A DNA stretch of 64,000 nucleotides, taken from the NCBI GenBank assembly GCA_020809705.1, contig CP085835.1, positions 496,001-560,000 on the forward strand, written 5' to 3'. The first letter of the stretch is position 1. Each line of letters begins with the position of its first letter. The DNA is from Calonectria ilicicola. Its lineage: Eukaryota > Ascomycota > Sordariomycetes > Hypocreales > Nectriaceae. The notes below the pieces were generated by a model. That model saw only the letters and a list, made by a program, of their open reading frames with translations. It had not been told where the DNA came from and made no database searches. This document shows, piece by piece, positions 1 to 64,000 of this stretch. The translations under genes were made by a program, and so were the position numbers.

Positions 1-600
1 ACGCTCTTCGCTTTGTCTTCGGAGGAGCTTCTTAATATATCCAATAAAATCCTTCAAGTAGCTTTAAAAGCGGTTGGTTTAAGCTTAGAGGTTCCTTGCC
101 GAAACCATAAGACTCACCCGAAGTGAAGGCCCACAATCAGCGATCGCAATTCAACAGGGATACAACGTCTAATCGAGAATTTTAATGATCACCCAGTCTC
201 TATTCTAGCATTTTTCTTAAAACGCAATTCCAAAATTTATTTTAAAGCTGATACACCCTTAGTGATAGAAACCAGTAGACTTTGACCTGTATTTCTTCAT
301 GTCTCTTTGTCGATACTGGTCTCCTCCGACTCCGCATTGAGGCGGCAATGCTACCAGAAAGGGCATAGCGCAGCCAGCAATCAGCGGTTATCAGTAAGTC
401 ATGTATCCAGTGCAATCTACAATTGCCGCAGATGAATCTTGTCACATTGCCGGCTACGGCAAAAGTGAAGTGAACACTCCGCTAATGCGTAGTGCAATGG
501 TGCCCTATATCCGTTTGACAAATCTAAATCATTGGGTCAACCTACTCTAATTTCTTTCTGATACATGATCTCAATTACTACATAACGAGGCGCATTCAGA
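1..600. other. Intergenic, left edge of window
   Basis: No supported gene. The only open frames are short, lack family resemblance and have no splice-consistent extension. The right part is presumably the promoter of the P450 gene that begins at 601. Confidence 0.5.
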
Positions 601-2276
601 ATGAAGGAATCACATGATATTAATTTGTACAAACAGCACTTGTTATTCGCTATCAGTGCTAGTATCTTCATTATTCTCCTCACAAGATTCGCCTTTGTAC
701 GTCTCCTCCATTCTCCTCTATCCAAGATACCTGGCCCGTCTTTCGCGGCACTATCCAGCCTCCCTCTTGATGGCAGGTACTTTTTAGAAAAAGGGTGCAG
801 TTACATCGAAGACCTCCATCGCAAATACGGGCCTGTGGTGCGCGTTGGGCCTTCTGAGGTTGTTTTCAACGATCTGACAAGTCTTCGGGCAATTTATGGA
901 ATTCGTTCGAATATTCCCAAGCCTGAATTTGTCGGTCTTTTCGATAACTATGGATATCCCTGCTCGTTTTCCTCCATCCAGCGCGAGCAACATCGTGAAC
1001 GGCGACGATTCACCAGCAAAATATATACAATGTCCGCAGTGATGGATAACTCTGTTCTGATGGATTACATTCACAGTCAGCTACATAAATTCACTGGGCA
1101 CATTGACCGCCAATTGGGTAAGCCTACTGATGTCTTTCAGTTGGCCATTTATTTTGCACTTGACAACATCACATTTATGGTTTTAAATGAAGATTTAGGT
1201 TTGCTTGATGGACGCAATCCTCATATACCAGAAATGACCCAAAGTAGCTCCGTCATTGCGGTACCATTCGTTCGATTCCCAGTATTGTGTGGCATTACAA
1301 GCACTTGGCTCTTTCGGTATCTGTTGCCCAAGGACCTGTGCACCGCCTTTGAGAGGCTAGGAAAGCACGGTGGATTGTCAAGTTGCATTGGTCAATTAAT
1401 GGAAACAGACACTAATGCGAATGACTTGGATAAGTCAAACGCGTCCACGATCTGGCATATGCGGAGTCAATCTGAATTTGGGGGACAGACCCTAACTGAA
1501 GGGCATGTTAGGAGCGAATGCCTCGATCACATAAATGCTGGTGAGAAATTAATAGTGATCCATTATATCTCGGAGGTCCCTAACAAACCCAAGGAGCTGA
1601 TACAACCGGAGCAACTGTGACCTTCTTCTTTCGCACACTAGCGTTGCCTGAGAACAAAACTTACCAGGACCAACTTCGGCAAGAGATTAGATCGTTGCCA
1701 ACATCTCATTCACTGAAAGATGTCTGCAATCTCCCTTTTCTAAATAATTGTTGTTATGAGGTTCTTCGTCTTTTTGCTCCAGGTCCTGGCTCGCTTCAAC
1801 AAAGGCAAATTCCTTTTCGGGAAAAACCTACAACTATTCCATTCGACAAAGGATCCGTGGAATTGCCTGCAGGGACACTGGTGGGTGTACAGCCATACTC
1901 TCTGCATAGAAATAGGACCATCTTCGGTGAGGATGCGCTCGAATTTCGACCAGAAAGATGGACTGCAGGCGATGCGGACAAACTAAAGATGATGAAGGAG
2001 GCCTGGATTCCATTTGGCTTCGGCGCAAGAAGTTGTATAGGAATAAAGTAGGTGGTTTCCCATCACCGATTACGATCTCCTCCGAAAAATACTAATGAAA
2101 CTCGACCATTTAGCGTTGCAATGGTGGAAATAAAGGCCATTGTCGCAACAATTTTCGAGCAATATCATGTTTCACGACCACCTAATATCAGAAAGGAGGA
2201 CACAGAGCCAATTCTTGCTGGTGTGATACGTCCAAAGTCAGGGAAATGCCACCTGATTTTCGAGAAGCTAGGCTAA
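601..2276 (+). CDS. Cytochrome P450 monooxygenase (3 exons, 518 aa)
   Basis: Membrane-anchored heme monooxygenase of the microsomal fungal type; substrate unknown. Exons are 601-1540, 1594-2047 and 2114-2276. Introns start GTGAGA and GTAGGT and end CAAG and TTTAG. Joining them restores the I-helix motif AGADTT around residue 313 and the heme loop FGFGARSCIGIN with ligand Cys461, both of which are broken in the unspliced frames. Also visible are an N-terminal hydrophobic anchor (about residues 13-35), the proline hinge KIPGPS, the ExxR motif (EVLR) and the PERW motif. Length is normal for the family, so the gene looks intact. No biosynthetic backbone gene lies nearby, so a secondary-metabolite role is not supported by context. 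Family assignment below P450 level is not possible here. Confidence 0.9.
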
Positions 2277-2871
2277 ATTTAGTTTTCTCAGCTAGATGAA
2301 TATAATACTTAGCTATCCTCTATCCTCCTAGCCATCCTCTTGACCGAGTCTTAGTGACTAACCAAGGCATTAATTGAATGTCCTCAATTTACGCTTTGAC
2401 ATTTCATACCGCGGGGAAACTCACCCTGGATCGCACCATCACCAAGTTTCATTTCAAGGACGTTTCTCGGAACGGTTGCCTCATTAGGAAAGGCGAGTTT
2501 AGTCTCTCGGCCGTTAACCCGATGCCCCACAAAACGTCGCGTGACGAGATTTCTCGAAACGAGCCGCGTGACGAGGCTACAGGCCGACGAAGAAGCAGCG
2601 ACATTGGTGACGGAATACCCAAGGGCTTCAAGGCCATTTCATTACCTTATCTTAGCCCATATTTTCGAAGAGATTTCACATCGCATTGTTTATTAAAGCG
2701 GTTATATTCTCAAGAGCAGAAGGGGAAAAAAACACGAATGAATCGGGGATCCAAAACAAAGCACATTTTACATCTTACTCACGGCTCTCTCCGTGTTTGG
2801 GGACCACAACGGTCGTCACAGAGTGAACAAAAAGTAAGGCAAAAAAATTTATCACAATTGAAAGGTGATCC
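2277..2871. other. Intergenic between P450 and tRNA-iMet
   Basis: No family-like gene. An open frame across 2378-2932 has no recognisable content and runs into the tRNA gene on the other strand. The Pol III terminator of the tRNA lies here, listed separately. Confidence 0.5.
2841..2847 (-). terminator. Pol III oligo-T terminator of tRNA-iMet
   Basis: Seven consecutive T on the minus strand, 25 nt beyond the tRNA 3' end at 2872. This is the expected RNA polymerase III stop signal and supports minus-strand Pol III transcription of the tRNA. Confidence 0.75.
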
Positions 2872-2997
2872 TAGCAATTGCACGTTTCGATCGTGCGACC
2901 TCCGGGTTATGAGCCCGGCTGGGGTGAGTTAGCAAATATTGATTTCGGTATCATGTGTGAGTCATAACATACCGCGCTTCCACTGCGCCAAATTGCT
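2872..2997 (-). tRNA. Initiator tRNA-Met (CAT) interrupted at position 26/27
   Basis: Removing 54 nt (2919-2972) leaves a perfect 72-nt cloverleaf with segments 7-2-4-7-4-1-5-7-5-5-5-7-5-7-1. The acceptor stem AGCAATT pairs with AATTGCT, the D stem is GCGC/GCGC, the anticodon stem CCGGG/CCCGG encloses loop CTCATAA, and the T stem is GCACG/CGTGC. Initiator hallmarks are the A1:U72 pair and the T loop ATCGAAA, which replaces the elongator TTCGAAT pattern. The A box (TGGCGCAGTGG) and B box are intact, and a T7 terminator follows. The insert is not at the canonical tRNA intron site 37/38. It sits exactly between G26 and the anticodon stem. The anticodon corresponds to plus-strand 2909-2911. Confidence 0.88.
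2919..2972 (-). other. Spliceosomal-type intron inside tRNA-iMet
   Basis: The 54-nt insert begins GTATGT, has a branch-like GCTAAC (plus 2928-2933) about 10 nt from its end, and ends CCCCAG. These are the same signals and size as the protein-gene introns in this window. Exact excision at GT...AG gives the cloverleaf without adjusting any base. A TSEN-type tRNA intron would be expected in the anticodon loop instead. Whether it is removed by the spliceosome is inference. Confidence 0.75.
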
Positions 2998-3411
2998 TTC
3001 TTGGATGACTGCAGAGTGATCAAATGATGCTTATCAATGACACAATGCCCTAGCCCTTCTCGTGTGGGGCGCGTCTCGTTCCCCACTGTCATACACGACT
3101 GATTTTATTGGCCTACCCACCACGTTGTACCCATTGTCATTAATCATGGTAATGAACATTCACTATTGTTTCACCAGAAGCAATTTACTTACCCTACGTG
3201 AAATTCTTTCCCAGAGAGGTTAGAATGTTGGTTAAATATCTGTTACATCAGCTATTGATCAACCCAGACCCATGTTCACATCCCGTAGTTTGCACATCAC
3301 ATCGCATAAGTTAAATGGCGAATTACCTAATGCATGTTTCGACCAACACGATTTACCCGTGCGATAATATGTTGATCATATATATACTCCTTTCATTTAT
3401 AAGCGGCTATA
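2998..3411. other. Intergenic between tRNA-iMet and sugar transporter 3' end
   Basis: No gene seen. The right part is the probable 3' UTR of the transporter, which ends at 3412 on the minus strand. Confidence 0.5.
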
Positions 3412-5249
3412 TTAGACAGTTTCCTCAACCTGCTCCGTGTGTCCCCTGATGATGTCAACCTTATCAGCAGGCAGAGTAGTCGTCAGGCCCATCGAAGCTG
3501 CAATCTCTGCTAACCGAACCTTTTCTTCATAGGCCGCAGTATCTCCAAATACAACATCCATCTCCTCCAAATCTTTGCCACGGGTTTCCGGAACAAAAAA
3601 GTATGTAAAAACCAAAGCCAAAAGACAAAATGCTGCAAAGAAAATATAGGTGCCCCAGCCAAGCTTATCCAGCATATCGGGTGTCACCAGGCCAATCACA
3701 AAGTTACACATCCACGTTGAACTTGTGGTTAGTGCCATGGCTTTGGATCGGTTACCCAGATTGAAGATTTCTGAAGGAAGAACCCAACCAATGGGTGCAA
3801 AGGAGTAGGAGAAGTTGATATCGTAAATGTAGACAAAAGCGATGCCAGCCCATCCTGCTGATTTGTTGGACACCAAAGATGCGCCATAGCCACCAACAAT
3901 ACCGCCAACAATGGTGAGGGATATACAGGTACCTGCAGCTCCGGCCATCAAAAGAGGTCGTCGACCAATTTTATCGATGAGAAATAGTGCTGGTAGCGTT
4001 GACAGAGTGTTGACGATGCCATACACACCTGTAGCCAAAAGTCCAGAAGCGTTGCCCGACAGTCCCAACTGCTTGAACATGGTGGGTGCGTAGTAGATAA
4101 TCGCATTGCAGCCCATAAATTGTTGAAAGAACATTATGGTACATCCAATAGCGACTCGCTTAAATGAGGGCCATCTGGAGAGGAGTGACCAGTATTGGGC
4201 AAAAAAGAGAGAGACACCGTTCTTCCCAGGAAACGTATCGCGAGTAACTGATTGATCGAAAATGACCTCTGCTTTAATCGCAAGATACTCTCCCCTCAGA
4301 CTTTCTGTGTCTGGGTGCACTCGGCGAATCTTGGCCAAGGCAGCGAGAGCGTTGTCCTCCTTGCCTGCCATGAGGAAGTAACGAGGCGACTCGGGGAAGA
4401 AAAGCATTCCAATTCCCAGGATTATAGCAGGGACAATTTGGATGGCCATTGGGAGCCTCCAAGAGGCGTCTGACTGTCCAGTGCAACCGTTTGGTCCAAC
4501 ATCATGGCGAGGATCAAATGTCCGACTTTCCGCAGTGCCTCCCGTGTAAGGGATATTTGGTGCGCAACGATGGCCACCAATGTACTGGGTGCCATATTCC
4601 AGCCAATAACTGACTAAAATTCCGAGTGTGATGCTCAGTTGCTGTAGAACCACTAGAGTACCACGAATACCAGCAGTAGAAACTTCAGACATGTACATGG
4701 GCACAATCATGGTGAGCATTCCCACCGCCAAACCAGCCACTGCTCGGCCTGGAAAATGAAAAATTAGCATCATCACTTTATTTTCGATACGATCAAGATT
4801 CCAGTGGGACTCTTACCAGCGAACATAACAGCAACTGTGTTTGCACCAGTCTGTAAGGCTGCACCAAGAACGAAGATAACAACCGCTAGGAGCATGGATC
4901 CCTTTCTACCAATAGAATCCGCAATCGGACCATTGATCAAGGACCCAAGCCATGCAAGAAGCAACAGTGTCGAGACAAACCAACCCTTGAAGTTGCTGTC
5001 AAGATAAATGCGAGGAAATTTAGCTGCAAATGACTCCATTGTTAAGACTCCAGAGACCACGCCTTGGTCATATCCAAAAAGGAATCCTCCCAAACTGGCA
5101 AACTAACCAGGATTTGATCAGCAGCGATTCGATACAGATGCCCAACTTCCACATACCGTAGATAGCCCAAACAGATATGGGTTCTCTCGCAGAAGCTGCC
5201 AAACGCCTTTTTTGGCGCCAGCTCCTGACATTGCAACTTCAGAAGCCAT
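3412..5249 (-). CDS. MFS sugar transporter (3 exons, 571 aa)
   Basis: Twelve-helix proton symporter of the sugar porter family in the plasma membrane; probable hexose or related sugar uptake. Exons are 5157-5249, 4817-5102 and 3412-4748. Introns start GTATGT and GTAAGA. Splicing joins exon 1 to GGFLFGYDQG in helix 1 and restores the A-G-R-A-V-A-G sequence of the second helix group. Other signatures are RKGS after helix 2, the central PESPRYFL motif, QQFMGCNAI in helix 7, and the C-terminal PETRGKDLEEMD. The start at 5249 gives a short hydrophilic N-terminus. It is divergent from the kinase at 5922 across a 672-bp shared upstream region. Substrate cannot be read from sequence. Confidence 0.9.
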
Positions 5250-5921
5250 ATCGATAAACCAAATTCGTGACGACTATGCTGAAAGATGAAGCTTAGTCGA
5301 GCAATCCATGCCGATAATTCAATCAGTGACGAATGGACGCTTATATTTATAACCCCGCAGTTAACACAACCGCCCAGTTTTCTCTGCCCACGGGGTTGGT
5401 GATGGCTGTGGGGACAGTGGAGTGCTGCAAAGGATTCCATTCATGAAAGCAGGGAATAGACGAGCACCGCAAATTGTAGACAGAATTTTCCAATCAGCTC
5501 ACTAACTAAAACAAGTGCTGTGTTATTAGGTCTATTTTGTCCCCCACACAAATGTAACCTCGCTACTGGTCATTATCCATTTTCCCCACACTCACGTGAA
5601 GTTTTAGTGCCGGACGAGGGCTGTCCGGGCCAATCACAGTTCGTTCACGAGGCTAGAGTAACAATGAATATCGTGATGTGGCAGTCGACGCGGCGTTTTC
5701 CGGACTAGACATCCGCAGGATCATAGTCCCCTGGTCTTTCCAATGAACATCCAACGAAATTTCCCGGAGAACAGTGGTCCGTAGGGTTGCAGTGGATAGA
5801 ATGTGTTTGCCCGAGCATTCGATGTAGTCGATTTGATATTCCAGACCAATTTGCCATGATTCCCACTCGGTTTGAAGAGCCTCTTTCTCATTTTTCGTCT
5901 CGCTCTTCAAAAACAGAAGTT
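5250..5921. promoter_or_regulatory. Divergent intergenic region, transporter and kinase
   Basis: Holds the upstream regions of two divergent genes. No other gene recognised. No specific operator could be assigned. Confidence 0.45.
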
Positions 5922-6762
5922 ATGGCAAAAACACTACGTCAAAGTAGCCACATCTCCGATACGGCTTCGTTACTGTATCAACGTATTGAGAACCTCATTT
6001 TGTCCCGAAAAATATCCCAGTCAAACGACCGCATCTTGATAGCATTGGCTGGTGTCCCAGGCTCGGGTAAATCAACGATTTGCACCGCTCTATTGGACGC
6101 GCTTAGTGAAAATGGCATTCAAGATGTGGCGGTTCTTCCAATGGTAAGAATTGGTTGCTCTCTGTTACCCAACAACGGCTTACACGTTTATAAACACATC
6201 AGGACGGGTTTCATTACTCTCGTGCAGTCTTGTCTACCTTCGATGACCCGGCCATGGCTTTCCGGAAGCGAGGTGCACCCTTCACGTTTGACGCTGAAGC
6301 TTTGATAGACTTGATCGTTTTGCTGAAAACGACTCCCGTCACAGCATCTGAAGAACCCGATACACTACTCAAAGCCCCGAGCTTTGACCACGCTGAGAAA
6401 GATCCGGTCAAGGACGCTATTTCCATCTCATCACGGAGTCGGGTGGTTGTTATCGAAGGCAACTACACCTTACTCAACATCGAACCTTGGAGTCAAATTT
6501 CTCAGTACCTTGATGAGAGGTATGTCATTTATTATGCATTATGCTTCCGGTAACAATCCGGTGTGCTAACAATAATTCTTACAGATGGTTCATTGATGTC
6601 GTGCCAGAAGTTGCGTTGGATCGCCTAGTTCGACGACATTTACAAGCGGGAATCGAAACTTCGTCCAAATCTGCCTTATTACGCGCCCAAGATAACGACA
6701 TTCCCAATGGAGATTTAATACGCGCAAAACTCATTGAGCCGGATGTCCGCATATTGAATTAA
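5922..6762 (+). CDS. P-loop kinase, uridine kinase/YFH7-like (3 exons, 238 aa)
   Basis: Soluble ATP-dependent kinase of the phosphoribulokinase/uridine kinase superfamily, closest in pattern to yeast Yfh7; the phosphate acceptor is unknown. Exons are 5922-6143, 6203-6519 and 6585-6762. The Walker A motif GVPGSGKST lies at residues 44-52. Exon 2 opens with DGFHYSR, the substrate-side motif of this group, followed by RKRGAPFTFD near residue 95 and the Walker B-like VVVIEGNY. Introns start GTAAGA and GTATGT. An in-frame upstream ATG at 5787 exists, but the extension is Cys-rich and unlike the family, so 5922 is preferred. The stop lies 48 bp from the convergent regulator that ends at 6811. Confidence 0.85.
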
Positions 6763-6810
6763 CGGGAGTTCATCATGAGATCAATTCATTCCCGAGCGTG
6801 TCTGCCCAGC

Positions 6811-9094
6811 TCAGGAAGGACCACCCGATTCTGGCCATCGAAAGTAGTCAAAAAGATCTTCGGAATTTGATGGCCAGGTAGAAAAGTCCATCCAAGATAC
6901 ATCTAATTCTGTGTTATCCCAATTATCCTGGTTCGCAAGATTTGTGGAAGTGATGAGGTCCAGCACATTGGCACACCGTGCCGCCAGCGGATTATCGGAG
7001 AATGGACCGAGAAGAATATCCCGGACAATTTTCAGGTCATCTTGCCACGTAGAAACATGAATGGAGTCTGAATTTCCAACCACCGCAAGGGTTATAACGA
7101 GGGACGCGTGAAAGATAAAAAATCTATATTGTTAGCAACCTCTCACAATCAATGACGCGTAATACATTAGTGACGTACATCGAGTACCAGGAGACCAGTC
7201 TATCAACTTGGCCATGTTCTAGGTAGCGATTAATGGATTCGATGGTCGAACTCGCCGCGTTGACCGCGGCATCCCTGCATTTATCATCTAGCTCGCTTAT
7301 TGTGACCAACCCAGAGCGGCTTGCCTGTTCCATGGCTCGCTTAAGTAGAAATTGGCGGAACAAGATGATCTTCAAATTCCAGAAACGCCACCAAAGTCTA
7401 GACTTGGCAAAGAGAATTGCGCTATCACTTATCGGCACGCCATAATCGTGGGAGAAATACACTGGTAGAGTTTGTGACCAGGTATCAAGAGCTTGATTCA
7501 TGGACAGAGCATCCTCGGGAGATACACCCGAAGATGATAATAGCGCGTTAGAAATATAATTCGAGTGAATATGAAGATCGCTTTGAGCCTTCAATCCTGA
7601 ATATAGCGTTGGCACATCTAATTCCTTTGGAAGCGTAGTTGTGTTTGCCGTCAATGACTACATATCGTTAGTCATAAAAAACTTTTGGGGCATCTGATTA
7701 TTGAGCATACTTCGTCCAAAATATTCAGAACCGGTCGGACATCCATTGATTCGCGTCCAGGGAGTAGGATGGGCCGGCCAAATGTTGTCGACGCTCCACT
7801 GTCAAATATGTAAAGACCCCACCAAGCTCGGCGGCGCATTTCACGCTGTAAAAGATTAATGTCCCATTCGGGCAATTCCCGATGTAATCCTAGGCTCAAT
7901 GCCATGCGAATTGCAAGCCCAAGAAAATTTGAGCCCGTATTAGGCTTATTGCGCTTCTGGCTCAAGTTACTCAACAGCACCAACGCTTGGACGAATGTGA
8001 GATTGGCACTTTCAAAGAGACTTTCATCCTCGGCAAAGGACAGAGCGTTATAATACAATTCGTCTTCGACTTCAGTCTTTGCATCGTCGAGACACCAAGC
8101 ACCCAACGCGAGAATGGTGTGCAAAAGCATTTGGAAGGACCGCTTGTGGGGCCGTGGAATCACTTCATGAAACTGAGCCCGAAATATGGCTTCATGAATA
8201 AAAGGATAGGTCTGATGGTAAATCGAAAAGTACCCGTTCATAAAGCGGTCCATAAGTTGTCGCGATATAACAGAACGGGAGATTCGGGATGACGCCTCAG
8301 CTTCCTTCAACCTCAATGACGAGTCCGAGGCCTCGGATACCATGCCAGCGTTCTTTACCTGACCCCTCCAGTATAGAAGAGATCTCAGAAAGAATACACC
8401 TGCAGTGGAACCTGATAGATGTGAGCCAAAAGGACGTTCAGGAGCTTAGCGCGCCTACCTAAGTAGCCAGCACCCTTGGGATCAACCGACAACGCAGCCA
8501 TGCCATCTACCATATCATTCACATTCTCCTGCCAGTCAAATCCATCGGCCTCTTCAGGCACCCTCTCTGAAATGGGTTCATCTGGTGATTTGGATGCGCT
8601 AGGGAGAGAAACAGGCGGTACAGATTCCCTTGGATTGGCTTCAGCATCCGCGAAGGGGAGCTCCTTAGTTGGCGCAGCCGAGGCGATGGCAGCGTCAATG
8701 TCCATTCCTGGATGTAATTGGGCAAATAAATTCTCCATTCGTTGAAGTCGCCGTTCAATACTCGTGACATATCTGCAGACAAAAATATTTGTCAGCAACG
8801 GCAGAAGGTGGCGACTTTGGACTTCTCACGCTCGAGTAAGTGGCGAGCGAGCAGCACGGCTGCTATAATGACATGCTCTACATTTTTCGAGACAAGTACT
8901 ACAGCTCGGGTACTCTCTTGAGCACTGCAGGTACAGTCAGTATCATTTAATCCCCAGCCACTTCAAAACGAACCTTTAGTTTCCTTGTCCTACATGAGTC
9001 GCACTTGAATGTTCAACTTAGCGACTGAGTTGTGAGGCACCGCATTCCATCGACTAACCGATAATCCAGACGTCAGCGAGTTCAAGGATTCCAT
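6811..9094 (-). CDS. Zn(II)2Cys6 transcription factor (7 exons, 651 aa)
   Basis: Nuclear regulator with a GAL4-type DNA-binding domain followed by a fungal-specific transcription factor domain. Exons are 9059-9094, 8974-9003, 8830-8924, 8459-8772, 7711-8399, 7179-7657 and 6811-7123. The zinc cluster is split over exons 2-3: CDSCRTRKLKC, then SREYPSC, then STC and RAC, with six Cys between residues 13 and 40. A linker/coiled segment with VTSIERRLQRME follows. The middle homology region has MRRRAWWGLYIFD and GRP, typical of PF04082. Small exons 1 and 2 (36 and 30 nt) are supported by clean GTTAGT/CAAG and GTTCGT/GCAG borders. Targets are unknown. The convergent kinase and divergent transporter are candidates only by position. 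Confidence 0.85.
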
Positions 9095-10207
9095 AATTAA
9101 GTGACAAATCGACAAGCGCGTGGTGTAATTACGCTGCCTCTAGCTGATAGGCCGGTGGGATGTTTCTCATGCAAAGCGAAATTGCGAGGCGCCGCTTAGT
9201 GCTTCTCGGTTTCGGCTAAACTTTTTTACGGTGATGGCTATCAACAACAGCAAATGCCCTTATTTTTGCAGCTATTTCGATTTCAATGATATATCCCCAG
9301 GTATTAGACTCATCTCTGTCTATTACTTTGAAATAGTGCACATTTAATTGAGCTTTTTAACTGTGTTTCCCAGAAAACAAAACTCGCAGGCGACATGTAT
9401 GCTACGAGAGTTCAAACAGGATACAAAAGATTATTAAAGATGACAGCACCATACCTCCTACCAGAAAATCAGTTTTTAAGACCAGTAAATATTAAATTAG
9501 AAGTCTCTAACAATTCTTTCATAAGAAATTCAATACATCAAAGAGGGATTTGTCAGAAATACTCTACCATTATTTTGCGGCTAGTAGCTACCCTATAGAG
9601 AAACGGGACCTATCATATCTCATGTTACACAATTAACTAAATGCAGAATACATGTTTGATTTGACAAATTAAAATCCCACTTTCAGTACAAAATAGAAGT
9701 TTTACCATACGAACTGTGCGGAATTGAATGTGTGATGTATAAGGAAAACAATCCTTCGGGCGCACGGATGACCCGTTCATCGGGCGATTGTTTATATCCA
9801 AGACATTGGGCTTCGCCAAGCCCGCCTATTCCGCTCCGTGTGGGGCCCGATGTAAGGCATAGGCGTCCCGGAGATTCATGAATCACCTTAATTGCTAACG
9901 TGGGGTGATCATCTCCATGAGGCAAATTTTAAAAATCACTCAAACCTTTTTGGGGGTTTTCATCCGGTAGTTTTAATGGCACAACCTTGGTGATCCCGGT
10001 GCAATGGAAAGTCAATCGGCGGCGATACTGCCCCAGTTTTAAACCCAGTCATTTCGTGATTGATAAAAGTGCATCCCATCGTGAAATTGTCTTAAACGTA
10101 CTACTATTAGATGTCTAGGTAAATATCATGTTCAAAGTGCATTAGAAGACGCCGTGAGAGAAATATTTAACACTTCATATTGAAAAACTCTCCTGCCAAA
10201 CACAATC
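9095..10207. other. Intergenic, A/T-rich
   Basis: Contains the presumed promoter of the Zn2Cys6 gene on the left and the 3' side of the peroxygenase on the right. Small open frames at 9395-9598 and 9637-9925 show no family features. Confidence 0.5.
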
Positions 10208-11632
10208 TTAAACCACATTCTGACTCATCCGGGCGCCAGGGAACATGGACTTTAGACCTTTACTGAAAATCGTTCCCCCAACGGTTAGATCATTAAAGGC
10301 AGGGCATGAGAGATTGAGGACGGCTGAGTTGAGGCAGTCCGTAATAAGCTTTAGCGGCCCCTCAATGACAGAAAACAAGGTTGACAAAGAGTTTGGCGCC
10401 ACAGTCTTGATAGCCTCAAACGCGAAGCACATTAAGTTGTTACCCTCTAAAATGTTCATGGCCGTGAGCAAGCCCCCGGTCATGTTAGCCATATCAAGGC
10501 CGCCGAAGCTGTTGACTCTACCCATGTTACCTCCGATGCTAGAGCATTGTTAGTATGCATATCTTACCCGCCTTCATCTGGTAATTAACATACCTTGCAT
10601 GCTCCGGGTGTTTCATGATGAGTGCGACAAGGTCCATGTTGAACTGAACCAAGTCATAGTCAGTTGGGGTGCGGTACCAGTTGCTCGGGATTTGCTCCCA
10701 GCCTTTCTTGTAAATGAGATTATAATCGTCTCCATACACGCCGTAGAAGCTCTTCAGTGTCTGCTTGTCTACATCGCGTTAGCACTGATCCGTCCTGTCA
10801 GCCGCAAATCTCACTTACTTAGGAGACCCTCGCTGGGGTTCTCGTCAGAGTAGTTGGCGAACAGACGAGAGGCAAAGAAGTAGCCAGCGTTTCGTGCAAC
10901 GAGACCGGTGAAAGGGCCATAATAAAAGTTCGGGTTGGTCGCAACGGAAGCCTTGAAGCGATTCGAGGCATGGTCGATGAAGAGATCAAAGTTGTAGTCG
11001 CCTTCGCCAGGAGACAAGTTGTAGAGATCCAGGAATTGCGAGATGACCATTGTGGAGGCGTCTCCCGTCATGTAAAGGTCGCCACGGGTGTTGGAACTGT
11101 CGCCTTCAATAATGTTATGCGAGCCATTCAGGCCTCGCGGCGTACCCAAAAGCCCAAGAAGGTTACCTAGGAGATTCTGCGATCCAGAGGCGGTATATCC
11201 AATCGAGAAGCCTGGGTTTAGGGATAATGGGTTCCCGACGAATACCGTACCCATTGTCGCCAAGATGCCACCCAGCAACGTGCCCATCCCAAACACGGTG
11301 TTGATGGCCTGCGTGACCTCAACCAGACTCGTGACGCCATCGCGACTGATGTATCCGTGGTTTGCCAAAGCATTCAGGCCAGGACAAGGCCCTCGCTGGT
11401 CGCCTTTGGCATAGTTTGGCGGGATAAACTGGTGGTCGCCGCTAACATTAATTGGACCTGCTGTTGAACCATACTGAGATCGTTTCTGAGAGGCGCCATG
11501 CAAAACACCGGGCGAGTGTTGATGGCGTTTCAGAGCAGCGCCGTGGGCGACAACATCGTCCAAGTGTGAGGGGAAGCCCAAGACGCCATCGATAAGGCAA
11601 GGCAAGGTTAAAAGAGCGAGATGCCACTTCAT
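10208..11632 (-). CDS. Secreted heme-thiolate peroxygenase (chloroperoxidase-like, 3 exons, 439 aa)
   Basis: Extracellular heme-thiolate enzyme using hydrogen peroxide to halogenate or oxygenate organic substrates (PF01328 family). Exons are 10819-11632, 10594-10768 and 10208-10538. A signal peptide of about 19 residues starts at 11632. An upstream in-frame ATG at 11806 would bury it and is disfavoured. The proximal motif GPCPGLNALANHGY carries the heme ligand Cys83, and the distal IEGDSSNTRGD holds the EGD motif at about 176-178. Splicing restores GVYGDDYNLIYKKGWE. Length fits the long peroxygenase class. Physiological substrate is unknown. Confidence 0.87.
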
Positions 11633-13287
11633 AATGAGCGACAGGCCAATGAGTGTATGAGGTGAGTATGTAAACAGATGGTTGAACGAACGTTGCGAGG
11701 TAGTGATGGTGGTTGTTGCAAGTTGACCCTCTCTCTGCGAAACAGCAGAAGATTGCAAATTGAAGCACGTTCCTTGGTTGTCGCACTTCTCGCGGATCTT
11801 TGGCAACTAGGAGGTTCCTAGGGATGTGGGCTCGCCCCGGGGTCTTGATGGGGAAAGAACCCTGATTTGGTCGACTTCTCAGTGAGCAGGGAGATCGATG
11901 AGCTGATGGACTGGGTCACCCTGCAGCTTTGGAGGGAGATGCTTGGGAGGGCACGCGCGGGTTCCGATCAGCTCGCAGGGGAATCAATGTAAATCAGGAT
12001 ATCTTGGTATAATTGATTGGTCCCGGTAGTGCCTGAGTCAGGGCCTCGTCCACATGGTACAGACCGACACGGCCGTTTCAAACTCCAAACCCTGGGATCC
12101 CTGAGCATGAGCTCGGTCCCTTTTCTGCTCAGGGCGACCCTCTCCCCGCCTTGACGGTGGGACAAGCCTGCATGAAACCTCCCAGCCTGACCAGAGGAAC
12201 TAGCTTGAGACAGCATCGATCTGCAAGTGATCTTCGACAAACCCCCTGTTTTAATTATGGACCACAGACGACTGCACGGGCCTGAGCGACAAGTGGCACC
12301 GACGCTACACGGCTTGGGCAGCGGGAAGATGAGGTTTTGTCGTGGATCCGCCTCAAATCCCGCTTCTAGTTTGGCATTAAGCGACGTCGATAGATGACGG
12401 CAGCTCAACGGCAGCTCTTTACGTCTCGCGTTCAGTATATTCGGCCGTTGTCATCCGGCATAGACCCGAGTGCTGGCCCCAGCCATGTGGAGAAACCCAA
12501 TCGTTGCCGGCATTCCGGATCCCTGCCATGTCCATGATGCCCATGATACCCATGCGACCCGGTAGATTGACTGGATGACGGTAATTGAAGGAGGTTGAGA
12601 ATAATACGGACAGTCTGCACCCAACCCTGTCCTCGACGAGTGTCGGGATCCCCCCTGAACGCGTCCACATCTTCTCTGCGTCGCCTAGATTTTCTCCGCG
12701 CTAGTGGGACCCATTAAGGCTGGGGGCCCGTTGCAGGGTCGCGGCTGCGTTCCCCGGCTGTCGCTCTATCGGATACCTTTCATTGAGCTTGCTGATCCCC
12801 GTACGCAGCGAGTTTGCCGACAATGGGCTTCGTAAATTAGGTTTGCAAGGCATTATCCAGCCCCAACGGCGAGTGGGTTGCATCGCCAACCTGTCTTCCA
12901 TCCCGCTCGCCGGGGGAATGTCACTCGGGAGGCGTTCCTTATCTTCGGAGGCGTTCCTCTTCTTGCCCGTCGATTAGCACTCTGGAAGCCCAACGGACAA
13001 GCCACCAACCGATTACAGCGTTTTGACCGGTTACGTAAAGGGCCGGTTTCGCCATTCAAGGCCCTTGACCCATGGCAAACTGCAGTCAATGGGATGGCCC
13101 GAATTCTGCGTGTCTGTGCTTTGTATGACCAAGACCGCTGAAACCAATCGGAAAACCAACGTCGGACCTAGCCCACTACCTCGTATCACCTTCGTACCGC
13201 ATTCATATTCTCTTTCATCCGCTGCTGAATCTCTTGCCTTGGTTTCCTTCTTTCGCGCGTCTTGACATTTGGGAACTGGGCAAAATT
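11633..13287. other. Intergenic between peroxygenase and CFEM receptor
   Basis: About 1.65 kb without a supportable gene. Minus-strand open frames around 11968-12670 are compositionally plain and have no known motif. Likely holds two divergent promoters. Confidence 0.5.
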
Positions 13288-15355
13288 ATGCGGCTCTTCA
13301 CCTTTGTGGCCTTGATACTGGCTGGTTTCCAGGCGGCTGGTGTTTTAGCTGTCGCGCCCGTGAGCCAAGATGATGTCCCCCAGTGCGGCGTAGGTTCCCT
13401 CTCTCTGAGCGATTTGGCTCCCGCCTTTGGCTTACAAGCGACCAGATGAACTGTATCACGACCCAGACGCTGGATTCGACGTGTTTACTCGGCAACCTCA
13501 CCTGCATGTGCGCCAATGTCGAATTGAACCAGCAAATTTCACTTTGCATACACCACAACTGCACAGTTCGAGAATCCCTGCGTACGCCGCCATTCCCGCT
13601 TTGACCCAATTTGCACGAGCTGACGTTTTCTCCGGAAGTGGTTCAAAGATTCTCCAAGCAGCAGTGCAACGCGCCATCGAGAGACCGCACGACACTAGTA
13701 TGGGTTATCGGCGTCGTGTTTTTGGGCTTGTCACTATTGGCGTTTTTCCTCCGAGTCGTCGCCAGACTGTTTTTGTCGTCGCAGACATGGGGGCCCGATG
13801 ATTGGGTATTGCTGCTGGCAGTGGTAGGTCGACCGAGATGCGCGCCGAGAATCAATGTGATGCTGACTTGTTTCAAAGGCCATGATGATACCGCTTAACG
13901 CGATCTCTATTCCAAGTGGGTCTTTTCTACACCTCTGTTCTCAGTCAGTTGTTAACAGTTTATTCAGTATCGCGTATCGCGTTAGGAAAAGACATTTGGA
14001 ATGTCGACCCGGACGACGTCACCAAGTTTCTCTACGTAAGCATTCTGGTTGGCTAATGATGGCACCGCAAAGCTAAGACAGCACATGTAGTATTTCTTCT
14101 GGGACGAACTTCTCTACCTCGGCGCTTTACCGGTGACCAAAATTTCAATCCTGCTCTTTTACCTAAGAGTATTTCCACGACGAAAAACACGGATTGCCTG
14201 CTGGGTTTTGATTGCGTTGAACGTTGCATTCTTCATCGTGTGGGAAATTATTTCGATTTTTCAATGCAAGCCCATCGAAGGTGCTTGGAAAGCGTGGGAT
14301 GGAGAATTCAAAGCAAAGTGCAACAATATCAACGTCCAAGGTTGGACCGCAGCTGCAGCCACCATTCTGTTGGATTTGGCCACGCTCCTTCTTCCTATTC
14401 CAGAGCTATGGAAACTCAACCTGTCTTGGACAAAAAGGATCCAGGCTTTGCTCATGTTTAGTGTTGGATTTTTGTATGACGTCTCCTCATTACGCCGCCA
14501 TGTTTCCAATTACTAACCGTCTCGCAGTGTCACCCTTGTTAGCGTTTTGCGTTTGCAATCATTGGCAACCTACGCCACCACCCAAAACGTGACTCGTAAG
14601 TACTTGGAATTGATAATTGATGGATTTTGTTTCCTGACTATGTACTAGAGGATTATACTGAAGTTGGGTACTGGAGTACGATCGAAGTACCGGTTGGCAT
14701 TATTTGCGCATGTATGCCAGCCATTCGCTCACTCCTTGTCCGAGCATGCCCGAGCGTGTTTGGCACAACAAAAGACGACTCTAACTACGCCGACATTTCG
14801 AGTCAATCAAAAATGATGTCGAGCACCCATAAAAACACACAAGCGTCACGAACCTCCACCGGTGTCGCAATGCAATCAGAGTGGCCAAAATATCAAGAAG
14901 ACCACCAGGAAGGCCACCATGAGGTTCACCAAGAAGTAGAACTTACAAACATGAACGACGCCGGTCCTATAAGGCCTATAAGACCCGCCAGACCCCCAAG
15001 ACCGATTAGTCCCGTGCATTTTGAGGAGCATTTAACTGGAAGGGTCTACGACGAAGATGAGGACTATCCAGGCCCAGGAAACTATGGCGACCAGACCAGC
15101 TACGGAAATCACGCCAACTACGGCAACCACGCCAGCTACGGCAATCACACCAGTTACAGTAATCACGCCGGCCACAGTAACCACACAAGCTACAGCAACC
15201 CTGCCTATCAGGGCAACTACAGCAACCCCGCTCGCCAGGGGAGTCAGATAAATTCTAGAAACTATGGCAACCCTGCCAACTACGGAAACTACAGCCATCC
15301 TCGTGTTGCGCGTAGACCATCACAAAACAGCAAAACGTATTTCGAGGATGCATGA
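13288..15355 (+). CDS. CFEM-domain seven-helix receptor, PTH11-like (8 exons, 561 aa)
   Basis: Predicted plasma-membrane receptor of the fungal PTH11/rhodopsin-like class, thought to sense surface or chemical cues. Exons are 13288-13389, 13446-13581, 13639-13823, 13879-13915, 13968-14035, 14091-14473, 14528-14595 and 14649-15355. A signal peptide of about 20 residues is followed by a CFEM domain with exactly eight cysteines (33, 37, 47, 54, 56, 68, 73, 89). Next come TM1, GPDDW, the ALGKDIW loop, and further helices ending near GIICACMPAIRSLL. The cytosolic tail of about 200 residues ends in tandem Tyr/Ser-x-Asn-His/Pro units (nt about 15085-15290). Start and introns are well supported by frame continuity. 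Confidence 0.87.
15085..15300 (+). repeat. Tandem short repeat coding the receptor tail
   Basis: Imperfect 15-18-nt units encode variants of Y-G-N-H-A/T and Y-S-N-P-A about ten times. The amino-acid pattern is better kept than the DNA. It is disordered, rich in Tyr, Asn, Gly and His, and lies at the extreme C-terminus of the receptor. Confidence 0.8.
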
Positions 15356-16368
15356 GCCACACGATACTTGGGATACTAACGATTTACTTGCCTCTTGGAT
15401 TCTTGCATTTTTTTTTTGTTTTTGGGCGGGCGCATTAGATAGCACGGAGTCGGAATCAGGCTCATCAGCCTCACGGTTCAATACTGGCGTTCTTGCATTA
15501 AACCTACCTTCTTCTTCGTTTAATTCTTCGTTTAGCTGTAAGATACCACTTAAAAATAGAAGCTCGGGCCGTTGATGCCACCGCAATGTCTCTGAAGTCA
15601 TCGGACAACCCCGTCGCTGACGCAGGCTCTAGAAGCCCAATTCCATCCCCACCGCGCATCAAGTGGCGCCAGTGTCCATTTCGCTTCCAATTGCAATTTT
15701 GTAACCGGCAGACATTACCCGCTGTTAGTTGCGGCTAGAGCGTTTTCCAAGGCTCAGGTTGTCAGGCAACTTCAGTTGTGTTACAAGCCAACACAGACCG
15801 AGTGGATACGCTTGTACCAATGTGGTCAAGATCGCTCAGCTCATGACAGCGCCCAGTTGCAAGCTGGAATCGTCTATGGAACCCCTGGCGCGCCACCAAA
15901 TTAGTTAATGGCTGGTGTGTGGTAAATACCACCTAGCACGGACACCAGAACTCTCGCACCCTCCAAGATATTTCGTCGTGACTCTCAGCTCAGCCCGAGG
16001 CACAGCCGGGAGCCCTTGCGTACGCCGTAGCCCTGTGAGGATGCACATTAGATCATCTTTGGATCCGCACTCGGGAGGAACCCCATCCTTAACCATCCTG
16101 AGCCCTGAAGATATGAACCCTTGTGTTTGCCCTGTCCTTGGCGCCCCTCATTCTGTGTGACGACGGTTCTCCCCGCAGAACATCCAACGGTTCCCCTTCT
16201 GGAGAACCTTTCAAAAAAGCAAAAGCAGGTCATTGCTGTTTTTAAGCCCTCGAGCCGCCCCGTGGCTTGGCATTGTTTCTCAGATTGAGTGGTCTGAGAC
16301 CTTGGGGACTTTATCGGCCATCGTGAGACTGGTCTTGCACGCACAACTTGTCCCTTTCATCAACCAAG
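15356..16368. other. Intergenic between receptor and GMC oxidoreductase
   Basis: No gene recognised in about 1 kb. Short open frames on both strands overlap each other and carry no motif. Confidence 0.5.
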
Positions 16369-18460
16369 ATGCGTGTCTCAGACGTTCTCGCTTGGGTGAC
16401 ATTACTCGCAGGCTCAGTCGTATCGACGTACGTACATGTCTGAGGCTCGATGAACGCGATACTAATTCTCGAATAGTGCTGCTACGAAGAGGCGACCAAC
16501 GGGGCATCATCAGCAGAAACACAACCCTTTCGTCACTGAGCGAGATGTCGCCGCGACAAACTACGACTATGTTGTTGTCGGCGCCGGCCCTGGAGGCGGC
16601 CCAGTGGCAGCCAACCTCGCCATCGCGGGCTACAAGGTGCTCTTGATTGATGCTGGCGGCGACTCTGGCGACAGCTGGACTGAAAAGATTCCAGCCCTGC
16701 ATCTTCAATCCACCGAGTTTTTAGATACGCGATGGAATTATTTTGTCAACCACTACCCCAACCTAAACCAGCAAAAGTTAGATTCCAAGATGACGTACCA
16801 AAACTCAGACGGCAGCTTCTATGTCGGAACAAACCCTCCATCTGGCGCTACGCCCCTTGGTATTTGGTACCCTCGTGCAGGCACGTTAGGTGGATGCTCG
16901 CGCCATAATGCCCTCATCTCTGTATATGCTCATGATAGCGACTGGACCAACATTGCAACCCTCACCGGCGACAACTCGTGGAGCGCGAGCAATATGCGAT
17001 CCATTTTCATGAAGATTGAGAAGAACTTGTACCTGCCCAACAGCGTCGCCGGCCATGGCTACACCGGTTGGCTTGGCCTCTCTCTCACTTCTCTCTCCCT
17101 AGTCCTCGAGGACCAGAAGCTGCTGTCTCTGATCCTCTCTGCAGCATCGGCCATGGGTCAAGGTCTCTTGGGCCTGGTGCTCAACACCGTTTCTGGACTT
17201 AGTCAGGTTTTGCTTCGTGATTTGAACGCCCCTGGTCAGACCAGCAAAACCGGCCTTTATCAGGTTCCTCTATCAATGGCCAACTCAGTCCGTGGTGGTT
17301 GCCGGGATCTCATTCTTAACACATCTACTGCTGTTAACCAGGATGGCTCACGCAAATACTACCTGGACATCAAGCTTAACACTTTGGTTACCAAAATTCG
17401 ATTTGATACCAGTGGTTCCGTACCACGCGCCACTGGTGTTGACTACTTGGAGGGCGCGAGCCTATACCGCGCTGACCCTCGCGCTGGAACAGCCACGCCC
17501 ACTGGATCTGGCACTGTCTATGCCCAGCGCGAGGTCATCATCTCAGCTGGTTCCTTTAACACACCGCAGCTCCTGAAGCTTAGCGGTATTGGACCCCAGC
17601 AAGAGCTCAACTCTTTCAACATTCCTGTTGTGGTCAATCTTCCCGGTGTCGGTACCAACATGCAGGACCGCTACGAGAACACGGTCATTGGCAAGAGTAA
17701 TAGCGACTTTGTCATCACGTCCAAGTGCACGTTTCTGAAGACGCAGTCTGACCCGTGTTTCCAACAATACATAAATGGCGTAGATCCTGTTTCAAAGGGT
17801 GTCTATGCGACTAACGGTATCGCCATTGCCGTCGTGCTCAAATCCTCAGTTGCCAGCGGTGAGCCGGATCTTCTCGTCTCAGGTGCACCCGCAAAGTTCA
17901 CTGGCTACTACCCCGGCTACTCTAGTGATGCGCTTGCTGATGCCCGGCACTGGTCCTGGATTGTCCTCAAGGCTCATAGCCGAAATAACGCCGGTACTGT
18001 CACCTTGAGATCAACAGACCCAAGGGACATGCCCATTATCAATTTTAATTACTTTGACTCAGGAGTCAACAGTAATGGAGAGGCCGACAAGGATCTTCAG
18101 GCTGCTTATGAGGGTTTCCAATTCTCCCGAACAGCATTCGCCGATCTCATGCCTCTGAGCGGAACTTTTACTGAAGATTGGCCAGGCGCTGCCAATGTTA
18201 CCAACCAACAACAAGCCAAGCAATGGCTAAAGAACGAGGCTTGGGGCCACCACGCTTCATGCACCTGTCCTATTGGTGCTGATGGCGACCCTATGGCTGT
18301 TCTTGACTCCAACTTCAACGTCCGTGGCACCAAGGGCCTAAGAGTGGTCGACGCCAGTGTCTTCCCCAAGATCCCTGGGTTTTATATCGCCGTACCTCTG
18401 TACATGGTATCACAAAAGGCTAGTGATGTTATCATCAATGCAGCCAAATCAACTCGTTAA
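16369..18460 (+). CDS. Secreted GMC-family FAD oxidoreductase (2 exons, 680 aa)
   Basis: Flavoprotein of the glucose-methanol-choline family, probably oxidising an alcohol or sugar outside the cell. Exon 1 is 16369-16427 and exon 2 is 16477-18460. The intron starts GTACGT and ends AATAG. Exon 1 supplies a signal peptide, and without it the frame would lack any ATG before the FAD site. The dinucleotide fold is YDYVVVGAGPGGG (Gly55-60) ending in LLIDAGG. The GMC signature GTLGGCSRHNALI is present, as is GPQQELNSF..GVGTNMQDR. Catalytic His lies in WGHHASCTCPIG (about 611-612). The position of the second catalytic His/Asn in well-known members reads Tyr here (IPGFYIAVP). Substrate unknown. Confidence 0.85.
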
Positions 18461-20731
18461 AAGCGTCCGTCTCCTTGGCTAGCTATTTGCACATGTATTA
18501 TTACGGCCTTGAGATTCTTTTCTGTTAAATATGTAGCTCTGCCTTGGAAAAAATATCTTATGAATAATATACACAAACAATTTCCATCTTCAACCATTTG
18601 ATCCCTACTCCGGCTATTCCTTGAACGTGACCATTCAATGTACCTGCCTCCAATTTCAGCCTCCTATTTCAACCTCTCAAAAATTGCAATTATATCGATC
18701 TGAGCCCGTGCTTCATTCATGAACGGATAAATCGGGATTTAGACATGATCATCAGGAACGGCAGGAAGCTGCATGGATCCGCAGGAGAGAATGCCGGGAC
18801 ATCGGTTACGTGGGAGAGTGAGACATGGTAAAGCTAGTGTGATGCAGGGGGGGGCAGATGAATCTCCCCCATGCGAGCTGGAAGCCTCAAATAATCTCTA
18901 TCTAGCGCTGATCTTGTGAAGATCTTCAATTTATGGACCCTAGTGTCCACTCGGCTATAGTTATCCCAACCACTTGAGTAAACGAGGGTAAAATACACGT
19001 GGAGAATCGTTTGGCCTCTTGAGCCTGTCGCAGATGTTCCATGCCCAACAGTAATATTGCTTTTTTGGACATGGCTAGAATCCACATCCGCGTTGTGGCG
19101 CAATCCTCCCTGCCTCCCAGATAATCGATGCAGATCAGGCGACAAGGTCCCCTCGCGTAGGCTGTGGGTATCCCCTGCTAAGGATTTCCCGACGGCATCT
19201 TCGCTGTGACCCCAGGTGTTCGTAAATCAAGAAAACCAATTGGAGCTAATTCTGATCCAAGAGTATTTAGGCCATATTCTTAGTTCCATCCCATGTCCAA
19301 TAGTTTGTACATGGGAAAATTACCAACGTGCATCTGAAGATCAATGGCCAGACCACAATGATCCCACCGATACCCACAACATTTAGTCTATTATCAAATC
19401 CGTTCCTCTGGTCCGTCGTCATCCTCAATGCGCACAGGAACCGCCCTTAATCATAGCAATCGAATGTCAATTGCAGGCCCTGCGTTTCGGTGCGGGGCTT
19501 CTCGGCCAAATGCCAAGGATAATTAACCCCAAGCAGGCAAAATGGCTGGCGTCATTTGAGTTTGTTAGTCCGAGGTGGTACTCTGTGCGCACCACCACCA
19601 CACGAGTAGTATTCGCGCTTTGTTGTGCGCTTGGACAATTGTGATGGCTCATTTTTCGGAAAAACACCAGTCAAATCGTACATGTGCGCATACGAAAAAC
19701 TCATACGAGAAATTACTACGAGTGTCACCTCTGCCCATTTTCATTATTAAAGTACCAAAAATCAGCGTAATGGAACAAGGGCGCTTCATTTACCTCTCAG
19801 GACATGACGACTGGGCATATTGGAGGATCACGATCACGATTCTTGAACAGCGACAGAGGTCTTGGTGGTGATTTTCGTTTTATGATATTACAGATAGCCT
19901 GTTAATGCTATATATTATTCTAATAAATAAGACAATACGTAATAGAACGTAGCATGGTGCACATGTCCATCATTTGCCGAGGAAATGAATAGGTTGTCCC
20001 TATTTCGACATCTAGAAGAATGAAATAGTGCATCGACAACGTCGCTTATCCTCGCCGATTTTGTGAATTTTAATAGATTATCCTATTAAAATTATATCAC
20101 AGATCTCTCTGTATGTGATCTAGCAAAGAATAGAGGTGCAGTTGATTTATGATCCGAAAGCATTACCAGACAGTTATGTCAATTGGCTTCATTCTGATAG
20201 AAAGCGCTTCCAATTTGAACTAATCTCACAATTTGTACTTTTTACTATTTGCGCTGCGCGATTAATATTCATTATGAAATTCTAGACCAGATAAAAAAAA
20301 ATCATGGTTGTTACTAAGGGTCCAATGTGAAGGCCCAGAATCGAAATTAAGCTCTAGATTTACACCATCGCGTCATGTATCGTGGAAAGGAATTCATCCA
20401 AAACTCTGTTCGAAGATTACACTAGCTTTATGCGGTCAAGATATCAAAAGTGGCTTTGGTAGATCTAGGTTTTGATTCATTGCTTGACCCCAACCATGCT
20501 CGACATAATCTACGCACAGAAATATCGTCAAAATCTCTCAATCACCAAACATTCTTTTCAGTGCATGTGGTGAAAATTCAGCGCTTTACTGACGTCATGC
20601 CCATACACACCTCTCATTTCTAGTTTCATCTAATCCACTACACCTTATGGTCTACCCAGAGCGGCGTAGCCTTAGCTACTCCAGAATCTTGGTTGCTTCA
20701 AGCCAAGCCCAAGTTTAATGAGTTGCTCATC
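18461..20731. other. Intergenic, becoming A/T-rich to the right
   Basis: About 2.3 kb with no supported gene. Open frames at 18834-19145 and 19575-19871 have no family signal. The part after 19870 is strongly A/T-rich and may reflect decayed DNA. Confidence 0.5.
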
Positions 20732-21641
20732 ATGTTAAGCGTCAAGTCATACATGGTTAGCCGTGTTTCTCCTATGGGCTTATTGCCTTGTAATGTGCAA
20801 TTATTCTGACTTGGTGTGCTAGTTTCTAGATTGGTTCTTTTTCGTCATCTGTTTTCTTGTTGTTGGTATTCGAATTTCGGTTCGAATTTGGATGAAGAAA
20901 TCATCATATTGGACATCAGAGTTGTTCCTTGTGGTAGCCCTCTTGTGTTTCCTGGCTCTCATTATCCAGGATCAATACGTATATACTACTGGAAAAAGTT
21001 ACGATACTCTGTATAGTGAGAACGGAACAACCTAAGTTGGTTCATATTCCTTCCCAGTAAGCCTAAGGAATATGCTAACGATCTGTCTAGTGGGTTTTTG
21101 CGAATGGCGTGATATTCGATCTAGGCTTTTACTTTCCCAGATTTAGTCTATTGATCTTTTATTATGAGCTATTCCCTGTATCTGAAGAAAAGCTACGCCT
21201 CAGTCTATACTTTGCGGCTATATATAGCGTGTGTGCTTTTTTAACTACTCTCTTTCTGGATTTATTTTGGTGCGGTGTGAATATCTCGGTAAACTGGTAA
21301 GCTGAATCATATTTATTCGCCAAGATATAGATGCTAAAGTTCAAAAGGTCTCCAGATTCAAATTGTGCTGTAGTCAATGCTCTTATAGTCTGGCACATTA
21401 ACTGGGCTCTTGGTATAGTCTCAGAGCTACTCAGTAAGTACGCATGGCTATTCAACAAAAGTCACGTCGCCTTAGTAACGACTCTGGTTTAGTCTTCGCG
21501 CTTCCGTTCGGGATGTTCCCAACCTTGAGATCCTTATCAAGGAGAGATAAAACCGGGCTGACTTGTCTCTTTTTGCTTGGTGCTCTGACAATTATAGCCA
21601 GCACCGCTCGATTTGCGTTTCATCAACAATATTTACTCTAA
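20732..21641 (+). pseudogene. PTH11-like rhodopsin-domain receptor, probably decayed
   Basis: Six membrane helices of the fungal rhodopsin-like receptor family can be followed. Exon candidates are 20732-20755, 20823 to about 21030, 21091-21296, 21348-21433 and 21493-21641. The last three join cleanly at GTAAGC/AAAAG and GTAAGT/TTTAG. They give DLGFYFPRFSLL, CAFLTTLFLDLFWCG, INWALGIVSEL, LPFGMF and TIIASTARFAFH, all family-like. Two defects are seen. A TAA in the loop between helices 2 and 3 can be avoided only by a 34-nt intron plus a stop change or by dropping the loop. The frame also ends after helix 6, so helix 7 and the tail are missing. An undetected exon could rescue it. Confidence 0.5.
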
Positions 21642-21785
21642 TTTCATGACATTTCTTCTCATGCACAAAATTAACAGGTGTTTCTATATTTATGGAGAGG
21701 GTAATAAGCTTTTTTATATTAAATATATATTCTTTTTGAGAGCTGCACCGTGGCAGTTTATTAATATCCGTGGCAATATTCTTAC

Positions 21786-23197
21786 TTAATCGTCATTATC
21801 ATATGGTGGCGCAGCATTATCTTTCTCGGGATATACTTGTGCCTAACGTAAGGGGTGTGAGTGACTCAGTTCAGTTTTACGTATCTTGGAAAGAAGATGC
21901 TTACATATTGGGGCAATTCATCAGCAGATGTATCCGTGCCTCTAATAGTGGTGACTTGGAGAGGAATCGCCAACGCAAATGTAGTTCCAGAAGGTCCCAT
22001 GGTTAGGTTCAAGTAGATGGTGTATGTGCGTGATATAAAGCAGGAATGAAATGTTGGTAGTAAAAGAATATTTTTGCGGTTGGGGATAGAGAAAGGAATA
22101 GCTAGTGTGGCCACATGTTTGGTTGATTGATCACTAAAATCCCTATCGCTTCCCCTACTATCACGGTATGAGTATTCAATTGGTACAATATAACGATCTT
22201 GAAAGAAGAAAAATATCCTTCCTTACCTAGAACATGCATCTTGCCGCCACTCGATGGGCTCTGGGTGTTCGATGTCAATTTTTGTATTCGTCGAATACGA
22301 CATTACAGAACACAGTTGCCTTTCAACCGAAACTTCAAGATCGGGAAAGTGCGGAATGGGTGTGGCTGAAAAGTATGTCTCTGAATTAATGCTTGCTGTG
22401 ACAGAGTGCAGGTCGGGAGGCACAATCTGGGTGCTTGTTGGTGCAAACTCGAGATTGAGTCTGACGGAAGACAAGGAAGTCTCAAGAGAATCCACCGCAA
22501 GTATTACCGGGGTTGGCTGAGAGGCTGTGACATTTAGAGAGCCAATGCTGAATGAGATCAAGCTCGGCCTTAGTTTCTTGGTGCAAGATAGACGATATCG
22601 TTGAACGTCGGGATTAAGGAGAATCGGAGCATCCTCGGGCACTAGAGGTAGTACCCTGATTAGCTTACGCGTCTCGATAGACTTTTTGGTGCCTCTTGGA
22701 TCGATAACGGCTTGAATTGCATATTCAATCTTTGCTGTGCATGGTGCTTGGTCGTCTCTGTCCCAACATCCCAAGGACGGCGGGAGTCGGAGATGCTGCT
22801 CTTTGACTGCTTCACCGCAGTGATGACGGCATCCATTGGAAGGAAGTTGGCAAGGAACAACAAAGTTGAAGGGAATACTATATGTCTGCCCAGCTTTCAA
22901 GACACGAGTCTCGGGGAGGTTGGTTGGTTTGATGATTGCGTTCAACTGCACAAACTTGCTAGCTGTGGTAGGTGGCCATCGTTGAAGAGAATCCACGCGT
23001 GTGGAAGCTGCTCCAACAAAGCTGATCTCGAACTTCTCAAATGGAAGATCTGATTGGGGAGAGATGACTGCCGATCCTGAGATCCTTGACCCGCTGGTGT
23101 AAACGTTCAAGTCGGTGTGCTTGTTGATTCGAATTTCAATGACAGGGTCTTGAGCGCTGAGACACCCAAACCAGGTTTCTGGGGCTAGGGCACCCAT
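21786..23197 (-). CDS. Arrestin-like (alpha-arrestin) adaptor (3 exons, 426 aa)
   Basis: Cytosolic arrestin-fold adaptor. Fungal relatives recruit a Rsp5-type ubiquitin ligase to membrane transporters or receptors for endocytosis. Exons are 22227-23197, 21905-22157 and 21786-21842. The N-terminal arrestin fold has IEIRINKHTDLNVYTSGSRISG and IPFNFVVPC. The C-terminal fold, in exon 2, has LLLPTFHSCFISRTYTIYLNLT, which would be missed if the first frame's stop were taken as the end. The short last exon gives a tail with LPQY (about 405-408) and APPY (about 419-422), resembling PY motifs that bind WW domains. Splice borders are GTAAGG/GATAG and GTAAGC/GTTAG. It lies tail to tail with the decayed receptor gene. 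Confidence 0.85.
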
Positions 23198-23990
23198 GCT
23201 TATAAGAAATTTTCAGGCTTAAATGATGCAAAGATGGCCAAGAGGAATTAGTTATGAGGATGGCGGCTGAGATTTACTTGCACATGAACTCATGCATGAA
23301 GATCAAAACTCGGGCATAGATGGAACTACATATACTAGATCCGGCGCAGCAAATTCCGTAATGGCCTTACAATCTCTTCCTGTTCGGAGTTCGTACGTGC
23401 TTTGTCGGCCTTTTTTGCATTGTTTCCCGATCCGACAAGATGATTGGCGTGGAAGGCCGAAGCTCCAGCTAATTGGTTGTATTTTCCGAGGTGGGCCAAC
23501 CTCTGGATCAACAATAGCGGACCACTCCACGATGATTGGCGATGCGAAGCCGACAGCCCCATCAAGTGTAATGATTATTAGCAAATATTGAAATGAATTG
23601 TGTCAACCCACGATTTCTGCTACTCGCTTGCGGCTTTTAATTGATAAGGACACATTTTTTAAGCGCGTGACCTAATTATCGAAAGGCTTGAAGTCAAGGC
23701 TTGCCAATCCCTCAATCGTTCGTACAGGCCACCTCGCCAAATATTCGCGTAGACCTAATGCGGAAATGCGAGCCAGCCTTCATAGCAAATGTCTCATCAC
23801 CTATCGTTGTTATGCCTTAGATTGGGAGCCTACCGTTCCTAGTCTTAAGCAAACTAATAGGATCCAGAAAACTTCCGCGACTTGGGCATTTAGTGTGCAG
23901 AAAAGTCAACTGAATTTCTTTTTATTGACACATCCTACGCGGCTGCATGGGGTTTCTAATCTCCTATTAATATTGCTAAAAAGTACAAGT
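23198..23990. other. Intergenic between arrestin and DUF3433 gene
   Basis: Arrestin promoter on the left, 3' side of the DUF3433 gene on the right. A plus-strand frame at 23688-24269 overlaps the DUF3433 coding end and shows no motif. Confidence 0.5.
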
Positions 23991-26900
23991 TCAATCATCT
24001 TCGCTCCTAGCCAAATCTATTCCAGACGAGCTGGCAGTAGTTTTAGGCGAAGGTTGAAATATGGGATTATAAGACCCCAAAGAAATGTCCCTTGTGAAAA
24101 CATGCGGATCCCTTTCTATACCCACGTGGGCCTTATCATCATAACCCATGTATCTACCGAAGCTGAACGTCTGTCCGCGCCATCCAGAACTAGAAGCACC
24201 ATCTCGGACCAGTCGACTAGGGGCGATGTATGCTATGATCGATCCAATGGTAGACGGGAGTCGCGGTAAGATGTACAGTGATTCCGGGACATAGAATACC
24301 AGAGCAATGATAATATCAAGAGACAACACTACTATTGTGATAATGAAGGCAGTGTTATCCATGAATATCCGGGTCTCTTGAGTGATTCTTTTCCCAGTAA
24401 CCAAGGATTTGTCCTCTGTTTTGACAAGTAGTCGGCTATTTGTACCAAGCAAGGAAGCGAAGAGACGAGAATAGACCCTCTTTGCCGATGGAATAAGTTT
24501 TGCAGGGTCTGGCACAGGAAGTTTCGGGTCGACCACATCTCGTGATCCCGTGTCCAAATAAAGGAAATGCGATACCCAATCCGTGGTGAGAGAGTCGGTC
24601 CTCCATGCTTCCAAAACACCCTTTGAAATAAAATCGTTCAAAGAATAAACCATCTTTCTTGAGTCAATAGTTGAATTGGCATAACCCAGACTGGATTGGA
24701 GGTGACCGTTCTGTTTATACCGGATCACATGCCCCTCGCTATCAACAGTTACCTCGAACATGCCAGTTTGTAGAAATGGCTGGCATGTGAAATAACTAGT
24801 CGTGATGGTCTTATTATCCCCCACTCCATCAGGAGCCCTCGACATGCCAAATGTTAGTAAAGGAGCGTATCTGGACCAATCATTGCCAGGATAGATGTCA
24901 GAATAACTCAACACCGCCGATGCGGATTCATTTACAGGATCCAAGAGGCCTCGCCAGACTAGACTGCTCAAAATTTCACTGATATCATCTGTAGAATTTG
25001 AAACTGCCCGTTTGGAATTCTTTTCATCCTCATGGAGGCGGTATTGAGAAGGTGGAATGGATGTGCAGTTGGCATCCACGCCAAAACCTCTAGTTTTCAA
25101 TGTATACTCATCTCCCGGTCTATTCTTGTCTACTCCAATGATAGTGAGTGGCTGGAAGTAATATTCGGGAGATATCCATGGAGATAGTTGTGAATGATAC
25201 GTCGAGTTTGTGAGTGGGACGAATAAAAAGTCTTGAGAATAAGCAGATTCCAGACTATTCCCAGGAGACAGGTCTAATTCGGATGAGTCCAGCTGTAGCC
25301 GATAAGTGGACTGATACTGCTGAGAAAATTCGACCGTGGCCAGCTGTTCATTGAAGAGCGCACTAAGCCCAATTGCCAATAGGTTTGCAAGAAGAGCGGC
25401 AAAACACAGTAGAGATAGTAGTATATGTCGAGCGCTAATGGCACTAAAAAGCGCTAGTTGTGGTGGAATCGAGGCATGTTGGGCGCTGATCGACCGAGCT
25501 GCTGGTGATTTTCCTTTCCAGAGATCCTTAAAGGGCTGAAATATGCACATTGTACGTGCCAGCAGTATCCAGAATGGTTCTATAAGCGTGGAAAATGCTG
25601 TAGGCACATAATTCTCCAAGATCTGCCGGACCAGAAAGTTTTCCGAAGGGCGTCGTAAACCTATCACGATTAGTTATACATCTCTCATTAAAACTAGCGC
25701 ACATACCATTCTGCCTGTTTGCAAGAGACTTGAGGTACGACAAAATAATAATTGCAGTCAACAGGACAACTATAAAGACAATACCCGTCACCCTTCTTAA
25801 TATCCAAGGTTTGACAGGTTTATAGTAAGGTTTCGAAATTATGCTGTCGTGTCGCTCATCCGAAAGCGCACTAATTCCTCGAATTACAACAATTTTGTTG
25901 CGTTTTGACTCGCATTCTGTAATTAACTTGAACCGGATACCCCCAAGGGCATGCACCATCAGATCTTCGTCTGCAGTATCTAAGGTCTGGAATAGCCTCG
26001 CCACCTCAGGGCTGCCTTGTGTCATGTCAACTAACCCTCCGATTGACGAAGGAAGCTCATGCAGGGCGCAGTTTGAGATGCTGACAAAATACCATATCAA
26101 GCCAACAGCCAGAGCAGCGAGCAGGAGTAAGGCCTCCAGAATAGCAGCAAAAACTCTGCCCACGACAATTGTTGTCAGGAATACCGTTGATGTTCCTGAA
26201 GCACCTGATGTAGATGTGTCATTTCCGAGTCGACTAGAGATTTCGAGACTAAACATTTGTTTGTGGGCACGACGGACAAGACTCTCTAGCTCATGAGGGT
26301 CTGAAAATGTATCGGCAGTATAATCATTTCGATCGGCAAAGTAACCCAGCATAATGTCAAGATCAAAGTCCAAATCAGAATTAAACTCCGAATTTGCAGG
26401 ATACAAACCATCTCCAAAATCGTGCTTGTTTGATGACCAAACTCCGAGAGGGAACATGTTTGTATATGAAGTTGAGTTGAACTCTGCTGTGCTAATTCGT
26501 TTTCGTTCTGATATTGGCTCGATGGTTTCGTCAATAGGTTTGAAGCTTTTAGAATCGACCGTTGCTTTTACTTGTTGCTTGTAATAGGTCACATCACATT
26601 GAAGTGCCGTGAAATCGGCACTGTCGCGAGCCGTCATATTGACCCAATAGACCAGAGCAGAATACGGGCTATTGGGTTTTGGGCAGGACAAACAGCGATG
26701 ATATCCAGTCCGGTCGCAATATGCCACTGCAGGATATTTGTTGCCTGATTCCATCGTGAAAGTGATGTCAGCAGTGCAGCCTGCAGCAGTAGTGAATTTG
26801 TAGTATCCAGACGACAGGCGAAAGGTGGGTCCGGGGACGACTTCTGTTGGGACATATTTATAATCTGCAGACGAGCAATTTACCTCAGCCCAGAGCTTGG

Positions 26901-27711
26901 TAGTTTCTGCGGTCCAATTTACATTCAAATCGGAGTATTCAATATCGTCAAGATAAAATGGCAGTAGTGCATAATCTTGAGTCGTGAAACTAGGGTAAGA
27001 CTGATTCAGCTGTTCAGTTGTATATGCCAAATGAATGAACCGAATACTTTCAGACTGCTCAGATACCGGAAGAAGCCGAGACCTTGATACTATTTTTGAC
27101 GGCATTGTATGCAGAACTGTGGAGTCACCAAATACCGCACTTTGAAGTGGAGTTAGGGCAGTGAGAACAAGTACCATGACCGTTGCCGAAATGAAAACCA
27201 TCCAATGTCTGCGATTTGTGAATTAGCCTTGTCTCGCTGTTCGGTGTGTAGCTTCTAACCTTTGCTTTGCCGCTAGTACCGGGACTTTTACGAGTAGCTT
27301 TGACGGATAGTCTAAAAGGATGGAGCTTTCGGCGATTGCTCCTCCTGGTTTGGATAGTTCGACCCATGGCTGTATTTGCTTGACGTCCAAGTCGATCCAA
27401 TACCAGAGCAAGCTATAAAGTGTAGCTATTAAGGTAGGTAGATACCGGTAAGCAAATGCCACGCGTGTTGGTATTTGATCGGGCGATGGGTAGGATGCCA
27501 GGCCGTTCCATCTCTGACTGGCTTGCGCAAGTATTTCAACAATGACAGCGAGAATAATCGTCACAGCCATGGTGCATAAGAGTATGGGCGCGGTGAGTGA
27601 AAGGGGCCGCCATCGCGGCTGCGTATCATTTGGCGATGCTTCGGTGCCCTCGTCATCGGCACTATTTTCCGGTGGCGCACTAAGCAACGGAGTCTTGCTT
27701 TGTTGTGTCAT
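23991..27711 (-). CDS. DUF3433-type large membrane protein (3 exons, 1207 aa)
   Basis: Multi-pass membrane protein of a fungal family of unknown function (matches the DUF3433 pattern). Exons are 27260-27711, 25707-27208 and 23991-25660. Introns start GTTAGA and GTATGT and end TCGCAG and GATAG. The N-terminus is polar, then has a helix near PLSLTAPILLCTMAV, then FAYRYLPTLIATLYSLLWYWIDLDVKQIQPWVEL, the hallmark block of the family. Two large extracellular-type segments each end in a membrane helix plus a short cytosolic P-S-S/T-I-G block (ELPSSIGGLVD and RLPSTIGSIIAYIAPS), so the protein is an internal duplication. Function unknown. Confidence 0.82.
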
Positions 27712-29097
27712 GTTGAGTGAATTTGGTCATGGTTTAGCTTAAAGCCTCGTTCTGACAGGAACCAGACAGGAAATGACATGGAAAAGGGCTTGCAAAGGGC
27801 GGCTAAATGCAGCTTCTTTTAGTCTCCTGTCAGCCTCATGTTGGGGGCGAGGTATATTTGCTGCTCACAACCTGCAGGACACAGTCGCCGTAGATTTTGG
27901 TTGGCCCGAGAAGTGCTCAAAAACAGGATGTGCGGTATGACATGAACACTGCGCCACGCTTTGTAACACTACACAAACAACCAGTAGCACCAAACAGCCC
28001 TGGTTAACGGTATTTACCGTGTTCGGCCGCTGGGTCAACAGGCCGTAAGCAATGTGACGTCTTCAGCTCTGCGTGCAAGATAAGATTGCAAAGACTCTTA
28101 CCAGCGACCAATCCAAAAGAAAATAAACCATTCAATTTAGAACGCCATATTATTAGACCAAAATATATGGATCAGTCCTTCGATGCTTCCTATGGACATT
28201 CCAAGGAATTTATTTGTTTGGGCCCTTTTTGAATTGTCCACCCATCGCCCGCCCCGTTATCGGTGGCGAAGTGATCACAATGTCATCCAGCCAAGTCCCA
28301 TCGGATGGGCTGCATATGCAGGACACCGTTGTTGCCTGGACCTTATGTATGCCGGTGCGGCGCCCCAAATATTTCATCTGGTGGGAGGACAACGCAGTTC
28401 TTCAGCGACGCATGTCTCGTATCACACTGCTCAAAATAACCTCAATTGGGGGCCAAGGAGTTTTGTCATGATATCGCCGTCCAATCAGCTTCATAGATAA
28501 CAATTGTGCTAGGAAGCCAAGCTACAGTAAATGCTCTGTCGATCAAGTCTCTACATGGCGGGAATTAATTTGAATTCTTATTACAACTTTATCTCTCAAT
28601 GCTATATTAGTATTAGTCTCTATTAACGAGAAAGAAATGGTGCTTTATTTTTCTTTTTTTTTCTTCCAAGATGATCTCATGTGTAATGACCATCGTTTAA
28701 TCCCTAGAGAGTTTCTATAACGTTAAGGTCTTCTTTTAAGCCAAGTTACATATTATTTACACCGTCTATATTTTATTTATCATACAAAGGAGATTGTCTG
28801 TCTCAAGATGCTGACCCAAAACCTTGTTTTTTAATGGTTCAGGGTAGGTTTCATGGGAGTTGACAGAGCGGCTTTCGGAATGTGGGGGATCACAGACCAA
28901 CTCTCTCCGGGCCCGCTGCCGCAATCAATGATCTCCGAGAAGCCAGCTAAAACCGAGAGTAGCTGTGGCGCAGCGTGCTGTGTTAGCCGACAACCGAAAC
29001 GACTCGTAATTAAGGTTGAAGACAGCCTTGTTAATTACTTTTTATTTGATAAAAGTCTCCGCATAACTCTTGTGCTAACCAACGTTGGAGCATAATT
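27712..29097. other. Intergenic between DUF3433 and small membrane protein genes
   Basis: No gene recognised. Open frames at 28183-28500 and 28853-29095 carry no motif. A/T-rich around 28560-28800. Confidence 0.5.
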
Positions 29098-29593
29098 TCA
29101 TAAAAGTTCTCGAGGCTTTTGCTGGGCCGCAATTGCCAAGGAATAAGTACTCTGCGCATCGTCCTCCAACTCGGTGTACCTTTCACGCGACGGGATAGGT
29201 GACGGGCCTGTATGATGTGGTGTTTTGGCCGGGACATCGAGATGCTTTTTGAACAGTTTTCTTCTTATTCTCTCCATTCTTTTCGGCCTTGTAGCTTCTA
29301 ACTCGTCCAACACGTAGTCGTTTACGTCTTCATCGTCGTATGCGGCGGCGGCTTCTGCTCGGTCACGCTTGCGTCGCTTACAGTGTAGCCATGTCAAGAC
29401 GAGTAACACGGAGCCAACAACGACTGCACTGTGTAAAAAAGAAAGACACAAGTTTCAGCATTGAAGTTAGAATGACGATGCATAAGGCTTACAAAACGCT
29501 GAGGAATATTGCCAATGTGAGATAGGAAGATGAGATTGGTTTTTCACATGTATTCTTGTGCTCGTTTTCGGTGCAATCTCGCGAGAACAGCAT
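29098..29593 (-). CDS. Small single-pass membrane protein (2 exons, 143 aa)
   Basis: No family recognised. Exons are 29493-29593 and 29098-29428. The intron starts GTAAGC and ends TTACACAG. The start MLFSRDCTENE gives about 23 outside-facing residues with two Cys, then one membrane helix of about 25 residues ending in TWLHCKRRKRDR. The positive-inside rule therefore puts the C-terminus in the cytosol. The tail has an acidic stretch (YDDEDVNDYVLDELEA), then a basic one (RMERIRRKLFKKHL), and TPHHTGPSPIP. The good intron and sensible topology argue for a real gene. Confidence 0.6.
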
Positions 29594-30428
29594 TGGGCTA
29601 GCATAGATAAGCGCAGGAGTGAATGTGATTGGAAATGGAGTTATCCAGTGTGGATGCTGATAAGAGGTGGAACTCAGTTAAATGGGATAGTGTGAGGTTG
29701 CTACGAAATGACACGAGGGAAAGATCAGATTTATTTCAACATCACGGCATCAGATAGAGTGGGAAAACTTTAACGAGTCGACACATAAATCAACACGACA
29801 GACCTCCCTCAGTGCGAAACCGACGGAAATTTGTAAAGGATGTTTCCCGACAACAAAAATGGCCATTTTTGATGTGCAAAATGGCTGCCATGATTCTTAT
29901 CCTACCCGAGACCCCGAATGAAAAGATTCAGAGCCATGCCGTATTGGTGTTAGACTCCAAGCGCTCGTACAACTTGCGATTTGAGTGGTGAACCGTAGAC
30001 TCCACTCTTCCGCCGTGCCCGAATGCGAGGGTTGACGGGAATTATATTGTTCCCGCAATCCCGAAGTTTCGAGAATTCCCGAGTGTGTGTAGATATGATA
30101 TATTAAGGGTCTTCGCTTTCGCATTTGTATTTAATCGATACCCGAGACCTTTAAAAAGTTATCTCTTGAGCATCACCCGCAGCCGGATCTCCAGCTGGGG
30201 CGAGTGCAAACCTCACTACCAAGGTCTCAATTGTTGTCTATGTAGGGTATTTTCCACATTTTATTGCCGCCTGCGACCGACGATTGAACCGTCAATTCAA
30301 CAATACTCTTGGATGAGATAGGGCTGTATCGTGTGGTAGCTTTACAATATCTGGACCAACTATCACCTCGACGATGTCTCCGTGTAATCAATCTGCACCA
30401 CCAAAGGCAAAAAATATGAACATGAAGC
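29594..30428. other. Intergenic between small membrane protein and 5S rRNA
   Basis: No gene recognised in about 0.8 kb. Confidence 0.5.
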
Positions 30429-30433
30429 AAAAA
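30429..30433 (-). terminator. Pol III oligo-T terminator of 5S rRNA
   Basis: A run of T on the minus strand directly follows the 5S 3' end, as expected for RNA polymerase III termination. Confidence 0.8.
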
Positions 30434-30552
30434 ACATACAACAGCGAGGATTCCCCGGTCGTCACCGACCCGAGTGCTAATTCACCGCTTCTCAGCTTGA
30501 CTATGGGAGAGCGGACGGGATCCCGTATTTTCTGAGAGCTATGGTCGTATGT
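30434..30552 (-). rRNA. 5S ribosomal RNA
   Basis: 119 nt read on the minus strand. It starts ACATACGACCATAG and ends GCTGTTGTATGT, and these termini pair as helix I of fungal 5S rRNA. In between are GGGATCCCGTCCGCT and the loop E/helix V region GGGTCGGTGACGACC. A second helix pairs GCTCTCAG with CTGAGAAGC. Size and ends match ascomycete 5S genes, which are commonly dispersed single copies outside the rDNA array. Small overlapping open frames here are artefacts. Confidence 0.93.
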
Positions 30553-31099
30553 GACTATCAGCAGCGTTGGTACCGTAGAAATAGGCACAGTGACGACGAC
30601 TCTGAAGTGACCGATGTTCCATCCCTAACTCTTGTTCATCTATCCAAAGGTTGATCCGAATACGCAAGTCGAGGGTTTTATTTCATCAAATGAGTCAACA
30701 GCGAAAGAAGTTGCGTTGAGCCGCGTCAATTGATTATCACATAAATTATAGCATGTATGACGCGCCGGGTAATGACTTTGGAGTGCTGGATCATACGACG
30801 TCTTGGGGCAGCAAATACTTTTGATTGGGGCCAAAGAATTTCAGCATGGAGCTTGTAACTAAGGGACATGGTCTACAACTACTGAAGAGGCATGAAGCGG
30901 GCATTCCTTTTCTTGGAGCATGTTTTCTCCTTCAATCATGTGTACGTAAAGAGGTTTCGCAATAATAACCTATAGAGGCGCATGTGGTTCCGTTTCTCCA
31001 GAAGATCGCACTCTGTAGGGATTGTCAGCGCTGTCTTGGATGATCTGTATGATCTGGACGATCTGAGTCATTCTAGATTATGATTACACCGCAAAGACT

Positions 31100-31160
31100 G
31101 ACCCATTTCCGCAATGGGTCTCACTCAGAGTCTCAAGGGACTCGAGACCTGAGAGACAAC
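31100..31160. repeat. Two adjacent inverted repeats (hairpins)
   Basis: GACCCAT (31100-31106) and ATGGGTC (31114-31120) form a perfect 7-bp stem with a 7-nt loop. Immediately after it, CTCAGAGTCTCAAG pairs with CTCGAGACCTGAG around a 3-nt GGA loop with one bulge and one wobble. No known RNA family recognised. Confidence 0.5.
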
Positions 31161-34130
31161 AGTTCTGGGGTAGTAGCACGTGACTAGACTGTTCCTTGCT
31201 TCACTTTTTATTTTTCGCGAAACGCGGATTTTATTGTTTGACTAGTACAATTCAGACTGGTTAAGCGCGGATGCAGGCAGAATTATCCCAGTGACGAGTT
31301 CCTACATATGCAGCCTGCATGCAGCCAAGACGATACCTTGCCCTGAGCTACGACGGTGTGGATCGTATATCCAAAATAAACACCCCAGAGACCCAGGGAA
31401 TAGGCTAATTATTTTTGGAACATTTTTCAAGTCCAATGGTGATATCTTATTGGACAGAGAGCGATATCAATTGGTTGGACTGCGACGTTGATGTTTGGCT
31501 GCACATCATTCTCTGATAACCTTATTTGGGCTGACCTGTGCCTTATTGGGGAAGTTTTTTAGGACCCGAGAATTATACGAAGAGATGCATTTGAGAAGTA
31601 TTGTGCCAGCACATCAGATTTAACCGACGTCTTGGCTGAGCGGTTTACAGTTGTGCATCAAGGCCTCAAAGCTGCATGTTTCCCCCCCTCACGCATTGCG
31701 CTACTGGAGCCACGTGTGCTATCTTGGTCTCGTTTTCGGTTTGTTTACTACTTTAAGATGGTGTTGAGAGAGAGCACGAGTTGCTGGTGGCAGATGTTTG
31801 TCTTCGTATAATTCACTCCGCTTTTACCATTATCTCTTTGCGGTGCATGGCATTCTTGGCTCAAGCTTGGATGATCTGACAGCCCCTTGAAGGCGTTCTT
31901 GGCATGCGCAAAGACTGTTGACCTGAAATCCTGTGTATCCACAGCTGCAGAATCCGTATAAGCTTCGCAATTGTCGGTCCCGATCGGCAAACGTGTTCGT
32001 CGTGGACGTCCCAAGGGGCGCAATGGAATCCGAGCGAACCGACAAACCTAGGATACCCAGGACTTGGCAGCGTTGCAGTTTCCCGTACGTCTGACCAAAA
32101 AGATGGCTGGTTTGCGGATTGGGCCTTGGCAATGCTACGAGTGTGTGTGGGATGATGTGCTACAGGACTAAGAAGAGCCAAGCCAAGTCTAGACCACCTG
32201 GAACTGGGCGGTAAATGAGCTGGCGGGAGATGGGTACATTTAAGGAGGTGCCGGAGGTCGGCCTGATGACGAGGCCCGTCTCTCAGCACGTGGACGGCAA
32301 ATCTACTCCACACGATCGCGCAAGTTTACGAGAGGGACCAATGGAAGTAAACCGAAAAAACGGCACAGAAAACTAAGACTGGGGGGGTCCCACGAGTGAT
32401 AAGGATTCTCCGCCGAGAGTTAATGTGACGAGGTTAAAAAACCACGGTCCACGCGTTATTCCCCGAGCGAATCCAGGACCCTGATCTTGGATCCCATTCA
32501 CTTGATCGGGCGCTAGTGCACCTGTTTCTGGAAGGTATTCGAGGGTCCCAGCTCAGAGTTTATAGAACCAAACATAACACACGCACGCAATACCTGGATT
32601 TGGAGATGGGAATGGTTTTGGCGGAGATGGATAGAGCCGTGGGCAGCCGCGGATGGTACGTTAGTGGGTAGTAGTAGTCATTAGTGGACGGACAGTCGGA
32701 CTTAGGGCAAGGGTGGTGGTGCAGACGAAATTTTTTCCCTTTTTTAAAAAAAAAAATTGGCGAGTAAGCACGCAACTAGGGGCTGACAGGGGTGTTGTTC
32801 CTGCAGAGTGAGGATTCTCTCTTGAAGCGTGGCTTGCATACTTGGAGATTGAGACGAAGACGGTGCAGCACATGAGGGACACCCAACAAACAACTGCATT
32901 AGTAGTTTGGTATAGCGGATTATGCAGGATGCTAGCGTGAATGCATCGGGCAACGGCGGGTGACGCGTATTGTGGTATTCAGGGGCGTCCTCTCGTATTT
33001 CAGCCAGACGGTCGGGGGACGGTGGAGGTGCGTGCACGCTGGATTATGGGGGCACTTATAACTCGGGCGGGGGGGCTGTAAAATATTCTGGAGTCCTATT
33101 TGTCTTGGCGTTTCGAAGGGGGAGGAGGGGAGAGGAGAGAAGGATGAGGGTATATAACAATTGCCGTTGTTGGAGTTGTACTTTTGCGGTGGATGGATGG
33201 ATGGAGTTGGGATGGCTGCTGTCACTCAACCTGAGACTGTCACAGGTTTCATGACGGAAATGATTTTCACCGGGACGGATAATCTGGTGGATGAATGCAT
33301 CCCGACCTGGCAATTAATCAGCGACGGCAGCATCTTGGCGGCTCGTTTAGCGAGTGAAGGCCCTAAAGCGCTAGTCCCCGTTGGGCCAAGGCAGTGGATG
33401 ATTAGAGTTAAAGTTAAGGTCAAGACTCCTAAAATAGCCAGGGGAGGGATGAATAATGGATGATTGATGGCTTCTAGCTGCCAGTTATTTCGCCGCTGAC
33501 TGACTGCACCTCGTCGCAACCTCGCTCTCTCTCGCTAACACCGGAGCGGTGACATGCACCGTTCCCGCCAAGTAGCCTCAGCGCTGCTAGCGGCGATCAG
33601 CCAGGAAAACCCCCGACCTGCTAAGCGCAAAGTTGCCTGATGGGAAGAGATGAGCTGAAACGCATGCTGACGAGCCACACCGGAGCCAAGGCCAGGCTAT
33701 GGAGGGAATGGAGTCGCATGTAGAGAGGAAAAAACAATCAGTCAGTCCCCAACGCCCAACAGCAAGCCAGCCGCAAGTCGAGAATGGCGGAATGAAGCCT
33801 GCCAAGCCAGCCCGTCTACCGAACCGCGACGCCGGGCCAAGGCTCTGCCGTCTGCACCCTTTCGATAGTCTCACGCGATGCCCCTGCCGAGCCGCCGCTA
33901 GCATCTGGGCTTCATCGCTGGTCAACCGCCACATCGTCAGAGCTGAGCAGCCAAACAAGCAGCCAAGATCTTGGCCGCTGCAGAGGAGAGCGATTTTGAT
34001 GACTCGCGCACCGATTGTGGCGCCGTTGTTCCTGACAGCTGACTGACTGACGGGCTAACTCTAGCTGAACTGACTGCTTACGGCTCCAAACTACTACGCT
34101 ACGCGCGCGGTACCTGTGCATACAGCCTGT

Positions 34131-34175
34131 ATGTAGCTGGTAGCCTGTAGCTCGTAACCCGTAGCTTGTAGCCGG
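34131..34175. repeat. Short GTAGC-rich direct repeats
   Basis: Units of the form TGTAGCTNGTANCC recur about five times in 45 bp, roughly 390 bp before the deacetylase start. Could be a simple repeat or a regulator binding array. Confidence 0.5.
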
Positions 34176-34559
34176 TGCCTGCATGTGCGTTCGTTTCCAC
34201 TACGGCCGTCCAGGGCCACTGGCTGCTGGCCTGCCCGCAGCTCTTGGGGCACCCCGTGTCCACGTATGCGCAATTTATCGCTGCAATTTCTGGGCCGTCC
34301 GCTGTAGTTCCCCACACAGACAAGGACCTCGTCTTAAATACAAGGCGAGCCTTGTCGATCGTTGGCTCAGCGTTGACCTTTGCATTGCATTCAATTCATT
34401 CGTTTATTGAAGCGCAGTGTACATCTCGAGGCTCGTGTAGGTTTTTTACTTTGCTCGAGCCATCACCACTCTCGTTATAGCTACTTTTGCTTCTCCAGTC
34501 TTTCGTTTTTTTTTCTTCTACTGCCGACATAGATTAATCTAATTCTTCCTTTCGCCGCG

Positions 34560-37500
34560 ATGCGCTACACCAGCATCGCCGCCGCCGCCCTCGGCTTGCT
34601 GCGGGTGGGCGAGGCCGCTGTCTGCAGCACAAGCAGTGGCGCAAACGTGCATGCGTCCGCTAACACGGTTTTGGCCCCCGCTTCGACGTCGACTTGCGAG
34701 GTCAAGAACGTTGACTTTGCTGACAAGCTCAACGGCTACACCACCACCGGCGAAGTCACCTGGGTCAAGAACCAGGGCTACGGTAAGGACAAGAACGGCG
34801 CCTGCCAGCTCCAGACCGAGGGCGACGACGATTACGATGACGAGGAGGACTACACCGTCGACAAGCGCCAGGCCATCACCGGCACCTCGGTGAGCACCAC
34901 CGTCCGGCGCCTCACTTCCGGCGCCTCGTACAACGTCGAATTCTACTACTACGTGATTACCGCCCGCCCCGCCAACAGCTGCCGGCTCCGCGTCTACTTC
35001 AACGGCGAGAACATTGCTAACACCGACCGATTCGCCTCTGGCTTCTTCAACTCCAACTGGGCTCGCGTTTCTGGAAGCGCCATTGCCAGGTCCACCTCTG
35101 CTACTGTCACCGTCTCCGTCAACTGCGACTCCCGCGGCCTTGCTCGTGTGTACATTGACCGGATCTCTGTTACCCGTGCCGCCACTGTCAGCAGCAGCAG
35201 CACTGCTCGTATTTCCAGCACATCTGCCGCCAGCTCTGCCGCCGTCCCCAGCTCTGCCGCCGCATCTAGCTCTGCCGTTGCTGCGACCTCTGTAACCGCC
35301 GAGGCTGCCTCTACCGAGTCTGCTGCCGCTTCTTCCGCCGCCGCAACCAGCGCCACATCTGCCGAAATCAGCCCTCGTGCTTCTTCCGCCACCGTCACTA
35401 GCGCCACATCTGCCGAGTCCACTGCCAGCTCTTCTGACGTCTCTAGCTCTGCTGCTTCCAGCTCTGCTGCTACCTCTGAAGCCTCCAGCACCACCGCGGC
35501 CTCGACACCCTCGACCACTGACGTTTCCAGCACCGTCACCACTCTGTCTAGCGGCATTGTCACCTCCAGCGCCACTTCTAGCGTTGCCACCAACACCACC
35601 TCGACCACCAGCGCTAGCGTCGGCCCTGCTACCGTTGACAGCACTGTCCTCATCATTGCTCGCGATGCCACCACCGCTGAGCTGGCCAGTGCCGGTCTCC
35701 TTGCCTATGGCATTCCCTTTGAGAACCTCATTGTTCCCCAGGCTGGTGTTGCTCTGCCCGTTTTGAACTCGTCCACCACCAAGGCCAACTATGGTGGTAT
35801 CATCGTCCTTGACTCTGTCTCGTACGAATACAACGGCTCCGTCTGGCGCAGCGCCATCACCGACGACCAGTGGACTACCATTCACAGCTACCAGACCACC
35901 TTCAACATCCGCATGGTCCGCATCAACGACTACCCTGGCAGCAGCTCCGGCACTACCCCTGTTTCTGGTGGATGCTGTGGTACTGGTGTGAACCAAAGCG
36001 TTTTCTTCTCTGATGTCAGCGACTTCCCCACTGCTAACCTCAAGGCGTAAGTTTATCAATCATATCAATCTGTCTCGTACTAGTTCAGAAACTAACCATT
36101 GCTGTGTAGCAACGCCGAGGCCTCGACCACTGGTCTGTACCACGTCCCTGCCAGCGTCACCGATTCCTCCACCACCAAGATTGTCGCCAAGTTTGGTGTC
36201 AGCACCGATTTCTCCGCCGAGAGCGTGGCCGCTGTCATCAACAACTTCAACGGCCGCGAGCAGTGGGTCTGGTTCATCAGCTGGGCTCCTTCTTGGTCCA
36301 TCACCTCGTCGTACCTCCAGCATGGTCACATCCACTGGATGACCCGTGGTCTCTTTCTTGGAAAGCGCAAGGTCCACTTGAACGCGCAGATCGATGATGT
36401 GCAACTCTCCACCGAACCTTATTATCCCGCCAACTCTAGCGAAGTCAAGATCGACGTTACTGATCTCGAGGCCCATGTCGATTGGCAGAACAACCTGGCA
36501 ACCCGTCTCCCCACCGGCTCCGACTTTCGTCTCGAGCTCGCCCACAACGGTAACGGTGACATGATTGCCTCCACCATTGAGGATACCCTCGCCATCTGTG
36601 ACCCCGAGGAGGCTGTCTACTACGAGTCCCCCGTGGCTGCCCCTAACGAGTGGCGCAAGCCCCTTGGAACTGGTGAGGACGTTTGGCCCACCGAATACCA
36701 GACCTACAACTGGACCGAGACCTGCGCTCAACTTGATGACTTTGCCGATTGGTTCACCGTTTCTTCCAACCTGAACCAGTTTGCCCACATCTCCCACACC
36801 TTTACTCACCTTAACCTGAACAATGCCACCTACAAGGACACCGCCCGTGAGATTCAGTTCAACCAGGCTTGGATGGCCCAGATGGGTATTGACAAGGCCA
36901 CACACTACTCGCCTAACGGTCTCATTCCTCCCCAGATTACTGGTCTCTACAACGGCGATGCTATCCAGGCCTGGATGGAGAACGGAATCTACTACGTTGT
37001 TGGCGACAACACCCGTCCTCAGACTCGAAACTCCAACAACGCCTACTGGCCTTTGATCACCACCGTTGCCACCAACGGCTATGATGGTCTTACCATTATT
37101 CCTCGCTACTCTACCCGTATCTATTACAACTGCCACACCATGGAGTGTGATCTCAAGGAGTGGATCGATACCTCTGCCGGCAGCGGTGACTTTTTCAACC
37201 TTTTGTCCTTTGAGAGGGAGTCTGTCGTGCGAAACTTGTTCGCGCTCCAGTCCGACCCTTACATGTTCCACCAGGCCAACATGTACCAGCGTGACGTCGA
37301 GCCCATTACTATTGGCGACCAGACCGACCAGATGTCTCTCGTCCAGGCTTGGACCGAGACTGTTCTCCAGGAATTCATCCGCCTGACCAACTGGCCCGTC
37401 CAGAGCTTGACCCAGGATAACCTTGCCCACTACTTCTTGGACCGCAAGACTGTCGATGACTGCAACCCCAAGCTGTCCTACACTTTCGCCGCTAACTCGT

Positions 37501-37700
37501 CGGCCATTGCATCCGTCACCGTCACCGCTGATGGCAACACCTGTGGCAAGCCCATCCCCGTCACCATCCCCTCGGGATCCGCTTCCGCTTCTGGAGGATC
37601 CGTCACCTCCGACGTGGTCGGCTCTGAGCCCCCCATCCAGTGGGTGACGCTCAACGGCTCGCCTGTCACTCTGACACTCAGCTCGCCAGTTACTTTGTAA
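34560..37700 (+). CDS. Agd3-like extracellular polysaccharide deacetylase (2 exons, 1025 aa)
   Basis: Resembles Agd3, the CE18 enzyme that removes acetyl groups from galactosaminogalactan in Aspergillus fumigatus, a modification needed for adhesion and biofilm. Exons are 34560-36046 and 36110-37700; the intron starts GTAAGT and ends TGTAG. Signal peptide to about residue 19; a beta-rich N-terminal domain to about 215; a Ser/Ala/Thr linker of about 150 residues; a CBM87-like domain with STVLIIARDATTAELASAGLLAYGIPFENL; then the deacetylase. Metal-site candidates are NAQIDDVQL (Asp591/592) and HISHTFTH (His722, 725, 729). The C-terminus is a Ser/Gly-rich beta region. Codon use is strongly C-ended, suggesting high expression. 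No other GAG-cluster gene is in the window. Confidence 0.87.
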
Positions 37701-39422
37701 TGTGTTGATTTTGCGGGAGGAGGAGGATTAAAAAATAATTCTTGTATATCATGCGACCAATATAGCTATGAAATAGTTTTTGCTTCGAGTTTAATATAGG
37801 TACAGACAATTTGTCTTGATATATGAGTTGTGAAGATTGTTCCATGTGTGGCTGACGGTGCCTGAAACTGAAATGTAACGTCACCTTTTTGTGCGTGGAA
37901 GTTGTAAGTTGGCATAGGAATCGCCCGGAAAAGAGTTCATTTCAAGTGAAATTGAGTGTCTTTTTCATGTTTGAGGCCGAACCTGTGGAGTTGTGAAGAA
38001 AAATTAAGTTGTTTTAGACTCAAGATCTCGGAATGATTGTGAGCCCACTAGGATAAGCTTGTGTCCACGGTAGTTTCGGGTTTTGGATAACCTAACATTT
38101 GGACATATTAAAGTAAGAAGCAAGCTGCATGTATTTATTCTTGATATGTGTATGCACTCTATGACACAGATGCATTGGGCGTTGGGTCGCCAAAGTCGAG
38201 TGATGAGATCGATCGCGATTCGATTGACAGGCTTCACGAGGGGGGCGATATTTACCCGGGGATCGCGGGCACCACGGCCTCGCTAGAAGAGCCCTAAAGG
38301 AAACAAGGCTCCAGTGGCGTTTTGACGCCCGCTTTAACACTCCAGTGGATCATCGATTGAGTTTGCCACAGGGATCTCTGTTTGAAGCCACTCAGGCTGC
38401 CGACTTGCCGACGGAGTTTTTGGTTGCCTTCTTTTTCTTTCTTTCTTTTAATGAGAAAAGACTCTGCGCTTATGCTGCTTTTCCGCTTTCGCTCGAGAGA
38501 AAAAGCAATGCTACGTTAAATTCCTCGTATTCGCAAGCATTTACGAGCGCATACTAGGAGGAAAAACAAGAGAAAAATAGATGCATCATAAAAATCTGAC
38601 ACTTTTTTACTAGAGAGAATTCTGAGTGATGGGCTTTGTACATAGGGTGCCATTCGCGTGAGGACTAGTGGACCAGGAAAAAGCAACGAAAACATCTGCA
38701 ACGGCCATGATGTGACATTCTTTGCAACGGAGGCTTTTGGGCTCTAACTTGGTTAAATCACTCAAAAAAGATCTAATTGGCGTTTGGGGAAATTGGCGTA
38801 AGATTACTTAGCGCTGGATGATATCTGGGGGATTCCCTCCTTGGACATCTGAAACTGATGATGGCGATGGATGGCCTTTTCCCCCAGAGAGAAGTGTCTC
38901 GCCGCAGGGGTCTCGGTAGTTTTGCAGGGTCCCACTGGGGGGGTTTCAGTTAAAGGCCATGATGGACTTGTCAATATGATAGAATAGCTCGCGTGTCGCA
39001 TTCTGCCCTGCTCTCTCGGCGGATGCAACGGCCAACGGCTGTGCCTCTGCGTTGCCCTTCATTGTCTCCACGCACAACGATGGAACCGCATATGTTAGTA
39101 TCCGTACAACGTTGGAGAGGTTTTTTTTTTCTTTTTTACGAGAACTGACTGTGTGCTACACGCCCGTCCCAGACTTTATTCTCCACCTTGTCCCGTGGGA
39201 AAAAAAGTGTCTTGTCTCTCTGCTCAAAACCCACTGGAGCCAAGATCCGAACCTTTTTCTTGGCCTTCCTTCCTTGCTTGTCCCATCACCTTCTTTGGAC
39301 CTTATTATCGTAAGATCTGCGCTGTCAAAAAGAGTGCCTTCGACGAACTGACAGGCTCGATTCATGATTCCCCACGGGAAAACCACTCTGCAACTCAAGG
39401 CACCTGACGACTCTGGCCCGTA
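37701..39422. other. Intergenic between Agd3-like gene and PTH11-like receptor
   Basis: About 1.7 kb, no supported gene. The left 150 bp are A/T-rich and probably the deacetylase 3' UTR. Short frames at 38345-38701 and 39052-39407 have no motif. Confidence 0.5.
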
Positions 39423-40957
39423 ATGTCGTTCCCAGTTGTCGATGGCGTCACTGTGTTGATGCCCCCGCCTCCGGGCTACAAAGTCGACTTTGATCACCCC
39501 AAACAGCGGCATGATGTTACGGCGTACATTGTGTTTGGAGCAGGACTCTCGCTTTCGGTATTCTTCTTTGGGCAGTATGCATACGCCAAAGTGTGGATTC
39601 TTCGCAAATTCGATGCGCAGTTAGGTATGTCAAGCTACGCTTTCGTATTCCATCGCTGTCTTCTCACGCATTTCCAGGCTGTTTGATTATAGGATGGATC
39701 TTTTCGGTAGCTATTCAAGCCATAACCGTTCGTAAGTGGTATATATGAAGGGACTTGATCTTGGTGTGTTGCTCACAGAAACCAGGGAGTTTCAGCGTCA
39801 AAATCATCGGTGTACACATCTGGGAAATGTCGATTCAGCATGCCCAAAACGCATCCTATGTAAGCTCACCACTTCCTCGGTTCCAAAAGAGCATCACTGA
39901 TACATTGCCCAGTGTTTAGTGATTGTACCTATCCTTACAGCTGTCATGACCTGTGTCTGTAAGACATCGTTGTGTTTATTCTACTACCACCTATCCCCCA
40001 AGCTCTGGTGGAAATGGGCTAGCGGGATGGTTTTAGTTCTTATGGCAGGTCACAACATCGGAATCTTCATCACCATTCTTCTCGGCTGCCGACCCTTTGC
40101 AAAAAACTGGAACTCGTCGATCCCAGGAACATGCATCGACCGACCAGTTCTTTACATTCTCACGGCTGCACTGGGGATATTTTCTGATTTGGTGCTCCTG
40201 TTCGTCCCCATTCCCATGATTTTGAGATTACAGATGCCGGGGCGTCAAAAGATTGGCCTTATCTTGTTCTTTACCATTGGTTCAGCGTAAGCAAACTTAA
40301 CTGTCTTATTGTCTCTCGTTGAAGCTTGCTTGCTGATTGCATGATTAGTACCCTTGTAACGGCAATTATGCGGCTTGTCCTTCTCATACCAACTCTTGGG
40401 CTAATGGATATAACATGGAAGGTCTCTGGAACAGCAGTTGTCATGTCAGTTGCCTGGAAACCTCTAACCACAGAACCTTTACTGACTCCATCAACGATAG
40501 TCTTGCCGAGTCAAACCTCCTCGTCATCTGCGCGACCCTCCCGACCCTTCGACAATTCTTCGCCCACGTTGCCCCGCATGTGATTGGAGAGAGAGGATCT
40601 TCGGCTCGAAAGTCTGGAAGCCACCAGAGCGAGTCCCAAAAACACTCGTTCAAGACAATCGGTAGCAGTACCGAGAACCGAAAGAGAGTAGACGAGTATG
40701 GAATGACCATAAACGACGACGATATATGCTTGACGACTGTGGGACCGGCGGATGATCTTCAATGTCGAACAGAGAATTCAGGCAGTGACGTGGAGCGAAC
40801 CCGCACAGCAACAACGCAGGACGGGAGGTCGCGCAGTGCATCCAGAGATTCATCTGTTGATAATTTTCTCTGGGACTCGAGGGTTGGCGGTTATGATTTA
40901 GAGTCGCAGCGTGTCATTGTTGAGGCCAAAGCTACTACTCTTGAGCCGAAACATTGA
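39423..40957 (+). CDS. PTH11-like rhodopsin-domain receptor without CFEM (6 exons, 413 aa)
   Basis: Seven-helix fungal membrane protein of the rhodopsin-domain/PTH11 class; probable surface-cue receptor. Exons are 39423-39624, 39693-39731, 39786-39859, 39913-40286, 40349-40444 and 40501-40957. Splicing joins ITAYIVFGAG-type TM1, LGWIFSVAIQAITV, IGVHIWEMS, VPILTAVMTCVCKTSLCLFYYHLSP, NWNSSIPGTCIDRPVLYILTA, IFSDLVLLFVPIPMI, TLVTAIMRL and ESNLLVICATLPTLRQFF. All are in family order and make seven helices. The Ser-rich cytosolic tail of about 140 residues has many potential phosphorylation sites. The CFEM domain seen in the gene at 13288 is absent. The exon 5 donor (GTCAGT) is the least certain border. 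Confidence 0.85.
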
Positions 40958-41508
40958 GGGGGGGTTGTCACCTGTATTAGCGGGCGCTGATTTGAAATGT
41001 TCATGAAGTAGCCATGTATTATGCAATATGATTAACGATGTTTGTATGTTTCATCGAAACTATCCCTTTCGGTTTCTTTTGTCAATTATGTCTCGTTCAG
41101 ATCATGGATTCGGGGAATGTGAAGAAGGAGAAAGTGTAATGATGCTTCATAACCACGAGGCTTCAATGACAGTCATAACGATGCGTCATAAGGTAGTAAA
41201 AATCTTGAAATTGTGGTATTCGTCGTGATACTATATAAGTATTCTTGCCCCTGTTGCTCAGTTTCTATCGTTTCGTCATATCTAGCTCTAGCATTGATCC
41301 AAGGTATAAGACTCCCGTTTAAAAATAACGCCCGCCTTTCCCCCAAAAACACCACCATGTTGCCGGCGGATTTTGATCAAGACAAAATTCTGTCTACGCT
41401 TCCCATATAAAACCAACCTACCGGATCAGAAAGATCACTCATTGTTTTGCTTTTGGCAGGATCCGTCTTGGCGCGCTCAAGACCAGTGTCGAAGTAAGAA
41501 GTGGACCG
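40958..41508. other. Intergenic between receptor and zinc-module gene
   Basis: Two convergent 3' ends flank this 551 bp. No gene seen. Confidence 0.5.
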
Positions 41509-43013
41509 CTACTGACTGCCACAAGTAGCCTCTGGAGTGTGCACGTCATACCCTTGCTTTGGATGGGTGCGAACATCTTCCAACAGCTTGGAAACCAGAT
41601 GATTAAGGTCAGATTTACTAATATCTCTGGATTCCTTTTCGAGGAAACGCGTGCTAACACTTTCACCCTCACGTTTCCAGAAATGCTGCAGCATGCCAAT
41701 TGCTTCTTCCACGTAAGTACCAAGGTAAGGGTTTTTTGGTCTATCGATATTAGGAAACAAAATATCCCAGATGGCATACCACTGGTCGGTCTGCAAGGAA
41801 CCCCTAGTCGCTGGCCGCTTCAAGAGATCCTGTGTGGTTGGATTGACCCATTCAGTCATGGGTGCTGTTTCTGGTTTGCGTGGTTGACAGCTTTTTGCTC
41901 GCACATGCTCATCTCTCTCAGTAGAAGTACCGAACCGACCATGGCACACTGGGCAACAACTTGGACCCTGGTAATGACGTCTTTGAAGGTGCTGCTTGAT
42001 ATCTCGAATGCGTGTCATCCTACGATTCAAGCAGTCCATGTGGCGCACTGGATCGAGTCGATGAAATGGGCAAGCAAACACGGAAAGATTCTTATCTTGC
42101 TTGCCGGACTTCTCATCATCAAGAGCTTTTTCGGGGCTAAGTTGGTTTTCTTCTAATTCTGCCTCCATTGTATTCATCTGAGAGCCCTGCGTCCAGTCAA
42201 AGCTCGGATCTTGAGAAATCGATGACTGACTTAGGTTGGTACTAGTTGTAGGTGATAACATCGGAAGACTGTCTCCAAATTGGCTTAAGGAGCTTACAGT
42301 TGGATCCAAGCACAATGGTTGCATGAATGAATCGTGCATCAGACTTTGGTCGGGTGCCACATCTAAAAGGTTCATATTCATGTCGGTTATCGGTATATCA
42401 ATCCCACCGCTAAAGCCTAGAAGGGAATCAGGAATGAGCACCGTTACAAGTTGGATGAGGTCAACTTCACCTGATGTATTATGATCGATATAAAAATTGG
42501 AAATGTCATTCGAAATATTGGCCCCCGGCCATTGAAACCCGGACATGGTGTCGAGTGTGGTCGCCCCGGAATCGAATTGCCCAGGTGTCCAAGCATCCGA
42601 TAACCCCAAGTGAGCCCCTACACCGGATATGTCTAGCGGCGATGCTCCATTCTGAGGACACCCTGCCAGGTCCATATTGATATCGGGGCTTTGGTTGGCA
42701 TACCATGGCATTTGGGTGCTATCGCACATCTCGAGACAGCTGACTTGGCTGGAATCTGGGGAAAGTAAAGGCTGCTTCTGCAGGTCCTTGGAGCCTTGAC
42801 TAGATAGAGATACCCTGTTCATACGCTGTCGATTGCGCTGGGCTCTTGTTGAATGCCGAGGTGCGGGTGCATTATTATTGAAGGATTTGAGGCTGCAAAG
42901 TCGACAATTGTTATTTGGGTGGAATGAGGAATTTGGGGCTTGTTTAGGAGACCAACATACCCACGCTGATGGGCTCTCGAGTAAGATTCTCTACCTGGCG
43001 TGATTTTGGACAT
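41509..43013 (-). CDS. Zinc-finger-module protein A (2 exons, 478 aa)
   Basis: Function unknown; probable nuclear or nucleic-acid-binding protein. Exons are 42961-43013 and 41509-42892. The intron starts GTATGT and ends TTTGCAG. The N-terminus is basic (TRAQRNRQRMNR), then a long acidic, Asp/Ser-rich disordered region. The C-terminal module opens CPFHRLDPVRHMDC. It continues RIRDIKQHLQRRHYQ, then CCPVCHGRF and RDEHVRAKSC, that is a C-x12-C..H-x4-H finger followed by a C-x2-C..H-x5-C finger. A helical block with QWYAIWDILFP and NPYL comes after. The same module recurs in the genes at 45353 and 46685. An alternative acceptor 44 nt further on (TTCAACAAG) would shorten the basic region. Confidence 0.78.
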
Positions 43014-44634
43014 GGTGCGGAGCTTGAAAAGGCAAGAGACAAGATGAACCTGAGATTTCGGGGTTTAATTGAACTTCTTTTGAGGACTTGACTTTTCAAT
43101 CAATATTGTAGAACAATGTGCCGCAAGACAAAGCCCTTAGTTGAGCCTTGGCCACTTATTGGCTGTGTGTGTGGGTGCGCGGCCGTTGCAGAGAGGTTGC
43201 CTCACGGTCTGCCTACAGAGGGGCAAGGGTTGTACTACACGGCCGTGGACACAGCTATCAACCACATCCTAAGCAAGGTAGAGATTGGCATTGCACTGCG
43301 TTTCAACTAGAGAATCATGGCGCCATTTCCGGTCGCACGATTTGTTCTTCTCAGACCGGTCCGCCTCATTTAATACTACACGGGGCTCCTGTCCAACGCT
43401 TGTGTGTCCAACGGATGGCGGAATTGTCTCTAGTTCAATAATCCGGACATGTGCCGACACAGATCAATTGGTTAAGTAGCATTCAGGGACTGGCTGGTTG
43501 CCTGCTGACTGCGCCCAGGCTGGCAGTTCCCCTCCCCGCGCCTCGCTCTAAGTTAGTCTGCGCCTCATCCCCCCACAACCTGCTTGTGATTCGCAGTCGA
43601 GCTAACGAGGCCTTCTATGGTCGGCATGGCATAGCCGGGGTGGCTGCTTGGTGCCCTGCCCGTCGAACTGCTTCTGGACTTATCTACCGAATTTTCAAAA
43701 GGGGGCATTGTGTCTTATAATATTGAGGATTATTTGCCGCAAAACCTCAGCTGGTGGGGACGCTTGGCTGAGGCTTGACGCTGCGACTTTCTGTTGGCTG
43801 TGCAATGTCTTGGCACCAGCGGCCTCCGCCAACAAAACAAGTCGCCTTGAATGAACAATTCGTCATTCTTTAGTCACCGCTGAATGTGCACCTATCATAA
43901 ACCCTGATTTATCGGTGGGGCTGTGAAGCGGGCTGATCTTGCATCTTTTATCCGCTGGGCGCTATAAGACTCAAGGGCTTTCCCCGTTCATTGCGAATGA
44001 GGCTCTTTGCGAATGCCCGTTCGGTAGCGCACTGGTAAAATGAATCTGATCTTTAGATTGAGGGTTCATAGAATTAAATAAACGATGGATGACAGGGGTT
44101 TATATATGCTGGCCCCCATCTAACGTTCAATTGTGCAAACGCGGTCATCCCCAAATGTTTCAGCCGTGTGGGCACAAATGCACTCACTGTTGGTTCCGAC
44201 AGAAGGGCCAACAACAAGCCCACCCGTGCTGGCCCCAAAATGCTGTCCGTTCACATTTTTTTGTGTCGAGATGTGCGAATTGGAATCGCTTATCGCAACC
44301 AAAAAAGCAAGAAAACATGAGTGTGGTTGGCGGAAAATACAGAAGCCCCTTGGGCTAGAAAGTGCATTTGCTTCTTTTCGGTTTCCACTTGTGTCTATCA
44401 ATATGACAGATGTTTCCAGAAGTTTCTCCACTACGTACCAAAAAATCCCCGCTCCCTGTTCAACAGGATGTGTCGAGGCATAATGGTCTGAACTCAGCCC
44501 CCTGCATCTCGGGAGAGGTTGAACAGAATCTGACCTCCACATCCACATCCAAGAATTCTTTGTCACTGATACATCCTCAGAGAGCGAATCCTGAGATTCA
44601 TACGCAGACTTGTGCACGTTGCAGAATTGTAATC
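43014..44634. other. Intergenic between zinc-module genes A and B
   Basis: Divergent upstream region. Several short plus-strand frames (43116-43854) overlap and carry no family signal. A degenerate tRNA-like stretch near 44010-44080 was examined and not accepted. Confidence 0.5.
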
Positions 44635-44955
44635 ATGCTGCGCATTCTGTACCTTTTTCTTTCATTTCTAATACTTGCCTGCACCAAAAACGCTGGGACT
44701 TATGCTCAGCCGTGCCCGTTGTACCGGGGCCTGGCTGAATTACTTAACTTTGACCTTACACAAGGCTATGTAGCCTGGGATGACTCCCATTTCGGACAGA
44801 CTAGTCGCAATGGAAGCCTTTGCCTAGTGGCGAGCCCCTGCAGCCGGGCTGTGAGCCGACCGTATCAATCTCTAGAAGGATTCCACTCGACTTTACCCGA
44901 ACAGCACATGCCGCTTGCTCTGAGAAGTAACGCCGACTGTAAGTTGTTTTTTTGA
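44635..44955 (+). CDS. Possible small secreted protein (106 aa), doubtful
   Basis: Open frame with a convincing signal-peptide-like start (MLRILYLFLSFLILA, then a small-residue cut region ending TYAQ) and several Cys after it. No family recognised, no intron, and it lies just upstream of zinc-module gene B where a 5' UTR is expected. It could be a chance frame. Confidence 0.2.
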   Translation: MLRILYLFLSFLILACTKNAGTYAQPCPLYRGLAELLNFDLTQGYVAWDDSHFGQTSRNGSLCLVASPCSRAVSRPYQSLEGFHSTLPEQHMPLALRSNADCKLFF

Positions 44956-45352
44956 CATGATATTCAACATCGCATCGGGATACTTTCCTAACTTCGAAAT
45001 AGCAGTGCCTCTGAGCCAAAAAGCTATCCTTGCAATCGACCCTGGATCATTGCATCATCCTGTCAAAAATAACTACCCACAGCTTCGGACAAAACAAAAG
45101 CGCTCCTTTCCCCACAAACTTACTGTTTCAACCTCGCTGCTAATACCTTTATGGATCTTTCTCACTGTGGCAAGGATTTGGAGACCAGTCCAGTCTAGCG
45201 ACATCTCTTCTTCCAAGATTCCACTAAACACTCCATTCTGGAGCGTCCTGGGCTTCTGCCTTGGCTTCATCAAGCAGCATCCTCCTACTAGAAGAACTCC
45301 ACGACATGCTGGCCGCTCCTCTCATCACAGTCCAATCTCCCAAGCAAAAAAC

Positions 45353-46462
45353 ATGACCTCAGTATTTAAAGTTACGTATCAGAGAAAAATGAATTCAGGC
45401 AGCGACAAACAGGATGACGATGATGACGATGATGAAGCGTCTGGGTCGCCACCCTCAAATAACCACGAAAAAGGTGAAAAGAACACACAAGACGAGATCA
45501 TGGCTTGTCACTTCTATAAATTTGACCCCGTAAGGTATCATAATTGCGGGCTCAGAAAGTTGCGAGACTTCTCCCGGGTCAAGCAGCACCTTAAACGAAG
45601 CCACTTTGTTGATCCTCTATGCTGCCCGACATGCATGGAGAAAATCCCTAACGAAAGCCTCCGCCATCAACACATTGCTTCCAAAAGTTGCCAGTTTCTA
45701 CCAGGCATATCTGAAAACATCACCGAAGAAGAAATGAAGAATATCAGCACGCATCGTGAGGTAGTGCGCTCCTATGATGACAAGCGCAAGTGGTATGCGG
45801 CCTGGGATGTTCTTTTTAAGGGATTTCCTCTACCAAGCTCACCGTTCCTCAACGATGACATTAGCAAGTTCGAGGGGCCTCTTCATCAACTCGTTCAGCA
45901 CAAGACCCAAAATATCCAACAGCTTTTGGAACGACACGAGATTCGACTGTCCGCGTCAGAAACCTCAAAACTTGCCCACGACTTCATTAGCGAAATAATG
46001 AAAAACGTATCCGATAACCCTCACCAACGATATATGTCTCGTCACCAAACTTGGACAAATCTGCCAGCTTCAGTCTTTATACCGCCAGCCACGAGTACGC
46101 CCGCACTCCCGCAACCACCAGCGTTGCCCCTTGCTCCTAACAATGGGATATCTGGTGTGTTACGCGATCCCTCGTCCGCCACACATACGTATCGACGATT
46201 GCTACACGCCGTCAGTCAGGTACAACCACAGATTGGTACCACATCGGCGATAGATGCACCTGCTAATGTGTTGCCAAATCTTGACTTGAACTCTGATTTC
46301 ATGCTGGGAAATGAAGAGGACTTTCTGTCCACTTTGAATACATTTAATAATAATACGGATTTATTGGAAAGTTCACTAGATAACTTTGACAGTTTCTTGT
46401 TTGCGGAGGGGTCGGCTTATTGCACAAATAATGATAATGAGGGAACAGAGGAGACTAATTAG
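45353..46462 (+). CDS. Zinc-finger-module protein B (369 aa)
   Basis: Second copy of the Cys/His module found at 41509 and 46685; function unknown. The start at 45353 has a good A-rich context (CAAAAAACATG). An in-frame ATG at 44957 would add 132 residues including one hydrophobic stretch, but that part is low in coding character and is treated as 5' UTR. The N-terminus holds a run of eight acidic residues after SGSDKQ. The module is CHFYKFDPVRYHNC, then DFSRVKQHLKRSHF, then CCPTCMEKI and RHQHIASKSC, followed by KWYAAWDVLFKG and SPFL. The tail is Pro-rich then Asn/Asp-rich. Single exon as seen. It ends 222 bp before the convergent HET-module gene. Confidence 0.75.
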   Translation: MTSVFKVTYQRKMNSGSDKQDDDDDDDEASGSPPSNNHEKGEKNTQDEIMACHFYKFDPVRYHNCGLRKLRDFSRVKQHLKRSHFVDPLCCPTCMEKIPNESLRHQHIASKSCQFLPGISENITEEEMKNISTHREVVRSYDDKRKWYAAWDVLFKGFPLPSSPFLNDDISKFEGPLHQLVQHKTQNIQQLLERHEIRLSASETSKLAHDFISEIMKNVSDNPHQRYMSRHQTWTNLPASVFIPPATSTPALPQPPALPLAPNNGISGVLRDPSSATHTYRRLLHAVSQVQPQIGTTSAIDAPANVLPNLDLNSDFMLGNEEDFLSTLNTFNNNTDLLESSLDNFDSFLFAEGSAYCTNNDNEGTEETN

Positions 46463-46684
46463 GTTTGGGGTATTTTAGTGAATGAAAATTGGCGCAGTGC
46501 TGTTTTTGAATGTCAAGTTTCATGAGTAGAAAAGGATAAGTGCACATAAAATACTGGCTTGGTTCTACGCTCTAATTTCGAAGGGCCTGGACATTGCATC
46601 AAAACAAAACAAGGATTTTATTTCTCGTTTCCAAAACATGTTTATATAACAAGAATTCCATCATGAACACCTCTAACTGTATAG

Positions 46685-48928
46685 CTACTCATTTTCGAAC
46701 ATTGCATCGTCATTCATAACCATTTCAACCAAGGACTCAAAAATCAACTTTTTCAATGCCGCAATAACTTCTCCTTGGTCAAACTGGTGACCCCCTTGAG
46801 GCAGTTCCCTTGTCTGCAATTGTTGAGACACAAAGTCAGACCCGCTTCTAAGCCAATAGTCTCGAACCCTTGATACTCTGGGCTCATTGCCATCATTGAG
46901 ATATGGCGACCGACTTGGGAGGGTTCCTGAAAAGATTATGGAGAATAGATTATGCCATCTCTCCTCTTCGTCTAATGTGGCATCATCATTTGTCTTGATC
47001 AATTCTAGTTGTGCTGGATCAACTCCTTCGATTGGTGCAGGACTCTGAATCTCGCACGATCGCGCAATGATATGCCTGTCGCGATCTACGGAGTTGTCAA
47101 ACGTCAGGCGACAAATCGGGCAGTATGCTGGTTGTATGTGGTGCTTTATGATGTGTTTTTTTACATCTTTGATGGATTTTAAAGCGCGTTGTATTAAACA
47201 ACTGCCATACAAGTCAGGGTTAGAAGCGTAAAAGGGACAGGCAAGATTGAATGATGTGCCCAAATCCTGAGCTACCTCGGTTTTTTCTTGATCCTGGCTG
47301 GGTTGTGAGTCATCAAGATGCACCGATTCAAGCTTTTCATTTAGCATTTTGGTCCTTTTTGGGGGGTTTTCCTTCATCTCAGTTGTGACTGGTGCGGATG
47401 ATCTCAGCCATGAGTGCAATTGCCCACAGCATAATTGAACGAATTCTGTTCGTAACCCTCGATATTCATGGCTCTGAATCAACGCGTCTTCGACTTCGTG
47501 GGGAGGAGATTGAGTTCCAGACGATTCGATTCCGCTGCCACTTTCCATATCTACATCACTTTCAAGAGAATCAGCTGATGCTTCCTGGATCTCTTCTTCC
47601 GCGCCTGGTGCAACTGGTTCACCTCCGGCGGTACTGGGATGGGCCATTTCGGTATTGGGAGCTTTGGGCTGTCCAAACCTGTCTCTTTTAGCACCACCAA
47701 TGGAATAGCTTGGTGAAACACAGCGGTTCAGTCTATTTCTGATTGCGGTCATGTTTCGACTGCCTGTGCCTGGCGGGATTGTTACCGAGCTGTCAATCTC
47801 TGCGCCAAGCTGTACGTTGACTCCTGCAAGGCTGTGAGTAGCAATGTCACGCGTCACATGAATGGTGCAAGGCGTCCCCATGCCCGTGATTCTAACAACT
47901 GTGGCAGGATTGACTCTGACATGGACACCATTGATTTCCATGACCCATATTCCCACTCTTAGAGCATTGAAGGTATCATCGCCGCGGCGACCGATTTCGA
48001 CAAGGATGTATTGCCCAAGGCAAGCCATACGAGACTGGATTTCGACTCCTTTGCTGCTTGTTCGGATAGAACCATCAAAAAGCCATGTGCGTTGCTGATT
48101 TTTGGCACTGGCTTTTGCAAAGGAACGGAACTCTGACGGCGAGTGTGCCAAGAGACCTCTAATCTGTCGTTCATTTTTACCGCACCAGGCGAGTATCGAA
48201 CCATCTCGGGTGTCTTGTAATATAGCTTCCTGCAGACGAATGAAAGCCTTGGTTGCACCTTCTCCATATCGAAGCGACAGGGTGACGCCCGTTATTGCGG
48301 CGAGTGAATAGGCAATGTCCTCTTCGCGGCTGGACTCTCTTTTGGACGCCCATGACATACGTGTTGCAAGAGAATAGTCCCAAAACTCTTCGCGTTTGCA
48401 AAGGACCGCTTCCGGGATGCCAGTGATATTTTGGATGAGAGATGATAGTGGTGGCGACGACTTGGATCCTCGGTGGTTCCAGTCGGCGTCGAAGAATTCT
48501 ACACGTGACGGTACAAGGAGCTCCTGGAGAGTCCATGATCGCCTCCAGTAGAGGCATTCTTTCCAAGTTTCTTCATCATATTGACCCCCGGCGCTTGGAA
48601 GATCGTGCAGAAATCCTAAACACACAGAAGCCTTGCAAAGACGATTAAATGCCCCATTGACAGCCTCGTCAAGTTCGGCCGAGGAGGACTTGTCGACGCA
48701 AAGAGAGTGAACCCAAAGATAATCTAATCCTCTTTTTTGGGCCTCTTTGCAGGCCGAAACTATTACTTCAGATATCTGCAGTCCTCTTTCGGCAGGCTCA
48801 CCACAGACCCGATAACTGGGTGCCTGGTCATCCTGGAGCGCCACTGTATGTGACAGTATGGCGAAACCAGGTGTCTTAGAGTCTAGGAACTCGTGCAGCT
48901 CATGTCTCGTGGTGTGGAGGAACTTCAT
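46685..48928 (-). CDS. HET-domain protein fused to the zinc-finger module (747 aa)
   Basis: N-terminal heterokaryon-incompatibility (HET) domain, about residues 22-145, with FAILSHT, the block GLDYLW..CVDKSSSAELDEAVN, and RRSWTLQELLVPSRVEFFDADW. The region continues RMSWASKRESSREEDIAYSL and RYGEGATKAFIRLQEAI, as in HET-D/E type proteins. Instead of a NACHT/WD40 part, an acidic linker leads to the module seen in its two neighbours. It opens CPFYASNPDLYGSC (from about 564), then DVKKHIIKHH, then CPICRLTF and RDRHIIARSC, then RWHNLFSIIFSG and SPYL. The start is placed at 48928 (MKFLHTT), the usual HET N-terminus; 48973 is an in-frame alternative. Probable allorecognition or immune-type role, by family. 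Single exon. Confidence 0.82.
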   Translation of the reverse strand: MKFLHTTRHELHEFLDSKTPGFAILSHTVALQDDQAPSYRVCGEPAERGLQISEVIVSACKEAQKRGLDYLWVHSLCVDKSSSAELDEAVNGAFNRLCKASVCLGFLHDLPSAGGQYDEETWKECLYWRRSWTLQELLVPSRVEFFDADWNHRGSKSSPPLSSLIQNITGIPEAVLCKREEFWDYSLATRMSWASKRESSREEDIAYSLAAITGVTLSLRYGEGATKAFIRLQEAILQDTRDGSILAWCGKNERQIRGLLAHSPSEFRSFAKASAKNQQRTWLFDGSIRTSSKGVEIQSRMACLGQYILVEIGRRGDDTFNALRVGIWVMEINGVHVRVNPATVVRITGMGTPCTIHVTRDIATHSLAGVNVQLGAEIDSSVTIPPGTGSRNMTAIRNRLNRCVSPSYSIGGAKRDRFGQPKAPNTEMAHPSTAGGEPVAPGAEEEIQEASADSLESDVDMESGSGIESSGTQSPPHEVEDALIQSHEYRGLRTEFVQLCCGQLHSWLRSSAPVTTEMKENPPKRTKMLNEKLESVHLDDSQPSQDQEKTEVAQDLGTSFNLACPFYASNPDLYGSCLIQRALKSIKDVKKHIIKHHIQPAYCPICRLTFDNSVDRDRHIIARSCEIQSPAPIEGVDPAQLELIKTNDDATLDEEERWHNLFSIIFSGTLPSRSPYLNDGNEPRVSRVRDYWLRSGSDFVSQQLQTRELPQGGHQFDQGEVIAALKKLIFESLVEMVMNDDAMFENE

Positions 48929-50854
48929 GGTTCGTGAGGGATAAAATAATGAGTGTCTAGGCGAATGGGACAAGGCGCTGGTGAATTACAGCAGGTACTG
49001 ATCTTGGGACGGGACCTCTCCTCAATTTCTACGATACTTTGAGAACCATATGACCTAATGGCGATGGATTCGAGAGGAGAAGACGAGACAGTAGAAGGAA
49101 AAGAAATGTGCAGGCAAAAGAGGCATGCAGAGCGAAAATGACAAGGATTCGCGATGCGGGGCGCACAAGCACACGTGTGCTTACAGCGCCCGCGCCATTC
49201 AAGTCAGTGAGACAAATCAAATCATAGCCGGGTGGGTGGCACTCCGCCACTCAAAGAATTGCTAATCTCCCACACAAGTGTGAGTGACCCGTGTCTTTGG
49301 CGTGTGGCCGCCATGAATGCCCAAATACTACGAGGGTAGGGCCCTGCATTGGCATTAATAAAGGATGCCAACCGTTCAACCTCAAGGTGCCACTTTACTG
49401 TTGCTGTTCATCTTGCATGGATATCAACAGCATTCAAGAGAATGGCTAGCTACGTTGCTAGCCTAATGCTGCGACAGCGTGCACAATCGTGCTTGCCAAT
49501 CATCCCAAAACACAGAAAAAAAGCCTGTGACGCAGCCAATAGTTCAGCCGCAGTTTCAGCTGGCCATGGGTCCTGTTTGCCCCGTACAGATGTCTCTCTT
49601 GCTTTTTAATTTGGAATGTTATTTCCATCCTGGGTTCATTACATTAGTTAATATATCAGTTGTTTGCTTTATGCAGTATGGATTGACCTCGTTCAAGCCT
49701 TGTTCAACCAAGCTGAGTATTTCATGCAGCTACCACAAGCATGTGTCGGAATTTGGAAGTGCCACGATGTACTAAAAATGCGGTGCAACACAGCCTCACA
49801 GTCTTACTCCGCCTCAACTGAAGATTGCTTCAGGAATGGAAGCCAAGATGCACCTCGTTTCAACGAGATTTTTCAGTCAGTTCAATTTACTGACTGTTTT
49901 CATCCCAACAATGTGCGTACCTACTCTCCACTATATCTGTAATTAGAAAATGTATTTCGTCTCCGCTCGCCAAACAGCACTGTGAAAGCCATGACGGAAA
50001 CTTCTGCATTGCTTGCTACGTACACATTCAGTAACCAATGCATACGTCACGTCGCAGTTTCAACCACCTTTTCCGATATTTCCCGCGATGACATGTTTTA
50101 TTTCATCACAATTCATGTCAGCTTGCACTTGAGTGCATTTCTAATTACCCTTTTAGTGTGTTCATAGTTGCCTTGCAGGAGGGGTTCACTCTGGGATGGC
50201 TGCAAATGAAATGGCGCAAATCGTACTAAAATATTAGCAGTTCCTGAACGGAGAATTCTTGTAGTAGCAGAGTAGTGTAAACTTAGAGAACTTAAAAAGA
50301 GTTCTTCCCATCAGTACCGCCACGCCAACCATTAAATTTAAGTCAAGCCGGAAAAATCACCACCTGAGCCTTCAACCTCCAATTCCTGGCTTGAAGATGA
50401 ATGTTGTTTACAAGTCTGTCCAGAAATTGTCCTGTCATAAGAATGGATAACGAACGATTACCTCATATTTCCTATTGTTTTATTTTGGCTCTATCACACT
50501 CCTGAGCAATGAATATTCCAATGTCAATACAAATATAAACCTAATTTAGTATAGCTATCAACTTAGTATTATCCTATCGCCTTCCTCGGGTGGGTTTCCG
50601 TCACCATAAGTGTTCAGTATCTCATTTACAACACGCTCCTGCCAGTCGCCCTGTATTCTCAAAGGTTTCAAAGCCGGTTGCCCATCCCGCTAGATTCTCT
50701 AGCCCTTCTTCATTGCAGTTTGTAAATCCAGTGACCAATGACCAATATCAACATCCCTTAGTTCCCTAAGCTTTATACTATCGGCCGTACGAAAGTGCTA
50801 ACGGAGCAGTTGAAACCGTCGGTAAGGCATGTACTTGGAGATTGGGTAGTACGG
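48929..50854. other. Intergenic, A/T-rich to the right
   Basis: About 1.9 kb with short frames (49349-49609, 49664-49942, 49982-50167) that carry no recognisable domain. Left end is the promoter of the HET-module gene. Confidence 0.5.
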
Positions 50855-51120
50855 CTAAACATGACCTAGGTTTGGTAAAGCCCAATAGGATTCTAGATTT
50901 GCTATTTGATTCGGCTTCATGTACATTAACATCGCACGATAGAAGTAGAGTTCCGGAACATCGGTGGGCTTCCAGTCATAGAGCTCCGGCCGGGATTCCA
51001 ACAGTCGACCATTGAGAGCACAATCTTTCTGGCAATCAACCCACTCATTTGTGTAACAAACCCGTTCTTATCCCAGATCAATGAGCATGGATTACTAGAA
51101 CAATACCAGCGACCGTGGAG
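50855..51120 (-). pseudogene. Frameshifted gene fragment, family not recognised
   Basis: Minus-strand translation gives coherent protein-like sequence: LHGRWYCSSNPCSLIWDKNG in one frame, then CYTNEWVDCQKDCALNGRLL, DWKPTDVPELYFYRAML and LESYWALPNLGHV in the next, ending at TAG. The frame changes near 51060. In-frame stops lie immediately upstream and there is no start codon. The Cys/Trp spacing looks like a real domain, but I cannot name it. Likely a remnant. Confidence 0.35.
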
Positions 51121-51607
51121 TCAGGGCAATTATATCTGAATCCAGCAAGGAATCTGTACGGAGTGGCTCGTAGCATTCAAGATCAAGTTGCTAGCGCATC
51201 CATCATTCCATTTTCCGAGGGTGCATTTTTATCGTCACGTGTTGCAGCCACGCCAGTATACAGTCAAAATATGGGTGGCGTGTGAGGCGGGGCCAAACTG
51301 CATTCTATTCGATCAGTCATTTCATATTCCCACAAATTCTGACGTAAGTAAGGGTGATCAATCAATGGATGGTTGCATCAAATCAAACTATTGTTTGCTT
51401 TTTCCAAAACATGAAATCATCGTGAGCACATCAATGACCAAAAAGACGCATTCCCCCAACAAACTTCTGGCTTAGCCCTCAACCCCTCATCATCATGATA
51501 TGACTCAATACTTAATGCATCCGTGGTTTATTAACTTGTAGTTGAGTAGATATTCGTCCGATTCAGAATCTGGCAAGGTATCTCACATCAGTATGAAAAA
51601 TCAGAAC
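51121..51607. other. Intergenic next to MFS transporter 3' end
   Basis: No gene recognised. A plus-strand frame at 51188-51475 has no motif. Confidence 0.5.
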
Positions 51608-53418
51608 TTAAGCTGCCGCAACTGCCCTGGACTCTGCTGGGAGCAAGATCCACACCATACTTAGCGTAACCATTAGTGCACCAGAGAACCAAAACCCCGC
51701 CCCAGACGCGTCATTACTATTTGCGACAATGATCCATGCAACCAGCCCAAACAATCTCCAGACGAAACCAGTAGCTCCCAATGCAAGTCCTCGGATTGGT
51801 GCATGGAAGACCTCGACCGTGTACGTTGTCACCACGGCGACCAACGCGTACTGCAAAAATGACAGGATGCATTGGAATGCCAGAGCGGCATCTCGTGAGC
51901 GTGAGGCCCCCGACACTAGCATAAAAAGCCCTGTCATAAACGACAGCAATGCCCCAGAACGCTTGCGGCCCAAAGGCTTAGTCTCGATGAGCAAGCTGGC
52001 AAGCAGAGGGCCGGGGATCGCGCAGATTGCCACATAGACGTAGCGACTGAAAAGGTATGGGCGAGTCACCGTTTCAGGTGTAACCGTCGATACTCCTTTG
52101 CTGGCCAGGTATAATGATAAGAATTGATCTTGAAGAGGGAATGCAAGGCCAACCGCTGCCCAAATAAGAGCAAGCAGACTGAACCCAAAAATACCTTGGG
52201 TAGTAATAACGGAATTTGCACGCTCTCTAATGGCGTTGCGGTTCATATGCTTTGGCTGTTCGTCTTCAGCTTCTTCAGTTATCATTGCAGTGTCCACCCT
52301 AGCAAATGAAGATTCATTTAGCCATGACACCTTTCTGCTATCATTTGCAATATCCCTGGTAACTTGAACCGCTTCGGCATCGCGGCGGCGTGAAAGAAGA
52401 AGCTTTGGGGATTCGCGCATGCGAATGAAGAATCGCAACAAGTATAAAAATAGGGTGATGCATCCAAAGCACCACCAAGTGTATCTCCAGCCCTTATTTG
52501 AAACGTAATGGCAAGAGTTGGAACTGCTGGAACTGCTAGAGCCATCACTTCCTCCACCGCTGTGCTGTCTCTTCGAAAATGAACCAGCCGTCGACTCTTC
52601 ATCAGGGCCTGTTCCACACGTGTACAATTCGATGAATGCCCAACCAACAGCATAGGCTACCAGCTCGCCTAACCCCCAAAACACGCCCTGCAAAGCGACA
52701 AGCCATTGGAAATTAGCAGGCAGCGACTCAATCAAGTAAATTGCATCAACCGCCTGATTCCCTCCAACCGCGAAACCCAGAATTGCTGCAACAATACAAA
52801 GGCCTGTAAAAGCCGTCATGCCAGCCCCCACGAGACCCGCCATTCCCATAAGGACAATAGAGCTCGTAAACGGTGACTTGCGTCCGACATAATCTGACAA
52901 TGCTGGCCAGGTTGTAGCGCCAAGCGTTAAACCAGTGAAAAGACTAATCATCAGATTTTGAGAATTCTGTCCCGAAAAGAAGAACTGGGCTTCGTTTGCA
53001 GCAGCTGGAAGAATAATAGTGACGGAAGTAATCCAAAACTGTTCGTTATTAGTATATTCCAAAGATCGTGGTCGAGAATGTTTACGTTGTCAAGGAACCA
53101 ACCGATCCCAGTCACAAACATGAGAGTCCATTGATAGCGACCCATTCCTATATCAAGCATAGTTTCATTGAGGAGCTTGGCCTTTGCCGCGTATACACGG
53201 TCAACCCCAGGTTCATCAATAGTAGTATTGATCGGATATCCGAATAGACTAGTCCATTTCTTACTTCCGGAATCAGCCCGTGGATATGGCTGCTTTTCGA
53301 GATCCGTTATGAGAGTGGAGGCATCGAGGGTGCTTTGGACCTCGGAGTGCTGTTGTGGTGATGTAGCGTCATTATTATCCATGTCAGCGTTGCAATTATT
53401 GGGTTTTGGGTGTATCAT
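51608..53418 (-). CDS. MFS transporter, SV2/SVOP-like (2 exons, 587 aa)
   Basis: Twelve-helix major facilitator in a membrane, of the clade resembling phosphate/organic ion and synaptic-vesicle transporters; substrate unknown. Exons are 53086-53418 and 51608-53038. The intron starts GTAAAC and ends ACAG, and joins MGRYQWTLMFVTGIGWFLDN to FWITSVTIILPAAANEAQF, the first helix pair of the clade. The A-type motif LSDYVGRKSPF lies after helix 2, and GGNQAVDAIYLIES is the family's central loop. A Ser/Gly-rich insert (SGGGSDGSSSSSSS) sits in an outside loop. The C-half has VEVFHAPIRGLALGATGFVWRL. The N-terminal 85 residues are polar and cytosolic. Confidence 0.85.
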
Positions 53419-55193
53419 TTCCTTGGTATACTGAAATCTCTTCCTGTCTGTCCCAGATGAGGTTTAAATAATCCCGCCCAGTTCTACCTAGTACTGGTTC
53501 CTGTTCTATTGAGGCTTTATGACATGGCCCATTGTCATTTTGTCGACTCACATAGTCACATGGATCCATAAGAGTCCAATTAGGTTAAAATACGCAAGCA
53601 TTTGATGCAAAAGCTCCATCACGCTCCACATGTTGCGACCTCAATATCATCAGCATATATGCACGATTGAAATCAATCACATTGAACAGGTGACAGAGGT
53701 CTTGAACATTCCTGTTTGGTATTCGGGTCAAAGCGGATTTACTCGGAGGGACGCATCTCCGCGGATAGTTCATTGGAGATGTCTAAACTCGTCAGTTAAA
53801 ACAATGGGGCAGACCCATTATATTCCAAATAAAAACAAGATGGCGGCAAACCGGCACTAAATCCTAGTCTTATCAATGCTAAATGGGTCAAACGAGCCAA
53901 GTCGGATTGGTATTCCGAGCAGAGAATGAGCACGGCTTATCATCCGATGGGTATTATCTAGCGATGCTTATTTCCGAAGTCAATGCAAACATCTCCCCAC
54001 AACTCCAATGATGAACATGGAAAGGTTGATTTTAGCGAAGCAGAGATGGAATCTTGAAAAATGCAATCAGTGCACTTGCGGAATAATTGGGCCCAATATT
54101 TAGATGTCTCAATACCTTAGGTATCAAAAGATATCTAACCGACCTCCAAAGGCTCATCTCTCTTCATTGGCTCGAGAGGTCAACAATTCTCAGATCTGAA
54201 TCAGTAAAATATAGTTATTAGCAGCGGCAGCATCAAATCATGAGCAATGATGTAGCAGGTGATATTAGAAGTGTCCACTCACATTCCAATACTGAAATCA
54301 ATTCTCCAGCAGTGCCATGATACAAATCGAAATTGAGATGAGCAAACAAAATTGGCTTATCAATCAGATCAAATATGACTATTTATGCTTCATATACACA
54401 GATCATTATATATAATGTCAGCAATTCTCTATATTTACGCATACAGATTTTTTCATGTATCAGAGAGAAATTGAACGAATACAGAATTTATGTCACATTT
54501 GTTTTCGGCTTCCAATCTAAACACTTGGATTAGAATAAATAGCGAAGTTACCCTGGAGTCAAAACTCACCACGCGCAAAACTACCCAAGTAGTTCCCACT
54601 ACCAGGAGAATAGCAACGATGACTTAATTAACGTTGTAGCCGCATCATTGCTCCGGTGCAGAATGGCGCAGAAAGCCACAATTGTTCTTGGCAGGCCGCT
54701 TTAGGCATCTGACGCGTAATTGAGGCTTGGTAACGAACGATGAGGTCATACGCTAGCTAGACCGTGCCCTGCGAGGCTCCGACTTTCTTGATAGTCAAAT
54801 CGGCATGTCCGTGCTATGTCCCACTTCCACAAACAACCAGAACGCCACATGTGGAGGTGCTTCGTACGTTAAAGATCCGCCACATTTGACATACGTAATG
54901 GAGGAGTCATGAGATCAGGTTTTCAAATACATGTATATATATATATCAAACTAAGACTGAAGAAATTCAAGAAGATTGTATATGCAACAATACAATATTG
55001 GATACTGTCCAGTTGAAAAGCAAACCTCACATTCTACTTGATCATCAACCAATTCAGAGAAACGCTCAATAGCTTCTCACCACAACTCCACTGTCGCCGA
55101 GAAAAAAAACATCCTTATTCTAAGCTTAAAATCATCCAAGCTTCTTTCGACTCTACAAACCATTTTTACATCACCCAAATAAGCAAATACAAC
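53419..55193. other. Intergenic, A/T-rich
   Basis: About 1.8 kb, no supported gene. The stretch 54100-54560 is especially A/T-rich and may be decayed. Confidence 0.5.
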
Positions 55194-55466
55194 ATGTGTC
55201 TTCCCTTTGGTCATCGCAGAAGACATGGTCCTTCTGTAGGATTTGCTCCACGCCCCGTGCATCATGGACCCCATCATCATGGAGGAATGGGAGGCCCCGG
55301 GGGTTTTGGAGGACATGGAGGCCACGGAGGCCATGGGGGCTTCGGTGGACCTGGAGGCTTTGGTGGACCAGGGGGTCACGGAGGCCATGGTCATCATGGA
55401 GGCATGGGGGGACCTGGAGGTCATGGAGGTTTTGGAGGACCAGGCGGACCAGGCGGACGGTTTTAA
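55194..55466 (+). CDS. Small Gly/His-rich protein (90 aa)
   Basis: Starts MCLPFGHRRRHGPSVGFAPRP, then about 60 residues that are nearly all Gly, His, Phe, Pro and Met in units such as GGHGG, GGFGGPGG and HHGG. The ATG at 55194 follows a CAAATACAAC context; an in-frame ATG at 55038 is less likely. No signal peptide and no helix. His-rich glycine repeats could bind metal ions (Cu, Ni, Zn), and some fungal stress proteins have this look, but no function is assigned. Composition differs sharply from the surrounding A/T-rich DNA. Confidence 0.6.
   Translation: MCLPFGHRRRHGPSVGFAPRPVHHGPHHHGGMGGPGGFGGHGGHGGHGGFGGPGGFGGPGGHGGHGHHGGMGGPGGHGGFGGPGGPGGRF
55290..55460 (+). repeat. GGA/GGC-rich coding repeat
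   Basis: Imperfect short repeats of GGAGG-type codons interleaved with CAY and TTY codons encode the Gly/His/Phe-rich body of the small protein at 55194. Confidence 0.7.
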
Positions 55467-55734
55467 TGAATTCTAACGAATAACCGGATTTTTCTTATTT
55501 TGTTTCGGGATATTATAGATTTTAGATACCACGTTATTTTTACGACTATGCAGCATTGGGTTCAAATTGAAAAACCAAGACGGTTCTGGTTCAACACAAG
55601 GGAATCTGAGTGTTTGTGAAAATTAACAACATAACCATGTATTGGGCACTGAGGGACCCCAATATTCAAAAAATAATTATAAATTCTTGTGCAAATCTTT
55701 TTATTGACATTCACGATTATTATAAATATATGAA

Positions 55735-56841
55735 TTACCTCCAGTATGTTGGGGCGTCTGCCTTTGTAATCTGCCAGGCACGATCTAGCGCCTCAACCAC
55801 TTCTTCAGGGAGAGGTCCCTTCTCACAAGCTCCTACGTTTTGCTCCAGTTGCTTATATGAGCTGATGCCGATAATTATGCCATCATCTCCTCCTTCGCTT
55901 CTCATGTTTAGCTTGCTGTGGTGCACACACCATCGCAGTGCTGTCTCGATGAGGGGAATGTCATGCTTTTTAGCCACAGGCTCGACAACGGCCAATGCGT
56001 CGAGAATCGACTGCTTGAAGTATCTGTCTTTGTAAAGCTGACCCAAATTTGTCTTGGTGCTGAAGCGTCCCTCGTCTGGCTCATCCAGTGTGGTGTACTT
56101 TCCGGAAAATAATCCCGCTGCCAGTGGGTTGTAGATGACCAATGAAATGCCAAACTTTCGTAGGCAAGGTACGAGTTCAGACTCGAGAGCTCGGCCTAGT
56201 CATATCTATTAGATTCTGTAATCCTCTAGTTTGTATTGGGTGATAGATGAACTTACTGATGGGGTTGTACATTCCTTGGTAGATGGTGGGTTGCACGAAG
56301 CCCCTGGACAAGTTAGCACGCCGCCACCAATATACTCCATTCTCTTAGGTTGTTGGGCAACTTACCTGCGCTTGCAGATGCCGACAATTTCAGCAACCTC
56401 CCAAGCAGAATAATTGCTGAGGCCAAGGGTCTTGAATTTCCCTTCTGTCCATAACTGGTGCGCACCCTCGAGAGTCTCCTCGTAGCTTGTGGTGCGATCG
56501 GGTGCATGGAGGTACATGATGTCGGCGCACTCTACATCAAGCTTACCAAGACTGATATCCCAGTACTCTCGAAGCTTCTCAGGTTTGTGATCGTGTGGCT
56601 TTGTTGGCATGATCTTGGAAGCGATTTTGAAGCCCCGCTCCTTGAAGCCTGCGTCACGAGTGAAGCCCTCTTGCAGACCACCAACATAAACACCCGCGGT
56701 GTCAATCTCATCGTAACCATTGGATTTCAAAAAGTCCAGGCACTGCTTGAACTCATCAAGGGACGTAATGCGGGCTGACAGGGCGGCGTCTGGCCCAATG
56801 GTCATTGTTCCCAGGATGAGACGGTTCTTTGGCGACGACAT
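55735..56841 (-). CDS. Aldo-keto reductase, AKR7-like (3 exons, 327 aa)
   Basis: NADPH-dependent aldehyde reductase of the aflatoxin-aldehyde reductase type, soluble TIM barrel. Exons are 56366-56841, 56257-56303 and 55735-56195. Introns start GTAAGT and end GTCCAG and ACTAG. The protein opens RLILGTMTIG. DEIDTAGVY carries the catalytic Asp and Tyr, KIASKIMP the Lys, and MYLHAPDR the His. LGLSNYSAWEVAEI and the middle exon GFVQPTIYQGMYNPI are family blocks, and the C-terminus has GIIIGISSYKQLEQNV for cofactor phosphate binding. Length of 327 aa is typical. It is divergent from the dehydrogenase at 57325 across 483 bp, so co-regulation is plausible. Confidence 0.9.
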
Positions 56842-57324
56842 GATTGCGGGGATGGACTGAACTTGGTCAAGTTGCCTAAAGAGACAAAGTGATTCTCGAA
56901 AAGATGAAGAAATACAGATTTGTATTAACGAATCGTGAGGTATTTAGATATGCCTTCACAATCTCCAAAGTTGCGGACCCACTCGCTTCCCGATGGGGAT
57001 TGCGCCGCCGGTCGCGTTTGAAGCCGAGTCTCGTGCTGGCGTCAACGAGTCATGAGCCGAGCTTGATGTTCGGCCTTGACAATTCCGTCTCGAGCCGAGA
57101 TTTCTGGCTCCGCAAACTCGCTAAGGCATTTTATTGGCCAACATTCGTGCTGCTGGTTGAAAACACCCGTGTTATTGGCATCAGAATGCTGCATGCGTTT
57201 ACTCATCCGTTGGCTGCGCATGCTGATCAATTAAAATTTTTGTATTTTGATTTTCCATCTTGATGTGCTGCATTTTTCATCCATCAATTCAGTTATCATT
57301 TTTACGCGCTGAGGAAAAACAACC
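56842..57324. promoter_or_regulatory. Divergent promoter region, AKR and dehydrogenase
   Basis: Shared upstream region of two oppositely transcribed oxidoreductase genes. A small frame at 56889-57263 has no motif. No operator could be assigned. Confidence 0.5.
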
Positions 57325-59335
57325 ATGACCGCATCGAAAACTGTGGGCTTTGCAGGCCTAGGGGCGATGGGCTACGGAATGGCCTCCAATCTGCTCAAAA
57401 ATGGCTTTAATGTCATTGGATTCGATCCCAGCGCTATTGCTCGAGAAAGATTTGCTGCGATAGGAGGTTCGGCGGTGGACGAGTTGTTAGATGCAAGTAG
57501 CGGCCAAACCATTTTCCTCGTCATGGTAGCGACCCCAGGTCAGGTAGATTCTCTCGTCTTTTCCGAGAATGGGCTTCTTATTTCGCTTCCTAAAAACGCA
57601 ATTCTATGTCTATTTAGCACGCTCCCTCCGAATTATGTTGCAGAATTACCGGCGAGAATGGCAGCTAAGGGCAGAGGCGACATTCGCTTACTGGATTGCC
57701 CTGTCTCTGGGGGCGTGGTTGGCTCCCTCGCCGGATCACTTAGCGTCAGTATTCCGGCATTTCTGTATCCTGAATTCTGCTCACATGGCCTTTAGATTAT
57801 GATTGGCGGAGAAATGTCGACTTTTGATGAAATGAAGCCGTATTTGCAAGCCGTGGCAGCCCCCGAGAGACTTTTTTATTGCGGTGGTCTTGGGGACGCC
57901 AGCACAATCAAAATGTGGGAATGGACCTTGGATGCAATTATCCGGACCTGTGCTGACTCGCATCTAGGCTAAACCAATTGTTGGCTGGTTCACATATCGT
58001 TGTCGCAGCCGAAGTGCTTTCTTTTGCTAGGTCTCTGGGCCTTTCTACGCGACAAACCTATGAAACCATAATGCCAGGAATTGGAGCAAGCTGGATTTTT
58101 GGCGATCGCGGCAAATCGATGTTAAGCGCAGATTGGATGCCCAAGTCTGCAGTCACTATATTTACAAAGGATCTCGTATGTGTTCCTACAGATAAACACC
58201 TTTTGTGACTCGAATGACTGAGACTTTTATTCTTAGGGGATTGTAGCCGAATCAGCTCAAAAGGTCGGCTTCAATGCCCCGATTACACTAGCTGCACTAC
58301 GAGAATTTCAGCAGCGCGTAGACTGCGGAAATGGCTCCGACGATGATGCTAGTGTGGTCTGCAATTACGAGACCGCCATTGGAAATCAAGTATGCGAAGC
58401 TGAGAACCAAAAGCCATTACCCACTCCTCCAAACGAGGCTTCAACTGCCCCTGCAACATTATCTCAGTTTTCAATCACGCCCACCGAAGATTTTGGAAGG
58501 ATTTGTGATTCATTAAATGTGGATGATAAGTCTACAAACCAGCCAGGATTATTTGTTATACCTGTGACAGAAACTGTTGCCGAAGCCAAGCTGGTAGGGG
58601 TACCGGAGGGCAGTGTTGTAGCTGTGACCGGTCTCAGCAGCCCCAGTCAAGCAAAGACTCATTTGCAGAAATTGAGCACGGATTTTCCGGCCCTGAATTT
58701 TACAGATTGTCATATAATTCCCACACAAGACCTCCAAGGGTCACAGGTGAGTGGTTGGCCCTCCTCTCCAAGTTCACCTCGGTTAGCTAATGCACGTTTG
58801 GAACCAGATATTGTTTACTGCGGAGAGCCATGAATTTATTTCGGCAGTCAGCAAAGTACTGCCGGAAGGCTTGATGGCTGTGCCAGTCAAAGGACCCATC
58901 GGCTCTGCTTCAGCCATGTTCCTCGCGATCCGACTAGGAATTTTAATACATGCGGCTGCGGCTGCAGAGTGCTGCCGTCTTGCGCAAGCCAAGTCCGTAT
59001 CAACGGATCTGGTCTACCAACTTATCGCCGGAGCAGCTGGATCTAGCTCCATGTTCAACCTATACTTTCCACGAATGTGCAAGAAAGAATATGATCCAGT
59101 GGCCATTTTGGGATTTGACACATTCGAAAACGCAATGTTGAACTTGGTACGTGTTTTTAGTGAGCTAAGAAACAAGAAACTAATTTGACTGCAGGTTTCC
59201 ATAAAGAATGTCGCGCATGATCTTGGTTTTCCAACTAAGATGCTCAATGCCACTGCTCAGATATTTGAAGGAGCATACGAGAATCTGAAGGAGAAAGAAG
59301 CTTCTATTGCTGCTATTGTTGAGTTTTGGAAGTGA
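57325..59335 (+). CDS. Tandemly duplicated 3-hydroxyacid dehydrogenase (LtnD/HIBADH-like, 6 exons, 578 aa)
   Basis: NAD-dependent beta-hydroxyacid dehydrogenase superfamily, related to L-threonate or 3-hydroxyisobutyrate dehydrogenases; substrate unknown. Exons are 57325-57744, 57796-57914, 57968-58175, 58237-58746, 58808-59146 and 59195-59335. The Rossmann site is GFAGLGAMGYGMA (residues 8-20), the substrate loop DCPVSGGVVGS, and the catalytic block ASTIKMLNQLLAG with Lys179. GFNAPITLAALREF ends the first unit. Residues from about 320 on form a second, diverged Rossmann-like part and a second C-terminal helical domain (KGPIGSASAMFLAIRLGI, SSSMFNLYFPRM, DLGFPTKML). All borders are phase-consistent. 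The duplication makes it about twice the usual 290-300 aa. Confidence 0.83.
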
Positions 59336-59436
59336 TCATAGATAAATTCTCCTCCGTTGAACTTGAGAGGCTGTGAACCATGCTCAATCATTATATTATA
59401 CATTCATTCCATAAAGGATAAAGTGAAGTTAGTATC

Positions 59437-61425
59437 CTACTGTTGCTGTTCCCATAGGCGTCTTAGTTCAGTTGCAATATATCTAGTTTTCCTGCCACTG
59501 CGACGCTGGCATTCATCAATCAATTCTAGAGTCCGCTTCCTTTCCTGAGAGCCTTCAGTGACTAACCCAGCAATGTACAGACACTGTGCCGACACCAGAC
59601 TCCATGCATCTGGAATACCTGCATTGGCTGTCAGAAATATTTGCTCCCGGGACTGTTCAATTAGACGCCTGATTGATAGGGCGCCGCATGTGTTGAGGCC
59701 TCGCTTTTTCGGCAGAGGCCCGGGCAGATGTAAAGCAAGGATGATTTTGCTGGCGTGATAGACCTGGTGGGCGATGGCTATGTACTCAGGTGTGATTAGC
59801 TCGCTGATCCACAATTAGATGATGGTGTATCTTACAGCTTTGTGGAAACATGAACCACTTTATTGGAAATTTTGTTATCGCGCCATCCTTGGCTGTCTGT
59901 GGCTGCTTGGCAACGAAGCAAGCCATGAAGGGTGTGGCTTTCGATGACCAGTCATCCAGGGCCATGTCTAATCGCAAGGCCTTGGCTTGACTGGCTTGGA
60001 GTGCTTGGGTAGGATCTGTATCGTCTGAAATGCCATGTCCATTGGAAAAGTTGATACACTGGCCCAAGATGAAGATTACTCGATTCGCAATATCCTCAAT
60101 TTCCATATTCTCAAATGAGGCGACTTGGGGTGGCTCCCAGTACGTCTCATCAAGAGAAATGCAGCGGCCCGTTTGCAACGCGGCCCATATTTCGTGTCTG
60201 TACCAGGTCCAGTAAGCTGCGCCCCGGATACCCCCGACGTAGCCTTGGACTTGGCGGGACTGGAGGAGGGATGCCACACCCTGGAGGTGGGATCCCAGGT
60301 TCTCCCCAACCACGTCGATCATCTCATAACTGCCAAAGTAGGTTAGAGGAGCCGAGGGCGGGAATAAGGTAGTGTCCGGTTTAAAGGGTGCTGACATACG
60401 TAGATAGAATGATGCATGCCGCAAGGATCTCGTCACTTTGGGCATAGTGGGGATGCATGAGAAGCTGGCGGACTTTTTTCAGTGCTAAGCGGTAGTATCG
60501 CAAGGCATCACTTTCATGGAGGCCAATCTCCGCATGAGATCCAGTCAGAATCAGTTGTTTAGATGAGAAGGCTAGGCAAGAGTGCAGCAGTAACGGACAG
60601 CGCAGTGCCCACATTGATACCAGGTTGCGAAACGGGCGATCATGTGAAAAAGAGTCAATCTTTGAATGCATCAGTATTAATATTGTGGTATTCGCTAGTT
60701 CGTATGTATAAATGCGGTGATGGATGTTCAACAAGAACGAACGCGGCGGATTGGTGCATACATACCCATCTCGACACATTTTCGACATAGTTACGATAGA
60801 TGGCAATTTCCATGCAGGAGAGTTGAATAGGTTCGTCCACGTGGAGTGGCTGCCACTGGAAGTCTAAATCTCCTAATGGCTCTGCATAGTCAGGCGTGTC
60901 CCTGGACTGCGCCTCGGGCTCCCTGTTTCCACCCCATAACTCGGTGTTGAGCAGGACAGAGCCTAGAGTGGTGAGAAATGGAGAGTCGGGACTGGTAGCC
61001 GAGTTCTGCGACACATCCACAGCCGGATATTGTGATCCTTCGACCTGCTGCGAGTCATGAGGGGATGACGCATCTGGGATCCCATCAGAGAGGCTCGCTC
61101 GGATGGGGGTTTCCGGAGAAACCTGATGGCTGGTTGCATCGTCGGGCAGCTGCGTTCTGTCCGAGGCCTGTGGATTCCTGTCTGCTATTACTGGCCCATC
61201 TGCGAGGGGTTCGTATCGGCAAGTCCTGCTTTTCTTCCCGCAATTGGCACACTCGGGCCTTCTTTCGTCACACTTGACGTGTCGACGGCGACAGGTGAGG
61301 CTGTAAACAAGGGTCAGCAAAAGCACCTTGTTCAGTGCTAATTGGCCGGGGTGGACTTACCATCCAGTCGTGACCCGAAGTCCTTTTTGCCGAGGTCGCA
61401 CTCTGGACTCCCTCTCGGGTGCCAT
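59437..61425 (-). CDS. Zn(II)2Cys6 transcription factor (5 exons, 568 aa)
   Basis: GAL4-type nuclear regulator. Exons are 61361-61425, 60766-61300, 60400-60659, 59850-60329 and 59437-59803. The first intron splits the first zinc-cluster Cys codon (TG|C). Joined, the cluster is [29 protein letters not shown] with C-x2-C-x6-C-x6-C-x2-C-x6-C. An acidic/Pro linker follows. The C-terminal half has WIDSFSHDRPF, HPHYAQSDEILAACIILS, YWTWYRHEIWAALQTGR and YHASKIIL, as in the PF11951 group of fungal regulators. The last intron is uncertain: a GTTTCC donor keeps frame, while the nicer GTAAGA donor 15 nt later does not. Divergent from the MFS gene at 61966, its likely target by position. Confidence 0.82.
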
Positions 61426-61965
61426 GGCCAGCAGCACTAGGCGCGAGATGCAAGAAGCGGCCTCGTGTCGACGAGCGGACAGGGCCTATGAGAGGACACG
61501 CCGAGGGAGCAACAAAACACAAACAAGCGGGCTCGTGCCGAGAAATAGAAATTAACGAGAGCGGGGTCGCACATCAGCCATCTCCATTTCGGTGCTACCC
61601 CACGCGGCATCATGTGGTGGTTATGGGGAAATGGCCGGGGCGATCCTAGCGAGGGATCCGGGGTGCGGGGAGAGGGGAAATTTCCAACTCGACGCGAGAA
61701 AATGGACTGATGACTCGTGTTGGATGCATGCCAAGTGGAAATAGTGTAGAGGCTAGCGAGGAGCTAAAATGTTAGATCTGGGGTTGTGTTCGGGTCATGT
61801 TTTAGTGATAAAGGTGACCGCTTGCCAACTGTGCGGGGATGGACATGGTGAAGGTTGTCAAGTACAATTTTCTTTGCCAAAGTTTATTGCTTGTCTTTTT
61901 TACTCGAGGCTGCTGCTAGAAAATCACAAAGCCATTCCTCAATTGCTGCCGCCCGTGTTACCAGG
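61426..61965. promoter_or_regulatory. Divergent promoter region, regulator and MFS transporter
   Basis: 540 bp shared by the Zn2Cys6 gene and the transporter. Overlapping small frames here have no family content. An auto/target-regulatory site is plausible but none was identified. Confidence 0.5.
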
Positions 61966-63686
61966 ATGGAGAAATCCACAATGGGTCCGGGGTCTGTCAA
62001 GCTTGACTGCGTGGAGGATGCTCGCAAGAGCGAAAGCGTGGATGCAGAGCCCATCTATGACGAGCATGAGACCAAAAAGATCCTTCGCAAAGTGGATTGG
62101 AGACTTCTTCCAATGCTCACTCTTTTATACATTTTGTCATTCATTGACAGAAGTAACAGTGAGGGAAGCCGGCTTACGTGAATAACAGTTGCTAATAAAC
62201 CATTTGACAGTCGGCAATGCCAAGGTGGCAGGTATGAATGAAGATTTGAAATTGAGTGGGACGCAATACAATATCGCGTCAGTATTACTCAAACAGGCTC
62301 AGGCTGAAATTATTAAGTTCTAACATTACTCAGCTTGACTGTATTCTTTTTTCCATATGCTCTTCTCGAGATTCCGAGCAACATGATGCTCAAAATCGTC
62401 AGACCTTCCATTTGGATTGGTGCCATGATGCTCGCCTGGGGCCTTGTCATGACTCTAATGGGCCTTGTCAAAGACTATCATGGTCTCGCTGGTGCCCGAG
62501 CTGCAGTAAGAGATGATCCTTCCAAACGCCGAGTTTTTATTAACACAATTGGTACAGTTGGGTGCCGCAGAAGCAGGCTTCTTTCCGGCAAGTACCTATC
62601 TCTTGACGACATGGTACAAACGACTAGAGCTCCAGAGCCGCATGGCAGTCTTTTACAGTGCTGCATCCATGGCCGGTGCATTCTCTGGGCTGCTGGCATT
62701 TGGCTTGCAAGAAATGGACGGCATCGGCGGATTGGAAGGGTGGCGATGGATCTTCATTATTGAAGGCATTGCAACTGTCTTGGTTGGTACAACTTGTTTC
62801 TGGCTACTTCCGGATAGCCCCGAGACCGCATCATTTCTCAGCTCCAACGAACGCCAATTCATCTGTGATCGCCTTCGTGCCGATGCGGGAACAAAGGCCG
62901 GAAAAGTGGACATGCATGACAAGTTTCACTGGCCAACAATCAGGTCGGCCTTTACAGATTGGAAGATTTGGCTTGCTGTCATCATTTACTGGGTAAGTAA
63001 TCCATCGCGATATTGAGAACCCGAAATGCAATACTAAATGGTAGTTTTAGGGCAACACCATTTCTATCTACGGTTTCAACTATACTGCGCCGAGCGTAAT
63101 TCTCGGATTGGGCTACACCGCTGCCCAAGCGCAACTTCTCACTATCCCCATCTATGCTGTTGCGGTTATTGGCACGCCTGTGATTGCGCTGTTTGCCGAT
63201 AAGCACAAGACACGGTGGCCCTTTATCGCCGGCCCATACTGCATTTCGGCCATCGGGTTTATAGGGCTATTGTCAATCCCACATCCCCGGCTTCCTGGTC
63301 TCACATACGCTTTCCTCTTTTGTATTCCGATTGGAGTTTATCCTCCACTCATTGGCCTTGTTTCTTGGATCGGAAACAACACTGCTCCCTCATGGAAGCG
63401 AGCGGTGGGTATGGCGCTCTTGATCATGCTTGGCAATCTGGGAGGTACTGTTGGCAGTAACATTTACTTGGAGAAACAGAAGCCTAATTACTGGTTGGGA
63501 TTTGGCTTTGGATTGGGCATTTCTGTGGCTGCCATTATTGCTACTATCATCTTGAAATTCGAGTACGAGAGATTGAACCGCAAGAAGGAGGAAATGGGAA
63601 CAGAGGAGGAAATCCAGACTAAATTTACGGAAGAGGAGCTTCTCGCGATGGGAGACAAGAGTCCTTTGTTCAGATATATTGTTTAA
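61966..63686 (+). CDS. MFS anion:cation symporter, Dal5/Tna1-like (5 exons, 500 aa)
   Basis: Plasma-membrane uptake permease of the anion:cation symporter family; relatives carry allantoate, nicotinate, tartrate and similar organic anions. Exons are 61966-62158, 62211-62277, 62334-62505, 62558-62992 and 63051-63686. Splicing joins KILRKVDWRLLPMLTLLYILSFIDRSN to IGNAKVAGM, then LTVFFFPYALLEIPSN, then AEAGFFPASTYLLTTWYKR and WRWIFIIEGIATVLVG. DSPETASFLSSNERQFI is the family's central loop. The C-half shows VSWIGNNTAPSWKRAVGMAL and YWLGFGFGLGIS. Length is typical. Pairing with the divergent regulator and nearby dehydrogenase suggests uptake of an organic acid for catabolism; this is inference. 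Confidence 0.88.
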
Positions 63687-64000
63687 TATTTACAGTCGCA
63701 GTTATTGTACCTGAAATCTGTATATGACTATTGGTGCAGATATTAGAACTGAGTAAGCCATGAGAAAAATTGGTCTTGACCTGTTCCCTATTGCTCTATT
63801 CCCTTTACTTGACTTGTGAATTGACACCTAGAAATATTAATTTTCCCACTTACCTTAAAGTATAGCCTGCACAGCTTTCAATAAGATGAGAATTTGCTCA
63901 CCAAATGGTGGACTGTGATTTTGTATTTAAGCCTTCTAACAGGACATGCGCTTGTTTACAAATAAGTAGATATCATCACGTGTAGTCAGAGCATACTACC
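63687..64000. other. Intergenic, right edge of window
   Basis: 3' side of the MFS gene. No further gene seen before the window ends. Confidence 0.5.

Follow-up and report, generated by a model that had tools for sequence, protein, structure and literature searches.

Initiator tRNA genes with introns of the messenger-RNA type in the fungus Calonectria ilicicola

The window analysed here is a stretch of 64,000 nucleotides from Calonectria ilicicola (GenBank assembly GCA_020809705.1, contig CP085835.1, positions 496,001 to 560,000). An initiator tRNA-Met(CAU) gene with an unspliced length of 126 nt occupies positions 2872..2997 of its minus strand (5' end at 2997), as identified by a match to the Rfam model RF00005 and by the nine-gene family in the genome described below. 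Exon 1 (2973..2997, 25 nt) was assigned by sequence and numbering to tRNA positions 1-26 and contains the A box at about 2990-2980. It is followed by an mRNA-type intron of 54 nt between positions 26 and 27 (2919..2972). This intron starts with the 5' splice site GTATGT (2972-2967), contains CTAAC in a GCTAAC context (2932-2928, presumed branch A at 2929) and ends with the 3' splice site CAG (2921-2919). Exon 2 (2872..2918, 47 nt, positions 27-73) carries the anticodon CAT, a T loop with A54 and A60, and the B box GATCGAAAC (2892-2884). On the same strand, a run of seven T (2841..2847) that starts 24 nt past the gene is the presumed Pol III terminator, and a putative promoter element, AAGGGCTAGGGCA, is located at 3046..3058, 61 to 49 nt upstream of the gene. 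Beside the tRNA gene, at 601-2275, lies a cytochrome-P450-like gene that was named by eye; its frame shifts after 1620, from introns or decay. An oxidoreductase encoded in the window shares 79-80% identity with proteins of Colletotrichum and Nectriaceae. In a database clustered at 90%, the RNA polymerase I subunit RPA2 from the same genome shows 95% identity to a sequence named Fusarium nematophilum and 94% to another named Fusarium lateritium, which fits a member of the Hypocreales, probably of the Nectriaceae.

The first-pass annotation had described this locus as an initiator tRNA gene interrupted by an mRNA-type intron. When the sequence was re-read, the coordinates, the strand, the intron length of 54 nt and the GTATGT, GCTAAC and CAG signals all proved exact. 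The insertion site is also correct, as standard tRNA numbering with position 17 absent places the insert exactly between 26 and 27. Upon its removal the flawless 72-nt initiator cloverleaf that had been claimed is obtained, with fully paired acceptor, D (4 bp), anticodon and T stems. The spliced molecule has A1:U72, GGG:CCC at 29-31/39-41, the CAU anticodon, A20, A54 and A60. We take A1:U72, G29-31:C39-41, A54, A60 and CAU to be hallmarks of eukaryotic initiator tRNAs, and all of them are present here.

The host genome, which comprises 69,930,349 bases in 12 contigs, was searched with the 126-nt gene as a DNA query. Nine genes were found on six contigs (L001-L009), the ninth in two pieces. The count of initiator genes that the first-pass annotation had proposed is thus nine in all, and each of them carries an intron at the same place, between 26 and 27. 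These introns are 52-55 nt long. Seven begin with GTATGT and two with GTAAGT (GTAWGT overall), all nine contain CTAAC, whose presumed branch A is 9-10 nt away from the intron end, and the 3' splice site is CAG in six, AAG in two and TAG in one. Judged by these signals they would be classed as U2-type introns, with a GTRNGT-like donor, CTAAC at fungal distance and an AG acceptor. The probability that a random insert starts with GTAWGT, has CTAAC at that spacing and ends with AG is approximately 6e-8, a rough figure that assumes equal base frequencies. The signals shared by nine diverged copies are more than chance, and the comparison of the copies supports the presence of an mRNA-type intron in this tRNA gene.

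Pairwise identity of the introns ranges from 42 to 98% with a median of 0.55 (36 pairs), and the 60-nt flanks have ungapped mean identities of 0.37 upstream and 0.34 downstream. The spliced sequence is the same in eight of the nine copies, and the window copy is intact in that its exons match those of seven other copies base for base. The remaining copy, L004 (G000 C7), differs by a single base, which leaves the acceptor stem with an A4:C69 mismatch and which we count against a fully functional family. The sequences had already been seen when the script that splices them was written; a plain alignment of eight copies by coordinates gives the same picture. In this alignment exon 1 is unchanged in all eight copies, the exon columns are invariant except for one, and the intron columns without variation comprise GTA-GT, a single additional A, CTAACT and AG. 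Since gene conversion of the exons should bring the intron along, the simplest reading is that both the mature tRNA and the splice signals are under selection.

One copy, L009, contains a second mRNA-type intron, of 54 nt, at 46/47 (L009 613-666, G000 C2; GTAAGC..AACTAAC..CTCGAG). The insert is missing from the other eight copies, which have an empty site, and its removal gives the exact sequence of the paralogues. Its 5' splice site is GTAAGC and its acceptor would be GAG. Acceptors of the AAG and GAG type are weaker 3' splice sites, and we count them against splicing of the affected introns. The second insert represents an apparent intron gain within a tRNA gene, which suggests that tRNA genes in this fungus can still acquire introns.

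The layout of the genes is that of Pol III type 2 genes, with A box, B box and T run, and points to transcription by Pol III. Both boxes are intact and lie in the exons, with the intron between them, and in all nine copies a run of 6-15 T starts 7-29 nt past the gene. The element AAGGGCTAGGGCA starts 51-63 nt upstream in only five of the nine copies, one of which deviates from it at one base. None of the nine unspliced genes contains TTTT. Avoidance of TTTT was considered as proof of Pol III transcription and was rejected as not significant, because 79% of random 54-mers from the window lack it as well; ten introns without it would therefore have a chance of about 9%, even if independent. Alternatively, Pol II could make longer transcripts that undergo ordinary coupled mRNA splicing, the tRNA being processed out afterwards. 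The signals are indeed those of mRNA introns, and the window contains eight motif-matching candidate introns, seven of them elsewhere than in the tRNA gene, versus an average of 0.9 and at most 3 in 30 resamples drawn at random. Against this stand the intact boxes and the downstream T run in every copy, which resemble a self-contained Pol III gene, and we regard a Pol II origin as extremely unlikely.

Standard tools recognise the unspliced genes poorly. RF00005 matched 2997..2872 with 34 bits (gathering threshold 29) in a search of a 501-base stretch, with the insert looped out. The initiator gene was absent from the output of a whole-window Rfam scan at the gathering threshold, the sole match of which was a 5S rRNA gene. 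Unspliced initiator tRNAs were likewise not reported by Rfam at E-values up to 0.1 in eleven loci of 1.2-3.2 kb, and ARAGORN called no tRNA in the window. When seven unspliced initiator genes were submitted to ARAGORN, it left one uncalled and assigned the other six to His, Val, Arg or Pyl, each with a false intron; unspliced L004 is read as His. The spliced forms were called Met(cat) in all seven cases given (L004 and L005 were not among them). Misreading of this kind may be the reason why such genes escape notice. The locus L302 (G000 C4:3898368-3898459), called Ser(aga) with an intron by ARAGORN, may in fact be a different isoacceptor that was misread.

According to the first-pass annotation, several intact intronless initiator genes, together with decay of this copy in relatives, would speak against its proposal. 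Several forms of search found no initiator gene without an intron in the 69.9 Mb assembly. The exact 17-mer of the D arm occurs nine times in the genome and is followed each time by GGTA(T/A)GT. With up to two mismatches it matches 29 places, nine of which are the known genes; the other 20 are not initiator tRNAs, and neither TCATAA nor ATCGAAA occurs within 200 nt of the match start. Two anticodon/T-arm patterns returned eight places each, which are the same eight intron-bearing genes, and no contiguous copy. The ninth gene, L009, was missed because its second intron lies inside the pattern. With the joined 72-mer as query, 16 pieces from eight genes were obtained and none crossed the exon junction. 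This query missed the known gene L009 as well and hence is not exhaustive, so that the case for a lack of intronless copies depends chiefly on the pattern searches.

Outside the host genome, the exact 18-mer of exon 1 occurs 83 times (11 stretches in viral_contigs, 72 in genome_contigs), and none of these occurrences is an initiator tRNA gene. A single one has CATAAC within the following 150 nt (bacterial contig, 126 nt, not tRNA-like). The 20-mer of the anticodon arm is present in at least 120 stretches of viral_contigs, which, from what is known of bacterial fMet, we regard as tRNAs of bacteria or phages. A 32-mer of Neurospora-like sequence had no matches.

These searches bear on the possibility that every one of the nine loci is a pseudogene or relic and that a working initiator gene lies outside the assembly or is too divergent to be found. 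The completeness of the assembly is not stated, the genome DNA search scores the best candidates only, and the genes go unrecognised by annotation tools, all of which would fit such a scenario. However, the exons are the same in eight of nine copies despite diverged introns and flanks, splice signals and downstream T runs are retained in all nine, and none of several forms of search brought up an intronless copy from 69.9 Mb. Thus, we consider it highly unlikely that the family consists of relics.

Fungal U6 snRNA genes, for example those of S. pombe, are known to contain mRNA-type introns. This precedent, to which the first-pass annotation had referred, holds in the same genome: two U6 genes were found among the best 47 of 4404 candidates, and both have introns of this type (L047 1486-1540, G000 C1; L048 1555-1612, G000 C3). 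The introns are 55 and 58 nt long, show GTAAGT..CTAAC..CAG and each include the B-box-like sequence GGTTCGANTCC. Their positions differ, as one precedes ACAGAG and the other lies within GAT|TAGC. Rfam displays the insert in L048 only; the match of L047 begins inside the intron, and its exon 1 was placed by likeness to L048. The 5S rRNA gene of the window (30433-30552, minus strand, 86 bits) matches its model without a long insert, and so does the single SRP RNA gene that was found (292 nt versus 293 model positions). Among the best 63 of 2542 RF00005 candidates, 12 exceed 80 nt in length, and a simple pattern for mRNA-type signals found none in these 12. Other isoacceptors with an mRNA-type intron would score low and may be missing from this list.

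Nuclear tRNA introns are ordinarily excised by the TSEN endonuclease, and in fungi this enzyme measures to position 37/38. All of the initiator introns lie off this site, at 26/27 in nine copies and additionally at 46/47 in one. The tRNA endonuclease family tRNA_int_endo (PF01974) is matched twice in the genome, and ARAGORN found ordinary anticodon-loop introns in two elongator tRNA-Met genes (L298 and L299) and in Lys and Arg genes. With TSEN-family genes and ordinary tRNA introns in the same genome, the TSEN route is present, and the initiator introns form a class apart from it. In the consensus fold of eight unspliced copies the four tRNA arms are kept and the intron folds into an additional arm that loosely pairs the 5' splice site with the branch region. 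Several single-copy folds differ from this consensus, none of its 28 pairs is backed by a compensatory change, and the extra arm with the 5' splice site facing the branch region is only a suggestion. By eye, no bulge-helix-bulge was recognised in the consensus fold and none recurred across the nine single folds.

Might the insert nevertheless be a non-canonical intron removed by TSEN, similar to the ectopic introns of red algae, with incidental mRNA-like signals? The endonuclease family and its usual substrates are there, and PMC4090602 describes ectopic introns in C. merolae, with a bulge-helix-bulge, and in nucleomorphs. However, the conserved columns of the intron coincide with the spliceosomal signals, the same signals recur in the intron at 46/47 and in both U6 genes, no bulge-helix-bulge was recognised by eye in the consensus fold, and the fungal enzyme measures to 37/38. 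Removal by TSEN is therefore very unlikely.

From these data we infer that the nine genes very probably constitute a working nuclear initiator tRNA family with U2-type introns, transcribed by Pol III and spliced by the spliceosome, on which translation initiation would depend. Pol III would transcribe each gene from the exonic A and B boxes and terminate at the downstream T run. The spliceosome would then excise the intron in the nucleus, with branching at CTAAC, and the exons would be joined directly, involving neither TSEN nor tRNA ligase. The ends of the pre-tRNA would be trimmed by RNase P and tRNase Z. With no intronless copy found, the whole initiator pool of the cytosol would depend on spliceosomal splicing, and with it translation initiation; the spliceosome of this fungus itself has U6 genes that bear introns. 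Protein synthesis in this fungus thus probably depends on the machinery that splices messenger RNA. To our knowledge U6 is the only precedent for the action of a spliceosome on a Pol III transcript, and we count this rarity against the proposed pathway.

In a broader sense, it is likely that the initiator introns represent a second, spliceosomal class of nuclear tRNA introns, that initiation requires their splicing, that this arrangement is an old one which related genera have in common, and that tRNA genes can still gain introns. Its age and its wider occurrence are suggested by the divergence of the introns among paralogues. If all of this is true, an essential tRNA would be under the control of the spliceosome, and splicing capacity would be coupled to translation initiation in a loop that is closed by the intron-bearing U6 genes. 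Nuclear tRNA introns would no longer be TSEN substrates without exception, and spliceosomes would be able to act on tRNA precursors made by Pol III. As ARAGORN, a standard tRNA finder, misreads the genes, the same arrangement may be hidden in other fungi. With eight empty sites alongside, L009 provides a natural example in which a tRNA gene has apparently gained a spliceosomal intron. A literature search that did not extend to subscription papers, tRNA databases or preprints listed no description of spliceosomal introns in nuclear tRNA genes, so that an earlier notice is possible.

Like canonical TSEN introns at 37/38, the initiator introns interrupt a nuclear tRNA gene, and they differ from these by the site at 26/27, the spliceosomal consensus and the fact that no bulge-helix-bulge was recognised by eye. 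A position away from 37/38 is shared with the ectopic introns of Cyanidioschyzon merolae and of nucleomorphs. The introns of C. merolae are of the bulge-helix-bulge type, and the nucleomorph of Guillardia theta has ectopic introns of 3-24 nt (PMC4090602, PMC3978253). According to a 2017 paper, U3 and U6 alone among small structured RNAs are known to be often interrupted by an intron (PMC5832005). The introns of fungal U3 snoRNA genes resemble the present ones in being spliceosomal introns in a structured non-coding RNA, although U3 is not a tRNA. The parallel with fungal U6 includes the class of gene, since in both cases an intron with spliceosomal signals lies in a Pol III gene, and GTAAGT, CTAAC and AG also occur in both U6 genes of this genome. 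Here, in contrast, the host RNA is the initiator tRNA and the promoter boxes are exonic, whereas the U6 introns of the same fungus hold a B-box-like sequence.
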